64,000 nucleotides of DNA, from assembly GCA_002716355.1 (NCBI GenBank), contig PBAU01000005.1, positions 82,425-146,424 on the forward strand, in the 5' to 3' direction. A program made the position numbers and the translations under genes. Each line of letters begins with the position of its first letter. Within the stretch, counting starts at the first letter, position 1. The notes beneath the pieces are model-generated. The model did no database searches and had not been told where the DNA came from. It saw only the letters and a list, made by a program, of their open reading frames with translations. Shown here one piece after another: positions 1-64,000 of the stretch. This DNA is from a bacterium (lineage in GTDB: Bacteria > UBP7 > UBA6624).

Positions 1-2
1 AA

Positions 3-179
3 ATAGGCATAGAGGGTTATGAGCCTGAAAATGAAATTTATAAATGTTGGATCAAGTATGCTGCTGAAATAGCAGAATTCGACAAAGCTGTCATGAAGGG
101 ATACAGAGGCAAAAAAGTTTACGGCATCGAGGATGATCCTGCAGGTGCCAAAATAGACCATTGGCAGAAACGGGATTAA
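3..179 (+). CDS. C-terminal fragment of an unidentified protein
   Basis: Frame 3 is open from the window edge to a TAA stop and encodes the last 58 residues of a protein that begins to the left. The fragment is strongly polar, rich in Lys, Glu and Asp, and ends in a charged tail (HWQKRD). I see no membrane segment and no motif that I recognise, so no function is offered. It is convergent with the aro operon on the other strand; the 50 bases between them hold no obvious terminator. Confidence 0.55.
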   Translation: MGIEGYEPENEIYKCWIKYAAEIAEFDKAVMKGYRGKKVYGIEDDPAGAKIDHWQKRD

Positions 180-229
180 TCCTGTTCAAGAAACTTCTCC
201 AATAATAGATAAACTCTATTGTTTGCATG

Positions 230-529
230 TTACTCGCGCGAAAAATTAATGATTGAGCCTAGGTACATCAAAATGCCAAAAATAAAAAATGTACCAAAGC
301 TCATCATCACAATAAACATAAGACCTTCTACAGGTCCCATTGTTTTGAAAAAGTCTGAATTGATGGCGTCTGAAACACCAAACGCAACAATAACCCAACC
401 AAAAAAGCCAAATAAAGCAATTTTTTTTTGGCTTGAGTCTGAATTGCCACATAAGTAAAGATATATTTGTTTTGAAAATATGAATGTCAGATACAAACCT
501 ATTGTTAAAGATATAAAACCAATTTCCAT
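230..529 (-). CDS. Small membrane protein of unknown function
   Basis: A 99-residue protein with three hydrophobic stretches (about residues 1-27, 37-55 and 66-92), so probably an inner-membrane protein. It starts 7 bases after the aroQ stop and is the last gene of the shikimate operon, but nothing in its sequence suggests an aromatic-pathway role. I do not recognise a family. A 79-codon frame on the opposite strand covers the same bases; it lacks hydrophobic organisation and looks like a shadow. No clear Shine-Dalgarno sequence precedes the ATG. Confidence 0.5.
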   Translation of the reverse strand: MEIGFISLTIGLYLTFIFSKQIYLYLCGNSDSSQKKIALFGFFGWVIVAFGVSDAINSDFFKTMGPVEGLMFIVMMSFGTFFIFGILMYLGSIINFSRE

Positions 530-536
530 TGTGATG

Positions 537-965
537 TTAAGAGTCGGTTAAAAACCTGATGGCCATTTTATAACCTTCAAACCCAAAACCAGATATTACA
601 GGTTGCCCTGCATCAGCAGTAACAAGCTGTTTCCTCCATGATTCATCTCTTGAATGAACAGCTGACAAATGCACCTCAACAACAGGAATTGCCAAACCCT
701 TTAAGGCATCACGTATTGAAAATGAACTATGAGACAATGCTCCTGGATTGATGATCAAGGCTTCAAAAAGCACTGCAGAATCATTTATGCAGTCAACAAT
801 AGAACCTTCTTCTGAAATGTTCTTGAAAGTCAAAGAGATATCTTTTGATTTTGCCCAAGCGTCAATAGATGATTTTTGATCAGATGATGAAATGCCACCA
901 TAAGTTTCAGTTTCACGAATGCCAACCATATTCAAATTAGGGCCTTCAAGAACCAATATTTTCAT
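537..965 (-). CDS. aroQ: 3-dehydroquinate dehydratase, type II
   Basis: Removes water from 3-dehydroquinate to give 3-dehydroshikimate, the third step of the shikimate pathway; type II enzymes are cytosolic dodecamers. About 142 residues, the usual length. Visible family marks are GPNLN near residue 8, the catalytic Tyr in TYGG (about Tyr22), NPGALSHSS with the catalytic His (about His79) and EVHLS. An in-frame upstream ATG would add six residues, but the ATG used here overlaps the aroKB stop as ATGA, like the other junctions in this operon, and puts the conserved first strand at the N-terminus. Confidence 0.95.
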   Translation of the reverse strand: MKILVLEGPNLNMVGIRETETYGGISSSDQKSSIDAWAKSKDISLTFKNISEEGSIVDCINDSAVLFEALIINPGALSHSSFSIRDALKGLAIPVVEVHLSAVHSRDESWRKQLVTADAGQPVISGFGFEGYKMAIRFLTDS

Positions 966-2470
966 GATATCAAGTCTAACCATTTTTCGGCTGGAGGGTT
1001 TGTCAAATTGGAAATTTCAAAATCCCCAATTGCTTTCGGATACACAACATTCAAGCCTTGGGATGTCCATTTTTTGTCCTTTTGGAGAGCTTCAAAGAAA
1101 GAAGCTTTATCTATATTGAAATGTTCAATGTTTGTTGGAAGACCTGCCCTCTCTAACATATCTTGGATAATCCCAGCTGTTCCTGTTTCAGATAATCCTT
1201 CCATCTCGGACCATTTTGACATTGCGACCATGCCAAGCCCAACCGCTTCACCGTGTCTTATTTTTTCGGATGAAGACAGTTCGATTGCATGTCCAACTGT
1301 ATGCCCAAAATTCAAAAATATTCTTTGATTATCGATGTCATAAGGGTCTGCATCGACATACTCGCACTTTAAATTAACAACTTTCTTTATGTATGAATCC
1401 AATTTAATAAGATTTTGATTTTTGAGAGATTTGATATCTTTATAAACAGCTGAAAAAAGCTCTTCATCAAGGCAACTCATTTTTATCATTTCAGCCAAAC
1501 CACTTAAATATTCTTCATGTTTTAAAGTCGGCAAAAACGAAGAATCTATTCTTATCGATTTGGGCATCTGGAAATTTCCCACAAGGTTCTTTGCATTGCC
1601 AAAATTAACAGCAAACTTACCTCCTATTGAAGCATCTACCATACTTAATAAAGTGGTCGGTATAAGATGAACAGGAACGCCTCTTAAATGTATAGAGGCT
1701 GCAAAACCAACGGTATCAGAAATTGCGCCACCACCCATAACCACTACAGAGCCATCTCTGGATAGCCCTGCTTGGTTGAAAAAATCTAACAAACCATGGA
1801 TGCTTTTGTATGTTTTTGAACCTTCTCCACCTGAAAAATTCAAAATTTCATTACAACCTTTTGGGAACGCGAAAAGATAACCAGAAACATCGTTTTCAAT
1901 TACCCCAACAGAATTATCCTCATCAATAGAGTGATTGGAACTACCCCATCCCAAAATAATGTTATGCTGTTTATTTATTATTTCTATACCAGCATTCAAG
2001 GTTCTCAAAACTAACGATACAACTTCTCCGATCTGTTTGTTTCCGGTATTGATCTTCAATCCTAACGACTGCTCCCCTTCTCTTTTCTGGTAAAGCTCTT
2101 CTCTCTTTTCCCAAAGAGGCCTGCCTGAACCATTTTTAATCCTTTTTTCAATTTCAGACATAGGGGCAACAAGCCTTACAAGGTGTTGTGAAATAAGAAT
2201 ATTTTTTATTTCTGGATTCTGATCTGAACCACCACCTAAAGAAATGACATTACCGGAATCTGCTAATCTGGATATGATCTCAAATTCTTTTTTTCTAAAA
2301 ATCGATTTACCAAATCTAGAAAAAAAATCCTCTACATTTTCACAATTTGATTCTTGACATATTAAAAAATCTGTATCTATGAACCTTCTTCCAAGATATC
2401 GTGCAACCTCTTTTCCAACTGTAGTTTTTCCAGTCCCCATGAAACCAGCAATAAAAATTGTTTTCTTCAC
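962..2470 (-). CDS. aroKB: Fused shikimate kinase / 3-dehydroquinate synthase
   Basis: One polypeptide of about 502 residues joining two shikimate enzymes. Residues 1 to about 160 are shikimate kinase: P-loop GFMGTGKTT near residue 9, the DTD substrate-binding Asp, and the GRPLW region. From about residue 165 follows 3-dehydroquinate synthase (DAHP to dehydroquinate, NAD- and metal-dependent): GGGAISDTVGF, PTTLLSMVDASIGGK, the metal-ligand Glu in LAEMIK and His residues in NFGHTVGHAIE. A TTG fifteen bases upstream is in frame, but the GTG chosen here overlaps the aroC stop as GTGA and starts directly at the first kinase strand (KKTIFIAGFMG). The kinase half is somewhat diverged (GGGSD in place of the usual GGG-A/S-V). 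Confidence 0.93.
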   Translation of the reverse strand: MKKTIFIAGFMGTGKTTVGKEVARYLGRRFIDTDFLICQESNCENVEDFFSRFGKSIFRKKEFEIISRLADSGNVISLGGGSDQNPEIKNILISQHLVRLVAPMSEIEKRIKNGSGRPLWEKREELYQKREGEQSLGLKINTGNKQIGEVVSLVLRTLNAGIEIINKQHNIILGWGSSNHSIDEDNSVGVIENDVSGYLFAFPKGCNEILNFSGGEGSKTYKSIHGLLDFFNQAGLSRDGSVVVMGGGAISDTVGFAASIHLRGVPVHLIPTTLLSMVDASIGGKFAVNFGNAKNLVGNFQMPKSIRIDSSFLPTLKHEEYLSGLAEMIKMSCLDEELFSAVYKDIKSLKNQNLIKLDSYIKKVVNLKCEYVDADPYDIDNQRIFLNFGHTVGHAIELSSSEKIRHGEAVGLGMVAMSKWSEMEGLSETGTAGIIQDMLERAGLPTNIEHFNIDKASFFEALQKDKKWTSQGLNVVYPKAIGDFEISNLTNPPAEKWLDLIS

Positions 2471-3573
2471 TTGCTTTTCAACCAATCCGGAAAACTTTCT
2501 AAATAATCATTCCAGCGTTTTTGCCATTCATCAAAAGTTCCCCTGCCCAACATTGAACCAAAAGCTTCAAGAACTATCAAGGATGACAAAGCTTTGGCGA
2601 TTACACTCACTGCAGGCATTACAACAATATCACTTCGAATATAAGGAGCATCTACTGGTTTTCCCGTTTTCAAATCAATTGACGGAAGCGGTTTTTTCTG
2701 TGTTGCAATTGGCTTGGACCATAAAGTCACATCGACAGGTTTGCCATTTGTTCTTCCACCTTCAAGGCCTCCTGCATAATTGCTATCACTGTTAGGTAAA
2801 TCATGCGCTTCACTACCTTTTTTCTGAAAGGTTTCAAGCCCATCGCCAAAAGTCAAACCCTTGACTGATGGAATGCTCAAAAGAGCTTGACCTAACCTTG
2901 CAGAAAATTTGCTCATTGGCATATCAGCTTCGCCTAATCCAGGAGGTAAATTTTTTATGGATAGAAAAATCGAACCACCCAAGGTTGTTCCTTCTTTTGC
3001 AGCTTTTCTTATAGCACCTTTAACATTTTCATATTTGTTTTCATCTGGCCAATTTAAATCATTATCAATATCTGCACTCAACCTTTCTGCAACAATGTTG
3101 CCAATTGACTTGACACAAGAAAAGACTTCAATATCGGAAATATCTTTTAGCAACGCAAGAGCTATTCCACCCATCGCAGTCCTTATTGCAGTCTCTCTAG
3201 CGCTTGCCCTTTCAGCGATTGCCTTTGGGGGCATTCCTGTCCTTAAGCTGCCTGAAAAATCAGCATGGCCGGGCCTAACAGACCAATCATCATTTTGAGG
3301 AGGGTCCTTCTTTCCTTTGTTGTCTATTCTGATTAAAAGTGGCGAACCAACACTTTTGCCTTTCCATGAACCACCTATGATTTCAACTTCATCATGCTCA
3401 AAAGCCTGTCTTTCACTACGTCCAAAACCTTTAGATCTTTCTTGCAATAGCTGATTGGCTAATGAAACATCTATTAACCATCCTGGAGGCAAGCCGTAAA
3501 TAACACCAATCAAACAATCCCCATGAGAATCACCGGCTGTTGCCCAATGTATACCGCCTTTATAAGTCTTCAT
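2467..3573 (-). CDS. aroC: Chorismate synthase
   Basis: Last step of the shikimate pathway: anti-elimination of phosphate from EPSP to give chorismate, using reduced FMN that is not consumed. About 368 residues, normal length. The family signatures are clear: HGDCLIGVIYG-PPG near the N-terminus, RPGHADF, and ERASARETAIRTAMGGIA in the middle, and NGKPVDVTLWSKPIATQKKP towards the C-terminus. A start nine bases upstream is possible, but the ATG used overlaps the aroE stop as ATGA. It lies between aroE and aroKB in a translationally coupled series. Confidence 0.95.
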   Translation of the reverse strand: MKTYKGGIHWATAGDSHGDCLIGVIYGLPPGWLIDVSLANQLLQERSKGFGRSERQAFEHDEVEIIGGSWKGKSVGSPLLIRIDNKGKKDPPQNDDWSVRPGHADFSGSLRTGMPPKAIAERASARETAIRTAMGGIALALLKDISDIEVFSCVKSIGNIVAERLSADIDNDLNWPDENKYENVKGAIRKAAKEGTTLGGSIFLSIKNLPPGLGEADMPMSKFSARLGQALLSIPSVKGLTFGDGLETFQKKGSEAHDLPNSDSNYAGGLEGGRTNGKPVDVTLWSKPIATQKKPLPSIDLKTGKPVDAPYIRSDIVVMPAVSVIAKALSSLIVLEAFGSMLGRGTFDEWQKRWNDYLESFPDWLKSK

Positions 3574-4277
3574 AAAATCCACCTGAAATAAGCATATCTT
3601 GCCTGATTTTCAAACATGCCCCTTCCATTTATGGTATTTAAATTGGCTAATTCAGCCAATTCAAGAAATTTTGACTTTTTTTTATAATTCAAATCCCAAG
3701 CATAAACACAATTCTTAAACATCGAAAAATTATCATAAGGCAATTCAACAGGAGTTGCATTAACTATCCCAAAAACATTTTCTGAATGATTTGAAAAATC
3801 TTCATAATTTATGATTTGGAATCTAGAAGGTTCATCTTTTTTGTTTCTAGAAACAAGAATTGGCTTGCAACCGTGACTCAATAAAGCATCACAACATGCT
3901 CGGCCAGCTCCACCAGAACCTAAAACCAACCATGTTCCTGTTTTTGAAATATTCCTCTTTGAAAGCTCGGCACCAAAACCTAAAGTGTCTGTGTTGTCCC
4001 CTATTAAAAGATTTCTTTTCCAGTAAAGAAGATTGACTGACCTGCATCTAATAGCTTCTGGGGTTAACCAGTCCGCAGAAGAATAAGCAATATCTTTAAA
4101 CGGAGATGTAACGTTAGCTGCAACCAAGCCATTCATCAAAAAAATAAACTGTCTTTTTGTCAGTGATTTTTTTTCGATTGGTATATATCTAACAATATTT
4201 CCAGCTAACTTTTTATTATGGAATTCTGGAGATGCAGAATCACTAACTGATGAACCTATGATTCCAATTTTCCTCAT
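3570..4277 (-). CDS. aroE: Shikimate dehydrogenase, short and diverged
   Basis: NADPH-dependent reduction of 3-dehydroshikimate to shikimate. At 235 residues it is shorter than typical AroE (about 270). Motifs retained are SDSASPEFHN, NVTSPFKD with the catalytic Lys, GDNTDTLGF with the catalytic Asp, the dinucleotide loop GSGGAGRA, NATPVELP and the C-terminal GRGMFENQARYAYFRW. The shortening seems spread over several loops rather than from loss of a domain. Position between aroA and aroC with ATGA overlaps on both sides supports the assignment over related quinate dehydrogenase paralogues. Confidence 0.88.
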   Translation of the reverse strand: MRKIGIIGSSVSDSASPEFHNKKLAGNIVRYIPIEKKSLTKRQFIFLMNGLVAANVTSPFKDIAYSSADWLTPEAIRCRSVNLLYWKRNLLIGDNTDTLGFGAELSKRNISKTGTWLVLGSGGAGRACCDALLSHGCKPILVSRNKKDEPSRFQIINYEDFSNHSENVFGIVNATPVELPYDNFSMFKNCVYAWDLNYKKKSKFLELAELANLNTINGRGMFENQARYAYFRWIL

Positions 4278-5518
4278 TTAATCATCACACCTAAAGATTT
4301 AAATGTTTCCACCCACCCTGGAAAAGCAACATTTCCCATTTCTGGATTCTTTATCTCCACACCATTTTGACTGCAGGCACCCGCAACTGCTGCAGCTAAA
4401 ACAATCCTATGATCAGAACAATCTTCCAAGACTCCACCCTTGATGCTGCCTTCTTTTCCATAGATGATCAAATCATCTCCTTTTATTTCTGCATCTCCAC
4501 CAAATGATTTGACCAACTGACAAGAGCTTAGAAGCCGATTTGATTCTTTGTTGCCAAGCATGCCGCCTGTTTCAAAAACAACTTTGCAATTTGAATTACT
4601 GCATAAGATTGCCGCTAAAGGAACCTCGTCAATCATGTCCATAAGATCTTGACTTTGAATCTTCAATTCACGGAAAAGATGATCTTTTTTTGAGTTTACA
4701 GTAACTGTTCCAATTGATTCAGGCCATTCAGATTCTTTAGACACCAATACCTCTCCTCCAAGTTTTTCTATCAATCTAAGCAACCCGGATCTTCTTTTGT
4801 TGGTGAGAATTTTTGAATACATACGTGATCCAGGTGTGAGTGATGCAAGAGATGCGATAACAGCAAATGCAGAAGCATCTGGAGGTATATCAATCCATAC
4901 AGGTTCATTGTTTGTTCGTTTTTTAGGCCAACAGTCTGCCCAAGCATACATCCTTTCTGAGTGATCCCTGCTTAAAGGGGATTCTTTCCATGAAAAATTC
5001 AATCCAGTATTTGCAGATGCGATAATCAAAGCACCTTTTCTAGTTCCGCTACCAGGGTTGATATCTAAATCAAAATCACCTTTTATCTTGCCTGATGTGG
5101 ACACTGGAAAAAAACCATTATTGGACTCAACGCTTACTCCCCAATTCCTCAAATCCTGCTCAAGATCTCCAACTTTTCGAGAATTAAGATTTTCGTCTCC
5201 ATAGATATGCGCATTAATACCATTTGATGCTGCCCATCCCAAAGCAAACCTAGCAGTAGTTGCAGAATTTCCAGCATCTATTTTGATAGATTCTGGATTT
5301 GATTTAGGTGGAGAAAGCTTAAGGCTTCCTCTATATCTCATTATCATCGCTCCAAACTTTCTTATAGTCTTTAATGCGCTTCTTGCATCTCTGCCTAATG
5401 ATTCATTATTGACGATTACAGGATGCATTAAACTTAAAAAGTATGCTCTTATTGTTATTGATTTATCACCAGGTATCTTGACCCTGCCGATTAGATTTTT
5501 ACTTGGCAATACTTTCAA
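4274..5518 (-). CDS. aroA: 3-phosphoshikimate 1-carboxyvinyltransferase (EPSP synthase)
   Basis: Joins shikimate-3-phosphate with phosphoenolpyruvate to make EPSP. 414 residues, slightly short. Motifs: PGDKSITIRA (Lys and Arg of the substrate site), AGNSATTARF, RDHSERM, PPDASAF, MIDEVPLAAI with the catalytic Asp, KESNRL and SDHRIVLAAA. By eye alignment to class II enzymes such as CP4, the residue matching the E. coli glyphosate-sensitive Gly96 is Ala (NSAT), and the residue matching Gln171 appears to be Thr (GSGTRKGA). These differences are unusual and listed as a finding. The start is TTG, overlapping the pabA stop as TTGA. Confidence 0.93.
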   Translation of the reverse strand: MKVLPSKNLIGRVKIPGDKSITIRAYFLSLMHPVIVNNESLGRDARSALKTIRKFGAMIMRYRGSLKLSPPKSNPESIKIDAGNSATTARFALGWAASNGINAHIYGDENLNSRKVGDLEQDLRNWGVSVESNNGFFPVSTSGKIKGDFDLDINPGSGTRKGALIIASANTGLNFSWKESPLSRDHSERMYAWADCWPKKRTNNEPVWIDIPPDASAFAVIASLASLTPGSRMYSKILTNKRRSGLLRLIEKLGGEVLVSKESEWPESIGTVTVNSKKDHLFRELKIQSQDLMDMIDEVPLAAILCSNSNCKVVFETGGMLGNKESNRLLSSCQLVKSFGGDAEIKGDDLIIYGKEGSIKGGVLEDCSDHRIVLAAAVAGACSQNGVEIKNPEMGNVAFPGWVETFKSLGVMIK

Positions 5519-6063
5519 TCAAAAAACCACCTTGAGTCAAACTTAACTTCTGAAAGAAACGAGTCTGGATGAAACAACATCCCTATCCAGCGTCTGTCAA
5601 TCGCTTTACATGCTAAAACATCTCCATTTTCAGAAAAGCCTAAACCAGCTAAAACATCTGGAAGCTGTTTTTTAATCATCAAGCTGTTGTATCTCGTAAC
5701 CAACAAAGGAGAATCATAATCATCAAAAAAGCTTTTGTCATGATGCATTTCGACATTTTCTCCATGACATGGATTGTCACTTTTTTGAACACTTCCTCCA
5801 AAATAATGAGTGATCAACTGACAACCCAAACATATACCCAACATTGGCTTTTTTTCCCATTTTTCCATAAGTGCAAGAGTTTCAGGCCAATCTTTTGGAT
5901 GTCCTGGACCAGGCCCTAATACCAAAAAATCATATTTATTCAAATCAACACTACCAACATCATCACAAACATCAACATTACATCCACCTAGAACAAGCCA
6001 TGCCTGAACATTTCTTGTAAATGAATCTTGATGATTTATCAGAAGGGTTTTTATCTTTTTCAA
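5515..6063 (-). CDS. pabA: Class I glutamine amidotransferase, component II of aminodeoxychorismate/anthranilate synthase
   Basis: Splits glutamine and channels ammonia to a chorismate-using partner (PabB or TrpE), neither of which is in the window. Triad: Cys in GICLGCQ, His in FHPDS and an acid two residues later, here Asp instead of the usual Glu. GPGPGHP and RYNSLMI are also family marks. First gene of the shikimate operon, so the product chorismate and its user are co-expressed. Start uncertain: the frame is open to a TTG at 6108, but conserved sequence begins at IKTLLINHQDSF, and a TAGAAT box and AAAAGG lie between, so the TTG at 6063 is preferred. TrpG and PabA cannot be separated from sequence alone. 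Confidence 0.85.
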   Translation of the reverse strand: MKKIKTLLINHQDSFTRNVQAWLVLGGCNVDVCDDVGSVDLNKYDFLVLGPGPGHPKDWPETLALMEKWEKKPMLGICLGCQLITHYFGGSVQKSDNPCHGENVEMHHDKSFFDDYDSPLLVTRYNSLMIKKQLPDVLAGLGFSENGDVLACKAIDRRWIGMLFHPDSFLSEVKFDSRWFFD

Positions 6064-6136
6064 TTGCCTTTTAGAACTATACAATTCTATAACATTAAAA
6101 ATATTCAATCTATGATTGAAAACTGGGGGGTTTTAT

Positions 6137-7501
6137 ATGAATTTTTCAAGACGTTCTCTAATTAAATTTTTAGGTTCATTGGGTTTTTTAGGCATTCCTG
6201 AAATGCAAAAAAAATATTCACTAAAAACAAAGCTGATCGAACCTAAGCAAATTGGTCAAACCATGATAAACAAGAAGTTTAAACCACTAGATAAAGTAAG
6301 AGTAGGAATAATTGGACTTGGAAACAGGGGCTCTGGCCACGTTGGAAATCTATTAGACATAGATAAGGTTGAAATAGTTGCACTGTGTGACAAAATCAAA
6401 GCAAAAGCCGAACGCTCAGCTAAAAGAATAACTGACAAAGGTTATCAAAAACCAGCAATATACTCAAATGGGGAATCTGATTTTGAAAATCTCTGCAAGC
6501 AGGATGACATTGATATTGTCTATATAGCGACCAATTGGATATGGCATGCCCCAATGGCAATTTGTGCAATGGAAAACGGCAAACATACAGCGTTAGAGGT
6601 TCCAATGGCAACAACCATAAAAGAATGTTGGGACATGATCAACGTTTCAGAAAAAACACAACGTTTTTGCGTCATGCTTGAAAACTGTTGCTACAACTAC
6701 TGGGAAATGATGATATTAAACATGGTGAGGAAAGGAGAGTTTGGAGATCTTACACATGCTGAATGTGCTTATATCCATGATTTGAGAGGGCTTCTCTTCC
6801 ATGATACATACTACGAAGATCATTGGAGGAGAAAATGGTACACACAAGCAGATGGGAACTTTTACCCCACACATGGTTTGGGACCAGTTGCACAATACAT
6901 GAACATCAATTATGGTGACAAGTTCGAATATATGGTTTCAATGAGCTCTCCAGAATTTGGAATGTCAAAATGGGCTAAAGAAAAACTACCAGCAGGACAT
7001 CCAGCAAAAAATGAAAAATATGTCCGTGGAGACATGAATACAAGTATCATAAAAACAAACAAAGGCAAAACTATCATGCTGCAGCATGACACAGTAAGCC
7101 CAAGACCTTATTCCAGGATAAATATGGTATCGGGCACAAAAGGTACATTCTCTGACTATCCTGCAAGGCTTTACCTTGATGGTCAAGAAGGTGGACATTC
7201 ATGGAAGCAAGGTTCTGACCTTGATCCAGTCAAAAAACAATTTGAACATCCTTTGTGGAAGAAAATTGGTGAGATTGCGCGAAAATCAGGCGGCCATGGT
7301 GGTATGGATTTTGTGATGAACTACAGGATGATGACAGCACTTCTTGAAGGCAGGAAAGTTGACATGGATGTCTATGACGGAGCAGCATGGAGCGCACCAT
7401 TTCCACTAAGCATACTTTCCGTTAAGAATCGTTCAGCTCCAGTTGATTTCCCTGATTTCACTAGGGGTAAATGGAAAACAAGGGGTGAGTTCCTAATTTG
7501 A
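6137..7501 (+). CDS. Tat-exported Gfo/Idh/MocA-fold protein, probable GH109 alpha-N-acetylgalactosaminidase
   Basis: The N-terminus has a twin-arginine export signal (NFSRRSLIKFLG plus hydrophobic stretch), so the folded NAD-loaded protein should reach the periplasm. An NAD-binding Rossmann fold follows (VGIIGLGNRGSGH). Motifs such as EVPMA, the His-rich THGLGPVAQYMNIN and GGHGGMDFVMNYRM are those of glycoside hydrolase family 109, which uses tightly bound NAD to cleave terminal alpha-N-acetylgalactosamine. The ATG chosen follows a run of six G at 6125-6130 with good spacing; an ATG 21 bases upstream is less likely. It stands alone on this strand, between two convergent or divergent operons. 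Related Gfo/Idh oxidoreductases are the main alternative. Confidence 0.82.
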   Translation: MNFSRRSLIKFLGSLGFLGIPEMQKKYSLKTKLIEPKQIGQTMINKKFKPLDKVRVGIIGLGNRGSGHVGNLLDIDKVEIVALCDKIKAKAERSAKRITDKGYQKPAIYSNGESDFENLCKQDDIDIVYIATNWIWHAPMAICAMENGKHTALEVPMATTIKECWDMINVSEKTQRFCVMLENCCYNYWEMMILNMVRKGEFGDLTHAECAYIHDLRGLLFHDTYYEDHWRRKWYTQADGNFYPTHGLGPVAQYMNINYGDKFEYMVSMSSPEFGMSKWAKEKLPAGHPAKNEKYVRGDMNTSIIKTNKGKTIMLQHDTVSPRPYSRINMVSGTKGTFSDYPARLYLDGQEGGHSWKQGSDLDPVKKQFEHPLWKKIGEIARKSGGHGGMDFVMNYRMMTALLEGRKVDMDVYDGAAWSAPFPLSILSVKNRSAPVDFPDFTRGKWKTRGEFLI

Positions 7502-7536
7502 CGACTGAGAAGTTATTGAGTAATCAGTAATACAAG

Positions 7537-8409
7537 TTAGAGAAGGAAAATCAAGGACACACCCACTATCGCTATCAATGCACCCACAACAACACGTTTT
7601 TGGGGAATCTCTTTTGCGATGATCCATGCGATAGGGATTGCAAATATCGGAGTTGTCGTTCCCAAGAAACTCAATTGTGTTGCAGTTGTCAATTTTGCAG
7701 CTGACTGGTAAAGACAAATCCCTATACCGGTGCCTAAAAATGCTCCAATCATCAAAGGTTTCAAATGGGGGCCTTTTGAGATTGCTGAAAGATATTTTGA
7801 TCTTAAATCCTTTCTCATGATGAAAGCCATGCCGATAACGCCACCAAAAACCCTGAAAAAAGCAGATGTGCCCAGGCTCAAATCTTGATCCAGGTCAAAT
7901 GACCATCTTGCCAAAACTTGTGCAATCGCAACACATAGGCACGCAAGAAAGATGAGCCTAAAGCCTTCCTTGGAAATATTCTTAACAGGTCCATGCAGAT
8001 AAAAAACACCAATCAAAACCAAAAACATTCCGGAGAAAGACCCTGCGCTTGGACTCCTATCGAGGATAAAGAATTCCAATATGAGTGTCAATACAGGTGT
8101 CAAAAGCGCCATGGATGTAGCCTTGCCTACTCCTAATCTCCCTATAGCAGATAAAAAAAACACATCACCAAAAGCCATGCCGATAACGCCTGAAGCAAAC
8201 ATCAACTGCCATGCAAGATCAACATCTCCAGGATTCCAACCACCTGTAAAAAACATCCAGCCGGTCACAAAAACAAGACCAACAGAATTCTTAATTAAAT
8301 TTATCTGTGAAGAATCAATGTGCCTTTCAGCTATCTTGAAAAATGAAAGAGCAACTGCCCATATTGCACATCCAATCAATATAAGGGTATTTCCTAAAGA
8401 TTCGTTCAA
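7537..8409 (-). CDS. EamA/DMT-family transporter
   Basis: 290 residues with about ten hydrophobic segments arranged as two EamA repeats (first repeat up to about residue 140, second from about 150), typical of drug/metabolite transporters that move amino acids, nucleobases or other small metabolites. The substrate cannot be read from sequence. It starts 4 bases after the thyX stop, so is probably co-transcribed with thyX and gcdH, and ends convergently with the GH109 gene, 35 bases away. Confidence 0.88.
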   Translation of the reverse strand: MNESLGNTLILIGCAIWAVALSFFKIAERHIDSSQINLIKNSVGLVFVTGWMFFTGGWNPGDVDLAWQLMFASGVIGMAFGDVFFLSAIGRLGVGKATSMALLTPVLTLILEFFILDRSPSAGSFSGMFLVLIGVFYLHGPVKNISKEGFRLIFLACLCVAIAQVLARWSFDLDQDLSLGTSAFFRVFGGVIGMAFIMRKDLRSKYLSAISKGPHLKPLMIGAFLGTGIGICLYQSAAKLTTATQLSFLGTTTPIFAIPIAWIIAKEIPQKRVVVGALIAIVGVSLIFLL

Positions 8410-8413
8410 CTAT

Positions 8414-9121
8414 CTAAGATTTGTCCCAATGAACTTCATTCCAAATCTTTGTTGATTCAGGGAAAATTTCAAACATAATTTCCTTGATGGCTCTTGCATA
8501 TTCTTGAATCTCCCATTGAGCTGTTTTCTCATCTCTCAAATCCAAGAAATTCATTACCGCCTGAAAAGATGCTGTCCAATAAACTTCAGTATACTGGTTC
8601 AATGGCAATATCATTCTCGCTTGCTCTTTGCCAACGCCAAGATCCAAAAGCTGCTGATAATAATCCTGTGAAGCGTTCATGAAGTTTTCAAAAACCTCTT
8701 TGGCTTTCTCAGGATTGTCAACAGACCCCTCACTTCCTTGCTTGTTATCTTCAGATTGCCTTCTCCACCTTTCTGGCTGGTAAAAATCCTCAACTGGAAC
8801 ATATCTTCCACTAATTTCATTCCAAGCATGATCTTTGGTTGGATAAGATGATGAGGTTTCTATTCCCACAACATGTTTGTACCACTGACGCATGACGAAC
8901 TCTGGTGCTTTAACATGAAACTGAATATACATATGTCTAAATGGGGAATAATGCTTATGAACTGCAAGATATTTAACCAAACCCCTATCGGCAGAATCAA
9001 AAGTTTTTTTTCTTTTCCCAAATGAAACCCTGGCTGAATTCACAACAGTTAAATCAGAGCCTAAAGAATCCACGACCTCAATGAAACCTTTGTCCAAAAC
9101 ATTTTTTTTGATTGGTTCCAT
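8414..9121 (-). CDS. thyX: Flavin-dependent thymidylate synthase with an expanded signature motif
   Basis: Makes dTMP from dUMP using methylene-tetrahydrofolate and FAD/NADPH. 235 residues, normal length. The core is recognisable: RVSFGK, the FRH region (SPFRHMYIQFHVKAPEFVMRQW), and NEISGRY. The usual signature RHR-x7-S-x-R is altered: KHV stands at about residues 82-84 and Ser104-Gly-Arg106 follows after 19 residues instead of 7. The overall fold, the RQW just before and the S-x-R after are kept, so I read it as an active variant. No thyA occurs here. It sits 3 bases downstream of gcdH. Confidence 0.9.
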   Translation of the reverse strand: MEPIKKNVLDKGFIEVVDSLGSDLTVVNSARVSFGKRKKTFDSADRGLVKYLAVHKHYSPFRHMYIQFHVKAPEFVMRQWYKHVVGIETSSSYPTKDHAWNEISGRYVPVEDFYQPERWRRQSEDNKQGSEGSVDNPEKAKEVFENFMNASQDYYQQLLDLGVGKEQARMILPLNQYTEVYWTASFQAVMNFLDLRDEKTAQWEIQEYARAIKEIMFEIFPESTKIWNEVHWDKS

Positions 9122-9124
9122 GAT

Positions 9125-10297
9125 TTAATAAAAACCATCTAGGCCAGTGATCTCTCTGCCAAGTATCAACTCATGGACCTCATGGGTTCCTTCATACGTG
9201 AAAACACTTTCCATATTTTGTGAATGCCTCATGCAATGAAAATCAGCCAATATTCCAGATCCACCAAGTATGGATCTCGCTACCCTCGCAGCTCTTAAAC
9301 CTAATTCACAGCAGAACATTTTTGCCATTGAAACATGCTGATGCCTCAAGCTGTCTTTCTCTTTCATCCTGCCAAACTGCAACATCATTATTTGACCCAA
9401 TGAAATGTCAGTATGCAATTCGACAAGTTTTTTTTGTGTTAATTGAAATTGAGCAATAGGTTTGTTGAATTGAACTCTTTCCTGAGAATACTTTAATGCT
9501 TCTGCATAACAATCAGTTGCCAAGCCTAAAGTTCCCCACGCAATACCAAACCTTGCTTGATTGAGACATGAAAGTGGTCCGCTTAAACCTTTAGCTTCAG
9601 GCAGTCTGTTTGAATCTGGAACATTGACCTTGTCAAGAACAAGTTCACTAGTTCTGCTCGCTCTCAAAGAAAGCTTTCCTTCTATTTCAGGAGCACTAAA
9701 GCCTGGCATTCCTTTTTCAACTACAAAACCAAGAATTTCACCAGATGAAGAATCTTTTGCCCACACTACAGCTAAATCAGCAATGGAGCCATTAGTGATC
9801 CACATTTTTCTGCCAGTTATTTCCCATGAGTCACCTTTTTTTGTTGCTGTGGTTGACATCCCTCCAGGATCGCTACCTGCATTCGGTTCCGTAAGCCCGA
9901 AACAACCAACAAGCTCCCCTTTTGCCATTTTTGGCAACCATCTCATTTTTTGCTCTTCGCTACCATAACGATAAATTGGATACATACATAATGCACCTTG
10001 AACAGAGACAAATGATCTAATTCCAGAATCACCAGCCTCAAGCTCATGCAGCATCAAGCCATAAGCAACGTGATTTAAATCCATTCCTCCATATTTTTTT
10101 GGAAGCGTTGGTCCCAAGAAACCCTTTGCAGCAATTTTTGGTATCAGGTCAGTAGGAAATTTTCCCTCTATATAACAATCTGAAATAATTGGGTTAACCT
10201 CTTTCTCAACAAAAGATCTTGCAGCGCTCCTAACACCTTTTTCTACAGCAGACAACTGATTATCTAGTTCAAAAAAATCTGGAGCACCAACAGGCAT
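9125..10297 (-). CDS. gcdH: Glutaryl-CoA dehydrogenase (acyl-CoA dehydrogenase family)
   Basis: FAD enzyme that oxidises and decarboxylates glutaryl-CoA to crotonyl-CoA in lysine/tryptophan breakdown, passing electrons to an electron-transfer flavoprotein. 390 residues. The catalytic Glu lies in TYEGTHEVHELILGR (about Glu369); GLTEPNAGSDPGG and KMWITNG are acyl-CoA dehydrogenase signatures, and QARFGIAWGTLG, QKKLVELHT and LGGSGILADFHCMRH match the glutaryl-CoA subgroup closely. First gene of the gcdH-thyX-DMT unit, with a TAGAAT box 6 bases before its ATG. A different short-chain dicarboxyl or acyl substrate remains possible. Confidence 0.88.
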   Translation of the reverse strand: MPVGAPDFFELDNQLSAVEKGVRSAARSFVEKEVNPIISDCYIEGKFPTDLIPKIAAKGFLGPTLPKKYGGMDLNHVAYGLMLHELEAGDSGIRSFVSVQGALCMYPIYRYGSEEQKMRWLPKMAKGELVGCFGLTEPNAGSDPGGMSTTATKKGDSWEITGRKMWITNGSIADLAVVWAKDSSSGEILGFVVEKGMPGFSAPEIEGKLSLRASRTSELVLDKVNVPDSNRLPEAKGLSGPLSCLNQARFGIAWGTLGLATDCYAEALKYSQERVQFNKPIAQFQLTQKKLVELHTDISLGQIMMLQFGRMKEKDSLRHQHVSMAKMFCCELGLRAARVARSILGGSGILADFHCMRHSQNMESVFTYEGTHEVHELILGREITGLDGFY

Positions 10298-10303
10298 ACA
10301 GCA

Positions 10304-10309
10304 ATTCTA
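10304..10309 (-). promoter_or_regulatory. -10-like TAGAAT, possible leaderless promoter of gcdH
   Basis: TAGAAT on the minus strand ends 6 bases before the gcdH ATG inside the 31-base gap after the RNase D stop. No Shine-Dalgarno sequence lies between, and no good -35 is visible. Transcription from this box would start at or next to the ATG. Confidence 0.45.
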
Positions 10310-10328
10310 TCTAATTAGATTTAAAAAT

Positions 10329-11474
10329 TCAAACTTTAGCAATAGCATTCAAAATGCTCTCGCCCAGCAATTCAACCTGCCATTTTCTGATCCCATGAAC
10401 ATTTTGTAACTCTTTAAGGTTTTTAGGATTGCAAAGAGCAATAGCATTCAAAATTCTTGCTGGAAGCAATACACCTGGAAGCATATTTAATTTTTTACTT
10501 TTTTTCAACCTCATCTCACGAATAGCCTTTGTTAAATGATCTGGGCCTTTCTTGTATTTTTTCTTTTTAGGTGGAGAGAAAACAGGTAATGGTTTTTCAC
10601 TTGATTTCATAAACTTAATTGCCTTGATAAATTTTTTCTTGATTTTAAAATCCATCTTTTTTGGAAAAACATCTTCATATGCTTCATAATTTTTAGCAAT
10701 ATCCAAAAGCTGCTGATTCCCAATTAACCTAAAAGAGGCTAGATTCTTTTTTCTGCAGATTGATTCTCGTGTTTCAAACAAGGTCTCTAGAATTGCTAAT
10801 TGAGATTTGCTCAACTTCTTGGCTCCTTTTATCTTATGAGAATGCTCTTTGGTAGTCTCGCTCTGAATCACTGGAGTCAAATTCTGGTATATAGAACATT
10901 CCTCTAGATACCATTTCAATCTATCCTTTTCTTCAAGCTCTTTTACAAGCTTTTCTCTTAAATCCTTTAGATGAAGAACATCTAATGCAGCATAATCGAT
11001 CAATTCATCACTCAGGGGTCTTTTTGCCCAATTTGCCCTTTGAAGCCTTTTGGACTTATTTACCCTTATCTCTAAAAAATCATTCAACAATGTATCTAAA
11101 CCAGGTGATGGACAACCCAGCAAATCAGCAGCTATCTTTGTATCTTCAACATTTTTTGGAATAATGTTGTAAGTTTCATAAATCATCTGAAAATCGTATT
11201 CCGACCCATGAAAAATTTTCAAAATCTGATCATTACCGAAAATATTATGCATTGGAACAAGGCTGTCCTCTTTCCATAAAATGGGATCGACAAGAAAAGC
11301 ATATTTTTTAGACTCATCCTCTACACACAATTGCCACAAACAGGGTTTGGCTTTGTAAGCATAAAAACCATCAGCCTCCATGTCAATCGAAATTTCCTCA
11401 AACATTTCAATAAAATCTAGCATTTCAAAGAATTCCTTAGATTCCTTTATGAAAACAATTGAAAATTCTTTCAT
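10329..11474 (-). CDS. rnd: Ribonuclease D-like 3'-5' exonuclease with HRDC region
   Basis: DEDDy-type exoribonuclease, expected to trim tRNA 3' ends and other structured RNAs. Exo I has IDMEADGF, Exo II FHGSEYDF, and Exo III LIDYAALDV (Tyr and Asp of DEDDy); the TKIAADLLGCPSPGLDTLL block is also typical. The C-terminal part (from about residue 220) is Lys-rich and ends in an HRDC-like helix-hairpin segment (LPARILNAIALCNPKNLKELQNVHG). The open frame extends 19 codons upstream, but the first sensible start is the ATG at 11474 just before the catalytic domain, 7 bases after a TATAAT box. It diverges from the efflux operon. Confidence 0.88.
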   Translation of the reverse strand: MKEFSIVFIKESKEFFEMLDFIEMFEEISIDMEADGFYAYKAKPCLWQLCVEDESKKYAFLVDPILWKEDSLVPMHNIFGNDQILKIFHGSEYDFQMIYETYNIIPKNVEDTKIAADLLGCPSPGLDTLLNDFLEIRVNKSKRLQRANWAKRPLSDELIDYAALDVLHLKDLREKLVKELEEKDRLKWYLEECSIYQNLTPVIQSETTKEHSHKIKGAKKLSKSQLAILETLFETRESICRKKNLASFRLIGNQQLLDIAKNYEAYEDVFPKKMDFKIKKKFIKAIKFMKSSEKPLPVFSPPKKKKYKKGPDHLTKAIREMRLKKSKKLNMLPGVLLPARILNAIALCNPKNLKELQNVHGIRKWQVELLGESILNAIAKV

Positions 11475-11481
11475 TTTTTTG

Positions 11482-11487
11482 ATTATA
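11482..11487 (-). promoter_or_regulatory. -10 TATAAT, possible leaderless promoter of the RNase D gene
   Basis: A perfect TATAAT on the minus strand lies 7 bases upstream of the preferred ATG. Transcripts would begin within a base or two of the start codon. No ribosome binding site is present and the -35 region is poor. Confidence 0.5.
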
Positions 11488-11517
11488 TTTTTACAATTGA
11501 TGGATTGGGCTTTAGCT

Positions 11518-11523
11518 AGGAGG
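11518..11523 (+). promoter_or_regulatory. Strong ribosome binding site of the efflux adaptor gene
   Basis: AGGAGG followed by seven bases to the ATG. It contrasts with the SD-less divergent neighbour and fixes the start of the adaptor gene. Confidence 0.7.
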
Positions 11524-11530
11524 TTAACCA

Positions 11531-12571
11531 ATGAAGAAACATGTTATTTTATTAAGTTTTCTAATATTGTTCGGATGTTCTGAAGAAAACACGGAATCAC
11601 AAATTGAAAAAAAAGAGAGCATACCTTTAGTAACATGGGTGAACCCAATAGAAACTATACAAAAAAAATACTACCCTGCACTTGGCTTGATAAACACAGT
11701 AGGTGCTGGAAATATAAACTGGAGCACCTCTGGAACTATTGAAGAAATACTTGTCAAAGAGGGTGATGAAGTAGCTAAAGGTCAAAAAATGGCATCATTA
11801 GAATGCGAGATGCAGATTCTAGATAGATCGAATTCAATACTGCTCTTAAGACAAGCAGAACTAGCCTTGGATGATGCTGATAAAAATTACGAAAGAGCTA
11901 AAAAAATATCAGAAACAGGAAGCATAAGTCAAGAACAATTAGAAAAATTAGAAATGGCAGTCAGTCAAGCTGTCTTGAATTACGAAAGTGCCGAAATAGC
12001 ATTGAATTTAAGAAACATGCAAGTTGAAGATTGTGACATCGTCGCACCTTTTGATTTAAATGTTGAATTTGTTTTCTCAAGATTGGGAAATGATGTTGCC
12101 ATCGGAATGCCTGCGTTAAAAATACTACCCTTAAAAGGAATGCGTATGGAGGTTATGCTAGCTCCTCATGTAGCAAAAGAAATACAAATTGGAAATACGC
12201 TTGTAGATGAAAATGAAAATATATGGAGGCTTTCTCACAAATCAGGATCCTCAGACATGACAACAGGAGCTATGAATACACTATGGGAAGCAACAGAAGA
12301 ATCAAATCCTGAAAATGGAATCTGGGTGACAACCAGTATAGATATGGGTGATGTTCAAGGGTATATAGTGCCACTAGCAAGCATTGTTCAGCTTCAAGGC
12401 CCAGGTGTATATCTGATAAATGACCAAGATGAAATTAAATGGATTCCGGTTGATATATTGGTTGAAAATGATAATGATGCCTTGGTTGAAGGTCTGACCT
12501 CATCACAAAGAATAGTCTTGAGAAGACCAGGCAATCTACGAGACGGGCAAAAAATACGAACAGGTGAATAA
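11531..12571 (+). CDS. RND efflux periplasmic adaptor lipoprotein
   Basis: Membrane-fusion protein linking an inner-membrane RND pump to an outer-membrane channel. A lipoprotein signal ends at the lipobox LFGC (Cys about residue 16). The biotinyl-lipoyl half-motif GTIEEILVKEGDEVAKGQ is followed by a coiled-coil hairpin (about residues 100-150) and the returning lipoyl half with VEDCDIVAPFDL. 346 residues. An AGGAGG site precedes the ATG, and the stop abuts the pump gene start, so the two are translated together. Substrate unknown. Confidence 0.92.
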   Translation: MKKHVILLSFLILFGCSEENTESQIEKKESIPLVTWVNPIETIQKKYYPALGLINTVGAGNINWSTSGTIEEILVKEGDEVAKGQKMASLECEMQILDRSNSILLLRQAELALDDADKNYERAKKISETGSISQEQLEKLEMAVSQAVLNYESAEIALNLRNMQVEDCDIVAPFDLNVEFVFSRLGNDVAIGMPALKILPLKGMRMEVMLAPHVAKEIQIGNTLVDENENIWRLSHKSGSSDMTTGAMNTLWEATEESNPENGIWVTTSIDMGDVQGYIVPLASIVQLQGPGVYLINDQDEIKWIPVDILVENDNDALVEGLTSSQRIVLRRPGNLRDGQKIRTGE

Positions 12572-15500
12572 ATGAGATTTTTAACAGATTACCTTTTAGA
12601 TAAACCAAGGTTAGTTTACCTGCTTATTGCAGGGCTTCTTTTTGGTGGGTACCAAGCTTACAAATCGATTCCTACAGCATCTACCCCTGATATAAAAGTT
12701 CCTTACGTGATAGTTAACATACCTTGGCCCGGCTCTTCATCATCCTCTGTTGAAAAAAGTTTAACCAATCCACTTGAGACAAAGATGGATGATTTGAAAG
12801 AATTAAAAAGCATGCGATCATATTCAGTTCCAGGCTTCAGCTTTTTAGTTCTCGAATTTAATGCTGGCTATGACCTAGATAGAGCAATTAGCGAAGTGCA
12901 AAATTCAGTAGATGAATCAAGATCCTTGCTGCCTGCCGGAATTGAAACCCCCGATATATCTGAAATAGCATTTGAGGAAGTTCCAATAGTAATACTGACT
13001 GTATCTGGCGATATGGATTCTGAAGCGCTTAAAAGAGAAGCTTTACTTATTGTCAGCGAAATTGAGAAGCTTGACGGCTTGGCCAGTGTGGAACTTTTTG
13101 GAGCCAAAGAAAACACAATACAAATTGAACCTAACCCTTCTAAGTTACGTCAAAAAGGATTAACTTTGACTGAACTGTCCAACTCTGTTCAACAGTTGCT
13201 TTTTGACATGCCAATAGGCGCCCTTGATACCGGATCACAAGAATTGCAAATTTCCTATAGGGGTAAATCTGAAACTGTAAAAGAGATAAGCAACCTGATT
13301 GTTCCAGATGCATATGGAAACTCTTTTTTATTAAGCGATATAGCAAAAATAAAAATCTCACCAAAAAAAATCACCACTTTCTCTCGTCACAATGGTCAAA
13401 AATCCATAAATATTGTTGTTAAAAAAACAACTGGGGAAAACACTGTAAAAGTTGGAGAAAGCGTGTTTTCACTTATTGATGACCTAAATACAAAAAATCC
13501 CAATTTAAAAATAGAAATCGCCCAAGAGCAAGTTTCTGGAGTAAGGGATGAACTAATTGGCGTAATGGTCAACAATCTATCTGATGGTTTTTGGATAGTT
13601 ATTATCGTTTTAATCCTTTTTGTTGGTTTTAAAAACTCTTTGCTTGTCGCTCTTGGCATCCCTTTAGCTCTTGGTTTTTCTTTGATAATCGCAAACAGCA
13701 TTGGTTACTCTCTAAATAACGTAACTGTTTTTGGAATAATCATAGTGCTCGGAATGCTAGTCGATGATGACATTATTGTTGTTGAAAATATATTCAGACA
13801 AGTCGAGAAGGGAATAGATCCAAAAAAAGCTGCAAGAAAAGGCATACATCAAGTAAGCATGCCGATAACAGCAGCAATTCTGACAACCATTGCTGCTTTC
13901 GGGCCTCTCATGTTCCTGTCTGGAACCATGGGTGAATTTATGAAATACGTTCCTGCGATGGTTATATTTACTCTAGCTGGTGCATTGATTACTGGGCATT
14001 TCATCCTTCCTTCAGTATGTGCAATTTTCATGAAGCAAGAAAAAAAGAAAAATATTTTTACTGGCATTGATTTTTCAGGTTATGCTGGAAAGCATAAAAA
14101 AATTGTTTCAAACCTTATAAAAAACCCTTGGAGAACACTTGCTGTTTTTGTGCTTTTTTTCATAGGTTCAATGTCACTTGTTCCCAAATTACTTGAAAAT
14201 GCTGAATTTTTCCCAAAGGTTTCCATGAAAGAATTCATAATAGATATTGAAGCTCCATGGGGAACATCTGTAGAAATAACAGATGTGATTGCAAAAGAGG
14301 TGGAAGAGGTGCTTGATGCAACTCCCGAAATTGACTTCTACACAACAAGTGTAGGTGACTCAGGTGAAAATGTAGTTGGGACAATAGGTGGCGGCGGTGG
14401 TCCACATTTCGCAAGAATAACAGGATCCTTTTATGAAAAACACAGAAAGGAAGCAATAGATGTGCATCAGCCTAAATTGCAAGAGATTTTTGACAATATA
14501 CCTGGGGCAAAAATACAATTCGTAGAAATAACAGAAGGCCCTCCGGCTGGAAACGATATCATCATTAGAGCTCTAGGTGACAATTATGATGAATTGATTG
14601 AATATACAGACATGCTGGAAAGCATAATGTTAGCAAACCCCGTTTTAACTGAAATTGACAGAAGTCACCAACCAGGAAATCCTGAATTAAAAATACAAAT
14701 ACTTGAAGACAAAGCTGCAAGATTGGGTGTGGCCCCTTTTAGCATTGCAAATGAATCAAAAAATGCTTTTGATGGGTCTGTAGTCATGAAGATGCCTGTT
14801 GATAATCAAGATGAAGATGCAGACGTGATAATAAGATATCCATCAGAATTCAGAAAGAAAATATCAGATCTTTCCTTAGTGTCAGTGAGAAACAATCAAG
14901 GTTTTCTGGTTCCGATTGATATGGTTTCAAAAACCACTCGACAGGTAACCCCTGTTCTTTTTTCTCACTGGAATGGAAAAAAGACAATATCCATATCAGC
15001 CAATGTAAAGCCACAAGGCCCCCCTTCGCAAATTGTTTTAGAGGATATTAAAAAAACTATTGAATCCAACCAAGTTCCAAATGGGATCATTATTGAATAT
15101 GGTGGAGAGAATGAAGAAGCAATGACTGGTCAATCTGAAATGGGTACTGCTTTCCTTGTTGCAATAGGTTTGATTTCATTACTTCTAGTTGCTGTTTTCA
15201 ATTCTTTTAGACAATCAATGGTTGTCATTGCAGCGATACCCTTTGCTTTAATTGGTGTAATCGTAGCCCTTTTGATAAGCGGTGAGTCTTTTGGTTTCCT
15301 TGCCCTTATGGGGGTGGTTGCATTGACTGGAATTATTGTGAATGACTCAATTGTCTTAATAGACAGGATCAATCAGTTAAGGGAGAAAGGAATGAGTTTA
15401 ATGGAGTCTGTTTCCTTGGGAACCTCACAGAGGCTTAGACCAATACTGATGACTAGTGTTACAACAATTGGAGCACTGATTCCTATGAGCCTAGATACAA

Positions 15501-15637
15501 CCGGTCAGGCTGAATGGTTCAGAGCGCTTGGTGTTTCTATCATGGGAGGGCTAGCTGTAGGCACGGTTCTAATAATCTATTTAATTCCATGCCTGTATGT
15601 GATTGCCGAAAGAAAAAGAGGTGCTAAAAATGTTTAA
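12572..15637 (+). CDS. RND-family efflux permease (AcrB-like)
   Basis: Proton-driven inner-membrane pump, 1021 residues, normal for the HAE/AcrB group. Layout: TM1 near residues 10-28, first periplasmic loop (30-330), six TM helices, second periplasmic loop (about 540-850) and the last TM block. The proton-relay acidic residues lie in TM4 as LVDDDIIVVENI; PGSSSSSVEKSLTNPLE and IPTASTPDI near the N-terminus are family marks. It is between its adaptor and its TolC-like partner, completing a tripartite system. Substrate cannot be deduced; the second loop carries a poly-Gly stretch (GTIGGGGGP) near residue 607. Confidence 0.94.
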   Translation: MRFLTDYLLDKPRLVYLLIAGLLFGGYQAYKSIPTASTPDIKVPYVIVNIPWPGSSSSSVEKSLTNPLETKMDDLKELKSMRSYSVPGFSFLVLEFNAGYDLDRAISEVQNSVDESRSLLPAGIETPDISEIAFEEVPIVILTVSGDMDSEALKREALLIVSEIEKLDGLASVELFGAKENTIQIEPNPSKLRQKGLTLTELSNSVQQLLFDMPIGALDTGSQELQISYRGKSETVKEISNLIVPDAYGNSFLLSDIAKIKISPKKITTFSRHNGQKSINIVVKKTTGENTVKVGESVFSLIDDLNTKNPNLKIEIAQEQVSGVRDELIGVMVNNLSDGFWIVIIVLILFVGFKNSLLVALGIPLALGFSLIIANSIGYSLNNVTVFGIIIVLGMLVDDDIIVVENIFRQVEKGIDPKKAARKGIHQVSMPITAAILTTIAAFGPLMFLSGTMGEFMKYVPAMVIFTLAGALITGHFILPSVCAIFMKQEKKKNIFTGIDFSGYAGKHKKIVSNLIKNPWRTLAVFVLFFIGSMSLVPKLLENAEFFPKVSMKEFIIDIEAPWGTSVEITDVIAKEVEEVLDATPEIDFYTTSVGDSGENVVGTIGGGGGPHFARITGSFYEKHRKEAIDVHQPKLQEIFDNIPGAKIQFVEITEGPPAGNDIIIRALGDNYDELIEYTDMLESIMLANPVLTEIDRSHQPGNPELKIQILEDKAARLGVAPFSIANESKNAFDGSVVMKMPVDNQDEDADVIIRYPSEFRKKISDLSLVSVRNNQGFLVPIDMVSKTTRQVTPVLFSHWNGKKTISISANVKPQGPPSQIVLEDIKKTIESNQVPNGIIIEYGGENEEAMTGQSEMGTAFLVAIGLISLLLVAVFNSFRQSMVVIAAIPFALIGVIVALLISGESFGFLALMGVVALTGIIVNDSIVLIDRINQLREKGMSLMESVSLGTSQRLRPILMTSVTTIGALIPMSLDTTGQAEWFRALGVSIMGGLAVGTVLIIYLIPCLYVIAERKRGAKNV

Positions 15638-16892
15638 ATTGCCAATAATAACAATCCTCATTATTGCAAATCAGCCCATTGGAATATGGGAGTCAATGAA
15701 AACCGCTGAAAACAAACCGATAGCCAAATCATCTGAATATCTAGTTTCTGCAGCAAAATCAGATCTTGAAAAAGCAAAAAAAGACTGGTTTCCCTCTTTG
15801 TCATTAGGTTTAACAATGACAAGAACAGACTCCCTTGAAGGGTATGAGCCAGGGCCATTAGATGTTAACTTTTTCGGCGTAGGTGAAAATTTTGGCAATG
15901 CCTCAATGACCTTGACTTATCCACTCTATTCATTTGGAATGAAAAAATCTCAGATAAACCTCCAAGAAATGAATTATTTTTTGGCGAAACTCGACAAAGA
16001 AACAACACTTCAACAGTCTAGATTAGCTATAGCTAATTCATGGTTAAACTTATGGCTAGCAAATAAAAACCTACTCTTAGCAGAAGATAAATTAAACAAC
16101 TCCTCAAAAGTTTTAGAAGATGCACAAGCAAGATACTCAGTCCAATTAATCAGCGAGCTTGAATTGATTCAATTCGAAAGTGAATTTTTAAGCTCGAAGG
16201 AAAACATGAGCCAAGCGTCCTCTTTGTATGAATCAGCATTAACCCTGTTTATCTCAATGACAGGAATACAGGCAGATATTGAATTAGCAGAATTACCCCA
16301 ACTCGACAAAAATCTTTTGGTTGAATTCATAACTGATGAAAAGAATGAAAGGATCAATGTAAAACGTGCAAGGTTAAATCTTGAAATCTCCCGCAAAACC
16401 AAAGAACTGCTGTTCAATCGTCCAAATTTGATTCTTAGAACAACTGCCAACCATCCAGAAAATGAACAAGGTTTTGAATCTGGTGATACATTAAGGAGCG
16501 ATATAGCACTGAATTGGGAATTTATGAAACCATCTAAAACTGCTGAGCTCAAATCGTCTGATGAAAAAATAAAAGCAGCGGAGTTTGTTTACGCTCAGTC
16601 TGTTATTGACGAGAATGCATTAATTGAATCATCCATAGAAACAATTGGAATGTATCAATCAAGAATAGAAAACGCAGAATACACCTTGGAGCTAATGCGC
16701 AGAATTTCAATGTCAATCACTGAAGGTTTAGCTGTTGGGACGAGCTCTTATCTTGAATGGAGTAATGCCGAAAATAACTACCTTGCAGCTGCTGTTAACT
16801 TAGCTACAATAAAAACAAACTTTCTAAAGGAGATATTCAATCTAGGCGCGGGAAATATAGATTCGCTACTGAAACTTAATCAAAATAATTAA
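15630..16892 (+). CDS. TolC-like outer-membrane efflux protein
   Basis: Third part of the tripartite efflux system. An N-terminal signal sequence is followed by long helical, coiled-coil-prone stretches and two OEP-like halves (GNASMTLTYPLYSFG and later WEFMKPSKTAELKSSDEKI). About 420 residues. The open frame begins 27 bases earlier, but the ATG used follows an AGAGG ribosome site, starts the signal peptide (MFKLPIITILII) and overlaps the permease stop by 8 bases (ATGTTTAA), a junction type used repeatedly here. Confidence 0.87.
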   Translation: MFKLPIITILIIANQPIGIWESMKTAENKPIAKSSEYLVSAAKSDLEKAKKDWFPSLSLGLTMTRTDSLEGYEPGPLDVNFFGVGENFGNASMTLTYPLYSFGMKKSQINLQEMNYFLAKLDKETTLQQSRLAIANSWLNLWLANKNLLLAEDKLNNSSKVLEDAQARYSVQLISELELIQFESEFLSSKENMSQASSLYESALTLFISMTGIQADIELAELPQLDKNLLVEFITDEKNERINVKRARLNLEISRKTKELLFNRPNLILRTTANHPENEQGFESGDTLRSDIALNWEFMKPSKTAELKSSDEKIKAAEFVYAQSVIDENALIESSIETIGMYQSRIENAEYTLELMRRISMSITEGLAVGTSSYLEWSNAENNYLAAAVNLATIKTNFLKEIFNLGAGNIDSLLKLNQNN

Positions 16893-16913
16893 AATACAAA
16901 CTGGAGAAAAATT

Positions 16914-18464
16914 ATGAATTTACCTAACTTTAAAAACGAACCATTTACAAACTTTAATGATTCTGACCAAAATTCAGCATATCAAAAATCATTAGAGAAA
17001 ATAAAAGCTACATTTGGAGAAGACATACCTTTGATAATAAATGGCGAAAAGATTTTCACAGAAGAAAGAATTACAAGCATTGATCCGAGCAATTCTTCAC
17101 AAGTGATATCACAATGCTCAAAAGCTGATTTGAACCATTTGGAAAAAGCATTTTCAGCAGCTGAAGAGAGATTCAAAACATGGAGCCAGACAAATGTCAA
17201 AGAAAGAGTGGAGATAGCAATGAAAGTTTCAGAAATCATGAAAAGAGACAAACATGACCTTTCTGCACAAATGACTTACGAGGTAGGAAAGACATGGCCT
17301 GAAGCAGACGGCGACACTGCGGAAGCTATAGATTTCATGGAATATTATGCGAGGGAAGCATTGAGGTGGGGTCAAGATCATCCAGTTGTTCCAAACCCAG
17401 GAGAAGAAGGTGTTTTGAAGTATGTTCCAATGGGTATAGGCGCTGTAATACCTCCATGGAATTTTCCTTTTGCGATTCTTGCCGGAATGACTACAGCAGC
17501 ATGGGTGACAGGTAACACTGTCATATTGAAACCTTCCAGCGACAGCACAACAATTGCATACAGGTATATGGAAATACTGGAAGAGGCTGGACTACCTGAT
17601 GGCGTTGTTAATTTCCTTCCAGGGCCAGGATCCTCAATTGGAAGCAAAATGGTGACCGATCCAAGAACAAGATTCATTTCATTCACAGGATCAATGGAGG
17701 TTGGTTTAAACATAAATGAAAATGCAGCAAAGATGTCACCAGGACAAATATGGATAAAAAGGGTTGTTGCTGAAATGGGTGGCAAGGATGCAATATTAGT
17801 GGATGAAACTGCAGATATTGAAGATGCTGCTGTTGGGATTGTTTCTGCTGCATACGGCTTCCAGGGTCAAAAATGCTCAGCATGTTCCAGGCTAATCGTC
17901 CATGAAGATGTTCATGATGAACTTATGGAAAAAGTTATTGCCTTGACTAAAAAAATCAAAGTTGGACATCCTGAAAGTCAAGAAACACAAATGGGAGCTG
18001 TTATAAACAAAAATGCCTACACTGACATCCTTAAATATATTGAAATTGGCAAAAACGAAGGTGATATAGTTTGCGGAGGCAATCCAGGTTCAAAAGATGG
18101 TTACTTTATAGAACCAACAATCATTGATAACCTATCTGCAAATTCAAGAATCATGCAGGAAGAGATATTTGGCCCAGTCTTAGGCGTTACAAAAGTTTCT
18201 TCTTTTGAAGAGGGTTTAAAGGTTGCGAATGGGACAATCTACGGACTAACTGGTGCTTTCTATACATCAATACCTGAAAGAATTGAAAAAGGTGCAAATG
18301 ATTTTCATGTAGGTAATTTGTATATTAATAGAAAATGCACTGGAGCACTTGTTGGCGTACATCCTTTTGGGGGCTTTAACATGAGCGGTACTGACTCAAA
18401 AGCTGGAGGCCCTGATTATCTTGGACTGTTCCTGCAGGCAAAATCTATCGCTAAAAAAATATAA
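16914..18464 (+). CDS. pruA: L-glutamate gamma-semialdehyde (1-pyrroline-5-carboxylate) dehydrogenase
   Basis: NAD-dependent aldehyde dehydrogenase that turns the proline/arginine breakdown intermediate into glutamate. 516 residues, as in the RocA/PruA group. Catalytic Cys in GFQGQKCSACSR (about residue 320), general-base Glu in VAEMGGKD (about 287), PPWNFPF cofactor loop, and the P5CDH-specific KAGGPDYL near the C-terminus. A GGAG site precedes it. Its metabolic partner, proline dehydrogenase, is about 20 kb away on the other strand; arginase is at 51 kb. It is 21 bases after the efflux operon and may be read through from it. Confidence 0.93.
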   Translation: MNLPNFKNEPFTNFNDSDQNSAYQKSLEKIKATFGEDIPLIINGEKIFTEERITSIDPSNSSQVISQCSKADLNHLEKAFSAAEERFKTWSQTNVKERVEIAMKVSEIMKRDKHDLSAQMTYEVGKTWPEADGDTAEAIDFMEYYAREALRWGQDHPVVPNPGEEGVLKYVPMGIGAVIPPWNFPFAILAGMTTAAWVTGNTVILKPSSDSTTIAYRYMEILEEAGLPDGVVNFLPGPGSSIGSKMVTDPRTRFISFTGSMEVGLNINENAAKMSPGQIWIKRVVAEMGGKDAILVDETADIEDAAVGIVSAAYGFQGQKCSACSRLIVHEDVHDELMEKVIALTKKIKVGHPESQETQMGAVINKNAYTDILKYIEIGKNEGDIVCGGNPGSKDGYFIEPTIIDNLSANSRIMQEEIFGPVLGVTKVSSFEEGLKVANGTIYGLTGAFYTSIPERIEKGANDFHVGNLYINRKCTGALVGVHPFGGFNMSGTDSKAGGPDYLGLFLQAKSIAKKI

Positions 18465-18766
18465 TGCTTAACAAAAAAGATAATAAAAAAAATATCCCGC
18501 AATGGTTAATCAATGCTGCTCCAAGCATTATTGAACACATGAATGATGATCATTCAAATTCAATTATTTCTGCACTGCATGCTCAACATGGAATCAAAGA
18601 CGTAAATGCAAAAATGGAAAAGCTTAAAACTGATGGTTACTATGCTTTATCAAATGGAAAATTATATTTTTTGAAATTTGAAAATACATGTGAATCAGCT
18701 GGAGAATACAAGTCTGAACTAATAAAACATGCAAAAAATTACAGAAGTTTTGAATTAAAAAATTAA
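18464..18766 (+). CDS. DUF2470-domain protein
   Basis: 100 residues carrying the DUF2470 signature IIEHMNDDHSNSI (about residues 22-34), a domain otherwise found at the C-terminus of HugZ-type heme-degrading and pyridoxamine-phosphate-oxidase-like proteins. Here it stands alone, without the oxidase-fold partner, so a heme-related role is only an inference. Its ATG overlaps the pruA stop (TAATG), implying translational coupling to pruA. Confidence 0.78.
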   Translation: MLNKKDNKKNIPQWLINAAPSIIEHMNDDHSNSIISALHAQHGIKDVNAKMEKLKTDGYYALSNGKLYFLKFENTCESAGEYKSELIKHAKNYRSFELKN

Positions 18767-18786
18767 TTCCTTCAGTTTAAAAATTC

Positions 18787-19290
18787 ATGAAAGAAGTTAC
18801 AGTTAATGATAAATTTCAAGTTAATTACACCTATCGCTTGAAAGAAAAAATTAATTCAAATTTTCATCCTGAATTTAAACCAGAGCTAACACCTAAAGAA
18901 ATGTTAGAAATGGGCATCTTTGGTGGGAAATACATGACAGATTGCAAGAATGAATTCCCTAAATCATGGTTTGAAAAGGCAAAACTCTCACCTTCTGGAA
19001 AAAATATAAAAATTAACTATTATCAAGTTGATGCTTCTCTTCCCCTGTCTGAATGGATGAAAAAAGGATGGATTCATGAGGATGATCCAAGGGGTTGGTT
19101 TCAATGGTATTGTCGATATTTCATGGGCAGAAGGATGAAGGATGAAGACCTAAGACAAATAAAGCGTTGGAGAGCAATACGTCGTCATGCTGGAGCGATT
19201 AAAAAATTTTGCAAGCCAAAAGATCTTTCATGTAGAAAAAAACAAAGACAAGCCTTACTGCATTGGGCTTACGATTCTAGAAACATCTAA
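18787..19290 (+). CDS. Conserved protein of unknown function
   Basis: 167 residues, cytosolic, rich in Trp, Lys and Arg. The segment GGKYMTDCKNEFPKSWF and the C-terminal half (GWFQWYCRYFMGRR, later KQRQALLHWAYDSR) have the look of a strongly conserved family, with several Cys that could form a metal or redox site. I recall similar uncharacterised proteins from other bacteria and fungi but know no function. It follows pruA and the DUF2470 gene on the same strand with a 20-base gap. Its last four bases overlap the 3' end of the small Cys-rich ORF on the opposite strand. Confidence 0.75.
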   Translation: MKEVTVNDKFQVNYTYRLKEKINSNFHPEFKPELTPKEMLEMGIFGGKYMTDCKNEFPKSWFEKAKLSPSGKNIKINYYQVDASLPLSEWMKKGWIHEDDPRGWFQWYCRYFMGRRMKDEDLRQIKRWRAIRRHAGAIKKFCKPKDLSCRKKQRQALLHWAYDSRNI

Positions 19291-19382
19291 CAACGAGAGC
19301 AAGTCTTTCTTTTTGTTGTGCCACTTGTAGCTCTGGGAATCGTCATCATTTGACACCTGTGACACCAAAATCTTCTACACAT
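19287..19382 (-). CDS. 31-residue cysteine-rich microprotein (putative)
   Basis: A short frame begins with ATG 5 bases after a strong GGAGGT site and encodes 31 residues with two CxxC pairs (CHRC at residues 7-10 and CSRC at 28-31) plus another Cys at residue 2. The rest is basic and Thr/Arg-rich, so a small zinc ribbon or nucleic-acid-binding peptide is plausible. It lies 91 bases downstream of tRNA-Phe on the same strand, at the end of the purA-tRNA unit, and ends convergently with the preceding gene. I know no homologue; coding status rests on the ribosome site and Cys spacing. Confidence 0.5.
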   Translation of the reverse strand: MCRRFWCHRCQMMTIPRATSGTTKRKTCSRC

Positions 19383-19387
19383 TTAAA

Positions 19388-19393
19388 ACCTCC
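19388..19393 (-). promoter_or_regulatory. Strong ribosome binding site for the 31-residue ORF
   Basis: GGAGGT with a 5-base spacer to the ATG. Such a complete site is uncommon in this window, which argues that the short ORF is translated. Confidence 0.55.
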
Positions 19394-19473
19394 AAGAAAA
19401 ATTAAAAAAAGCATCATAAATGAAAAAAATAATTTTGTAAACAGTAAACGTGTTTGAAAGTGACGAAAAAACG

Positions 19474-19546
<73 letters not shown>

Positions 19547-19550
19547 AGCA

Positions 19551-19627
19551 TGGCGGAGCTGACGGGGATCGAACCCGCGACCTCTTCCTTGACAGGGAAG
19601 CATGCTAAACCGCTACACCACAGCTCC
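19551..19627 (-). tRNA. tRNA-Asp (GTC)
   Basis: Acceptor GGAGCTG/CAGCTCC, anticodon loop CTGTCAA (GTC), discriminator G, and an encoded CCA at the 3' end, unlike the neighbouring tRNAs. Confidence 0.95.
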
Positions 19628-19654
19628 AAGCGGAGTTATTCTAAACTCCAAAAA

Positions 19655-19726
19655 CACCCCGTAGGGGAATCGAACCCCTATTTCCGCCTTGAAAGGGCGG
19701 TGTCCTGGCCGTTAGACGAACGGGGC
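19655..19726 (-). tRNA. tRNA-Glu (TTC)
   Basis: Acceptor GCCCCGT/ACGGGGT with a terminal G-U pair, anticodon loop CTTTCAA (TTC), discriminator G, no encoded CCA. It follows the methyltransferase gene by 42 bases on the same strand. Confidence 0.94.
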
Positions 19727-19768
19727 AGAACAATCACATTATCCTAAACTTTTATTATGAAATTTGAA

Positions 19769-20296
19769 TCAAATTCCAAATTTTTCCAAATCACCTTTAG
19801 GTAGATTTAAACCATGCCTTTTATTCATTCTGTCATAAAGAACAAGATTGACTGTAACTGCAAGATTCAAAGACACTCTTGTAGGTATGTAAACAGTTTT
19901 CTCACACCAGTCAACAGTTTCCTGCTTTATCCCACCATATTCAGAACCAAAAACATACATTGCTCTTTCAGGATGAACAAAATCAGCTAAAGAAACAGCG
20001 TTATCTGTCATCTCTATTGCAACCGGAGTGCACCCAAAAGGCAAAGATTCCTGTATTGAATCTTTGTAAACCAAAGGAACATGCCTCCAAGCTTTAGGTG
20101 TATCTGCAGGAAGTGGCATTTCTGGATCTTGAAAATCTTGATCTGAATCCCATTTTCTGCCTGCAACAACAACATAATTAGCTCTAAAGCAAAAAGCTCC
20201 TCTTAATATTTGACCTACATTGATTGAGTTTCTTGGGTTTTCTAAAGCAACAACCGAGTAGCCACGGCGATTATCCCATTCATGATTTTCAGACAT
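19769..20296 (-). CDS. TrmH/SpoU-family RNA 2'-O-methyltransferase
   Basis: SPOUT-fold enzyme using S-adenosylmethionine to methylate a ribose 2'-OH in tRNA or rRNA. Motif 1 is LENPRNSINVGQILR (Asn and Arg of the active site), motif 2 VFGSEYGGI, motif 3 PTRVSLNLAVTVNLVLY, the knot that holds the cofactor. 175 residues with no extra N-terminal domain. It begins 7 bases after the 3' end of tRNA-Lys and is followed by tRNA-Glu, -Asp and -Phe, so it is embedded in a tRNA transcript; a tRNA target is an attractive inference, not shown. Confidence 0.87.
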   Translation of the reverse strand: MSENHEWDNRRGYSVVALENPRNSINVGQILRGAFCFRANYVVVAGRKWDSDQDFQDPEMPLPADTPKAWRHVPLVYKDSIQESLPFGCTPVAIEMTDNAVSLADFVHPERAMYVFGSEYGGIKQETVDWCEKTVYIPTRVSLNLAVTVNLVLYDRMNKRHGLNLPKGDLEKFGI

Positions 20297-20303
20297 TTAA
20301 CTA

Positions 20304-20376
20304 TAGGGGTTGAGGGAATCGAACCCCCGACACACGGGTTAAAAGCCCGCTGCTCTACCGACTGAGCTAAACCCCC
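20304..20376 (-). tRNA. tRNA-Lys (TTT)
   Basis: Acceptor GGGGGTT/AACCCCT, anticodon loop CTTTTAA (TTT), discriminator A, no encoded CCA. It fills the gap between the purA stop (13 bases before it) and the methyltransferase start (7 bases after it). Confidence 0.95.
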
Positions 20377-20389
20377 TAAGCTATATATT

Positions 20390-21664
20390 CTATTCCTTCC
20401 AGGCTATATCGTCAATTCCGGGACCAGTGCTAACTGCAAGAATTTTGACTCCTGAACTACTTTCCACAAAGTCACAATACTTTCTCAAACCTTCAGGCAA
20501 GTTGTTCCATTTTTGAATTCCGGAAAAATCAGGCCAACCCTCAAGGGTTACATACTGTGGAACACCTTCATCCCAAACTCTAGAATCTTCCGGAACATCC
20601 TTGTATTCCGAACCATTCCAATTCCAAGATGTACAAACTTTAATGTCACCCATGCCTCCAAGGATATCGGCTTTTGTAAGGATAACACCTGTGAAACCGT
20701 TTAGCCTATGTGCATACCTTAACAAAGGAATATCTAACCAGCCACAATCACGAGGCCTGCCTGTAGTAGCACCAAATTCTTTACCTTTGTCTTGCACCTT
20801 TTTGTTCCATTCATCATTCATTTTAGTTGGAAATGGGCCTGCTCCAACCCTGGTTACATAAGCTTTAGCAATTCCTAAAACCTGACTAATTTGACTTGGC
20901 CCTAAACCCGCATTTACACAAGCTGAACCACTAATGGTGTGACTACTAGTAACATAAGGATATGTACCAAAACCTAAATCAAGCATAGACCCTTGCGCTC
21001 CCTCCATTAAAACTTCTTCTTTGTTTTCAATTGCAGTATGAATTAGATTATGGGTGTCTCCTACATATTTTCTTATTAATTCTCGTTGTTTGATCAAATC
21101 TTCGTAAAGTCTTTGAGGGTTGATTTTTCTTTTTGTCACATCAGAATAAACACCATCTAAAACAGCATTTACACGACCAACTAATGTCTTTATCCTGTCA
21201 AGTAAATTGTCTTCAAAAAGATGTCCGAGCCTTATGCCCCTACGTGCAATTCGATCTGTGCTTGCAGGTCCAATTCCTCTGTATGTAGTTCCTAGTTTCT
21301 CCTGCCCTCTTCTTAACTCCTCTAGCTTGTCCATCCATCTATGGAATGGCAAGACTAAAAAAGCCTGAGGGCTTATAACCAAATCAATATCTAAATTGTC
21401 ATTTTCAATTTGCTTGATTTCCTCAAGTAGCAATTCGAGATCCAAAGCAACACCTCTTGCAATAATGCTTTTAACACCTTTATGCAAAACACTGCATGGG
21501 AGCAAATGGAATTTGTATACCTTTTCGCCTCTATAAACGGTATGGCCTGCGTTCGCACCACCCTGAAATCTAACAACCATGGATGACTTGGAGGCAAGGC
21601 TATCTACTATCTTTCCTTTGCCCTCATCACCCCATTGGGATCCAACAACTACTGTTACAGGCAC
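20390..21664 (-). CDS. purA: Adenylosuccinate synthetase
   Basis: GTP-dependent joining of IMP and aspartate, first committed step to AMP. Motifs: VVVGSQWGDEGKGK (P-loop with catalytic Asp), GGANAGHT with the catalytic His, TTYRGIGPA and GATTGRPRDCGWLD, TKADIL for guanine binding. About 424 residues. The frame extends 12 codons further with hydrophobic sequence not found in PurA; the GTG chosen begins directly before the first strand and lies 8 bases after a TAGAAT box. It heads a unit that continues into tRNA-Lys and the methyltransferase. Confidence 0.94.
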   Translation of the reverse strand: MPVTVVVGSQWGDEGKGKIVDSLASKSSMVVRFQGGANAGHTVYRGEKVYKFHLLPCSVLHKGVKSIIARGVALDLELLLEEIKQIENDNLDIDLVISPQAFLVLPFHRWMDKLEELRRGQEKLGTTYRGIGPASTDRIARRGIRLGHLFEDNLLDRIKTLVGRVNAVLDGVYSDVTKRKINPQRLYEDLIKQRELIRKYVGDTHNLIHTAIENKEEVLMEGAQGSMLDLGFGTYPYVTSSHTISGSACVNAGLGPSQISQVLGIAKAYVTRVGAGPFPTKMNDEWNKKVQDKGKEFGATTGRPRDCGWLDIPLLRYAHRLNGFTGVILTKADILGGMGDIKVCTSWNWNGSEYKDVPEDSRVWDEGVPQYVTLEGWPDFSGIQKWNNLPEGLRKYCDFVESSSGVKILAVSTGPGIDDIAWKE

Positions 21665-21672
21665 AATTGACA

Positions 21673-21678
21673 ATTCTA
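21673..21678 (-). promoter_or_regulatory. -10-like TAGAAT, possible leaderless promoter of purA
   Basis: Minus-strand TAGAAT 8 bases before the GTG start of purA, in a 34-base gap shared with the divergent PP-loop gene. No ribosome binding site is seen. Confidence 0.42.
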
Positions 21679-21686
21679 CGATTAAA

Positions 21687-21692
21687 TAGAAT
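21687..21692 (+). promoter_or_regulatory. -10-like TAGAAT, possible leaderless promoter of the PP-loop gene
   Basis: Plus-strand TAGAAT 6 bases before the ATG of the PP-loop gene. It is set back to back with the purA box in the same short gap, making a compact divergent promoter pair. Confidence 0.42.
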
Positions 21693-21698
21693 AAGAGC

Positions 21699-22529
21699 AT
21701 GGGAAAAGTGGCAAATCACGCAGAATATTGCAAAAAACCAATTGAAGACAAGATTTCATTGTCTAAAAAAATCCTTGCTGATGCAATCAATGAGTTCAAA
21801 ATCGATAAAACGCTTCTTGCTTGGACTGGAGGAAAGGACTCGACTTTGATATTGTGGATGCTGCTTGAATTGCATGCTGAAAAAAAGATTAAAATGCCTG
21901 ATTGCCTATTCATCAATGAAGGCTGCGTCTTTGATGAAATCCTTGGTTTTGTAGAAAAGATTGAAAAAGAACACAAGTTAAATGTTTACCATGCAATAAA
22001 CAAGGATGTCTTTGATCTGGCGAAAGGAAAGCCTGGGAACATTGTCCGGGTGGAGGACCTGAATGAAAGAAACAGGTCAGAGTTGGAAAAAATAAAATTT
22101 TCGAAAAATGAATTTAAATTCGACCCTGAATCCTTTGAAGGCAATCACCTGATGAAAACTGTTGCATTGAACATGTTCCTTGAAAGCAATGACTATGCAT
22201 GCATGATTACGGGCATACGTTGGGATGAACAGGATGCAAGGAAGGATGAAACTGCCTTCAGCCCAAGACAGGATCCTGACCACATGAGAATCCATCCAAT
22301 ACTCCATTTTGATGAAAGGGATATATGGGAAGCCCACTTCAAAATGAAGGTGCCTTACTGCAACCTGTACGAAAAAGGCTACAGGAGCTTAGGCGCTGCA
22401 GGAACAACAACAAAAACATCCGATTTGCCTGCATGGAAGCAAGACCTTGAATCAACCACTGAAAGATCCGGCAGGAAGCAGGATAAAGAAAACCTAATGG
22501 AAAAGCTCAGAGACTTGGGTTACATGTAA
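21699..22529 (+). CDS. PP-loop ATPase, PAPS reductase/CysD-like
   Basis: 276 residues of the PAPS-reductase/CysD fold. The pyrophosphate-binding loop is WTGGKDSTL (about residues 42-50); ITGIRWDEQDARKDETAFSP and HPILHFDERDIW match the region conserved in adenylyltransferase subunit CysD and PAPS reductases, and GYRSLGAAGTT replaces the reductase GYRSIGC type sequence. The catalytic Cys of reductases (ECGIH) is absent, so it is probably not a PAPS reductase. The GTPase partner CysN is not nearby, so sulfate activation is uncertain; another adenylation or thiolation reaction is possible. Stands alone between purA and valS. Confidence 0.72.
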   Translation: MGKVANHAEYCKKPIEDKISLSKKILADAINEFKIDKTLLAWTGGKDSTLILWMLLELHAEKKIKMPDCLFINEGCVFDEILGFVEKIEKEHKLNVYHAINKDVFDLAKGKPGNIVRVEDLNERNRSELEKIKFSKNEFKFDPESFEGNHLMKTVALNMFLESNDYACMITGIRWDEQDARKDETAFSPRQDPDHMRIHPILHFDERDIWEAHFKMKVPYCNLYEKGYRSLGAAGTTTKTSDLPAWKQDLESTTERSGRKQDKENLMEKLRDLGYM

Positions 22530-22562
22530 GGATCGAAAAACAACCTTAAAAAACAATAAGCC

Positions 22563-25154
22563 TTATTCTGAAAATTTTTGTATCCAAGCAGCTCTTTTAA
22601 CCAATTCATCTCTTTCTTGCTGTGCTTCCCTCAGTCTGTCTCTTATCAGCTGAACCTTGTCTTTCGGAGCATTGTTGATGAATCCTTTGTTTTGAAGTTG
22701 GCCTTCCAATCTTTTTATCCTCGGCTCTGCATCTTCAGCATTTCTTTTCAGCTCATCAACCCTTTCAGAAAGTACGGAAGAGTCAATATTGGGAATCATC
22801 ACCTTCCCTATTGCCATCTCAATCGGAAAGCCATTTTCAGTGCCTGACTTCTTCAGTCTCAAAATATTCAAAAAGGCATCCTCTTGCCCCTGATTCCATG
22901 AGCCATCAATAACAACCTCTTTGATCTCCTCTACGCTTAAGCCAAGAATGGAAATTGATTTTCTGTAACTCTTGACACTGTCGTAAATATCCTGAAAACC
23001 TTCAGATTCCTTCATGTCGATTCCTTCCAGCTCAGTTGGCCATGATCTTGTTGCAACCAAAGATTCATCATTGTTGATCAAAAGGTTTACGTCTTCGCAA
23101 ATGAATGGAACAAATGGGGATGAAATGACCAAGAATTTTTCCATGATTGCTTTTGCATTGGATGCAACCTGCAAGTCACCATTGTTGGATCTTGATTTTG
23201 CTATCTCCAGGTACCAATCGCAGAATTCATTCCAGAAAAAATGGTGTATGGACTGCATGGCTTTCCTCACATCCTTTCCTTCCAAGCTCTTGTCCACAGA
23301 AGCAACTGTCTCATTGAATTTTTGAGCTATCCAATGATCACTTCTGTCATAAAAAACAAAATCGCTGTTTTTTGGCTCCAGTGAATTTATGTAATTTGCT
23401 GCATTCCAGATCTTGTTCATAAACCTTTGGCCAGAAACCAGCTGATCGTTACCGAATGGAATGACTTCCGCCGGAACCATATTGAACAAAAGAGCAAACC
23501 TCAAACTGTCTGCACCATATTCATCCATTGCCTCAAGCGGATCTATCGTATTCCCTTTGGACTTGCTCATTTTCCTTCCCTTCTTGTCACAAACAAGACC
23601 ATGGATGAGAACCTCTTTAAAAGGTGTTTTATCCTCAAAGGCCAAACTCATCAAAACCATCTTAAGAACCCAAAAGAATATGATGTCATAACCTGTAATC
23701 AACAAAGATGTTGGGAAAAAACCATTCTCTTTAGGGTCGTCTTCCGGCCATCCAAAACATTCAAGCGGCCATAAGGCGCTACTGAACCATGTATCTAAAA
23801 CATCCTCATCTTGAACAAACTGCTTTGAATCATGATTTTTAGATAAACATTCTTCTTCTATATTTTCAGAAACTATAGGGTCTTTTGACTTGTCACCTTT
23901 GGGATACCATGCAGGGATCTGATGGCCCCACCATAATTGCCTTGATATGCACCAGTTTTCAACCTTTGACCACCAATCACCATAAACCCCACCCCATCTT
24001 TCAGGATAGAAACTTGGAGATCCGTCTTTCAACAATTCAAGAGCCCTACCCTTGAAAACCTTCATGTTCAGAAACCATTGTTCAGAAAGCATTGGCTCAA
24101 TAACTGAACCAGACCTTTGAGAAATCCCAATAGCAGATTTATGCTTTTTTGCATCAACTAAAGAACCAGAATTCTCGAGCATCTCAACAGCCTTTCTTCT
24201 TGCTGCAACAACATTCAAACCATGTAATTCATTGGGAACCCTTTCATGGCTAGACAATTTCCCGTCTTTGCCTAATATGGTGACTATTGGCAAATCATGC
24301 CTCTCGCCTATTTCAAAATCCAAATGATCATGAGCAGGGGTTACCTTTAAGGCACCTTCTCCGAAATCCATATCCACTGAATCATCAGCAATAATGGGTA
24401 TCTCAACATCTACAAGAGGAATGAAAGCATTGACTCCGTTGTCCAAATAAGATTTAAACCTTTCATCATTTGGATTAACCGCTATTGCGGAATCAGCAAA
24501 AATAGTTTCTGGTCTCGTGGTTGCTATCTTGATCGACTTTCCATCATTGGTTTTGTATTCAAGTGTCCATATGAAACCATTTCTGTCTTCACGGTCAACT
24601 TCAATATCAGAAACCGCTGTCTGAAGTTGGCAATCCCAATTTACCAATCTGTTACCTTTAAAAATGACATCCTTTTTGTACAGTTCCACAAATGCCTTCT
24701 TGACAGCCTTGTTGCACTGTTCATCCATTGTGAATCTTTCACCAGGCCAATAAGGCGTTATCCCTAATTTTTTGAACTGCTGAAAAATAACATCTCTGCA
24801 TTCATCTTTCCATTCCCATGCTCGCTTAAGGAAGGCTTCTTTGCCCAATTCACTTTTTGAAGACCCTTCTGATTCAAGCTTTTTCTCTAAGACTGCCTGA
24901 GTGGCTATGCCTGCATGGTCACTGCCTGGTATCCATCTTGTAGAGCAACCTTTCAACCTTGCCCATCTGGTAAAAACATCCTGCAGGGTGTAGTTTAACG
25001 AATGTCCAATATGTAAAGATCCTGTTACATTTGGAGGAGGAATAACGATTGAAAAAGGTTTGCCTTTCGATTTTGAATCATGAATAGGAACATCTTTTTC
25101 CCATTGACTAACCCATCTCTCCTCGTTTTGTGAAGGATTGTAAAAATTAGACAT
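22563..25154 (-). CDS. valS: Valyl-tRNA synthetase
   Basis: Class I synthetase charging tRNA-Val. 863 residues. The HIGH motif is LHIGHSL (about residue 45) with PPPNVTGSLH before it; KMSKS appears as RKMSKSKGN (about 522). WWGHQIPAWY is the zinc/connective region. Residues 200-330 are the editing domain (ATTRPETIFADSAIAVNP). The C-terminus (from about 800) is a tRNA-binding coiled coil. It starts 8 bases after the clpP stop without a ribosome site and so is read with tig and clpP. Confidence 0.96.
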   Translation of the reverse strand: MSNFYNPSQNEERWVSQWEKDVPIHDSKSKGKPFSIVIPPPNVTGSLHIGHSLNYTLQDVFTRWARLKGCSTRWIPGSDHAGIATQAVLEKKLESEGSSKSELGKEAFLKRAWEWKDECRDVIFQQFKKLGITPYWPGERFTMDEQCNKAVKKAFVELYKKDVIFKGNRLVNWDCQLQTAVSDIEVDREDRNGFIWTLEYKTNDGKSIKIATTRPETIFADSAIAVNPNDERFKSYLDNGVNAFIPLVDVEIPIIADDSVDMDFGEGALKVTPAHDHLDFEIGERHDLPIVTILGKDGKLSSHERVPNELHGLNVVAARRKAVEMLENSGSLVDAKKHKSAIGISQRSGSVIEPMLSEQWFLNMKVFKGRALELLKDGSPSFYPERWGGVYGDWWSKVENWCISRQLWWGHQIPAWYPKGDKSKDPIVSENIEEECLSKNHDSKQFVQDEDVLDTWFSSALWPLECFGWPEDDPKENGFFPTSLLITGYDIIFFWVLKMVLMSLAFEDKTPFKEVLIHGLVCDKKGRKMSKSKGNTIDPLEAMDEYGADSLRFALLFNMVPAEVIPFGNDQLVSGQRFMNKIWNAANYINSLEPKNSDFVFYDRSDHWIAQKFNETVASVDKSLEGKDVRKAMQSIHHFFWNEFCDWYLEIAKSRSNNGDLQVASNAKAIMEKFLVISSPFVPFICEDVNLLINNDESLVATRSWPTELEGIDMKESEGFQDIYDSVKSYRKSISILGLSVEEIKEVVIDGSWNQGQEDAFLNILRLKKSGTENGFPIEMAIGKVMIPNIDSSVLSERVDELKRNAEDAEPRIKRLEGQLQNKGFINNAPKDKVQLIRDRLREAQQERDELVKRAAWIQKFSE

Positions 25155-25162
25155 TATTTAAA

Positions 25163-25738
25163 CTATTTCAAGACTGTATCAATAAGCCCGTATTTTTTGG
25201 CATCATCCGCACCCATCCAAAAATTCCTATCTGTATCTTTTGCTACCTGTGTAATTTTCTTACCGGTATTCTTAGATAAGATCAAGTTGAGCTGTTCTTT
25301 GATTCTCTTGATTTCAGCTGCTTCAATTTCTATGTCTGAAGCCTGTCCGCTAACTCCACCTAAAGGTTGGTGGATCATTATCTTGGCATGTGGCAATGCA
25401 GCTCTTTTTCCCTTTTCTCCGCAAGACAACAAAAGAGCGCCCATAGATGCAGCTAAACCAACAGCAATTGTTTGAACTTTTGGCTTAACTATATTCATAG
25501 TATCCATTATGGCCAAACCAGCAGAAACCTCTCCTCCAGGAGAATTTATATAAAGCCTAATATCCTTGGTTGGGTCTTTTTTCTCTAAATAAAGCATCTG
25601 AGCGACAACTAAATTTGCCATATGCGTTTCAATTGGCCCATGGATAAAAATGATGTGCTGTCTCAATAATTGGGAATAAATATCAAAAGCTCTTTCGCCT
25701 CTGTTTGTTTGTTCTACAACCATAGGTATTAAATTCAT
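25163..25738 (-). CDS. clpP: ATP-dependent Clp protease proteolytic subunit
   Basis: Serine peptidase forming the 14-subunit chamber that works with ClpX or ClpA. Catalytic Ser in [11 protein letters not shown], His in MIHQPLGG and Asp in DTDRNFWM; the hydrophobic-pocket and processing features are typical. About 191 residues from the ATG that overlaps the tig stop (ATGA); an upstream in-frame ATG would add eight residues lying inside tig. The usual third gene clpX is missing and replaced by valS. Confidence 0.96.
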
Positions 25739-27009
25739 TTCTTGTTCTCCTGCCTGTCCCAAAATTCCTTAATTATGGAATTCCTAACCTTGGCCCTTCT
25801 TATATTTCTTGCAATGATTGGAAGGTTACCGTTTCTTTTTGACTCTTGGATAATCTTCTTAACCGGTCTTCTTACTTGTGATGCGATATCCCTAAAAAAG
25901 TATTCAATCTCATGATTCAAAACCTGAATTCCCTTCTTGTCGCCTATGGCGTCAAGAACGATGCCCAATTTTATATTTTCAAGAATGCCTTTTTCGTTTT
26001 CTTTCCACCAATCTTCGATTTCTGTTTTCTTATTTTCATCAGTATTGTTTTTTACATAATTATTCCACTCAAGCTCTTTCTCTTCATCAATCAAAACCTG
26101 AGGGACAGAAAAATCTTTAACCTTCTTCATGAGCATTTGAGGCAACTTTTCATTAGCTTCAGCAAATGCTTTATCCTCATTTTGGATCATCAAGTTACTT
26201 TTAATCCTGGCTTTAAATTCATCTTCATCCTTGATGCCATATTTTGCACAAAGATCAGAAATAACAGGTATTGTCTCTCTTTTGACAGATGTGATTTTGA
26301 TTTTGGAATTAACCATCTTGCCACCCAAATCAGGGTTTGAATAAGCTTTAGAAAATTTGCTTTTAAAAGACAGTTCATCATCTTGGTTTTTTCCTATCAG
26401 CTTGTCCATAAATGATTTAGAAGGCAATGTTTTAGCATTGATTTCAAATGCTCTTTCAACCTTCTCTTCAGTGTCGCCCGAAGAAAAAGTGCCTTCCATT
26501 CTGACATAATCTCCCTCCTGAATTTTTTCAGCAGGTAAAAATTGAGATTCCGCACTGATGATCTTGCTTAATTCGGAATCAACAGCAGCATCAGTTGCTT
26601 CATCTGGTTTAGAAAATTTGTAATTGAGCTTATCGGCAAAATCAACATTAAACTCAGGAAGAACCTCTATTTCAACAAAAATGTCAACACCTGTTTTTGT
26701 TTTCTTGTTTTTGATTGACTGCAATGCTATCGCATGCAAGTTGTTTTGCTCAATAGTTGATTCTGCGGAATTTTTCCAAACCGTTTGAACCGCCTCTTCA
26801 AATAAAGAATCTTCATCAATGTATTTTTTAAGCATGCTGTCTGGAATCTTTCCAGCCCTGAAACCAGGGACCTTGATTTGTCTTTTATATTGCTTGTATA
26901 AACCTTTTTCAATGTTTGAAAAATCCTCACTCGTAATCTTGAAAGTAACCAAAGCCTTGTCTGGCTTGGTTCTCTTAACAGAGTTAGGAACAAAAGTAAT
27001 ATTTTTCAT
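25735..27009 (-). CDS. tig: Trigger factor
   Basis: Ribosome-bound chaperone and prolyl isomerase that meets nascent chains. 424 residues. The ribosome-binding signature is [10 protein letters not shown] (about residues 48-57); a diverged FKBP-like domain ([11 protein letters not shown] onwards, about 165-245) and a long helical C-terminal chaperone domain follow. Only 13 bases separate its ATG from the 3' end of tRNA-Gly on the same strand, so its mRNA 5' end may be made by tRNA processing. Followed by clpP with an ATGA overlap. Confidence 0.93.
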
Positions 27010-27022
27010 AAAGTCAAGGCCT

Positions 27023-27094
27023 AGCGGAAGAAGGGATTCGAACCCTCGACCCTCACGTTGGCAACGTGATGCTCTACCACTGAGCTACTTCCGC
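27023..27094 (-). tRNA. tRNA-Gly (GCC)
   Basis: Acceptor GCGGAAG/CTTCCGC, anticodon loop TTGCCAA (GCC), discriminator T, no encoded CCA. Last tRNA of a four-tRNA cluster and immediately upstream of tig. Confidence 0.95.
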
Positions 27095-27100
27095 AAGCCG

Positions 27101-27172
27101 TGAGCCGAGAGGGATTTGAACCCCCGACCAACGGGTTAAGAGCCCGCTGCTCTACCACTGAGCTACCGGCCC
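27101..27172 (-). tRNA. tRNA-Lys (CTT)
   Basis: Acceptor GGGCCGG/TCGGCTC with two G-U pairs, anticodon loop CTCTTAA (CTT), discriminator A. Second lysine isoacceptor in the window, six bases upstream of tRNA-Gly. Confidence 0.94.
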
Positions 27173-27217
27173 ATAAGTCACTAATTCAAATTCTATAACC
27201 ATAATCCAATTATGCTA

Positions 27218-27290
27218 CACGCCCGGCAGGATTCGAACCTGCAACCTTCGGGTTCGAAGCCCGACGCTCTGCCAGTTGAGCTACAGGCGC
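27218..27290 (-). tRNA. tRNA-Arg (TCG)
   Basis: Acceptor GCGCCTG/CGGGCGT, anticodon loop CTTCGAA (TCG), discriminator G. A T34 (rather than A34/inosine) anticodon for CGN codons. One base separates it from tRNA-His. Confidence 0.93.
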
Positions 27291-27291
27291 T

Positions 27292-27367
27292 TGGGGCGAG
27301 TGACGGGATTTGAACCCGCGACCTAAGGGACCACAACCCTTCGCTCTCCCCCTGAGCTACACCCGCC
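27292..27367 (-). tRNA. tRNA-His (GTG)
   Basis: Anticodon loop TTGTGGT (GTG). The extra G at position -1 pairs with C73, the histidine identity element, and the 3' CCA is encoded. First tRNA of the His-Arg-Lys-Gly cluster leading into tig. Confidence 0.94.
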
Positions 27368-27442
27368 GTAGACGTACTGGCTTACTATTGTAAACTTGTT
27401 TCAATATAGAATCAATCCTTGTATCAATTAAAAGGAGATTTA

Positions 27443-29314
27443 TTGAAAATGAAAAAAATACTTTCCATAATTTTATTAACCTTGATGACGGGCTGTTCAT
27501 TATTCTTTTCAGGCAAAGATGCTTACGAAAGGCAAGTTGCCTTAAGTGAAGAGCTCTTAGTAGCAGATGAACATAACCACCATGTTGAAGATCATCCGCT
27601 TGGAGACATTGAAATCACATCTGAAGATTTCGAATGGCTGGTTTATGAGCTTTCGGGAGAAAAATACTCTGGAAGAGGCATAGGTCAAGAAGGTGGTGTC
27701 AACTCTTCAAAACAGATGCTGGAATGGTTTGAATACTTCCATTTAACAGAATCATGGCTGGAAGAATTTGAAGTTCTGCTTGGAACAAAAAGTGTTGAAT
27801 CAGAACTTAAATATGATTCAAAATCCTTTGAAAAAGAAATTGACTTTTCTCCAATAAACTACACAGCTGATGGTAACGTTGAGGGCAAAGCGTGGTTTTT
27901 AGGTTATGGGATTGCTGAGAATGAATCTGACTGGAATGATTGGGTGGATGCTGAAGGCAACAAGATAAACCTTGAAGGTGGAATTGCGATAATGGCATTG
28001 GGCTTACCCGATGTCGAAGAAGACCATCCATTAAACCTTAGGGAAAACAGAAGGCTTGGAATGCTAAGGTACAAAACCCAAGTTGCAAAGGAGCATGGAG
28101 CCTCAGCAGCCCTATTCATATATCTTGGATCAGATAACCCAGGAGGCTTAATTGATATCGGTGGAACCATAAGGTGGGGAGCCTCATCTCTTCCTATAGG
28201 ACTTGTGACATCAGAAGTCTACACAGAAATATTTGATGATGCTGCTGACTGGGATAAACCCATAAAATCAAAAAAATCACCCAGTGAAAACACACTATCA
28301 TTCTCAACCAAGGTTGAACTTGATTACGTGACTGCTTTTAACGTAATAGGTTACCTGGATAGCGGCAAGGATAAAACTTTTGTAGTTGGTGGACACAAAG
28401 ACCATATGGGGACAAACAGCTCTGGAGAGGTTTACTGGGGAGCTGATGATAATGCAAGTGGTACGGCAGGAGTTCTAGAGTTGGCAAATTATTATTCCCA
28501 CATGCCGGCAGAAGAAAGGCCCGGAAACTTTTACTTCATGCTGTTTGATGCAGAGGAAATGGGACTTTTGGGAAGTAGGTATTTCACCAACAATAATCCT
28601 GAAATAATGGAAAAGTTAGATTTCATGCTGAATCTTGATATGGTAGGCAGATATTCCGATAATGAAAAAATACTCATGGGTGGAATAAACAGCTCTGAAA
28701 TTTTTGAAAGTGATGAATTCTGGTCTGAACTTACAGCGCTAAATGAAAATTTGAATTTTGAAAAATCAACTTTTGGTGATGGTAGGTCTGACCACGCGCC
28801 ATTCATAGACAAAGGAGTTCCAGCAATGTTCATTTTCACTGGAATACATGATGACTACCATACACCAGCTGATACACCTGATAAAGTTGATTATGAAGGC
28901 TTGGAGGAGATTGGAAAGTTTTCAATATCATTGCTCGATTTAATTGCATCAACAATGGAGTCAAAAACCCCCCATAGTGAAAAGGTTGCACCTTATACTG
29001 GTGAAGAGGAAGGGGATGAGGTTATGCCTGCAGACGGGTGGAGATCATGGTTTGGATCTATGCCTGACTATGCAGATAGTGGCGATTCAGGGTATCTTAT
29101 TGGCGGAATCTCAAAAGAATCCCCAGCCGAAAAAGCTGGACTACAAGCAAAAGACAGAATAATCAAGATAAATACAACTGAAATAAAAAATCTAGAAGAT
29201 TTCATGTATGCTCTTAACAAATACAAGCCAGGCGAAACGATTAAAGTCAAATTCATTAGAGAAAATCAGGAATATGAAGTCAATTTAACGTTAGAGAGTC
29301 GTCAAGACAGATAA
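27443..29314 (+). CDS. M28-family zinc aminopeptidase lipoprotein with PDZ domain
   Basis: Lipoprotein signal (MKKILSIILLTLMTGC) for anchoring in the cell envelope. The middle carries a protease-associated insert and an M28 metallopeptidase core with di-zinc ligands in GGHKDH, GADDNASGT, DAEEMGLLGS, NLDMVGR and DDYHTPADT. The last 90 residues form a PDZ domain (GGISKESPAEKAGLQAKDRI), giving substrate tethering. About 620 residues. The TTG at 27443 sits 5 bases after AGGAG and is preferred; an ATG two codons later is nearly equivalent. Likely degrades periplasmic peptides. Confidence 0.9.
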   Translation: MKMKKILSIILLTLMTGCSLFFSGKDAYERQVALSEELLVADEHNHHVEDHPLGDIEITSEDFEWLVYELSGEKYSGRGIGQEGGVNSSKQMLEWFEYFHLTESWLEEFEVLLGTKSVESELKYDSKSFEKEIDFSPINYTADGNVEGKAWFLGYGIAENESDWNDWVDAEGNKINLEGGIAIMALGLPDVEEDHPLNLRENRRLGMLRYKTQVAKEHGASAALFIYLGSDNPGGLIDIGGTIRWGASSLPIGLVTSEVYTEIFDDAADWDKPIKSKKSPSENTLSFSTKVELDYVTAFNVIGYLDSGKDKTFVVGGHKDHMGTNSSGEVYWGADDNASGTAGVLELANYYSHMPAEERPGNFYFMLFDAEEMGLLGSRYFTNNNPEIMEKLDFMLNLDMVGRYSDNEKILMGGINSSEIFESDEFWSELTALNENLNFEKSTFGDGRSDHAPFIDKGVPAMFIFTGIHDDYHTPADTPDKVDYEGLEEIGKFSISLLDLIASTMESKTPHSEKVAPYTGEEEGDEVMPADGWRSWFGSMPDYADSGDSGYLIGGISKESPAEKAGLQAKDRIIKINTTEIKNLEDFMYALNKYKPGETIKVKFIRENQEYEVNLTLESRQDR

Positions 29315-29325
29315 AATTAAGAAAG

Positions 29326-30135
29326 ATGGGAATTCTTGAAGGCAAGAAAGGGCTGATTGTTGGTATAGCCAACAAGCATTCAATAGCTTGGGGTATTGCA
29401 AAAGCATGCGTCAAGCAAGGCGCTGAATTAGCGTTTTCCTACCTGGAGCCTTTTGAAAGCAGGGTCAGGAAGCTCGCTGAAGAGCTGGGTTCAGAGCAGG
29501 TTTTTGAGCTGGATGTCACAAATGATCAACATCTACAAAATGCTCCCAAGGAAATAGAAAAAAGGTTTGGAAAAATAGATTTTCTTGTCCATGCTGTTGC
29601 AATGGCAAAAAAAGAAGAACTGGCAGGAAGATTTGTCGACACGACACGAGATGGATTCAAACTTGCTCTAGATGTTAGTGCATGGTCGTTAATTGGATTG
29701 ACGAAGGCACTTCTTCCCGTCATGCAGAATGATGCTTCGGTACTGACAATCAGCTATCTTGGTGCAGAAAGGGTTATTCCCAACTATAACGTTATGGGAG
29801 TTGCAAAAGCAGCACTTGAATCTTCAGTCAAATATCTTGCAAATGATCTTGGTCCAGAAGAGGGCATACGTGTCAATGCTATATCGAGCGGTCCTGTTAA
29901 AACACTATCTGCTTCAGGGATTGGTGACTTTGGGCAAGTCCTAAAATGGCAAGAGAGCACATCACCCTTAAGGGGAAATCTTTCTTTAGATCAGCTGGGG
30001 CCAACAGCAACATTCCTTCTTTCCGATCTGTCTGCTGCAATAACCGGTGAAACCGTTCACGTTGATATGGGTTATCACATCATGGGTTCTGCCAGCCTTG
30101 GTGCAATCAAAAGATTAAAAGATCTAGAAAAATGA
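29326..30135 (+). CDS. fabI: Enoyl-[acyl-carrier-protein] reductase (NADH)
   Basis: Last reduction of the fatty-acid elongation cycle. Short-chain dehydrogenase fold, 269 residues. The FabI-type cofactor loop is GIANKHSIAWGIA; the catalytic pair Tyr and Lys lie in YNVMGVAKAALE, with the additional Tyr of LGAERVIPNY before it, and SSGPVKTLSASGI is the substrate loop. It follows the M28 gene by 11 bases and abuts the DUF1801 gene. Confidence 0.95.
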   Translation: MGILEGKKGLIVGIANKHSIAWGIAKACVKQGAELAFSYLEPFESRVRKLAEELGSEQVFELDVTNDQHLQNAPKEIEKRFGKIDFLVHAVAMAKKEELAGRFVDTTRDGFKLALDVSAWSLIGLTKALLPVMQNDASVLTISYLGAERVIPNYNVMGVAKAALESSVKYLANDLGPEEGIRVNAISSGPVKTLSASGIGDFGQVLKWQESTSPLRGNLSLDQLGPTATFLLSDLSAAITGETVHVDMGYHIMGSASLGAIKRLKDLEK

Positions 30136-30552
30136 ATGCTTACTAACGAGCAAAAAGAAACAACATCAAACATCATTGCCACAATAGAAGAAAATATACC
30201 TTCTGGATTTGAAAAAACAACTAATTACGGAATGCCGTCATTTGTAGTTCCAAAATCAATTTATCCAGATGGCTATCATTGCGACAGCAGTCTTCCTGTC
30301 CCATTCATATCAATTGGAAGCAGGAAATCAGGAATAAGTCTGCACCACATGGGTCTTTATGCTGATAGCAACTTAACAATTTGGCTTAAAAAAGAATGGC
30401 CGAAACATATGAAAACAAAAATAAACATGGGAAAAGGATGCATCAGATTCAAGAATATCAAGAAAATACCATACAAACTTATTGGTGAACTTGTATCAAA
30501 AATGACTGTTGATGAATGGGTTGATATTTATAAAAAAAACGTAAAAAACTAA
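30136..30552 (+). CDS. DUF1801 (YdhG-like) protein
   Basis: 138 residues related to the DUF1801 family: EKTTNYGMPSFVVP near residue 26 and the middle FISIGSRKSGISLHHMG are recognisable. These small proteins share a fold with frataxin-like/iron-chaperone YdhG, but their reaction is unknown. Its ATG directly follows the fabI stop, so it is co-translated, and its last bases overlap the mqnD 3' end on the other strand. Confidence 0.75.
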   Translation: MLTNEQKETTSNIIATIEENIPSGFEKTTNYGMPSFVVPKSIYPDGYHCDSSLPVPFISIGSRKSGISLHHMGLYADSNLTIWLKKEWPKHMKTKINMGKGCIRFKNIKKIPYKLIGELVSKMTVDEWVDIYKKNVKN

Positions 30553-31394
30553 GGTTTTATTAAATCCCAATCAGGCATCTCTTCGATAAGACCTTTTTCA
30601 AAAGCTAATTTAAAAAGAAGATTGACAGCAGAAACGCCCTCATTACCAAGGCTTATCGTTTTGTTGTTAACATACATTTTGATGAAACGATCATTCTTAT
30701 CTTCGCTCAAACCTCTTCCAAAATCCCTGGCATAATCATTTGTTTCCTGTCGATTCTTCTCACCCCACACTATGCTATCCAAAAGTATCTTGGCCATTTT
30801 CTTTGCTGTTTCAGGATCGACATCCTTGCTAATTGCATTCGTTCCCAAAGGCAAAGGCAAACCCCCACTCTCCTTGTGCCACAACTCTCCATAATCAACA
30901 ACCTTCTTGAAACCCTCTTCCTCATAGGTTATCTGGCCTTCATGTATCAAAAGCCCTGCATCGACATCTTTATTTTTCACAGCTGCCATAATCTCATCAA
31001 ACGGAACAAACTCCTCAACAAAATTTGATGCAAAGATCCTCATTATCAGAGTTGCAGTTGTGTGACGGCCCGGCAATGCAACCTTAGCTCCCTTTAAATC
31101 AGGAAATGAAATATCTGAATCTTTATTTGCTATAAGGACAGGACCATAACCCAAGCCCATTGAAGCTCCTGGGTCCAAAACAGCATAACTTTTATACACT
31201 TTTGAAAGAAGGTGCCAAGATATTGCTGTCATCTCTAACTCTCCATTCAAAGCCCTGTTGTTCAGACTTTCAATATCCTCGACACACTCTTTAATCTTCA
31301 AACCTTGGTTGTCTATCTTGTCATTAAGCATTGCGTAAAACATGAAAGCATCATCAGGGTCTGGAGAATGGCCAATACGAATTATGTTAGACAT
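30549..31394 (-). CDS. mqnD: 1,4-dihydroxy-6-naphthoate synthase (futalosine menaquinone pathway)
   Basis: Acts late in the futalosine route, converting cyclic de-hypoxanthine futalosine to dihydroxynaphthoate for menaquinone. 281 residues with a periplasmic-binding-protein-like fold but no signal peptide. Characteristic motifs are GHSPDPDDAFMFYAM at the N-terminus, ITAISWHLL-type segment, SMGLGYGPVLI and GLLIHEGQITY. The other mqn genes are not in the window. It diverges from an exported-protein gene over 37 bases. Confidence 0.88.
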   Translation of the reverse strand: MSNIIRIGHSPDPDDAFMFYAMLNDKIDNQGLKIKECVEDIESLNNRALNGELEMTAISWHLLSKVYKSYAVLDPGASMGLGYGPVLIANKDSDISFPDLKGAKVALPGRHTTATLIMRIFASNFVEEFVPFDEIMAAVKNKDVDAGLLIHEGQITYEEEGFKKVVDYGELWHKESGGLPLPLGTNAISKDVDPETAKKMAKILLDSIVWGEKNRQETNDYARDFGRGLSEDKNDRFIKMYVNNKTISLGNEGVSAVNLLFKLAFEKGLIEEMPDWDLIKP

Positions 31395-31403
31395 CGAAGT
31401 TCA

Positions 31404-31409
31404 ATCCTA
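31404..31409 (-). promoter_or_regulatory. -10-like TAGGAT, possible near-leaderless promoter of mqnD
   Basis: Minus-strand TAGGAT 9 bases before the mqnD ATG, with no ribosome binding site between. A plus-strand TACAAT overlaps the same short gap and could serve the divergent gene. Confidence 0.35.
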
Positions 31410-31431
31410 CCCTTTTACAATCTATATTGCT

Positions 31432-32121
31432 GTGAAAAAAGAACTGCTTTGTATATTTTTGGCATTAACTGCATTCATACCCGCAGGAGAGTATGGTCCT
31501 GGTGGAATCCTTATGCCTGACATCAGCAAGTCCAGAGGACTTGCTGGAAGCCTGTCCACAGACGGCTTTTACCCAGATGGAACCATAAAAATGAACCTGA
31601 ATTGGAACGAAGATCCTTTGACTTGGAACTGGTTCTGGGCAAAAGACTGGAAGGAAGACACTTTTGAAAAGTATGGGTTCAGCTTTAGGTATGTTCCATT
31701 TGAAAACTTTTCAAAAATAAAAACTGCATTCTTTGTCACCCCGTACTATTGGGAAACAACAGATGAAGGAAGTGCATCTTCTCAATTTGGAATCAATATG
31801 CAGTATCTAATCGAATCAAAAGAAAACATAATGATTTCCTTTGGAACTTCTTACGGTCACGATACTGCTTTTGGTAGCGACAACACTGAAATGGAGCCGA
31901 TTTTTTCAATTGGAAAACAATTCAACAAATCAAAAATACGAGCAGAATTTAGAGGAGGTGGAGATAAGTCATTACCGAAAAAAACAGCATTTTCAATTGA
32001 ACAGGATGTAGGCAAAATTAATATCTGGCTAGCATATACAACAATAACAAATCTGGATGAAACAATCGAAAACGGAATATCTGTGGGACTTAGCATGGGT
32101 CTACCATGGCCTCTAAAATAA
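31432..32121 (+). CDS. Exported protein of unknown function, possible outer-membrane beta-barrel
   Basis: From the GTG used here the protein begins with a clear signal peptide (KKELLCIFLALTAFIPAG). The mature part, about 210 residues, has alternating polar and aromatic/hydrophobic strands (for example NIMISFGTSYGHDTAF, KINIWLAYTTITNL) and ends in a strand, as in small outer-membrane barrels. An ATG 90 bases upstream is in frame but would bury the signal peptide and lie inside mqnD. I do not recognise the family. A gene of similar character lies at 37.7 kb. Followed directly by mutY. Confidence 0.65.
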   Translation: MKKELLCIFLALTAFIPAGEYGPGGILMPDISKSRGLAGSLSTDGFYPDGTIKMNLNWNEDPLTWNWFWAKDWKEDTFEKYGFSFRYVPFENFSKIKTAFFVTPYYWETTDEGSASSQFGINMQYLIESKENIMISFGTSYGHDTAFGSDNTEMEPIFSIGKQFNKSKIRAEFRGGGDKSLPKKTAFSIEQDVGKINIWLAYTTITNLDETIENGISVGLSMGLPWPLK

Positions 32122-33174
32122 TTGAAAACTGAATTCAAGAAACCATTACTAGATTGGTATCGTAAAAATTCAAGAGAATTGCCTTTTCGAGGGTCAAAAG
32201 ACCCTTGGAAAATCCTTGTTTCCGAAATTATGCTTCAGCAAACAACAATGGAAACGATACTAAATCGATATCCATTATTCATCAAACAATTTCCAACAGC
32301 TTCATCACTTGCAAAATCTTCTGAACAGGAAGCTCTAAAAGCCTGGGAGGGTCTTGGGTACTACAGAAGGGTTAAAAACTTGAGAAAAACAGCTCTGATA
32401 TGCCATAAAAAATTCAATGGAAAATTACCAAAAAAATATTCTGAGCTAATTCTTTTACCCGGAATAGGCGAATATACAGCATCCGCAATCTCATCAATAT
32501 GCCACAATGAAAAAAAAGCTGCAATCGACGGCAATGTAACGAGAGTTGTTTCAAGATTTTTCTCAGTAAAAGAAAACATCAACAAAAGCATAGGCTTAAA
32601 AAAAATAAAAAAACTAGCTAATCAAGTTTTAAATGCTGAAAATCCTGGAGATCACAATCAAGCAATAATGGATTTAGGCTCAATGGTATGCACGCCAAAA
32701 AATCCAAAATGTCTCTCTTGCCCCTTGTCTAAACATTGTCATGGTTTCAACTCTGGTGATGCGACAAGATATCCTGTAAAAAACAAAAAAAACAAATCCC
32801 CTGAGTTTGATGTTGCAATAGCATCAATAAAAGAAAATGGAAAAATCTTGCTTGTTCAGAGACCAGCAGGAACCATGCTTGAAGGTTTATGGGAATTGCC
32901 TGGAGGCAAGGTTGAAAAAAACGAATCAATCATGGAAGCCTGCGTGAGAGAGATAAAAGAGGAAACTGGCATGTCGATCAAAGTGAATCGAAAATTGGGA
33001 ATGGTAAAACACGCGTACACACATCTGAAAGTTAGACTGCACATATTTGAAGCATCCATTAAAAATCAAGAAGATGACGGCAGCAGAAAGCTAATATGGT
33101 CAAATATAAATGAAATTGAGACGCTCCCAATTCCTACAGGAACAAAAAAAGCTCTATCTATAATTAAGAAGTAA
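32122..33174 (+). CDS. mutY: Adenine DNA glycosylase with intact Nudix domain
   Basis: Removes adenine mispaired with 8-oxoguanine. 350 residues, TTG start abutting the previous stop. The helix-hairpin-helix is LLPGIGEYTASAI with the catalytic Asp in IDGNV region; catalytic Glu in SEIMLQQT; the iron-sulfur cluster Cys are about residues 190, 197, 200 and 206 (C-x6-C-x2-C-x5-C). The C-terminal 8-oxoG-recognition domain carries a complete Nudix box (G-x5-E-x7-REIKEETGM), which MutY proteins normally lack, so extra nucleotide-hydrolase activity is possible. One base overlaps the next gene. Confidence 0.93.
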   Translation: MKTEFKKPLLDWYRKNSRELPFRGSKDPWKILVSEIMLQQTTMETILNRYPLFIKQFPTASSLAKSSEQEALKAWEGLGYYRRVKNLRKTALICHKKFNGKLPKKYSELILLPGIGEYTASAISSICHNEKKAAIDGNVTRVVSRFFSVKENINKSIGLKKIKKLANQVLNAENPGDHNQAIMDLGSMVCTPKNPKCLSCPLSKHCHGFNSGDATRYPVKNKKNKSPEFDVAIASIKENGKILLVQRPAGTMLEGLWELPGGKVEKNESIMEACVREIKEETGMSIKVNRKLGMVKHAYTHLKVRLHIFEASIKNQEDDGSRKLIWSNINEIETLPIPTGTKKALSIIKK

Positions 33175-34214
33175 TGATTTTTATATATTTGATGGCTGGA
33201 GGATCAGGATCAAGATTGTGGCCACTTTCAGAAACACATCCAAAACCACTATTAAAGCTTCTACCCAATGGAAAAACAATCCTTGAAGAAACAATCAAAA
33301 GAATAGATTCATTGGATCAACAAACAAAAATCATATTAGGCATTAACAACAGCCATAAAAAACTTTTTGAAGACTTCCTGAAGAGAAAAAAAATAAAAAA
33401 TATCGAATTGCTTGTTGAACCATGCGCTAGAGATACAGCAGCAGCAATAATCTATTTTTCATACTGTTTAGCAAAGGGGGAGTACGGAGGCTCTGTTGAA
33501 AGCACTGTCCTGGCAACCCCATGCGACCAAGTCTTGGATAGCAATGATGTATTTTCTGATGCAGTTAACTCTCTCTTAAAGCTCAATGCTGAAAAAAAAC
33601 TTATGACAATTGGTATCAAGCCTCATTTTGCAAGCACACAATATGGCTATATCAAAACTGCAAAAGAAATAATGCCAAATGTATTCTCGGTAGAAAAATT
33701 TATAGAAAAACCAAATCAAAAAAATGCTAAAAAATACGTTAATGATGGGATGTATTGGAATAGTGGCACTTTTTTATTTTCAGTTGAAAAAATCATAAAG
33801 AGCACTGAGGATTTTTGCCCTGATTTACTAGAGAAGGTCAAAAAAACATTTAAAAAATCAAAAAACAAAAAAGAACCTGCAGCATCATTTTCAGAGATTC
33901 CAAAAATATCTTTTGATTATGCTATTGTCGAAAGAGAAAAGGATATTTGTATGTCGAAATGCGATACAAGGTGGAGAGATCTTGGAAACTGGAAAGAAGT
34001 TGTTGATTTTTTTGAAGAAAAAGGAGAAATTAAAAATTTGAAATTTGAAGAATTTGTATCAAAAAACAACACTGCAATATCAGAAAAAAAGGTAATCTTT
34101 CTAGGGACTGAAGATTTAATAGTTGTAGATGGCCCTAATGGAATACTGGTTGCCAATAAGAACTCTGCTTCTGAATTGAAAAAATACATCAAAAAAACTA
34201 AATCTGACATTTAA
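33174..34214 (+). CDS. manC: Mannose-1-phosphate guanylyltransferase
   Basis: Makes GDP-mannose from GTP and mannose-1-phosphate for polysaccharide synthesis. Nucleotidyltransferase signature LMAGGSGSRLWPLSETHPKP, then EPCARDTAAAI, YGYIKTA, FIEKPN and WNSGTFLF. 346 residues, so without the isomerase domain present in long ManC proteins. The ATG overlaps the mutY stop by one base (TAATG). No other sugar-nucleotide gene is next to it. Confidence 0.88.
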   Translation: MIFIYLMAGGSGSRLWPLSETHPKPLLKLLPNGKTILEETIKRIDSLDQQTKIILGINNSHKKLFEDFLKRKKIKNIELLVEPCARDTAAAIIYFSYCLAKGEYGGSVESTVLATPCDQVLDSNDVFSDAVNSLLKLNAEKKLMTIGIKPHFASTQYGYIKTAKEIMPNVFSVEKFIEKPNQKNAKKYVNDGMYWNSGTFLFSVEKIIKSTEDFCPDLLEKVKKTFKKSKNKKEPAASFSEIPKISFDYAIVEREKDICMSKCDTRWRDLGNWKEVVDFFEEKGEIKNLKFEEFVSKNNTAISEKKVIFLGTEDLIVVDGPNGILVANKNSASELKKYIKKTKSDI

Positions 34215-34239
34215 GTTATAGAATTTTGGCTAGTTAAAT

Positions 34240-35169
34240 ATGGCAAATTGGTTAATTGTTGGAGGCACTGGAAGAGTCGGCAGGCATCTTGTTAAAAGGT
34301 TAGCGATGCGTGGTGAGCATGTTATTGTGTCATCACGATCCATTCCCTTGGATCAATCAGAATGGGTACAAGGTGTTGAATTTGTCCACAGTGGAGATCA
34401 AGATACCGGAAAACCATTTCTTGACGCATGGGAAAAGTCAGATGTGGTTGTAAATCTTGTCGGAGAAGATATTGCTCAAAAGTGGACTCCAAAATCAAAA
34501 AAAGAAATAACAGATAGCAGAGTCAATTCCACCAAGATGATATCGTTTCTGTACAAATCACTGAAAAAGAATCCGAAAACATGGATTAATGCAAGTGCTG
34601 TGGGTTATTACGGGTCAACAGGTGAAGCTGCTAATGAAGAAAGTGAAAGCGGAGATAATTGGCTTGCGGAAGTATGCAAAGCTTGGGAAAGTGAAGTCAA
34701 AGCACCGGATGGAGTTAAAACAATCACCTTGCGCATTGGTCCCGTCTTGCAAAAAGAAGCGGGTCCTTTCCCGAAAATGAACCTTCCTTACCTTGCTGGT
34801 TTTGGAGCCTGGCTTGGATCTGGAAAACAATTTTTTCCTTGGATTCATGTTGATGATGTAGTAAATTCAATCATCTTCTTAGAAAAAAACACAGAATCTT
34901 CAGATGTGTTTAATCTTGTTAGTCCTGAGGCAATAACACAAAAGGATTTTTGCATTGCCTTGAATGAAGCGTATGGCAGGCCCAGGTGGCAAATGCAGCC
35001 ACCAATAGCATCTATTATCGTAGGCCGAATAGTCAAAATGGCTCTTGGAAACATGGCTTCACTCTTACTGGAAGGCAGGGAAGTTTCATCTCAGAAAATA
35101 ATTGATGCTGGCTATAAATTCAAATACCCAACAGCATTAAGGGCCTGCAAATCGTTATTGGCAAAATAA
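34240..35169 (+). CDS. TIGR01777-family NAD(P)-binding epimerase/SDR protein
   Basis: 309 residues, extended short-chain dehydrogenase fold. GGTGRVGRHL binds the cofactor; INASAVGYYGS carries the Ser/Tyr region and FPWIHVDDVV is typical of the YfcH/TIGR01777 group. The C-terminal part has the RPRWQMQPPIAS-like and GREVSSQKIIDAGYKFKYP segment of that group. Substrate unknown in the whole family. Same strand as manC and ychF-like genes. Confidence 0.85.
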   Translation: MANWLIVGGTGRVGRHLVKRLAMRGEHVIVSSRSIPLDQSEWVQGVEFVHSGDQDTGKPFLDAWEKSDVVVNLVGEDIAQKWTPKSKKEITDSRVNSTKMISFLYKSLKKNPKTWINASAVGYYGSTGEAANEESESGDNWLAEVCKAWESEVKAPDGVKTITLRIGPVLQKEAGPFPKMNLPYLAGFGAWLGSGKQFFPWIHVDDVVNSIIFLEKNTESSDVFNLVSPEAITQKDFCIALNEAYGRPRWQMQPPIASIIVGRIVKMALGNMASLLLEGREVSSQKIIDAGYKFKYPTALRACKSLLAK

Positions 35170-35176
35170 TTCCTGA

Positions 35177-36226
35177 ATGTTAAAAATCGGTATCATTGGT
35201 CTGCCTTCAAGCGGAAAAACAACTTTATATCAAACTTTAAAAAGAGATAATCCCGATACACATGGCAAAAATGGAGAAAGCATTACCACAACCCCAATAG
35301 AAGATTCAAAATTGGGACAACTTGCTAATATTTACAATCCAAAAAAAATAACGAAAACTAAGATTGAACTTTCTGACGGCTTGCCATCTTCGTCATCATC
35401 CATAAACACAAGAGAAGCGACGAGGTTAAGGAATCTGAATTGTTTTTTTGCTGTTTTGGATTCATTCTCGATAGAAAAAAAAACAAACATGATGAAGCAT
35501 CTGGGCCAAGATATCAATGCAATAATTGAAGAATTATGCTTGCAGGATCTACCTATTGTTGAATCCTCAATAGAAAAAATTTCAAAAGAAAGCAGGAAAG
35601 GCGTAAATGCAAGAGCTCAAGAATTAGAAACTCTAAAAAAAATTAGTGAGGATTTAAATCTGTCTAAACTTCCTGGAATTTCAGAAACTGAAAAAAACTT
35701 TGTCAAAGGTTATCAATTCTTATCTTTAAAGCCAATTCACTTCATTGCCAACATTGATGAAAATAACATCAACTCCAAAGAACTTACAAAAATCAATACT
35801 GCATTAAAAGAAAAATGGCCTTTTTTAAGTTTGGAATATGCATGCTTAGGATTAGAAAAAGATCTTCAAGATCTGGAAGAGGATGAGAGAGGGGTTTTTT
35901 TAGAAGAATACAATCTAAATCAACCTGCTTCTGAAACATTTTTAAAAAAAATATTCATGATTACAGGAAGACATTTTTTCTATACAGGCGGGCCAACTGA
36001 AGTGAGAGCTTGGGATATTCCCGTCAATTCAACAATCCAAGAGGCTGCGGGTGCAATTCATAAAGATCTAGAAAAAAACTTTATAAAAGGTGATGTTTGG
36101 CCATCGGATAAAGTAATTGAATTTGGTAGCGAGTCAAACGCAAAAAAAGAAGGGTTTTGGAGCCTACAAGGAAAAGATTACATAGTAAAAAATGGAGACC
36201 TTGTATTAATCAGGCATTCAGGTTAA
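35177..36226 (+). CDS. YchF/OLA1-like P-loop NTPase, diverged
   Basis: 349 residues related to YchF, a ribosome-associated ATPase. The P-loop is GLPSSGKTTL; the NxxE specificity motif appears as NIDEN; the C-terminal TGS-like domain is well kept (FFYTGGPTEVRAWDIP, QEAAGAIHKDLEKNFIKGDVW, LQGKDYIVKNGDLV). The usual DIAGL switch sequence is replaced by a Ser-rich stretch (GLPSSSSS), so nucleotide hydrolysis may be altered or lost. Canonical YchF may exist elsewhere. Its stop overlaps the 3' end of the convergent cobalamin gene by four bases. Confidence 0.78.
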   Translation: MLKIGIIGLPSSGKTTLYQTLKRDNPDTHGKNGESITTTPIEDSKLGQLANIYNPKKITKTKIELSDGLPSSSSSINTREATRLRNLNCFFAVLDSFSIEKKTNMMKHLGQDINAIIEELCLQDLPIVESSIEKISKESRKGVNARAQELETLKKISEDLNLSKLPGISETEKNFVKGYQFLSLKPIHFIANIDENNINSKELTKINTALKEKWPFLSLEYACLGLEKDLQDLEEDERGVFLEEYNLNQPASETFLKKIFMITGRHFFYTGGPTEVRAWDIPVNSTIQEAAGAIHKDLEKNFIKGDVWPSDKVIEFGSESNAKKEGFWSLQGKDYIVKNGDLVLIRHSG

Positions 36227-36762
36227 TTCTCAACATTCCAAATATCTTTTTCCTCACCACCATTCTTTCTAGCAAGAATAAACAGGTAATCAGATAGCCT
36301 GTTTAAGTATTTGCCAATTGCTAAATTTACAGATTCAGAATCAGACAAAAGCCAAAAAGATCTTTCAGCTCTTCTCGCAACACATCTAGCAAGATGCAAA
36401 AAAGCAGAAGGTGCCGGACCTCCAGGAAGAATGAAATTCTCTAAAGGTGGCAAATCTTTACTGGCGATTTCAATATTTTCATCAAGTATTGCTAATTTTT
36501 TTTCAGAAAACACAAAACGTTTATTTTTAGATTCAGGAAAGCACAAATCACCTCCTATATCAAAAAGATCATTTTGAATTTTTTCAAGATAATCCTTTGG
36601 TGCAGCCCCTAAACTAATGCAAACACCAATAAACGAATTTAATTCATCAACCTCACCATAAACCACAACTCTCAAATTATGCTTGCTAACTCTTTTGCCA
36701 TCACCCAAGCCAGTCTGTCCGCCATCCCCTTGTTTTGTTACTATTTTAGAGATTCTTGCCAT
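36223..36762 (-). CDS. PduO-type cob(I)alamin adenosyltransferase
   Basis: Transfers the adenosyl group of ATP to reduced cobalamin, making adenosylcobalamin. Signature TKQGDGGQTGLGDG-RV-K near the N-terminus, YGEVDELNSFIG, FILPGG-APSAFLHLARCVARRAER and YLNRLSDYLF at the C-terminus. 179 residues. It starts 5 bases after the proline dehydrogenase stop. No B12-dependent enzyme is in the window, but its presence implies that the cell uses adenosylcobalamin. Confidence 0.92.
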   Translation of the reverse strand: MARISKIVTKQGDGGQTGLGDGKRVSKHNLRVVVYGEVDELNSFIGVCISLGAAPKDYLEKIQNDLFDIGGDLCFPESKNKRFVFSEKKLAILDENIEIASKDLPPLENFILPGGPAPSAFLHLARCVARRAERSFWLLSDSESVNLAIGKYLNRLSDYLFILARKNGGEEKDIWNVEN

Positions 36763-36767
36763 TTTTA

Positions 36768-37679
36768 CTACCTCCCAAAAATTGCCCTTATGAAAAATGC
36801 TAGATTAGCAGGCCTTTCAGCAAGCCTGCGCATGAAGTAAGGATACCAACTTTTTCCAAAAGGGATATAAATTCTTAAATTCCAGCCATTTTCTATAATT
36901 TTCCTCTGTAATGGTGTGTTGACACCATAAAGCATCTGAAATTCAAATTTATTTTTAGATATATTATTCTTTTTAACGATACTTAAGACTTCATCAACTA
37001 TAAAAGGATCATGTGTGGCAAACTCAGGATAACCCCCTGAATCTAAACCTTTTCCTAAAAATAATCTAGCAAGACCAATGTAAGAATTATTTATATCATC
37101 CTTGCTCTGAAAGGCAAACTCGGGAGGTTCGTTATATGCTCCTTTGCAAATTCTTGCTCTTACTCCATTGCCCAAAAGATTATTTAAATCATTATTGGTT
37201 CTTTTAAGGTAAGCCTGTAGGCAAATACCTAAATTTAAATCCTGTTTGACTGAATTAAAAACAGACAAAGTATCATCTATTGTTTTGCTATCCTCCATAT
37301 CAACTGTGATTTTGACTTTTTTATCAAGGCCTTTTTTGTAAACCTTCATTAAATTTTTTTCAAATAAATCTTTGCTTACAGACAAACCTAGCTGTGTTGG
37401 CTTCAATCCAACCCAAAGATCCTCTTCATTCTCACAAGCCTGAATCATTGAAATTATTTCGGATAGAGCTATTTTTGTTTTCTCTTCATCCCCGCTTTCT
37501 CCAAGCAAATCCAATATTGCATCAAAGCCGGCCACTCTCAAATTTTTAGCGGCTTGAATCCCTTGTTCAAGCGTGTCTCCAGCTATAAATCTCTTGATAA
37601 CCTTTTTTGTTGGAACAAACCCTCTGAAAAAAGATTCCGCTGATTTTGACTCTGATAAATAAATTAAAAAATTTCTCAA
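36768..37679 (-). CDS. Proline dehydrogenase (monofunctional)
   Basis: FAD enzyme oxidising proline to pyrroline-5-carboxylate and feeding the quinone pool. About 303 residues, like the Bacillus/Thermus single-domain type rather than bifunctional PutA. The TIM-barrel motifs include TVDMEDS, LQAYLKRT, RICKGAYNEPPEFAF, FATHDPFIVDEV, FEFQMLYGV and YIPFGKSWYPYFMRRLAERP, the last being the proline/FAD-binding region. The partner enzyme PruA is at 17 kb on the other strand. It follows the exported-protein gene by three bases. Confidence 0.92.
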   Translation of the reverse strand: MRNFLIYLSESKSAESFFRGFVPTKKVIKRFIAGDTLEQGIQAAKNLRVAGFDAILDLLGESGDEEKTKIALSEIISMIQACENEEDLWVGLKPTQLGLSVSKDLFEKNLMKVYKKGLDKKVKITVDMEDSKTIDDTLSVFNSVKQDLNLGICLQAYLKRTNNDLNNLLGNGVRARICKGAYNEPPEFAFQSKDDINNSYIGLARLFLGKGLDSGGYPEFATHDPFIVDEVLSIVKKNNISKNKFEFQMLYGVNTPLQRKIIENGWNLRIYIPFGKSWYPYFMRRLAERPANLAFFIRAIFGR

Positions 37680-37682
37680 AAA

Positions 37683-38402
37683 TTAATCCTCCCAACCAAA
37701 AGCAACTTCATAAATTGTTTCGACGGGAAGGTTTCTTGCTTCATCCCTAATCGTGACAGCAAACATTTTCCAATTTTTACTATCATTAGTTTTAATCCAA
37801 AAAGACCAATCCAGGGCACTTTCTCTAGGCCCTTGCAAAGACGTTTTTGAAAAATGTTCCAGCCTTAAACCGTAATCATACTTATAACTCCAAACAGTTT
37901 CCGATCCAAGATGCCAAACATTCTTGATTTCTGGATTGTCAACATGGGTTTCATACGAAAAACCCAAACCCCAATAAAAAGGATTGGCAAACAAAAAATC
38001 ATCAGAAAAACCCCCAGTCCTTGAGGAGAGGCCCCATGACATGGAGTCGTCTTCAGCTATAGGAATCCCAATCTTTAAAGACCAATCAGGAGAGCCTATT
38101 TTATTTTTTTTTTCATATCCAGATCTGTAAAAAAAATTCAATGGCCCTTCTTGAGTATCCCAGCCATCAATTGAATCAACACCTCTCATCCCAAGCAAAA
38201 ACCCCCAAGAGGCATTGCCGTCAAGATGATAGTGGGAATTCAAATAAATCATTGATTCAGAGCCTGATTGACCTTTGGGTTCAGAATGCATCAAAGATAC
38301 CTTTCCTTGGTTCTCTTCTGGGTTAGAGGGAATCCAATGTGAACCTTTTGCGCTTGGCAATCCTGAGATCAAAACGAACAACAAGCCAACTAAATTAAAC
38401 AT
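37683..38402 (-). CDS. Exported protein of unknown function
   Basis: 239 residues with a signal peptide (FNLVGLLFVLISGLPSAKG). The mature part is rich in Trp, Tyr, Ser and Gly and shows repeated short amphipathic strands, as in outer-membrane barrels; no motif is recognised. Similar general design to the exported protein at 31.4 kb, though I cannot show homology by eye. Its ATG lies 12 bases after the 3' end of tRNA-Ser on the same strand, and it is followed within three bases by proline dehydrogenase. Confidence 0.68.
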   Translation of the reverse strand: MFNLVGLLFVLISGLPSAKGSHWIPSNPEENQGKVSLMHSEPKGQSGSESMIYLNSHYHLDGNASWGFLLGMRGVDSIDGWDTQEGPLNFFYRSGYEKKNKIGSPDWSLKIGIPIAEDDSMSWGLSSRTGGFSDDFLFANPFYWGLGFSYETHVDNPEIKNVWHLGSETVWSYKYDYGLRLEHFSKTSLQGPRESALDWSFWIKTNDSKNWKMFAVTIRDEARNLPVETIYEVAFGWED

Positions 38403-38414
38403 AGTCTAATTCTA

Positions 38415-38501
38415 CGGTGGGAGAGGGATTCGAACCCCCGAGGCATCAAAATGCCCACACGCTTTCGAGGCGTGCGCTTTAGTCCACTCAGCCATCCCAC
38501 C
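38415..38501 (-). tRNA. tRNA-Ser (CGA)
   Basis: 87 bases with the long variable arm of serine tRNAs. Acceptor GGTGGGA/TCCCACC, anticodon loop CTCGAAA (CGA), discriminator G. A minus-strand TAGAAT box lies ten bases upstream (38512-38517). It heads the exported protein-proline dehydrogenase-adenosyltransferase unit. Confidence 0.95.
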
Positions 38502-38552
38502 ATATTTTTAAATTCTAGATTTTTTTTTAGATAAGGTTTATATCTGATTAAT

Positions 38553-38558
38553 TACAAT
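38553..38558 (+). promoter_or_regulatory. -10-like TACAAT, possible leaderless promoter of hisS-aspS
   Basis: Plus-strand TACAAT 7 bases before the hisS ATG, with no ribosome binding site between and a weak -35 region. Confidence 0.45.
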
Positions 38559-38565
38559 AACATAT

Positions 38566-39810
38566 ATGCCAAAATACCAAAAACCAAAAGGTACTAGAGA
38601 TCTTGATGAAAACACAACGTTCAAATTCGAAGTAATTAGAAGTTTGTTTTTGGCAATATCTAGATTTTTAGGCTACAGTCATGTTGAAATCCCAATATTT
38701 GAAAAAACAAACCTATTTGAACGATCCACAGGTGAATCAAGTGAGATTGTCACTAAACAAATGTACAAATTCCAAGACAAGAAAAATAGAGAATTTGCTC
38801 TTCGGCCTGAAGGAACCCCTGGCCTAATAAGAGCCGCAATAGAAAACAATTGGCTTAACAGTCACAATGGTGATAAATTTTCTTATTTTGGACCTTTCTT
38901 CAGGTATGAAAGGCCTCAAAAAGGCAGGTATAGACAATTTTTTCAATTAGGTGCTGAATCAATTGGATCAAATAACGTTGAATCAGATGCTGAATCAATA
39001 TATTTGCTTTCATTCCTTTTAAAGGAACTTGAAATCAAACATGTAATCAAGCTCAACTCACTAGGCGAACAAGAAGAGAGGCTGCGTTATATTGAATCTT
39101 TACAACAATGGCTAACAAACAATAAAACAAAAATCGCAAAAGAAGACTGCATCAATATAGAAAAAAACCCTTTGAGGATATTGGATAGCAAAAAACCCGC
39201 AACCGTGAAAGGCATCAAGGAAGCGCCGAAAATCCATGAATTCTGGACTAAGGAAACATCCGATAGGTTCAAAAAATTAACGAACCTGCTTGAAGCTGCA
39301 AATGTCAACTATCAAGTTGATGAATTTTTAGTAAGGGGTCTTGATTATTACACTTCAACAGTATTTGAAGCCTCAGGCCATGATGGTGCTCAAGATGCGT
39401 ATGGGGGCGGAGGAAGATACAATAATTTAATTTCTGAACTAGGCGGCAAGAACATCCCTGCAATTGGTTTTGCTTGTGGTGTTGACAGGATTGCATCTGC
39501 GTTAAAAATTGACCAAATAAAACCTTTTTGTATCTTTATTCCACTTGGTGAGAAATGTCGTGAAAAAGCTTTTGGCATCATTTCAAAAATGTGGTCTAAC
39601 AGCGTTTCAGTAAAACCATATTGGAATGAATCCAATTTAGGCAAGGCTCTAAAGAGGGCAAATTCTATTGGGTCAAAGTATGTAATAGTTTTTGGAGAAA
39701 AAGAAATGCAAAACAATACACTGCTTATTAAGAACATGAAAAATGGTGACCAAAAAGAGATACCGATAAACATGTCAAGCATAATGTCAGCATTAGGATT
39801 GGATGAATGA
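38566..39810 (+). CDS. hisS: Histidyl-tRNA synthetase
   Basis: Class II synthetase, 414 residues. Motif 2 is [20 protein letters not shown]; the histidine-specific [13 protein letters not shown] and the motif 3 [13 protein letters not shown] are present; the last 90 residues form the anticodon-binding domain. It also begins with the usual PKGTRDL segment. First gene of hisS-aspS, with an ATGA overlap into aspS. No Shine-Dalgarno sequence is seen. Confidence 0.96.
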
Positions 39811-41522
39811 AAAAAACATATATATCTGAACTCAATCTTGCTAATGTCAACGAAACAGTAATGCTAAAAGGTTGGGTGCATGCAGTAAGAGATTTTGGTG
39901 GAAAAACCTTTTTTGACCTTAGGGATTCAACTGGATTAATGCAAATTGTTATGGATTCGGAAATAATCAAACTTAAAAAAGAATGGGTAGTTGAAATCAT
40001 AGGAAAAGTTTCAAAAAGATTGCAGGTAAATGAAAAAATTAAATCTGGAAATATTGAGATAATTGAAAGCAAGATAACAATACTTAATGAAGCTGAAACA
40101 CCTCCTATATATGTTGATAAAGACGATGATGAACCCGATGAAATTAGATATAGATACAGGTATCTTGACCTTAGGAGGCCTCACAGAAACAAGATACTGA
40201 AAATTAGACATAAGGTGATTCAAGCAATTCGAGAAATCTTAAATTGCGAAGGTTTTACAGAAGTTGAAACACCTCTTTTAACAAGATCTACACCTGAGGG
40301 TGCAAGAGATTTCATTGTGCCTAGTAGATTACATAAAAAAAATTGGTATGCATTGCCTCAGAGCCCACAATTATTCAAACAAATACTAATGGGTAGTGGA
40401 ATCGATAAATATTATCAAATTGCAAAATGCTTCAGAGATGAAGATCTTAGGGGCAATCGTCAACCTGAATTCACACAATTAGATTTTGAGATGGCTTTTA
40501 CTGATGAGGATGAAATATTTTCTATAAGCGAAAAGGTGTTTGAAAATATCTTTGAAAAAGCACAAGGTGAAAAAATCACAACTCCTTTTTTAAGAATGAC
40601 GTATGAAGAAGCAATAAAAAATTATGGTATAGATAAACCAGATACGAGATATGAAGCTCCAATAAAAAATATTTCAGACACTCTCGTAAAAAATGGTATC
40701 AATTTTATTGACAGCACAGTTGATGCTGGCGGTGAAATTCTTGGGATATGTATTGAAAATTTCTTCCCATCCAGGAAAGAAATCTCAAATCTAGAAAAAA
40801 TTGCACAAAAATTCAATATACCGGGATTGGCATTTGCAACCAAAAAAGATGGGGTCTGGAATGGTGGAATAACCAAGATGACTAACGATGAAACATTGAA
40901 TGGAAACATTTCAGTATTTGGAAAAAAAGACAATTGCACTTTATTGATTATCGCTGATTCAAGCAAGGAAAATCTTTATGGCTACCATGCTTTCGGAGCA
41001 ATTCACAGACATTTAAGGGATTCTGGAATGCTTATCAAAAACAGTGATGGATATGCTTTTTGCTGGGTTACAGATTTTCCTTTATTTGAAAAAACTGATG
41101 CTGGTATTGCTGCAGCTCATCACCCATTCACGCTACCCTTTAGTGAACATATCGAAAGAATTGATAATGAACCCTTGAAGGTTCTTTCACACGCTTATGA
41201 CCTTGTGATGAATGGAGAAGAGATTGCAAGTGGTTCAATAAGATGCCACGATAGAGACTTGCAGCTAAAAATCCTGCAGTCTATAGGTTATTCACAATCT
41301 GAAATTGAAGAAAGGTTTGATTTCTTCTTGGAAATGATGAAATACGGCTTGCCGCCTCATGGAGGACTGGCTCCCGGGATAGATAGGATTGTGATGATTC
41401 TTGCTGGATCATCCAGCATAAGAGATGTTATTGCTTTTCCGAAATCAACAGGGGGAACATGTTTTCTAACTGGAGCACCAGGAAAAGCTGACCCACAAAG
41501 TTTACAGGATCTTGAAATTTGA
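39807..41522 (+). CDS. aspS: Aspartyl-tRNA synthetase, bacterial type
   Basis: Class II synthetase of 571 residues. N-terminal OB-fold anticodon-binding domain ([19 protein letters not shown]), class II core with RYRYLDLRR, motif 2 [18 protein letters not shown], the bacterial GAD insert (about 290-410) and motif 3 [13 protein letters not shown]. Whether it is discriminating (Asp only) cannot be told. It overlaps hisS by four bases and is followed by the M19 gene with a one-base overlap. Confidence 0.96.
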
Positions 41523-42472
41523 TGAGCACTATTCCATTTTTTGATTTTCACTGTGACTCGTTGACTAAAGGTGGGTATAAAAAATTAATAAAAAACGATA
41601 CTATGCACTGGTCTTTGCCTAGATTCATTCAAGGTGGAGGTCAATTGCAAGTTCATGCAATATTCACACCTCCAGAATACAAAAAAGGTGACGCAACGAT
41701 GTTTGCAATGAAGTACGCATCTGAATGGCAAAAATTTCTAGAAGAAACCAATACCACTGGAGTGAGAAGCAAAGAAGATCTTGATGAAGAAGGTCCTTTT
41801 TCTATTCTCTCTCTAGAGGATGCCTCTCCTCTTGCTGGAAATATTGAAGCATTAAACATGTTTTTTGATCTAGGTGTTCGCTTAATAACTCTTGTTTGGT
41901 CATGTGATAATGAAGTTGGCAGAGGGGTCATACATGGCCAAGGCCCGGCAATAACAAAATTTGGAAAAAATTTAATCAGAAAAATGAATGAAAAGAATGT
42001 GATTGTTGACTTGTCCCATGCAAGTGATGAACTTTTCTGGGAAGCTGTAAAGACATCAAGCAAACCAGTTGTAGCAAGCCATAGCAACTCTAGAAAATTT
42101 CGAAACCATCCTAGGAATTTAACTGATGACCAAATTAAAGAAATATCAAATTGTGATGGAATAATCGGATTAGTCTATGTGCCAAACTTTGTAGGAGACC
42201 CGCCAAAAGGGACTCAGGATGAATGGGATTTTGAATTAAAGGGTGGAGCTGAAATGCTAGCTAAACATGCTGCGCATATAGCTGAAATCTCAAAAGTTGA
42301 AACTGTTGTCTTAGGGAGTGATTTTGATGGAACTAATTCACCTGTTATTGCAGAGGTTTCAAAAACTCAAATAATGGCTGAAGAATTAAAAAAGGTTGGT
42401 TTTTCTGATAATGATATAGAAAAAATATTCTATAAAAATGCGAAAAAATTTCTTTTGAAAAACCTTCCCTAA
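41522..42472 (+). CDS. M19-family membrane dipeptidase (renal dipeptidase-like)
   Basis: Zinc hydrolase of about 316 residues, amidohydrolase fold. Metal and substrate residues are visible in FFDFHCDSLTK (H-x-D), VDLSHASDELFWE and VVASHSNSRKFRNHPRNLTDDQI, and GSDFDG near the end. M19 enzymes split dipeptides, often with D-residues. There is no signal peptide, so it is probably cytosolic. ATG overlaps the aspS stop (TGATG); a TTG one codon earlier is less likely. Its stop abuts the fixX stop from the other strand. Confidence 0.9.
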   Translation: MSTIPFFDFHCDSLTKGGYKKLIKNDTMHWSLPRFIQGGGQLQVHAIFTPPEYKKGDATMFAMKYASEWQKFLEETNTTGVRSKEDLDEEGPFSILSLEDASPLAGNIEALNMFFDLGVRLITLVWSCDNEVGRGVIHGQGPAITKFGKNLIRKMNEKNVIVDLSHASDELFWEAVKTSSKPVVASHSNSRKFRNHPRNLTDDQIKEISNCDGIIGLVYVPNFVGDPPKGTQDEWDFELKGGAEMLAKHAAHIAEISKVETVVLGSDFDGTNSPVIAEVSKTQIMAEELKKVGFSDNDIEKIFYKNAKKFLLKNLP

Positions 42473-42787
42473 TCAGCCGCAACGATTACGTATTCCATAA
42501 CCACCTTTAGGGTAAACCCATAATATATGGTCTGGACATAATATCTGGCATGTTCCACATTCGATACAATTTTCAAAATCTATATCTAAACTTCCACTTT
42601 CTTGGTTTTTTGTATAAACCTTTGCGGGGCAGGTCCACTGCAACGGATTAAGAACCTCCCAGTCTTTTGGATCGCCAATACATGTAATATGTGTTTCATG
42701 ATTGTGATCATAGTTAATGGTGAATAATTTATCCTCTATGGAAACAGTTTCATTTACTGAATTTTTCTTATCGGGTGAATCTTTCAT
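42473..42787 (-). CDS. fixX: FixX-like ferredoxin
   Basis: 104 residues with a single 4Fe-4S binding site (CIECGTCQILCP near the C-terminus) and the FixX-type context LNPLQWTCPAKVYT and WVYPKGGYGIRNRCG. Works with FixC as an electron-transfer flavoprotein:quinone oxidoreductase split over two chains. ATG overlaps the fixC stop as ATGA. The N-terminal 30 residues are polar and not conserved. Confidence 0.9.
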   Translation of the reverse strand: MKDSPDKKNSVNETVSIEDKLFTINYDHNHETHITCIGDPKDWEVLNPLQWTCPAKVYTKNQESGSLDIDFENCIECGTCQILCPDHILWVYPKGGYGIRNRCG

Positions 42788-44085
42788 TTACCTAAAACCT
42801 TCAATAAATTATATAAATCTTTGACGATTTGTGCAGGGTTTTTCATTTTCAAAACACCTTTAACCATGTTTTTCTTTTTTTTGCCTTTTGGAGTGCCGTC
42901 AACAGTCAGTAAACTTTTTGCTGCATAGCTAATCAACTGAGGATAATCATTCAATATATCCCTTCTTTTTCTGAAAAAAGGGAAAACATCTTCATAAGAT
43001 TTTAAATCCTTCAGGATGAAAGAGTCTTCTAATTTTTTCCTATAAGCATTCAGGAAACCAGATGAAAAATCTTTATTTTTGATTGCTTCTAATGCAACCT
43101 CGCCAGCAAGTCTTCCAGAAACAAAAGCAAAATTACTACCTTCTCTGTGAACAGCATTAACCATCAATGCTGCATCACCAGTCATTAGAAATCCATCAGC
43201 AACTAATGTAGGCAATTTTTTATAGCCACCTTCAGGTATTAAATGACCTGCATATTCGATTGTTTTACCGCCTTTCAAAAAAGGTTTAATTGATTTGTGA
43301 TTTTTGACATGCTCTAACAATTCATATGAAGCAATTTCATTATTTGCAAAATCAGCAACCAATGAGCCAACTCCAATGCTTACAGTTTTCCTATTCGTGT
43401 AAAGAAAAGCGTAACCTAGACAACCTTTTGTGATGTCACCGAAAATTTCGTATGAAGCACCTTCATTTCCGGAAATCTGAAAGCGATCCTCAATCACATC
43501 TTCAGGTAATTCAATTACCTCTTTGACGACTAGCGCAACCTCATCTGGCTTTGGCTTGCTTCCAAAATTTCTTTTCCATGACACAAAAGCATTAACCCCT
43601 TCACCTGAAATAACCAAAGGTGCACGAATTTCTCCATTTGGTCTATCTGTAACCACTCCAACAACCTTGCCATCTTCAACAATCAAATCCAAAACTACAG
43701 TTGCAGGAAGAAACATGGCTCCATGTTTTTTGGCCTCTCCAGCCATCCATTTATCAAATTCACTTCTTAAAACAGTGTAAGCATGTGCTGGGGCTTCAGT
43801 TTTTGCTTTAAATGCATCATCTGAATAACCTAACTTTGTCACCGATTGCTTATCTGAAACCCAATAATTTTGTTCTGTAATTGGTCGTTCAATAGGTGCG
43901 TTTTTCCAAAAATCAGGAACTATCTCCTCTAGCGAGGAAGAGTAAATAATTCCGCCCATAAGATTTTTTTCACCGGGAAATTTACCACGTTCTATCTGAA
44001 GAACCTTGGCTCCCCCTTTTGCAAGTGTGATTGCAGCTGCATTGCCTGCAGCACCAGCTCCAATAATTATGACATCAAAATTCAC
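42784..44085 (-). CDS. fixC: FixC-like electron-transfer flavoprotein:quinone oxidoreductase
   Basis: FAD protein of 433 residues that takes electrons from electron-transfer flavoprotein and passes them to quinone. GAGAAGNAAAITLAKGGAKV binds FAD; GLVISGEGVNAFV-like and GFLMTGDAALMVNAVHREGSNFA are the second FAD region typical of FixC/ETF-QO/GGR proteins. ETF genes (fixAB/etfAB) are not in the window, but acyl-CoA dehydrogenases such as GcdH would feed it. It starts 17 bases after pntB. Confidence 0.88.
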   Translation of the reverse strand: MNFDVIIIGAGAAGNAAAITLAKGGAKVLQIERGKFPGEKNLMGGIIYSSSLEEIVPDFWKNAPIERPITEQNYWVSDKQSVTKLGYSDDAFKAKTEAPAHAYTVLRSEFDKWMAGEAKKHGAMFLPATVVLDLIVEDGKVVGVVTDRPNGEIRAPLVISGEGVNAFVSWKRNFGSKPKPDEVALVVKEVIELPEDVIEDRFQISGNEGASYEIFGDITKGCLGYAFLYTNRKTVSIGVGSLVADFANNEIASYELLEHVKNHKSIKPFLKGGKTIEYAGHLIPEGGYKKLPTLVADGFLMTGDAALMVNAVHREGSNFAFVSGRLAGEVALEAIKNKDFSSGFLNAYRKKLEDSFILKDLKSYEDVFPFFRKRRDILNDYPQLISYAAKSLLTVDGTPKGKKKKNMVKGVLKMKNPAQIVKDLYNLLKVLGK

Positions 44086-44102
44086 AAAACTACCTAAAAA
44101 GC

Positions 44103-45524
44103 TTAAAGTTCTTTAAGCTCATTAGTCAACTCGATGATCATCTGCTTGCCGTCTCCAAAAAGCATTAACGTGTTATCTTTTCCAAATAATTCGTTTTCAA
44201 TACCAGCATAACCAACACCTCTTCCTCTCTTGTTAACTATAACAGTCTTAGATTTCCATACTTCAAGAACAGGCATGCCAGCAATTGGACTATTTGGATC
44301 TGTTTGAGCACCTGGGTTAACAACATCATTAGCACCTATAACCAAAACAACATCTGTTTCTGGGAATTGTGGATTGATATCATCCATTTCAATCAATTTC
44401 TCATAAGGAACATTTGCTTCTGCCAATAAAACATTCATATGCCCTGGCATCCTTCCTGCAACAGGATGAATAGCGAACTGCACATTAACACCTTTCTTTT
44501 CAAGCTCTTCCATTAACTCTCTAACATTATGCTGAGCTTGTGCAACAGCCATACCGTAACCGGGAACTATAACAACCTTTTCAGCAGCTTCGAAAATCAT
44601 AGCTGATTCTTCAGAACCTACAGGCTTGTATTGAATTTGCTCACCACCTGCAGATGCAGTTCCTCCTTCTTGCCCAAAGCCTCCAAGCATAACTGAAAAG
44701 AGGCTTCTGTTCATAGCAACACACATAATATTGGTCAAGATAAGCCCTGAAGCGCCAACAAGTGCACCACTGACAATTAAAATTGTTCCACCAATATTTC
44801 CATCCATTAAAAGAATGAATCCTGCAGCTGAAGCAGCCATTCCCGAATAAGAGTTTAGCAAAGCAATAACGACAGGCATATCAGCTCCGCCTATAGGTAT
44901 TGTTATGGCTATCCCTAGTATTAATGTAAGACCAATAAAAATGTAAAGATTGGTGGAGTCAACAGGATAAGAACCTGAAGAGGTCATAATGATGAAACCA
45001 AGAATCAATACAAAGATAACGGCATTCAAGAAATGCTGGCCTTTAAATACTATAGGGCTGCCATTCATCCTCCCATCTAACTTTGCAAATGCTATATAAC
45101 TTCCAGTTAAGGTAACTGCTCCTATCAAAATCGTTATAAAAACAACAATCATGCTTCCAGAACCACCTAAATCAACAATAGCGCTTGCTGGATTTGAAAA
45201 ATTTTGGAAAAAATAACTAACAGCAACTAAAGCAGAAGCCAAACCACCAAAACCATTAAATAAAGCTACCAATTGAGGCATTCCTGTCATTGCCACTGTC
45301 CTGGAAGCATAAATACCTATAGCGGCACCAACAAATGCAAAGCCAATCACCTGATCCCAAGTGACAATATCCATATTTACGACAGTTAAAACAACTGCAA
45401 AAAACATACCCCATGCCGCTAAGGTGTTACCTTGCTTTGCAGTTTTTACTCTTCCGAGCTTTTTAATACCCATTACAAAAAATGTAATTGCAATCAGGTA
45501 ACCAAAATTAATTATGTTATCCAT
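44103..45524 (-). CDS. pntB: NAD(P) transhydrogenase subunit beta
   Basis: Membrane and NADP(H)-binding part of the proton-pumping transhydrogenase (NADH + NADP+ to NAD+ + NADPH). About nine N-terminal hydrophobic segments, then the cytosolic dIII domain with VIVPGYGMAVAQAQH, HPVAGRMPGHMNVLLAEA and the NADP pocket GANDVVNP, KRGRGVGYAGIEN. 473 residues, normal. ATG overlaps the preceding stop by one base (TAATG). Confidence 0.96.
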   Translation of the reverse strand: MDNIINFGYLIAITFFVMGIKKLGRVKTAKQGNTLAAWGMFFAVVLTVVNMDIVTWDQVIGFAFVGAAIGIYASRTVAMTGMPQLVALFNGFGGLASALVAVSYFFQNFSNPASAIVDLGGSGSMIVVFITILIGAVTLTGSYIAFAKLDGRMNGSPIVFKGQHFLNAVIFVLILGFIIMTSSGSYPVDSTNLYIFIGLTLILGIAITIPIGGADMPVVIALLNSYSGMAASAAGFILLMDGNIGGTILIVSGALVGASGLILTNIMCVAMNRSLFSVMLGGFGQEGGTASAGGEQIQYKPVGSEESAMIFEAAEKVVIVPGYGMAVAQAQHNVRELMEELEKKGVNVQFAIHPVAGRMPGHMNVLLAEANVPYEKLIEMDDINPQFPETDVVLVIGANDVVNPGAQTDPNSPIAGMPVLEVWKSKTVIVNKRGRGVGYAGIENELFGKDNTLMLFGDGKQMIIELTNELKEL

Positions 45525-45916
45525 TATTTGCCCTTCCTGTTGAACATTTGTAACATTCTGTCAGTAACCATAAAACCACCGACAACATTAATAGTGGCTA
45601 ACATAACTGCTGACAAAGCTAACCATTTTGCTAAATCAGAACCTGGAGGAAGCACCATCGCAAGAAGGGCGCCAACGATTGAAATCCCTGATATTGCATT
45701 TGAACCTGACATAAGAGGAGTATGTAATGTTGGAGGGACCTTGGTGATTAACTCAAAACCAATAAATGAACCAAGAACCAATAAATAAAATCCCAACATC
45801 ATTGGATTGAGAAGCATAGTATCCCCAGTACTAGCTGCAACTTCATGTACATGAGATGCAGTTTCACTAATTTCATCTGGGTAAGGAGCCCTTGGGTGTA
45901 AAAATAAATTAATCAT
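45524..45916 (-). CDS. pntAB: NAD(P) transhydrogenase subunit alpha, part 2 (membrane)
   Basis: 130 residues with about four hydrophobic segments; the segment TPLMSGSNAISGISIVGALL is the conserved core of the alpha-subunit membrane domain. Separate from part 1, as in three-gene transhydrogenases like that of Rhodospirillum. The N-terminal 40 residues are polar. ATGA overlap with the upstream gene. Confidence 0.94.
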   Translation of the reverse strand: MINLFLHPRAPYPDEISETASHVHEVAASTGDTMLLNPMMLGFYLLVLGSFIGFELITKVPPTLHTPLMSGSNAISGISIVGALLAMVLPPGSDLAKWLALSAVMLATINVVGGFMVTDRMLQMFNRKGK

Positions 45917-47052
45917 TTGCCTTCCTCCATAGCATTCTTGATCCTCTCTTCAACAATATTACCATCAGCAGAAACCATCATTGGCCCCACGATTTCATCT
46001 TTCGAATCAACCTTAATGCTTTTTTCATCTTTATCCATCATATGTGTAATTAAATTCAAAATATTCTTTGCATAAACAGTGCTGGAATGTAAAGGTACCA
46101 ATGCAGGGATATTTTCTGGACCAAGTATCGAAACGCCTTTATGGCTTACAGTTGAACCAGGTTTGGTTAATTCACAATTTCCACCATTTGCAGCAGCCAT
46201 ATCAACTATAACTGAACCGGGTTTCATTTTTTCAACCATGTCTTTTGTGATAAGAACAGGGGCTTTTTTCCCAGGGACCAAAGCAGTACTTATAACACAA
46301 TTAGAAACAGATATCCTTTCGGTAAGAACCTCTCTTTGTTTTGCCAAAAACTCTTTGGAAACCTGTTTAGCATATCCCCCTTCTGCAGAATTGTCTTCTT
46401 CTGAATCAACCTCTATGAATTTTCCACCTAGAGATTCAACTTCTTCTTTTGTTTCGGGCCTTATGTCAGAAACCTCAACCCTTGCCCCTAACCTTCTTGC
46501 AGTTGCTATGGCTTGTAAGCCAGCAACACCAGCACCTAAAATCACAACTCTTGCTGGAGATAATGTGCCAGCTGCTGTTGTCATCATCGGAAAAATTTGT
46601 CCCAAGTGATCAGCTCCAAGCAAAACAGCCTTGTATCCTGCAATGTTGCTTTGACTAGATAGGCTATCCATAGATTGAGCTCTAGATATTCTCGGTAAAA
46701 ACTCCATCGCTAATGCAGTGATGTTTTTAACAGCTAGAGACTTCATGCTTTTTAAGTTTAAAAAAGGATCTATTGAACCAATTAAAACTGCAGAATCTTT
46801 TAAGAGTTTGATTTCAGATTCATCAGGGCAAGAAACCTTGCATACGCAATCTGCACCAAAAGCTTTTTTTCTATCAACAATCTTTGCACCTACATTTTTA
46901 AAATCAGCATCACTAATCAAGCTTAGCGAACCTGCATCCGATTCAACTAACACATCAAAACCCATAGCAATGAATTTTTTAACTGTATCTGGTGTTGCTG
47001 AAACTCTTGTTTCTCCCTTTTTTGATTCTTTGACGATACCTATAGTAAACAT
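45913..47052 (-). CDS. pntAA: NAD(P) transhydrogenase subunit alpha, part 1 (NAD-binding)
   Basis: Cytosolic dI domain, 379 residues, related to alanine dehydrogenase. NAD site is VVILGAGVAGLQAIATARRLGARVEVSD; ESKKGETRVSATPDTV at the N-terminus and RAQSMDSLSSQSNIAGYKA are typical. An AGGAG site six bases before the ATG (47059-47063) makes it a likely independently translated first pnt gene, downstream of marR by 27 bases. Confidence 0.95.
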   Translation of the reverse strand: MFTIGIVKESKKGETRVSATPDTVKKFIAMGFDVLVESDAGSLSLISDADFKNVGAKIVDRKKAFGADCVCKVSCPDESEIKLLKDSAVLIGSIDPFLNLKSMKSLAVKNITALAMEFLPRISRAQSMDSLSSQSNIAGYKAVLLGADHLGQIFPMMTTAAGTLSPARVVILGAGVAGLQAIATARRLGARVEVSDIRPETKEEVESLGGKFIEVDSEEDNSAEGGYAKQVSKEFLAKQREVLTERISVSNCVISTALVPGKKAPVLITKDMVEKMKPGSVIVDMAAANGGNCELTKPGSTVSHKGVSILGPENIPALVPLHSSTVYAKNILNLITHMMDKDEKSIKVDSKDEIVGPMMVSADGNIVEERIKNAMEEGK

Positions 47053-47058
47053 GTAAAA

Positions 47059-47063
47059 CTCCT
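47059..47063 (-). promoter_or_regulatory. Ribosome binding site of pntAA
   Basis: AGGAG with a six-base spacer to the ATG, contrasting with the SD-less internal genes of the same operon. Confidence 0.6.
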
Positions 47064-47079
47064 CTTTTGACTTAAAAGG

Positions 47080-47514
47080 TTATTCTAAATCTGAAAAAAA
47101 ATCAGTCAAGTTTATCTTTTCGAAAATCACTTGAAAAATCTTTTTTTCGCTCTTGTTTAAACCTTTATCTATCTTTTTTAAAAAAAGATTGACCTCTTCG
47201 TAAAAAAATTTCAAAAGCTGATTGCCGGCAGGTGATGCTTTGATTAAAATCTTTCGCCTATCAGTAGAAGGAACTTTAAAATGAATCAATCGTTGTTTTT
47301 GCATCCTTTCAACAACTCTAGTTATGGATGTCTGAGAAACAACAAGGTTTGATGAAATATCCTTTAAGCTAACCCATTCATTCTGATTATCAAGCTCCAG
47401 CAAAACCCTGATTTGAAGTTTTGTATATTGCGGATAACGCAAAACCTTTTTTAATTCATGATTCAAATTTGCCTGAAGTTTAAAAATTCCCGAAATAACT
47501 TTTTTTCGATTCAT
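47080..47514 (-). CDS. MarR-family transcriptional regulator
   Basis: 144 residues with the winged-helix core: LKDISSNLVVSQTSITRVVERM is the recognition helix region and STDRRKILIKASPAGNQLL the wing. MarR proteins usually repress neighbouring genes and release DNA on binding a small aromatic or oxidant. Its ATG overlaps the stop of the upstream oxidoreductase gene (ATGA), and pntAA follows after 27 bases, so either may be its target. Confidence 0.88.
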   Translation of the reverse strand: MNRKKVISGIFKLQANLNHELKKVLRYPQYTKLQIRVLLELDNQNEWVSLKDISSNLVVSQTSITRVVERMQKQRLIHFKVPSTDRRKILIKASPAGNQLLKFFYEEVNLFLKKIDKGLNKSEKKIFQVIFEKINLTDFFSDLE

Positions 47515-48509
47515 TCGATCTTAAGCAACACTTTACCTATTGCACTTGATTCTTCTAAGTGTTGATGAGCTTGTGCAATATCCTTCCAGTTAAAACCTCT
47601 ATCAATCAAAACCTTCAAATCTCCATTTGCTACTCTGGGTAAAATTTCATTTTTCAAATCCTTAAAACTCCCCATAGTGCTACCCATGATCGTTTGGTTT
47701 TTGATAAAAAGATGTGGAAGGTTTATCTTCACAATAGGGCCAGTAGTTCCGCCACAAGTTACAAGATTTCCATTTCTCTTTAAGATGCTCAAGCTTCTTT
47801 TCCATGTTTTTGCACCAGTATGCTCAACAACAACATCAACACCCTTCGGTGAAAAATCTCTTACCGCACTAACGATATCATCTTTAGCCGGATCCAATAG
47901 AAGATCCCAGGATCCTGAATCAATTTTTGATATTTTTGAACCTCTAGCAGTTCCAACAACCTTAGCTCCGTGTAATTTTGCAATTTGACCAGCAGCATGC
48001 CCTACACCACTGCCAGCACCCCACACAAAAACAATATCGCCCTTTTTGACATTACATCTACGAACAACCATATTCCAGGATGTTAGAAAAGATAATGGGA
48101 ATGCAGCTGCAACTTTATCATCAATACAATCATCTAATGGAATCCATAAATTCGATTTTTGCTTTAAATAGGTTGACAAAGTTCCATTGCAGGTTTCTCC
48201 ATGGATACCATAACTTTCTGATAAATAATCACCTATTCCTGGTGAAAGCAACACCCTTTGTCCTTCTTTTAAAAATGTTGCATTTTTACCTCGCGCAACC
48301 ACGACACCCACACCTTCAGAGCATGGAACAATTGGATATGTTACACCAGGCAAACCTCGGCGTACCCACAGGTCAAGATGATTCATGGCAGCATAATTCA
48401 TCTTAACAACCACATCATCATCTCGGATCTCTCCAATATCAAAATCTTCAAAATCAAAAACATCGAAAGATCCTGGTTTTCGAATAATCACTCTTTGCCC
48501 TTTTTCCAT
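47511..48509 (-). CDS. MDR-superfamily zinc-type alcohol dehydrogenase/quinone oxidoreductase
   Basis: About 332 residues. GroES-like N-terminal domain (YAAMNHLDLWVRRGLPGVTYP) and Rossmann domain with GAGSGVGHAAGQIAKL. The catalytic zinc Cys of true alcohol dehydrogenases is replaced by Asn-His at MNHLD, as in quinone oxidoreductases, so NADPH:quinone or enone reduction is more likely than alcohol oxidation. GTG and TTG codons 12 and 3 bases upstream are in frame; the ATG is chosen. Coupled to the MarR gene downstream. Confidence 0.82.
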   Translation of the reverse strand: MEKGQRVIIRKPGSFDVFDFEDFDIGEIRDDDVVVKMNYAAMNHLDLWVRRGLPGVTYPIVPCSEGVGVVVARGKNATFLKEGQRVLLSPGIGDYLSESYGIHGETCNGTLSTYLKQKSNLWIPLDDCIDDKVAAAFPLSFLTSWNMVVRRCNVKKGDIVFVWGAGSGVGHAAGQIAKLHGAKVVGTARGSKISKIDSGSWDLLLDPAKDDIVSAVRDFSPKGVDVVVEHTGAKTWKRSLSILKRNGNLVTCGGTTGPIVKINLPHLFIKNQTIMGSTMGSFKDLKNEILPRVANGDLKVLIDRGFNWKDIAQAHQHLEESSAIGKVLLKIE

Positions 48510-48543
48510 CAAAACAAACACATCTTAAACTGATATCGATTAT

Positions 48544-48549
48544 TATTAT
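48544..48549 (+). promoter_or_regulatory. -10-like TATTAT, possible leaderless promoter of the Nudix gene
   Basis: Plus-strand TATTAT 6 bases before the ATG within an ATT-repeat stretch, no ribosome site between. The repeat makes the exact register uncertain. Confidence 0.35.
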
Positions 48550-48555
48550 TGAGCT

Positions 48556-48996
48556 ATGCTGCTATTTGATTGCTTTGTTGTCAATAAGATTAACGATGAT
48601 TACAGATTCCTGATGCTAAAAAGAGCCAAGGGAAAAATGTATGAAGGGATGTGGAGAATGGTTGCTGGAAAAATCAAACCAAATGAAAAAGCATGGGAAG
48701 CCTGCTTAAGGGAGATACAAGAAGAAACCAATCTAAAAATTGATGAACTTTACTCAGTACCGTTCATTAATTCTTTTTATGAGTGGGAAACAGATTCAAT
48801 ACATAGCATTCCAGTCTTTTTAGCGATCACAAAAGAATCAAAGGTCGCAATGAATGATGAACATGACAAATACGAATGGCTATATGTTGATGAAGCAATT
48901 TCGAGACTGGAATGGCCTGGACAGAAAAAAGGCATCGAAGAATCGTTCAAAATGCTGACAAACAAACAAATGAAACAGTTGTTAAGAATCAAATAA
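48556..48996 (+). CDS. Nudix hydrolase
   Basis: 146 residues. The Nudix box is GKIKPNEKAWEACLREIQEETNL: all metal-binding Glu are present, with the usual final Gly replaced by Asn. Length and the following WETDSIHSIPVFLA-type strands resemble dihydroneopterin-triphosphate or diadenosine-polyphosphate hydrolases, but the substrate is not determined. It stands alone between two minus-strand genes. Confidence 0.87.
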   Translation: MLLFDCFVVNKINDDYRFLMLKRAKGKMYEGMWRMVAGKIKPNEKAWEACLREIQEETNLKIDELYSVPFINSFYEWETDSIHSIPVFLAITKESKVAMNDEHDKYEWLYVDEAISRLEWPGQKKGIEESFKMLTNKQMKQLLRIK

Positions 48997-49001
48997 AAAA
49001 A

Positions 49002-50027
49002 CTAAAGAAATTTCTTTATTAAGGCTAATGCACCCTGTTTCCAAGGCACCCTATGTCCAGTACCAGCATTAGAAAAACTATTTCTGTTTTCAAGATACCA
49101 TTTGTATGTTCTTATCAATGTATCTGAATTTGAGTAAGAAGGACTCCATCCAAGCTTTTGTAATTTTGCAGTGTCAACCCAGGAATCCTGATCAGCAGTT
49201 CCATACACCCATTTGTATAAAGGTGAAAGGTTTAGAAGCTCCAATATCGCAAGTGCTGATTTTGCAAAAGCTGCATTCGTTGGAAAAATCCTTGAGCCCT
49301 TCTTGGAAAATTTGAATAATTCCCCCAGGTCATCACAGACAGAGGAGAAATCGGAGGCTCCTACATTAAAGCAACCATTACATGATTCATCATCCGAATT
49401 TATTAAAAGCTCAATGGCGCTAACAAGGTCAGCAACATCTAAAAGTTGGTATTTATTTTTCCCATCACCTATAACTGGAATCTTTGTTCCAGAATAGACC
49501 CAATCAAATAATATCTCAAATACACCCAGTCTTTCTGGGCCTATAAAAGTTTTAGGTCTAACAACTGGGATAATCATGCCTTTTTCCCTGGCTTTCATAC
49601 ATTCAAGCTCAGCTAAAACTTTACTTTCTCCATAAGATCCAACCCCTTTCATCTGGTCGCTTTCAACTAGTGGATGATGGTCTGGAACACCATAAACAGC
49701 TGTGCTTGAAACATAAACTACTTTCTTGACATTCATTTTTCTTGAAACCTCAAGAACATTTCTTGTACCAAGAACATTTGTTTCAAAAATATCCTTTTTT
49801 GGAGCAAGTGGCAAAGCTGCTGCAGCATGAATGACAATATCTGAATCTACAATAGCAAACTCCAAATCCCTTACATTTCTAATGTCTCCAACAAAACAAG
49901 ATTGATTTCCTGACACTGCAGAAAATAAAGATGAATCAAAGTCAAAAAGATTAACCTCACAATCTGAAAATTTTTCAGCAAGGTGCCAGCCTAAAAAACC
50001 TCCACCGCCAGTAATAGTTATCCTCAT
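49002..50027 (-). CDS. NAD-dependent epimerase/dehydratase (extended SDR)
   Basis: About 341 residues. GGGGFLGWHLAEKF binds NAD; VVYVSSTAVYG and SYGESKVLAEL hold the catalytic Ser and Tyr-x3-Lys; NVLGTRNVLEV and VVRPKTFIGPERLG are typical of sugar-nucleotide epimerases and 3-beta-hydroxysteroid-like enzymes. The C-terminal 80 residues include a PxYKWVYGTADQDSW segment that suits a membrane-associated group. Substrate unknown. Start: ATG at 50027, 7 bases after a TAGGAT box; a GTG one codon earlier is also in frame. Confidence 0.83.
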   Translation of the reverse strand: MRITITGGGGFLGWHLAEKFSDCEVNLFDFDSSLFSAVSGNQSCFVGDIRNVRDLEFAIVDSDIVIHAAAALPLAPKKDIFETNVLGTRNVLEVSRKMNVKKVVYVSSTAVYGVPDHHPLVESDQMKGVGSYGESKVLAELECMKAREKGMIIPVVRPKTFIGPERLGVFEILFDWVYSGTKIPVIGDGKNKYQLLDVADLVSAIELLINSDDESCNGCFNVGASDFSSVCDDLGELFKFSKKGSRIFPTNAAFAKSALAILELLNLSPLYKWVYGTADQDSWVDTAKLQKLGWSPSYSNSDTLIRTYKWYLENRNSFSNAGTGHRVPWKQGALALIKKFL

Positions 50028-50034
50028 CACTTAA

Positions 50035-50040
50035 ATCCTA
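50035..50040 (-). promoter_or_regulatory. -10-like TAGGAT, possible leaderless promoter of the epimerase gene
   Basis: Minus-strand TAGGAT 7 bases before the ATG, with no ribosome site between. Confidence 0.42.
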
Positions 50041-50130
50041 GACTCGTATTGTGAAAATAGAAACTTTTTTATCTTTTTAACAGTATTTATTTTGATTAGG
50101 TTTTTACCTAAATGTTTTTATTCACCTCTA

Positions 50131-50157
50131 ACGGGCACCTGAAAAGGTGTCCGTTTT
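50131..50157 (+). terminator. Terminator-like stem-loop in a divergent gap
   Basis: A 10-bp inverted repeat (ACGGGCACCT and AGGTGTCCGT, one G-U pair) with a GAAA loop, followed by TTTTC on the plus strand. It is by far the strongest hairpin I see in the window. Its shape is that of a rho-independent terminator, yet it sits between two divergent genes, where no converging transcript needs ending. It may attenuate transcription into the nitrobindin-like gene. Confidence 0.55.
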
Positions 50158-50185
50158 CATTCAAATTAGAATACAAGTCAGCCAA

Positions 50186-50701
50186 ATGGAATGTGAATCA
50201 ACAAACTTCTCAACCACTTATAAAAAAAACAAAAGTGTCCTAAGTTCTAAATTAGGCTTTTTGGAAGGCACATGGCATGGCCATGGAAAAATCAAAAATC
50301 ATAAAGTGACAAGTTTGCTGACAATACAATGGCAAGGTCAGTTTCTAATTTGGAATAGCAAATCTGTTTCAGATGAATTAACATTTGAGAACAGCTCTTC
50401 AGGCCCGCAGATACCTCAATGGAAACTGGAAACATCGGAAATGATTGTCTTTCAGGGTTTTGGGAAAGGACAAATTATACATATGCACATAAGGGACAAA
50501 AATAAATGGGATCCTTTGAATCTTAAATTTGAAGAACTGTTTTTAAGGCTTTATTTGAAACAGGCCAATAAGCAACTCTTGTTTGAACCCATTGATAGTA
50601 ACAAATTCCAAAAAAATTTCTTTATAGAGCTGCACAAAGGGTTCGAAAAAATAATTTTTAAAAATAACAATGGCACCAAATTAACCTATTTTCGAGATTA
50701 A
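50186..50701 (+). CDS. Nitrobindin-like (DUF1794/THAP4 C-terminal) heme-binding barrel protein
   Basis: About 171 residues. LGFLEGTWHGHGK near residue 23 is the first strand signature of the nitrobindin/DUF1794 beta-barrel family, whose members bind heme and react with nitric oxide or peroxynitrite; later strands such as LLTIQWQGQFLIWNSKS fit an antiparallel barrel. The proximal His cannot be assigned with certainty by eye. A GTG 39 bases upstream is in frame but lies inside the stem-loop, so the ATG is chosen. Its end overlaps the arginase 3' end by 21 bases on the opposite strand. Confidence 0.7.
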   Translation: MECESTNFSTTYKKNKSVLSSKLGFLEGTWHGHGKIKNHKVTSLLTIQWQGQFLIWNSKSVSDELTFENSSSGPQIPQWKLETSEMIVFQGFGKGQIIHMHIRDKNKWDPLNLKFEELFLRLYLKQANKQLLFEPIDSNKFQKNFFIELHKGFEKIIFKNNNGTKLTYFRD

Positions 50702-51547
50702 AAAATCTAATAATTTTTCAACACACTCTTTGGTTTTACCACCTTTATCATGCAAGGGGTTGTATTCCACAAAATCCAAAGAAAGTAGATTACCTTTAGT
50801 TAAGATTTGATCCAGTAAATCAATCGCCTCTTTTGGATCAAAGCCACGATCAACAGGCGTTCCAACCCCAGGGGCAAACAAAGGATCAATTGAATCGATA
50901 TCAAAACTTAAGCAGTAATCATCGCCTGTAATCAAACTAACTTTTTTTGCAATTTCAGCAAGACCTTGTTTTTTAATTTCCTCAGCACTGAAGTAAGTTA
51001 TATTTTCTTTATCAAGAAGAGCAGTTTCACCTGGATCAACATCTCTCAAGCCTAAGATAACAACTTTTTTTGGATCAAATAAAGATGAACCGACAACATC
51101 ACTTAAATGCTTAACTTTTTCTCCAATCAAGGCAGCTAAAGGCATCCCGTGTAAATTCCCTGAAGGGGATGTTAGATGGGTGTTTAAGTCAGCATGAGCA
51201 TCAAACCAAATCAAGCCGGGGCTCTCTTTATTTTCGAAAGAATACGCAGAAGCAACAGCGCTTAGTGAACCTGAAGAAATCGAATGGTCTCCACCCAAAA
51301 CAAAAGGGAAATAGCCTAATAATGTATTTTTGAATGTTTCTGATTTCAACCTTAAGCAAACATCCTTCAAGGAATTGTTTCTATCTTTTTTCAAATCATT
51401 CCTAGAATCTATCTCTATAAATTTATGATCTTTTTGCAAGCCTCTAAATAAATTTAAATCTAAGATTTGGAAAGGACCTAAATCTGAACCATTAACATTG
51501 CCACCAAGTGAAGTAGGTGTGCTAATAAAACAAATCCTCTTAGTCAT
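50681..51547 (-). CDS. rocF: Arginase (ureohydrolase family)
   Basis: Manganese enzyme splitting arginine into ornithine and urea. Metal motifs GGDHS, WFDAHADLNT and SFDIDSIDP; SGNLHGMPLA and FAPGVGTPVDRG favour arginase over agmatinase or formiminoglutamase. About 288 residues. The ATG used overlaps the suhB stop by eight bases (ATGACTAA); the frame continues 19 codons upstream inside suhB. Ornithine aminotransferase and urease are not in the window. Confidence 0.9.
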   Translation of the reverse strand: MTKRICFISTPTSLGGNVNGSDLGPFQILDLNLFRGLQKDHKFIEIDSRNDLKKDRNNSLKDVCLRLKSETFKNTLLGYFPFVLGGDHSISSGSLSAVASAYSFENKESPGLIWFDAHADLNTHLTSPSGNLHGMPLAALIGEKVKHLSDVVGSSLFDPKKVVILGLRDVDPGETALLDKENITYFSAEEIKKQGLAEIAKKVSLITGDDYCLSFDIDSIDPLFAPGVGTPVDRGFDPKEAIDLLDQILTKGNLLSLDFVEYNPLHDKGGKTKECVEKLLDFLISKIG

Positions 51548-52355
51548 TTTCGTCAATCCTGATTTCTGCAATAAGCTCTTCATGAAAATAACTGTTACTT
51601 GCAACTATATCCCCACATTCCATAAAAGAATCTTCACCATGAAAATCACTAACCTTTCCTCCAGCTTCATCAACGATCAAAACTCCAGCAGCTATATCCC
51701 AAACAGAAAGCCCACCTTCCCAAAAACAATCAAACCTCCCACAAGCGGTATATGCAAGATCCAAAGCAGCAGACCCCATCCTTCTTATCCCTCCTGATTT
51801 ATTAAACAAAGCTTCAAACTGTTTTGAAAAAAGTTTTATCCTGTCTTTCTCCTTGTGGGGGAATCCAGTTGCAATCATTGAACCTTCAAGCTCTTTTTTT
51901 TCACTGACTTGCATTTGGATTGATTTGCCACCCTGTTTCAAATAGCTTCCCATTCCTTTTTCAGCAATAAACATTTCATCATGGACAACATCGTAAATAG
52001 CACCAAGATAAATTTTTTTCAAATCCTTCGATGCTAACGCAACAGAAATTGAGAAAAATGGTAAACCCTGAACAAAATTTCGTGTACCATCAATTGGATC
52101 AACTATCCAAATTTTGTCTGAATCCAATGAATCTTGTTTTCCGCTCTCTTCTCCAAGAAAACCTGCTTTTTCATCGATCTGATACAAACCTTCCTTTAAA
52201 AATAATTCGGAATCCTGGTCAACCTTTGTGACAAGATCAAAACCTTCTTTTGCTGAAATATCTTTTTCCTCGAGGGTTCTAAAAGATTTTTTTGAAATTT
52301 TTGATGCTTGGTAAATTAAATCACATACAAGATCAATTTTTTTTATTTGTCCCAA
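51540..52355 (-). CDS. Inositol-monophosphatase family phosphatase (SuhB-like)
   Basis: 271 residues, magnesium-dependent phosphatase fold. Metal motifs GEES, WIVDPIDGTRNFVQGLPFF (DP-x-DGT) and WEGGLSVWDIAAG. Substrate could be inositol phosphate, fructose bisphosphate or 3'-phosphoadenosine phosphate; SuhB also has ribosome-related roles in other bacteria. TTG start overlapping moeA by 13 bases and without a good ribosome site. Confidence 0.88.
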   Translation of the reverse strand: MGQIKKIDLVCDLIYQASKISKKSFRTLEEKDISAKEGFDLVTKVDQDSELFLKEGLYQIDEKAGFLGEESGKQDSLDSDKIWIVDPIDGTRNFVQGLPFFSISVALASKDLKKIYLGAIYDVVHDEMFIAEKGMGSYLKQGGKSIQMQVSEKKELEGSMIATGFPHKEKDRIKLFSKQFEALFNKSGGIRRMGSAALDLAYTACGRFDCFWEGGLSVWDIAAGVLIVDEAGGKVSDFHGEDSFMECGDIVASNSYFHEELIAEIRIDEND

Positions 52356-53551
52356 CTCAAAACCTCTATTTCAGAATTTCTACTAAATTCATTTGTTTCC
52401 GCAGGCAAACGAATTAAAAACTCTGTGTCAGACAATCCTGAGACACGATGACTACCATTTGGTTGAACATTAATTACTTTAACTGGATTGTAAGAAGCAA
52501 ATCTTCCAGGTAGAAATCCTTCTTTTTTTGACTTCCAAATAAGCGCCTCATCCAACATCGCATTCGTGTGTAAAGGCCTATACCTTTTTGCACCAACCAT
52601 TAATCTCATAATTTGTATTCCTAAAAGCTCAAAAACAACCAATGAGCTTAATGGGTTCCCGGAAATACCCAAGCCAATAACCCCTTCTGAAAGAGAGGTC
52701 AGGAAACTAGGTCCACCAGGCTGCATTGCAATTTTATCGAAAATAATTTCACCACCATTTTCCACAAAAGCCCTCTTAGCATAATCCCTTTCCCCATCAG
52801 CAGCACCGCCTAAAGTAATTACAAAATCCGCTTTGTTTTTAGCTTCAGAAACAGCTTTTGAAAGAGATTCAAGGTCATCTTCAACCAATTCAGAATAAAC
52901 AACATTGCCACCCTGCTCTTTAACGATTTGGCCAATAGCTTGAAGGTTACCGCATTTAACACCTTGTTTCTTTGATCCTGGCAAAACCAATTCATTCCCG
53001 TTGGCAATCAGAGCAACTCTTGGCATTTTAGAAACCTCAACAGATTCAATATCGCAAGAGATTAAAGCTTGTATGGCCCAGTAACTTAAACGGCAACCTT
53101 TCAAAGCAACCATGTCACCAACATTCACATCTTCTCCTTTAACCCTGAAATACTCTCCTCGTTTTGGGCATTCCGAAAAAGCAATCCTGCCATCTTCTTC
53201 CCGAACTACCTTTTCCCACGGGACAATCGCAGTAGCACCTCTAGGGATTTGTGCTCCTGTTGCAACCCATGCACAAACATCACCATCAATAGATTTTCTT
53301 TTATCTTCAGCGTATGTTGGATCACCAGTTTGTAAGATTACAGGTTCATTTCTTGTAGCATCAATGAGCAATTGATGATCAACTGCCCAACCATCCATTG
53401 CACTTACAGTCTCTCTTGGGTTATCACATTTGGACGCAGCTGAATCTGACAACCACCTACCACTTGATTCAGTAATATTCATCTTTTCTGAACCTAATGG
53501 TTTAACAATTTTGTCAATTAAATCTTGTGCTTCATTGAAAAGTACACTCAT
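52343..53551 (-). CDS. moeA: Molybdopterin molybdotransferase
   Basis: Inserts molybdate into adenylylated molybdopterin. About 402 residues. VSAMDGWAV in domain I, PWEKV-type middle domain, TLGGAADGERDYAKRA (usual TSGGVSVGDYD region, diverged) and GLGISGNPLSSLVVFELL (GLPGNPVS motif) near the C-terminus. The ATG selected overlaps the mobA stop as ATGA; an in-frame start 15 bases upstream is possible. Genes for molybdopterin ring and dithiolene synthesis are not in the window. Confidence 0.92.
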   Translation of the reverse strand: MSVLFNEAQDLIDKIVKPLGSEKMNITESSGRWLSDSAASKCDNPRETVSAMDGWAVDHQLLIDATRNEPVILQTGDPTYAEDKRKSIDGDVCAWVATGAQIPRGATAIVPWEKVVREEDGRIAFSECPKRGEYFRVKGEDVNVGDMVALKGCRLSYWAIQALISCDIESVEVSKMPRVALIANGNELVLPGSKKQGVKCGNLQAIGQIVKEQGGNVVYSELVEDDLESLSKAVSEAKNKADFVITLGGAADGERDYAKRAFVENGGEIIFDKIAMQPGGPSFLTSLSEGVIGLGISGNPLSSLVVFELLGIQIMRLMVGAKRYRPLHTNAMLDEALIWKSKKEGFLPGRFASYNPVKVINVQPNGSHRVSGLSDTEFLIRLPAETNEFSRNSEIEVLSWDK

Positions 53552-54159
53552 TTCATTTTCTCCCATTCTTGCATTAGAAAATCTAAATCATGGATGTCGT
53601 TATTGTTATGAAAACATATTTTTGAAATCCCTCTAGAAGTAAAATGGCTTTCTTCAATAAGTTGCACTTTAATCCTGTCAAGAAAGCCCCAAAGTTTTCT
53701 TCGTAAATTTGATTCAGTTGTTCTTTCAAGATATTTTGGTATATCTTTATGTATTGATGTTCTGTATAGAGATAAAGTTGGTTGCGGAAAGCCTAAAGCA
53801 TGGGGCATCAAACAGTCAGTTTTACCATCTGCAATTTCCCATAACATACTAGGTAAATCTTTATGAACTGTAGGAACATCACAACAGCCGCAAAATGCCC
53901 AGGCAGTTTTGCATGCTTTCAAGCCTGTATAAAGGCCAGAAAGAATACCTTCTCCAGGAAGCTCATCATCAACAATTTCCCAATCAGAAAATTTCTCTGG
54001 AGATGGTGGCATGCCTACAATAAAAACCCTTTCAGCAGTTTCAGATAATGTTTGGAGAGTTTTCGTCAAAAAATTAACACCATCGATCTCAAGTAACGCT
54101 TTAGGCCTTCCCATCCTTGTGCTTTTGCCACCAGCCAAAACAAAAGCTTCTGATATCAT
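53548..54159 (-). CDS. mobA: Molybdenum cofactor guanylyltransferase
   Basis: Attaches GMP to molybdopterin to give the bis-MGD cofactor of DMSO-reductase-type enzymes. Nucleotidyltransferase signature VLAGGKSTRMGRPKALLEI and the conserved CDVPTVHKDL, with a hydrophobic strand WAFCGC before it. 203 residues. Related enzymes (MocA, CTP-using) differ little in sequence, so cytidylyltransferase is an alternative. ATGA overlap with the thioesterase gene upstream. Confidence 0.88.
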   Translation of the reverse strand: MISEAFVLAGGKSTRMGRPKALLEIDGVNFLTKTLQTLSETAERVFIVGMPPSPEKFSDWEIVDDELPGEGILSGLYTGLKACKTAWAFCGCCDVPTVHKDLPSMLWEIADGKTDCLMPHALGFPQPTLSLYRTSIHKDIPKYLERTTESNLRRKLWGFLDRIKVQLIEESHFTSRGISKICFHNNNDIHDLDFLMQEWEKMK

Positions 54160-55100
54160 CTCCCCAACCTCTTCATCCTTCTGGCTCTTCGTGCTTCTCC
54201 CTCAAGGAATCTTCTTTTCTCATCTTCTGTGATTGGCTCAAAAGATTCAACAGATGTTGGTTTCCCTTTTTTATCTATTGCGACAAAGGTTGCATATGCC
54301 GTGCAAACCCTTTTTATTTTTGATTTGTATGGATCAAAAGCTGTTACTCTAATGCCTATCTCCATTGAGCTATTGTTCACATAATTTACAGCAGCACGAT
54401 ACCTCATGTGTTCATGAATCAATATCGGAGAATGGAAATCAACAGCATCTAAACTGGCTGTTACAGCTGGCATTTTGCAATACCTGTGACAAGCAAGAGC
54501 GGCAATCTCATCAACACACAACATAACCTCTCCAGCAAAAACTTTATCGGCTAAAAGCATGTCTGGTGTAACCATTCTCATCGCTTGTGCAATAGAAGGT
54601 GAGCTAAAACCAGAAGTGTCAGCCTGATCCTTTGTATCAAATTCAGACAAACGCTCTAAACGTTTTGATCTTCGATCCAAGGCTGCTCTAAAACTTTCAT
54701 GCTCATCATCTGTAGCAGGATCCACTGCTGCAACCTTTGTGGGTTTGCCATTTTCATCTAAAGCAATAAAAGTTAAATGAGCCCTACACGTTGTCAGCGG
54801 CTCTCTTCCAGCTCGATCAGTTTTTATTACTTCAACTCGAACCTCCATGGAACTACCAAAAGTTGCTTGAACCCTTGATCGAAATGCAACTCTATCACCA
54901 AGTGCAACACCTGCTAAAATGTCTATATCCTCCATTGCTCCAAGAACTACAGAACCCTTGTGATGGTTACTCGCGGTCAAGGTTCCCGCCTCACAGATCC
55001 AATACATCAGCCTTCCACCATAAAGACGACTTGCTGGATTCACATGCTGAGGGAACACGATTCTTAAAAGTTCCATGGATGTTGAGCTTGGTTTTATCAC
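54156..55100 (-). CDS. Tandem hotdog-domain acyl-CoA thioesterase
   Basis: 314 residues made of two hotdog domains in one chain, as in eukaryotic ACOT7/BACH. The first (about 5-125) has FPQHVNPASRLYGGRLMYWICEAG and the general Asn-x-x-Gly-Gly geometry; the second (about 165-290) has VTPDMLLADKVFAGEVMLCVDEIAA. Each domain ends in LTFIALDENGKPT or YATFVAIDKKGKPT, showing an internal duplication. It heads the mobA-moeA-suhB-arginase unit, an odd combination. GTG start 8 bases after a TAAAAT box; an ATG eight codons later is possible. Confidence 0.88.
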   Translation of the reverse strand: MIKPSSTSMELLRIVFPQHVNPASRLYGGRLMYWICEAGTLTASNHHKGSVVLGAMEDIDILAGVALGDRVAFRSRVQATFGSSMEVRVEVIKTDRAGREPLTTCRAHLTFIALDENGKPTKVAAVDPATDDEHESFRAALDRRSKRLERLSEFDTKDQADTSGFSSPSIAQAMRMVTPDMLLADKVFAGEVMLCVDEIAALACHRYCKMPAVTASLDAVDFHSPILIHEHMRYRAAVNYVNNSSMEIGIRVTAFDPYKSKIKRVCTAYATFVAIDKKGKPTSVESFEPITEDEKRRFLEGEARRARRMKRLGR

Positions 55101-55108
55101 TTTTGTAA

Positions 55109-55114
55109 ATTTTA
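55109..55114 (-). promoter_or_regulatory. -10-like TAAAAT, possible leaderless promoter of the thioesterase-Moco-arginase unit
   Basis: Minus-strand TAAAAT 8 bases before the GTG start. It shares a 41-base divergent gap with the box of the DDAH-like gene. Confidence 0.35.
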
Positions 55115-55128
55115 GTCGTTTAAAAAAA

Positions 55129-55134
55129 TAAAAT
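55129..55134 (+). promoter_or_regulatory. -10-like TAAAAT, possible leaderless promoter of the DDAH-like gene
   Basis: Plus-strand TAAAAT 7 bases before the ATG, in an A-rich stretch with no ribosome site between. Confidence 0.35.
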
Positions 55135-55141
55135 AACCAAT

Positions 55142-56044
55142 ATGGTCTTAATTGAACGTTCGAATCAAATAAATTTCACATTAAATGAAATTCCGGAAAT
55201 GAATTTTTTCAAAAACATACTCATGGTCTCTCCAGAAAATTTTGAGATTCAATATGCAATCAATCCATTTATGAAAGATTCTGCGGGCAACCTGAAAAAA
55301 ATCGATAAAAAAAAAGCCAAAAGCCAATGGGGCAACCTTTTGCAAACTTTCACCGATCTAAACCTTTCGGTAACAAAATTCGAGCCTGAAGAAAAACTTC
55401 CTGATATTGTTTTTTGTGCCAACCAATTTTTTCCAATTCCTAATGAAATCAGCATCAATAAAGAGAATTTCCTGGAAGGAAAAATGTTTGCGGAAGAGAG
55501 GAAGGCGGAAGTTGCATTGCTGAAAAAAAAATTCGAAAACTTAGGTTACAACTTTGGTCAACTTTCACAAAGAGTAACAAAATTTGAAGGAACTGGTGAT
55601 GGTATATGGCATCCTGGCAAAAAACTATTATGGGGCGGAATTGGAGCAAGAACAGACATGATGGCATGGCAAGAAATAAGCGAAAAATACGATATTGATG
55701 TAATTGCCTTAAACCTGAAGCATAAAACTTTTTACCATCTTGACACATGTTTGTGCATACTGAATCAAACAACTTGCCTTTGGAATCCTGATGCTTTTGA
55801 CAAAAATGGCCAAGAATTGATAAGAAAAATATTTGATCTACCGATAGAAGCAGATAAGAATGAAGCTGAAAGCATAATGGCCTGCAATGCCTTTTGCCCA
55901 GATGGAAAAAACGTCATCATTCAACAAGGATGCCTGAAAACCAAATCAAAATTGGAGCAAGTTAGCTTCAACGTGATTGAGGTGGACACTTCTGAGTTCA
56001 TAAAAGCCGGCGGCTCTGTTTTCTGTCTGAAACTATTTTTTTAA
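55142..56044 (+). CDS. Amidinotransferase-superfamily hydrolase, dimethylarginine dimethylaminohydrolase-like
   Basis: 300 residues of the guanidino-group-modifying superfamily. Motifs: LMVSPENFEIQYAINPFM at the start, VFCANQFFP, FEGTGDGIWHPG (acidic residue of the catalytic set), YHLDTCLCIL with the catalytic His and KAGGSVFCLKL with the nucleophilic Cys near the C-terminus. Expected product is citrulline from methylarginine, arginine or a related compound. Divergent from the operon that ends in arginase, which fits an arginine-use theme. Arginine deiminase or citrulline-acting relatives are alternatives. Confidence 0.8.
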   Translation: MVLIERSNQINFTLNEIPEMNFFKNILMVSPENFEIQYAINPFMKDSAGNLKKIDKKKAKSQWGNLLQTFTDLNLSVTKFEPEEKLPDIVFCANQFFPIPNEISINKENFLEGKMFAEERKAEVALLKKKFENLGYNFGQLSQRVTKFEGTGDGIWHPGKKLLWGGIGARTDMMAWQEISEKYDIDVIALNLKHKTFYHLDTCLCILNQTTCLWNPDAFDKNGQELIRKIFDLPIEADKNEAESIMACNAFCPDGKNVIIQQGCLKTKSKLEQVSFNVIEVDTSEFIKAGGSVFCLKLFF

Positions 56045-56046
56045 AT

Positions 56047-56682
56047 CTATTTTATTTCTTCACCATCACAAAATAACCTCAATGGTATCAGGTTGCCATC
56101 ATCCAAAACACTTAGCTCAACAGACATTGGCAATGGCTCTATCTCCCAGAAATAGGAACTTGTATCCATATCCCATGAACGCTCTCCGAGGCATTCCCTC
56201 AAACGTCCAACGCTTTCCTCGGAGAGGAAAATATTACCGAGTTCGTAACGGACATTAAAAAAATCTGAATTGTTTTCAAACTCCTCATAACTATACGGGT
56301 TCATATCCCATTCTGACCTCAAAAACAAACCCTCATCTGGCTTTGAAAAAGAAACTGAGGAGACACTCCAGGATGAACCGTCTTTTGTGATGGTTACAAA
56401 AATATTCTGCAAACCAGCCGCTGCAAGACCATCCTCCAAAGATTCAAATGGAACCAGATCCTCTTTGATCAAATCATTTGGTATCTTTGTCATGGCAGAA
56501 TCAAGAGAGGGCTCGAAAGTCCAACCTCGAAAAACAGTATTAAAAGGATAACCTGACTGCATGGGGTCAATGCTGAATACAACAACTGTCCCTGAGTTTG
56601 CTCGAATGCTGCTGAAAAATGCCAAGCCTGTTATTAGTAAGACTTGAACAAGGGATGCAATTAAAAAATTTCTCCTAATCAT
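56047..56682 (-). CDS. GDYXXLXY-like membrane-anchored protein
   Basis: About 211 residues with one N-terminal membrane segment (IRRNFLIASLVQVLLITGLAFF) and a periplasmic remainder. Families annotated as GDYXXLXY-domain usually follow a DUF2157 gene, and this protein has that position and topology; the defining motif is degenerate here (DPMQSGYPFNTVFRGWTF). Function unknown. ATG overlaps the DUF2157 stop by eight bases (ATGATTAG). Last gene of the cytochrome c maturation unit. Confidence 0.65.
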   Translation of the reverse strand: MIRRNFLIASLVQVLLITGLAFFSSIRANSGTVVVFSIDPMQSGYPFNTVFRGWTFEPSLDSAMTKIPNDLIKEDLVPFESLEDGLAAAGLQNIFVTITKDGSSWSVSSVSFSKPDEGLFLRSEWDMNPYSYEEFENNSDFFNVRYELGNIFLSEESVGRLRECLGERSWDMDTSSYFWEIEPLPMSVELSVLDDGNLIPLRLFCDGEEIK

Positions 56683-58024
56683 CTCTTGCCCCCGCATCAA
56701 ATATTTTTTTGCTTTGCTTTTCAATAAAGATACCGCCCCAAATTAACAAAACTCCGCCTAAGACAAACAGGAATGCTTGATTCAGGAGGGTTGAAAATAC
56801 ATCAAAGAAACGCAATAATATAAAGAATTTGAAAAACCATAAGGTCCATTTGAACAATCTCCAGTTTCTGGTAATGCTTGAAATGTAAAGAAAGGCAATA
56901 AGCTCAAAAAGAAGAATCAGGTTCATAAAAACTGAAATGACCATTGGATTGCCGTAAGAGAGGAATGGCAAGAGTATATTGATTAAAGAGATTGCAATAA
57001 AAAATTTCGAAACAAGCTTTCTTCTCTTGCTTGACGATCTTAAGCCATCCAGAGAAATCGTTATGACAAATGCTGAAATGGCGACAAAAGGCAATGCCTC
57101 AATTGGATACCCTGGAATCGGCATTTGGAAACCATCTTCATTTACGAAATTATGAAAAAAGGTGAATGGTATCTGAGTAAAGTAAAGAAAAATAACTCCT
57201 AATATACTGAAAGGGTAAGCTGCCCATTCTTTGACTCTCTTAATTGCAAGAACCGAAAGAAGAATTCCGAAAGAAACATAAAGGCTCACAAAACTCAATG
57301 CATCAGCTACACCGAAATCCAGTCTAGGAAGAATAAGAAAAAGATTAACATCTTTTTCCGAATGAGGGATAGCCAACATTCTTAGCTGCAAAAGGAAAAG
57401 CCAAAGAGAGGTTCCAAACAAAGAAAAAACTAAAGCAGGATTGTTTTGATCCCTAAATATCAGCTTCAGAAAAGAAAATGCTAACAACCCATAAATAACA
57501 ATATCAATCCAAGATATCGAAGTTTGAAATATCCATATTGTCAAGAGTATGCTTGCCAAAATAAGAACCCATAACAGCCTGAAAAACCTCATAAATAAAA
57601 AAAGCCCGGCAATCCAGATTAACAATTCCTGGCCATTATCAAATGAAATATTGAAAGTTTGAAGGATCAGGTTGACACCAGCTCCAAAAGAAAAAGCCCC
57701 CATTAGAAAGAAAGTTTGTGAAAGGTTTCTTCTGTTTGGTGCTTGGTAAAAATGATATCCAAGATAATTAAAACCAGATACAAAAATAAGGATTATTAAG
57801 GTTTTTATACCCGAAGAAAAACCCTGCCAGTTTGAAGCCATTGCCAAAATCAAACCCAAACCTACCAAAACTCCACCAAAAACCAATAATGCACTAATGA
57901 AACTAGTCATCTTCACATTTTCTTTTGAATACCTAGAACTTATTAGATCTGCTTGATCTTCTGAAATGATCCCTTCCTTGACCCAGGATTTCAATTGATC
58001 AAGCAACCATTTAATATTATTCAT
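56675..58024 (-). CDS. DUF2157 multi-spanning membrane protein
   Basis: 449 residues. A cytosolic N-terminal helix-rich segment (LKSWVKEGIISEDQADLISSRY) is the DUF2157 domain, followed by about twelve hydrophobic segments. Function unknown; these proteins occur with GDYXXLXY proteins. Here it is fused by overlap to the end of the ccm operon through a 30-residue membrane peptide (ATGAATAA junction), which suggests co-translation with the cytochrome c maturation genes. Confidence 0.82.
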   Translation of the reverse strand: MNNIKWLLDQLKSWVKEGIISEDQADLISSRYSKENVKMTSFISALLVFGGVLVGLGLILAMASNWQGFSSGIKTLIILIFVSGFNYLGYHFYQAPNRRNLSQTFFLMGAFSFGAGVNLILQTFNISFDNGQELLIWIAGLFLFMRFFRLLWVLILASILLTIWIFQTSISWIDIVIYGLLAFSFLKLIFRDQNNPALVFSLFGTSLWLFLLQLRMLAIPHSEKDVNLFLILPRLDFGVADALSFVSLYVSFGILLSVLAIKRVKEWAAYPFSILGVIFLYFTQIPFTFFHNFVNEDGFQMPIPGYPIEALPFVAISAFVITISLDGLRSSSKRRKLVSKFFIAISLINILLPFLSYGNPMVISVFMNLILLFELIAFLYISSITRNWRLFKWTLWFFKFFILLRFFDVFSTLLNQAFLFVLGGVLLIWGGIFIEKQSKKIFDAGARDD

Positions 58025-58109
58025 CGTCTTTTGCCCATAGGGGAGAAAATATCAAATAAACAAATCCTATAGTCAAAAGTCCGGCGATTAAAGGTTGGTA
58101 ATCAGTCAT
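58017..58109 (-). CDS. 30-residue single-span membrane microprotein
   Basis: A frame too short for normal ORF calling encodes 30 residues: a polar start (MTDYQP), one hydrophobic helix (about residues 7-25) and an acidic end (AKDDE). Its ATG overlaps the ccmH stop by one base (TAATG) and its TAA overlaps the DUF2157 ATG by eight bases, so both junctions have the form used by proven genes in this operon. Without it there would be an 84-base hole in an otherwise seamless operon. No homologue known to me; a small subunit of the Ccm or DUF2157 complex is an inference. Confidence 0.6.
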   Translation of the reverse strand: MTDYQPLIAGLLTIGFVYLIFSPLWAKDDE

Positions 58110-58462
58110 TATTTTGCCTTGTTTTTTGACAATTTTCGCAAAAAGAAAAAACCACCTACACAAAAGACAAAGGGCAAATACCAAACAATCTGGTGTATTC
58201 CTTTTTTAGGCGGCTCAAAAACAATCCAATCTCCATATCTTTCTATTAAATAATCTCTAATTTCAGAATCTGTCTTTCCCTCTAAGACCATATCAAGTAT
58301 CACTTCGTAGATCTCATTGCTGATTGGTGTATCAGAGTCAGCAATGCTGACAAATTTACAAGTTGGGCATCTGAAACTTTCAGCTATAGAAAGAGCCCTG
58401 TTCTCCTCCTCTTGTGTCGGATTCAAAATAAGAGCTAGACTAATAGCTAATAAAAATTTAAT
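58109..58462 (-). CDS. ccmH: Cytochrome c maturation protein CcmH (apparent ATT start)
   Basis: Thiol-reducing partner for apocytochrome c in system I. The catalytic Cys pair is FRCPTC, followed by the family signature VSIADSDTP, GKTDSEIRDYLIERYGDWIVFEPP and a C-terminal membrane helix. The first ordinary start is a TTG that leaves no signal peptide. Twelve codons further up, an ATT next to the ccmG stop opens a good signal sequence (KFLLAISLALIL) 7 bases after GGGAG; no ATG, GTG or TTG occurs between the upstream stop and that point. I therefore propose an ATT start. Confidence 0.82.
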   Translation of the reverse strand: MKFLLAISLALILNPTQEEENRALSIAESFRCPTCKFVSIADSDTPISNEIYEVILDMVLEGKTDSEIRDYLIERYGDWIVFEPPKKGIHQIVWYLPFVFCVGGFFFLRKLSKNKAK

Positions 58463-59048
58463 TTTCTTCTCCCATGATCAAATTAATATTTTCCAACAAG
58501 CTCTCCTCAGTTAATAGGCCGATAATTTTTGCTCTAACTATACCTTTTGAATCAATAAAGAAAGTCTCAGGAGCCCCGGTAACACCCCAATCAACCAATG
58601 ATTTTCCATTCATATCAATCCAATTTGGATACTTTAAACCAAAAACATCTATCATCTCTTGAGCATCTTCCACAGTGTCGTCAAAAGCAATCCCGATCAA
58701 AACAGGGCACTGGCCAGGAGATTGGCTTTCACACTGAGCCCACAAGGTGCTCCACTTCTTCAATAACGGGAATTCCTCCCTGCATGGAGGGCACCAACTA
58801 CCCCACCAATTAACTATAGTTACAGGTGGCCAATCTTCATCTTCATAATCTAAAAAATATTCATCATATACCTCTTCAAGATTGACTAAAGCTTGTTGGG
58901 TTGGGGCCTTTTTGCCCTGTAAAGAAAAATCTGAGACAACTTCATCTGAAGAATTTTGCTCAAGAATCGACAAACCTTTCGCCAACACAAAAACAAAACA
59001 GTAAATAAAAAAAAGGACCTTGATGAATCTTGAATACTGAACCTTCAT
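58458..59048 (-). CDS. ccmG: Thiol:disulfide interchange protein CcmG/DsbE
   Basis: Membrane-anchored thioredoxin-like protein that keeps the apocytochrome haem-binding Cys reduced. One N-terminal membrane segment (VLFFIYCFVFVLAKG), then a thioredoxin fold with WWGSWCPPCREEFP (Cys-Pro-Pro-Cys) and the cis-Pro region GVTGAPETFFIDSKG. 196 residues. The central part has an insert of about ten residues (CESQSPGQC) with a second Cys pair. ATGA overlap with ccmF. Confidence 0.92.
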   Translation of the reverse strand: MKVQYSRFIKVLFFIYCFVFVLAKGLSILEQNSSDEVVSDFSLQGKKAPTQQALVNLEEVYDEYFLDYEDEDWPPVTIVNWWGSWCPPCREEFPLLKKWSTLWAQCESQSPGQCPVLIGIAFDDTVEDAQEMIDVFGLKYPNWIDMNGKSLVDWGVTGAPETFFIDSKGIVRAKIIGLLTEESLLENINLIMGEEN

Positions 59049-60973
59049 CGTCTCTCACTTCCAATAATAACTAAAAAACCCAAAATAGAAATAATTCCAC
59101 CAATCCAAATAAATTTTAAAAATGGCTGAATCGTTACTCTGTATCTAACTTTGGAATCATTGATAATTTCAGACATAGATAAAGTAATGTCTCTCTTCCA
59201 GTTTGATTTAAGGCCCATCTCAGTGGTTGGTGACCAATTGGGACCATAATCTCTTTTCTCCGGATAGAGGATCTTTGTACCACCATCTGAAGAAACATGG
59301 ACCGATGCACCAAAAGAAGAATAATTTTCACTATTGGTGATTTGTAAACCATTTGCATCCTGAGTCAATTCAACATCGTAATCATCTAAAACAAATGATT
59401 TTTCATTTTCTAGAATTGCATCAGTTTGAAATTTGTGCTCGACACTTGCAGTAGCCCCTATAGCCAAAAATAAAACTCCAAGATGGACAATCAGTCCTCC
59501 ATGATAACTACTCATAAAACGACCTTTTTTGGAGTCTAAAAATTCTTTACAGGTTGGCAAAAGAGTGAACCCAAGCAAAAAAGTAGTTAAAAAATGTTCC
59601 CACGAACTGTCAAGCCAAGGCAAGCCTATGGAGGATCTAATGTAGCTGAAAAACAAGAAAGACAGCAACCCTCCTATAGTTCCTATTTTTAAATAATTTT
59701 TAAATTTCTTGCCTGTTTTTCTTTTCCATGAAAGCCATGGGGCGATTGAAAGCAAGATTAAGGCTGGCATTGATATCGGTGGTATTGTTTTTTCAAAATA
59801 TGGAGCTCCAACACTAACCTTTTCACCTGTTGATATTTCTGAAAATATTGGCCATGTGGTTCCAAAAAAAACAGCAACAAACATCCCTAGAAACAATAAA
59901 TTATTGAAAAGTATGGCATTTTCCTTTGAAGCAGATTCTTTTAAATCACTATTGTCTTTGAGTGAATCCCAATTAAAACCCAAAAAACCAAAAGCAAAAA
60001 GTAAATAAACTGTTATGTACCCTAAAAACCAATAACCAAGATCGCTTTCTGAAAAAGCATGGACACTTGTAATGATTCCGCTTCGCGTAATAAATGTCCC
60101 GACAAGCGTCATTCCGTAAGCAGCAAGAACAAGAAATAAATTCCATCTATTGAATAATTTTCTTGCCTTGAAGGCTAAAGCACTGTGAGCAAAAGCCGTT
60201 AAAAGCAGCCATGGCATAAGGCTAGCATTTTCCACAGGATCCCAAAACCACCAACCACCCCAGCCCAATTCATGATAAGCCCACCATGATCCAACCAAAA
60301 TTCCTGTTGTTAAAAAAAACCACGCATAGTTTGTCCAATAACGAGACAGCTGGATCCATTCCTCATTTTTATTTAACAAATGTGTAATTGCATGAGAAGC
60401 TGGTATTGTTATGCCAGTGAAACCAAGATAAAGCAAAGGGGGGTGGATCGCCATCCCTGGATCTTGTAACAATGGATTCATTCCAATGCCATCTAAAGGA
60501 ATGGTGAAGCGATCATCAAAAGAAGCCAAAGGATTGGCAAACTTTAACATCAGGCCAGAAAAAAAGCAAAGTGTTGCTGAGGGTAGCAGTAAAAATGATG
60601 TCAAAATTGAACCGCGAAGCTTGTCTTTATATATTGCCAAAAAAGTAAACAAGCAAATTAAAAATGCCCACAACAATAAACCTCCCTCAAGGCTCCCCCA
60701 CCATGCTGAAAAAAGATACATGGTTGGTTGTGATTTTGATGACACGGTAGCTACATAACGAATAGAAAAATCATGTGAAAAAAGAGCATATTGCAACCCA
60801 AAAACAGTCAACAATGAACCTATACATGATGTCAAAAACGATCTTTTTGCCACAAGGGACCATTGAGATTTTGACTTAAGATCGAGAACTGAAAACACTA
60901 AAGCAAATAATGCCCCTGCACAAAGAGCCCATAGACCAAATCTTCCTAAAAAAACTGGCCAACTAGCAATCAT
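59045..60973 (-). CDS. ccmF: Haem lyase CcmF
   Basis: Large membrane protein joining haem from CcmE to apocytochrome c. 642 residues, about fourteen membrane segments. The WWD haem-handling motif is GWGGWWFWDPVENASLMPW; conserved His-bearing loops HPPLLYLGF and ITSVHAF are present, and a periplasmic C-terminal domain precedes the last helix. ATGA overlaps on both sides (ccmE, ccmG). Confidence 0.96.
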   Translation of the reverse strand: MIASWPVFLGRFGLWALCAGALFALVFSVLDLKSKSQWSLVAKRSFLTSCIGSLLTVFGLQYALFSHDFSIRYVATVSSKSQPTMYLFSAWWGSLEGGLLLWAFLICLFTFLAIYKDKLRGSILTSFLLLPSATLCFFSGLMLKFANPLASFDDRFTIPLDGIGMNPLLQDPGMAIHPPLLYLGFTGITIPASHAITHLLNKNEEWIQLSRYWTNYAWFFLTTGILVGSWWAYHELGWGGWWFWDPVENASLMPWLLLTAFAHSALAFKARKLFNRWNLFLVLAAYGMTLVGTFITRSGIITSVHAFSESDLGYWFLGYITVYLLFAFGFLGFNWDSLKDNSDLKESASKENAILFNNLLFLGMFVAVFFGTTWPIFSEISTGEKVSVGAPYFEKTIPPISMPALILLSIAPWLSWKRKTGKKFKNYLKIGTIGGLLSFLFFSYIRSSIGLPWLDSSWEHFLTTFLLGFTLLPTCKEFLDSKKGRFMSSYHGGLIVHLGVLFLAIGATASVEHKFQTDAILENEKSFVLDDYDVELTQDANGLQITNSENYSSFGASVHVSSDGGTKILYPEKRDYGPNWSPTTEMGLKSNWKRDITLSMSEIINDSKVRYRVTIQPFLKFIWIGGIISILGFLVIIGSERR

Positions 60974-61446
60974 TCAAGTGTCCCGGAAGGTATGCCTGAG
61001 CCAAACCTTTTCTTCATTTCCGTTTTATCAAGATGCTCTTTGGAGTATTCTTCTCCGTGTTTAACAAAAATATCATCAGCATAAAAAATCCACTCATCAG
61101 CAGAAAAATATCCGTTATCAACCTCGCTTGGGAATATTCCTTCAGCAACTGCTCCTTGGCCTTCAGCAAACATGTCAGGCAGAATTCCCTCATACCGAAC
61201 CCTAACAACACCTCTCTCATCATCAGTTAAAACAAAAAAAACAACTTCATCTTCAATAGATATAGAGTCTGGCTGAACAAAACCTCCAATCCTGATTCTT
61301 GCATCCTGTTCCATTTCATCACTGGTGATAGATTGCTCCACCTCTGTAGGAAAATAAAAAAACAAAGATGCATCTTGGATTCCAGAAAAAACTAACCATA
61401 AAACAGCCAAAAAAGCCATTATTAACGAAATCATCGTTCTGTTCAT
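60970..61446 (-). CDS. ccmE: Haem chaperone CcmE
   Basis: Periplasmic OB-fold protein that binds haem covalently through a His and carries it to CcmF. One N-terminal membrane anchor, IRIGGFVQPDSI, FVLTDDERGVVRVRYEGILPDMF and the haem-binding FVKHGEEY (His-x3-Tyr, the common His type). About 158 residues. The frame continues 14 codons upstream, but the ATG used overlaps the ccmD stop as ATGA and starts right at the membrane anchor. Confidence 0.94.
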   Translation of the reverse strand: MNRTMISLIMAFLAVLWLVFSGIQDASLFFYFPTEVEQSITSDEMEQDARIRIGGFVQPDSISIEDEVVFFVLTDDERGVVRVRYEGILPDMFAEGQGAVAEGIFPSEVDNGYFSADEWIFYADDIFVKHGEEYSKEHLDKTEMKKRFGSGIPSGTLE

Positions 61447-61541
61447 GGTAGCGGGTTTTTCCCTTGCCTTTTCCAGAAAAGATAACATATCACAACAACA
61501 ATTGCGTAACTGAAATAAATAGTTGGCAAGTAGTTATTCAT
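61443..61541 (-). CDS. ccmD: Haem exporter accessory peptide CcmD
   Basis: A 32-residue frame with one membrane helix (about residues 8-23), a Tyr/Ser-rich N-terminus (NNYLPTIYFSYA) and a basic tail (WKRQGKN), the usual form of CcmD, which holds CcmE to CcmC in the CcmABCD complex. It lies exactly where ccmD is expected, between ccmC and ccmE. Its ATG overlaps the ccmC stop by eight bases (ATGAATAA) and its TGA overlaps the ccmE ATG. Too short for routine detection; sequence conservation in CcmD is always low. Confidence 0.85.
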   Translation of the reverse strand: MNNYLPTIYFSYAIVVVICYLFWKRQGKNPLP

Positions 61542-62172
61542 TTTCAACCTTCAATAATCTACTTTTAATGCAGCAAAAAGACCAGTAAATTACAATCCCA
61601 AAGCAAGCAAGCAATATCATAAACATGTCACCATCAATTTTTGGAGGGCCCTCCTGTCTAAATATTGTAGAACCCTGATGTAATGTTCTCCAATAATTAA
61701 CCGAGAGATGCACTAAAGGAACGTTTAACGCAGCAATGATGGAGATGATACTTCCTACCCTTTGGCCTTCAGGATTGTCTCCATAAACATCCCTAACAAT
61801 TAAATATGCACAAAGTATTAAAAACAATATCAACATAGTGGTTAACCTAGCATCCCAAACCCACCATGTTCCCCAAGTCATTTTCCCCCATATGCTTCCT
61901 GTCATTAATGTCAAAAAGGCTGAAATGGTCCCGACCTCAATTAATGATCTGGAAATCCTTTCCCATTCTGATTCCCTTTTCCACAAATAAAGACAAGAGG
62001 TTAAAGCTGCAAAAACAGTAGTTAAAAACGAATTCCATGCGAAGGGAACGTGTAGATAAAGCATAAAAACCCTTTTCCCCATCCCTTGGGCTAAGTCGGG
62101 CGGAGACCAATAAAAAATGGCAAGGTTGACAACAATCATCAAAATCAACCATAAAGGGAAATTTTTTCTCAT
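61534..62172 (-). CDS. ccmC: Haem transporter subunit CcmC
   Basis: Membrane protein that loads haem onto CcmE. 212 residues, six membrane segments. The WWD motif is WGKMTWGTWWVWDARLT, flanked by conserved His in LHVPFAW and VPLVHLSVNYWRTLHQG. The frame is open 26 codons further up, within ccmB; the ATG chosen overlaps the ccmB stop as ATGA. Confidence 0.95.
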   Translation of the reverse strand: MRKNFPLWLILMIVVNLAIFYWSPPDLAQGMGKRVFMLYLHVPFAWNSFLTTVFAALTSCLYLWKRESEWERISRSLIEVGTISAFLTLMTGSIWGKMTWGTWWVWDARLTTMLILFLILCAYLIVRDVYGDNPEGQRVGSIISIIAALNVPLVHLSVNYWRTLHQGSTIFRQEGPPKIDGDMFMILLACFGIVIYWSFCCIKSRLLKVENE

Positions 62173-62843
62173 GAATCTAAAGCTTTCTCTCCTAAGCCAA
62201 ACACAAGCAAAAATTGTACAAAAGAATAAACAAATAATATGTAAAACCAATTACCAACAAGCAACCCATCTGCAATTATGTCTTTTGTAATATTTATAGA
62301 TGACATAAGTATTGGAACAGCTAATGGGTATAAAAATAAGGGAAGCAGTATGTTTCTAAAATTCAAACCTAAAGATAAAGCTCCAAAAATACCACCTAAA
62401 AAACCAAAAGCAATTGAACTAAAGATAATCACAATTAACAAAAAAACAACCTGCTCTATGGTCAAGCTGTAATCAAAAAAGAAAAAAGTCATTAAAAGAG
62501 TTGCAATCGTGATAAAGAAGCATAAAAAAGCCCCCCATAAACTTTTACCTAAAACTATTCCCCCGCGATCCAATGATGATGATTTTAAAAAATCAAGCAA
62601 TGATTCATTCTCTTCATCATCCCAGATTTTTAAAATTCCAATACTGCTTGAAAGTATAGAGGTAACCCAAATTAATCCTGGTAAAAAATTCACTAAATCT
62701 TTTGGGGATGGCTCGTAGGCAACCTCAAAAACAACAATAAACATTATGGAAAGCAAAAAAAGACCCAAAAATCTACCAAATTTCTTACGTAAAGAAAATA
62801 AACTTTCAGAAAAAATGATCAAGGTTGTTTTCAGGAGGTTCAT
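62169..62843 (-). CDS. ccmB: Haem exporter membrane subunit CcmB
   Basis: 224 residues with about six membrane segments, partner of the CcmA ATPase. DFLKSSSLDRGGIVLGKSLWG matches the conserved cytosolic loop (coupling to CcmA), and FGALSLGLNFRNILLPLFLYPLAVPILM is the most conserved CcmB stretch. ATGA overlap with ccmA and ccmC. Confidence 0.93.
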   Translation of the reverse strand: MNLLKTTLIIFSESLFSLRKKFGRFLGLFLLSIMFIVVFEVAYEPSPKDLVNFLPGLIWVTSILSSSIGILKIWDDEENESLLDFLKSSSLDRGGIVLGKSLWGAFLCFFITIATLLMTFFFFDYSLTIEQVVFLLIVIIFSSIAFGFLGGIFGALSLGLNFRNILLPLFLYPLAVPILMSSINITKDIIADGLLVGNWFYILFVYSFVQFLLVFGLGEKALDS

Positions 62844-63481
62844 TTTTTTCTCTCCAATTTAGATGCTGAAACAAATTCGTATATGGATTCAAAATAATCT
62901 ATCTCTTCAAAGAGATTTGAAACCAACAAAATCGTTTTGTTACCTTCTTTCAATTCTTTCAAATACTTATTTAAGATTTTTTTTCCGTAATCATCCAAAC
63001 CCTTAAAAGGCTCGTCAAGAAGATAGATTTGAGCTTCTTGAAGCATTGAGATACTGATAGAGAGACGTTTTTTCATACCTGTAGAATAATTTTTTACAGC
63101 TACATTTCTAGCCTCCCAGAGATCAACTTTTTTTAAAGAATCATCTAAATCATTCTTAGTGCCAAAATTTAAAAACTTATTAAAAAAAGTCAGATTTTCG
63201 TATGCTGATAAATGCTTGTAAAAAGCATCCCCAGGACTCATATATGCTATTGAAGATCTGGTTTTATTATCATGGACAGAATTGCCCAATATTTCAATAC
63301 TGCCATCATTTGGCCTCAAGACACCAGCAAACAACCTTAAAAGAGTTGTTTTTCCTATCCCATTTCTTCCTGTTAATAATGCGTTTTCTGATTTTTTTAA
63401 AGAAAAATTTAAATTCTTAATAATGTATTGATTGTCAAATTTTTTAGAAATTAAATCAGCGTAAATTGCACAATTATTCAT
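62840..63481 (-). CDS. ccmA: Haem exporter ATP-binding protein CcmA
   Basis: ABC ATPase of 213 residues that releases haem-loaded CcmE from CcmC/D. Walker A LTGRNGIGKTTLLR, ABC signature YSTGMKKRLSIS, Walker B IYLLDEPFKGLDD. First recognisable ccm gene of the operon; its ATG overlaps the upstream TPR gene by eight bases (ATGAATAA). Confidence 0.94.
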   Translation of the reverse strand: MNNCAIYADLISKKFDNQYIIKNLNFSLKKSENALLTGRNGIGKTTLLRLFAGVLRPNDGSIEILGNSVHDNKTRSSIAYMSPGDAFYKHLSAYENLTFFNKFLNFGTKNDLDDSLKKVDLWEARNVAVKNYSTGMKKRLSISISMLQEAQIYLLDEPFKGLDDYGKKILNKYLKELKEGNKTILLVSNLFEEIDYFESIYEFVSASKLERKK

Positions 63482-64000
63482 CTTTAAAATACTGCCTTAA
63501 AAAACTTCTGGCTTCATCTCCTACAGCACCATCAGGATCTAGTTCAGAGCATTTTGAAAATGCATCAAATGCTATATCTTTTTCACCGGTATTAGTCATA
63601 ACAAAACCATAAGTTAACCAACCATTCGGATAATTCGGATGATCAGCTATAAGCTTTTCTAAAGTATTAATTGAAGCAAGTATAAAGCTTTCTGAATCAG
63701 CGGTTGCCCCAATTGGGGTGGAAACACCTGCCATAAATTGAGCAAAAGCCATATCATTTCTTGTATTTGGTACATCGTTAACATTTAATGCTTTCTGATA
63801 CCAGGGAATTGAACGATCATAAAACTGAACTTCATAATACATATCAGCAACCTTTAAAGCCGCCATCCAATTAGTGTTATCCTTCTCCCAGATTGACTTC
63901 CATGAATCTAGCTCTTCCCTGTATGCATTCATCTGCTGAGCGGTTTGCTCATCCATAACTGGCATATCTGTACTATTGTTTTCATTAACTGGAGGATGCC
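63474..64000 (-). CDS. TPR-containing protein, 5' end outside the window (CcmI/NrfG-like?)
   Basis: C-terminal part, at least 174 residues, of a protein whose frame is open to the window edge; the first ATG inside (63965) is probably internal because open sequence continues before it. It contains two or three TPR-like helical repeats (WMAALKVADMYYEVQFYDRSIPWYQKAL, later GWLTYGFVMTNTGEKDIAFDAFSKCSELDP). Next to ccmA, a CcmI/NrfG-type apocytochrome chaperone role is plausible but unproven, since CcmI normally lies at the other end of ccm operons. Confidence 0.72.
   Translation of the reverse strand, partial: HPPVNENNSTDMPVMDEQTAQQMNAYREELDSWKSIWEKDNTNWMAALKVADMYYEVQFYDRSIPWYQKALNVNDVPNTRNDMAFAQFMAGVSTPIGATADSESFILASINTLEKLIADHPNYPNGWLTYGFVMTNTGEKDIAFDAFSKCSELDPDGAVGDEARSFLRQYFKDE

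Follow-up and report, generated by a model that had tools for sequence, protein, structure and literature searches.

A 30-residue single-helix protein encoded after ccmH in UBP7 bacteria is likely derived from the N-terminal helix of CcmI

The cytochrome c assembly (ccm) operon of a bacterium from the little-known phylum UBP7 carries, between ccmH and a gene for a DUF2157 membrane protein, a 93-nt open reading frame that family searches leave unnamed. We asked whether this frame is a gene and, if so, whether it is a new component of the Ccm system, a partner of DUF2157, or a form of a known Ccm protein. The window, that is, the whole 64,000-nucleotide stretch of DNA that was analyzed, contains the following features around the frame, all on the minus strand:

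56675-58024 (-), DUF2157 membrane protein (PF09925, E = 6e-31); downstream neighbor in the window's genus only, outside the conserved unit
58017-58109 (-), 30-aa single-helix microprotein, likely a CcmI-derived stub; kept in two further UBP7 genomes (G002 and G001) directly 3' of ccmH, matches the CcmI N-terminus, helical in AlphaFold2
58109-58462 (-), ccmH (PF03918, E = 1.1e-25); start uncertain, very short C-terminal tail
58458-59048 (-), ccmG, a DsbE-type thioredoxin (Pfam AhpC-TSA/Redoxin; TIGR00385 dsbE, E = 2.2e-22)
59045-60973 (-), ccmF (PF16327 and PF01578)
60970-61488 (-), ccmE (PF03100, E = 2e-20)
61443-61547 (-), likely ccmD, 34 aa, in its usual place between ccmC and ccmE, with one hydrophobic segment
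61534-62250 (-), ccmC (PF01578; TIGR01191, E = 1.9e-44); start uncertain
62169-62843 (-), ccmB (PF03379, E = 3.5e-16)
62840-63481 (-), ccmA, ABC ATPase, read as a frame; its same-place counterpart in G001 matches at 3.3e-28
63474-64000 (-), TM-TPR protein heading the operon and truncated by the window end; complete at L107:1399-2058 (219 aa); best Pfam match PF23914

The frame after ccmH and its conservation in UBP7

The microprotein (58109-58017, minus strand; 30 codons) has the sequence MTDYQPLIAGLLTIGFVYLIFSPLWAKDDE. Its ATG overlaps the ccmH stop as TAATG, and AAGG lies 7 nt upstream of it in the window and is likewise present in G002. At its other end, the stop shares 8 nt, ATGAATAA, with the DUF2157 start; the upstream TPR gene and ccmA overlap by the same 8 nt (63474-63481). 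The first-pass annotation had described a 30-codon frame with start and stop overlaps typical of its neighbors and a single membrane helix, and both descriptions hold: AlphaFold2 models the protein as one helix spanning residues 5-29. The chain ends 5-6 residues past a PLW motif.

The UBP7 sample comprises three genomes, 62-87% complete: the window's own (G000), one from the same genus (G002), and one from a sister genus (G001, 78% complete). Genome searches at the family, order, class, and phylum levels each gave these same three. The frame is present in all of them, and thus in two genera; looking for it in relatives, as had been suggested, found it intact directly 3' of ccmH in both G002 and G001. 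The G002 copy, MTDYQPLIAGLLTIGFVYWIFSPLWGKDDE, has 28 of 30 residues as in G000, and the codons of the two differ by four synonymous and two nonsynonymous changes (pS 0.20, pN 0.03), in line with the values for neighbor genes. The G001 copy, MAEYANLWSGIGAVLIAYWVFTPLWKPRHRG, is 31 aa long with ~30% identity to the window copy, and its start falls within the last ccmH codons, 8 nt before the ccmH stop. A Y..F.PLW end is common to the window and G001 copies, and nine columns (M1, Y4, L7, G10, Y18, F21, P23, L24, and W25) are invariant across all three. The acidic tail that had also been pointed out is not conserved, as it reads KDDE in the window's genus and a basic KPRHRG in G001.

The surroundings of the frame differ between the genera. 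No gene overlaps the end of the microprotein in G001, where the next frame opens downstream and may encode a deoxyribose-phosphate aldolase. A whole-genome search of this 78%-complete genome did not find DUF2157, and none adjoins ccmH there. The microprotein frame therefore travels with ccmH rather than with DUF2157, and the conserved unit is ccmH plus the microprotein. In the window, DUF2157 is followed by a gene for a 225-aa membrane-anchored protein (56047-56724, minus strand) that matches no Pfam or NCBIfam family; it has an FRG stretch reminiscent of the GDYXXLXY proteins, frequent companions of DUF2157.

Two further observations concern the operon itself. The first in-frame ATG, GTG, or TTG of ccmH is a TTG at 58426, and a start there would cut the signal peptide. 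An ATT at 58462, seen in G000 and G002, overlaps the ccmG stop and gives MKFLLAIS...; for this reason, a rare noncanonical ATT start is possible for ccmH. The G001 operon also has a second ccmG-like thioredoxin gene between ccmG and ccmH (L035:15497-16180), which the window lacks.

Relation to CcmI

CcmI, CcmF, and CcmH are members of a heme-ligation complex, and CcmI chaperones apocytochrome (PMC3884852, PMC3601427). In 94 loci, we examined the gene that follows ccmH and found that this slot is often occupied by ccmI in other phyla. The next gene is CcmI-like in 32 non-UBP7 loci (85-469 aa), where its start most commonly overlaps the stop of ccmH or lies no more than 25 nt away, and 10 of 14 sampled CcmI-like proteins match the NCBIfam model TIGR03142. 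Typically, one helix ending in a proline and hydrophobic residues leads into a cytoplasmic ELExDxxxGKLS region; only M1 and the helix-ending proline are invariant in the alignment. One CcmI-like copy, in G133 (locus L051; MTIEIIAIMIIFGAGLWFLFSPLAKNDTDE...), strikingly resembles the window peptide and, like the G001 microprotein, starts 8 nt ahead of the ccmH stop. Apparent in-frame TGA codons had raised the idea of recoding in CcmH of the G133 phylum; the TGAs read follow the last helix, right where the CcmH match ends, and are thus ordinary stops, so this idea was dropped.

Single 30-aa UBP7 sequences have no family match in Pfam or NCBIfam, and TIGR03142 gives none even at E 10. As a profile, the three sequences align to the CcmI profile in hhalign with P = 2.6e-5 (2.8e-4 under other settings, the value being setting-dependent), placing residues 6-30 on CcmI residues 4-28 and proline on proline. 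As a null, we took 491 windows, each hydrophobic and 30 columns wide, from alignments of further proteins of the same three genomes; the best window reached P = 0.0065 against CcmI. Scored with a position matrix, the microproteins resemble left-out CcmI N-termini and exceed ~99.5% of membrane windows, a null set that still includes CcmI. We also scanned blindly every frame of at least 22 aa near the ccmH stop in the 94 loci with a CcmI model. The three UBP7 frames matched (E = 0.0066, 0.037, and 0.047), and all other matches were at least 85 aa long. The frame is thus coding, conserved in two genera, and linked to ccmH, and its sequence is CcmI-like above a matched null.

Set against the TIGR03142 family, the microprotein lies directly after ccmH in 3 of 3 UBP7 genomes and has an N-terminal helix ending in the invariant proline, as seen in the alignment and in the comparison of profile with null. 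The cytoplasmic domain with the ELExDxxxGKLS region is absent after the first helix, and none of the three members matches the family model at its cut-off. Nor does the protein, at only 30 aa, hold the periplasmic TPR domain of the long form of CcmI. Searches with TIGR03142 and an in-house CcmI profile did not find CcmI, including its cytoplasmic domain, elsewhere in the three UBP7 genomes, whose completeness of 62-87% makes its absence likely rather than proven. As a positive control, the in-house profile was run on the phylum of G352, where 48 of 52 genomes yielded CcmI, including copies off the ccmH contig. In one family of that phylum (f262, loci L058-L072), ccmH is long-tailed with no adjoining ccmI, and a ccmI of ~90 aa lies on contigs other than that of ccmH, indicating that ccmI can leave the operon.

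CcmH is also shortened in UBP7, ending 7-9 residues after its last helix without the usual cytoplasmic tail, which measures 20-53 residues in the 19 loci with CcmI after ccmH. Across all loci, the association of a short CcmH tail with the lack of a neighboring ccmI is marginal (P = 0.047), because some genomes carry ccmI elsewhere. The lack of cytoplasmic parts in both proteins in UBP7 suggests that those parts of CcmI and CcmH work together.

Competing explanations and a proposed role

From these sequence comparisons, we consider it likely that the microprotein is a CcmI-derived stub: what remains of UBP7 CcmI, its first transmembrane helix, encoded as a free-standing peptide. The homology rests on about 25 columns because the protein is short. 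The earlier proposal of a new small Ccm component stands insofar as this is a real, conserved small membrane protein of the Ccm operon; "new" is too strong, since position, overlapping start, topology, and the null-controlled comparison of profiles converge on a known protein, CcmI, and specifically on its N-terminal helix. Nor should it be classed as a complete CcmI, because the cytoplasmic domain, the TPR domain, and a family-model match are missing.

The main competitor is an unrelated small subunit, similar in kind to CcmD, with an independent origin after ccmH and a convergent resemblance to the CcmI helix; it would still stabilize CcmF-CcmH. Single helices carry little information, and the failure of individual UBP7 sequences to match any family fits this explanation. 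Yet the gene lies where ccmI would be expected and its start is coupled to ccmH, the profile beats 491 of 491 null windows against CcmI, and no other short frame after ccmH in the 94 loci matches the CcmI model; we therefore regard convergence as unlikely. CcmD itself was considered and rejected, given the location after ccmH and the separate 34-aa frame in the ccmD place, which does not score as CcmI. That frame has 30 of 31 compared residues kept in G002 and no family-model match in Pfam or NCBIfam.

With most of CcmI missing and an 8-nt overlap with DUF2157 in the window, the frame could alternatively be a decaying, functionless ccmI remnant kept only to couple translation of ccmH to that of the next gene. 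This is improbable: G001 retains the length (31 aa) and the motif though nothing overlaps downstream, and the four synonymous against two nonsynonymous changes between G000 and G002 (~20 and 70 sites, respectively) suggest constraint, although six changes are few. A role as a small partner subunit of the DUF2157 protein, which the first-pass annotation had raised and which the overlap in the window's genus would favor, was dropped and has very little probability, as the 78%-complete G001 genome keeps the microprotein directly after ccmH with no DUF2157 detected. A chance open frame is hardly credible despite the short length of 93 nt, for slot, length, and motif are alike in two genera.

If the microprotein is indeed the CcmI helix, it probably contributes one helix to the heme-ligation complex of CcmF and CcmH. 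The helix, ending in P-L-W, would be encoded where ccmI normally lies, its translation coupled to that of ccmH, and would insert as a single helix beside CcmF and CcmH, as is thought for the CcmI helix in the CcmFHI complex. As a structural subunit, it may help to hold the complex together. CcmI and CcmH would have lost their cytoplasmic parts jointly, and apocytochrome binding by TPR repeats, if it persists, would fall to the separate TM-TPR protein upstream of ccmA.

That protein, of 211-219 aa with an N-terminal helix and TPR repeats, is encoded immediately ahead of ccmA in each of the three UBP7 genomes. The best Pfam match of the G000 copy is PF23914 (TPR_CcmH_CycH, E = 1.3e-5, below the curated cut-off), and generic TPR models outscore PF23914 for the G001 copy. 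We propose that it may supply the apocytochrome-binding role of CcmI. More tentatively, and with less than even confidence, UBP7 could have a split, minimal CcmI in which the 30-aa helix at the operon tail and the TM-TPR chaperone at its head jointly replace CcmI. The CcmI cytoplasmic domain and the CcmH cytoplasmic tail would then be one module that can disappear as a whole, and the heme-ligation complex could be built with just a single helix.

Comparison with known Ccm proteins

The microprotein shares with the N-terminus of CcmI/CycH (TIGR03142) the slot after ccmH, the coupled start, and an N-terminal helix of ~20 residues followed by a proline and hydrophobic residues. In Rhodobacter CcmI, a cytoplasmic segment links two helices, and a TPR domain lies in the periplasm (PMC3884852, PMC3601427); the UBP7 peptide, in contrast, stops after the helix and has no cytoplasmic GKLS region, second helix, or TPR domain. 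Short CcmI proteins of 85-138 aa, found in several phyla, come closer, with the same slot and helix and without the TPR part, but they keep the cytoplasmic domain, and the UBP7 form is about one-third their length. The literature searched, with partial coverage, contained no description of such a helix-only form. CcmD is likewise a small single-helix Ccm subunit, but its place is between ccmC and ccmE, filled in the window by the separate 34-aa frame.

The CcmH and CcmI parts may be fused or encoded by separate genes, as in E. coli CcmH (a fused CcmH-CcmI) and NrfFG (PMC3601427). CcmI is not equally important everywhere: Rhodobacter capsulatus requires it, while E. coli can do without the CcmI part of its CcmH (PMC3601427). 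E. coli CcmH and NrfFG keep the TPR part, whereas UBP7 keeps only the first helix next to ccmH. A lineage that apparently retains the first CcmI helix by itself offers a natural minimal construct, and it suggests that what CcmI must place next to CcmH is this helix and not its cytoplasmic or TPR portions.
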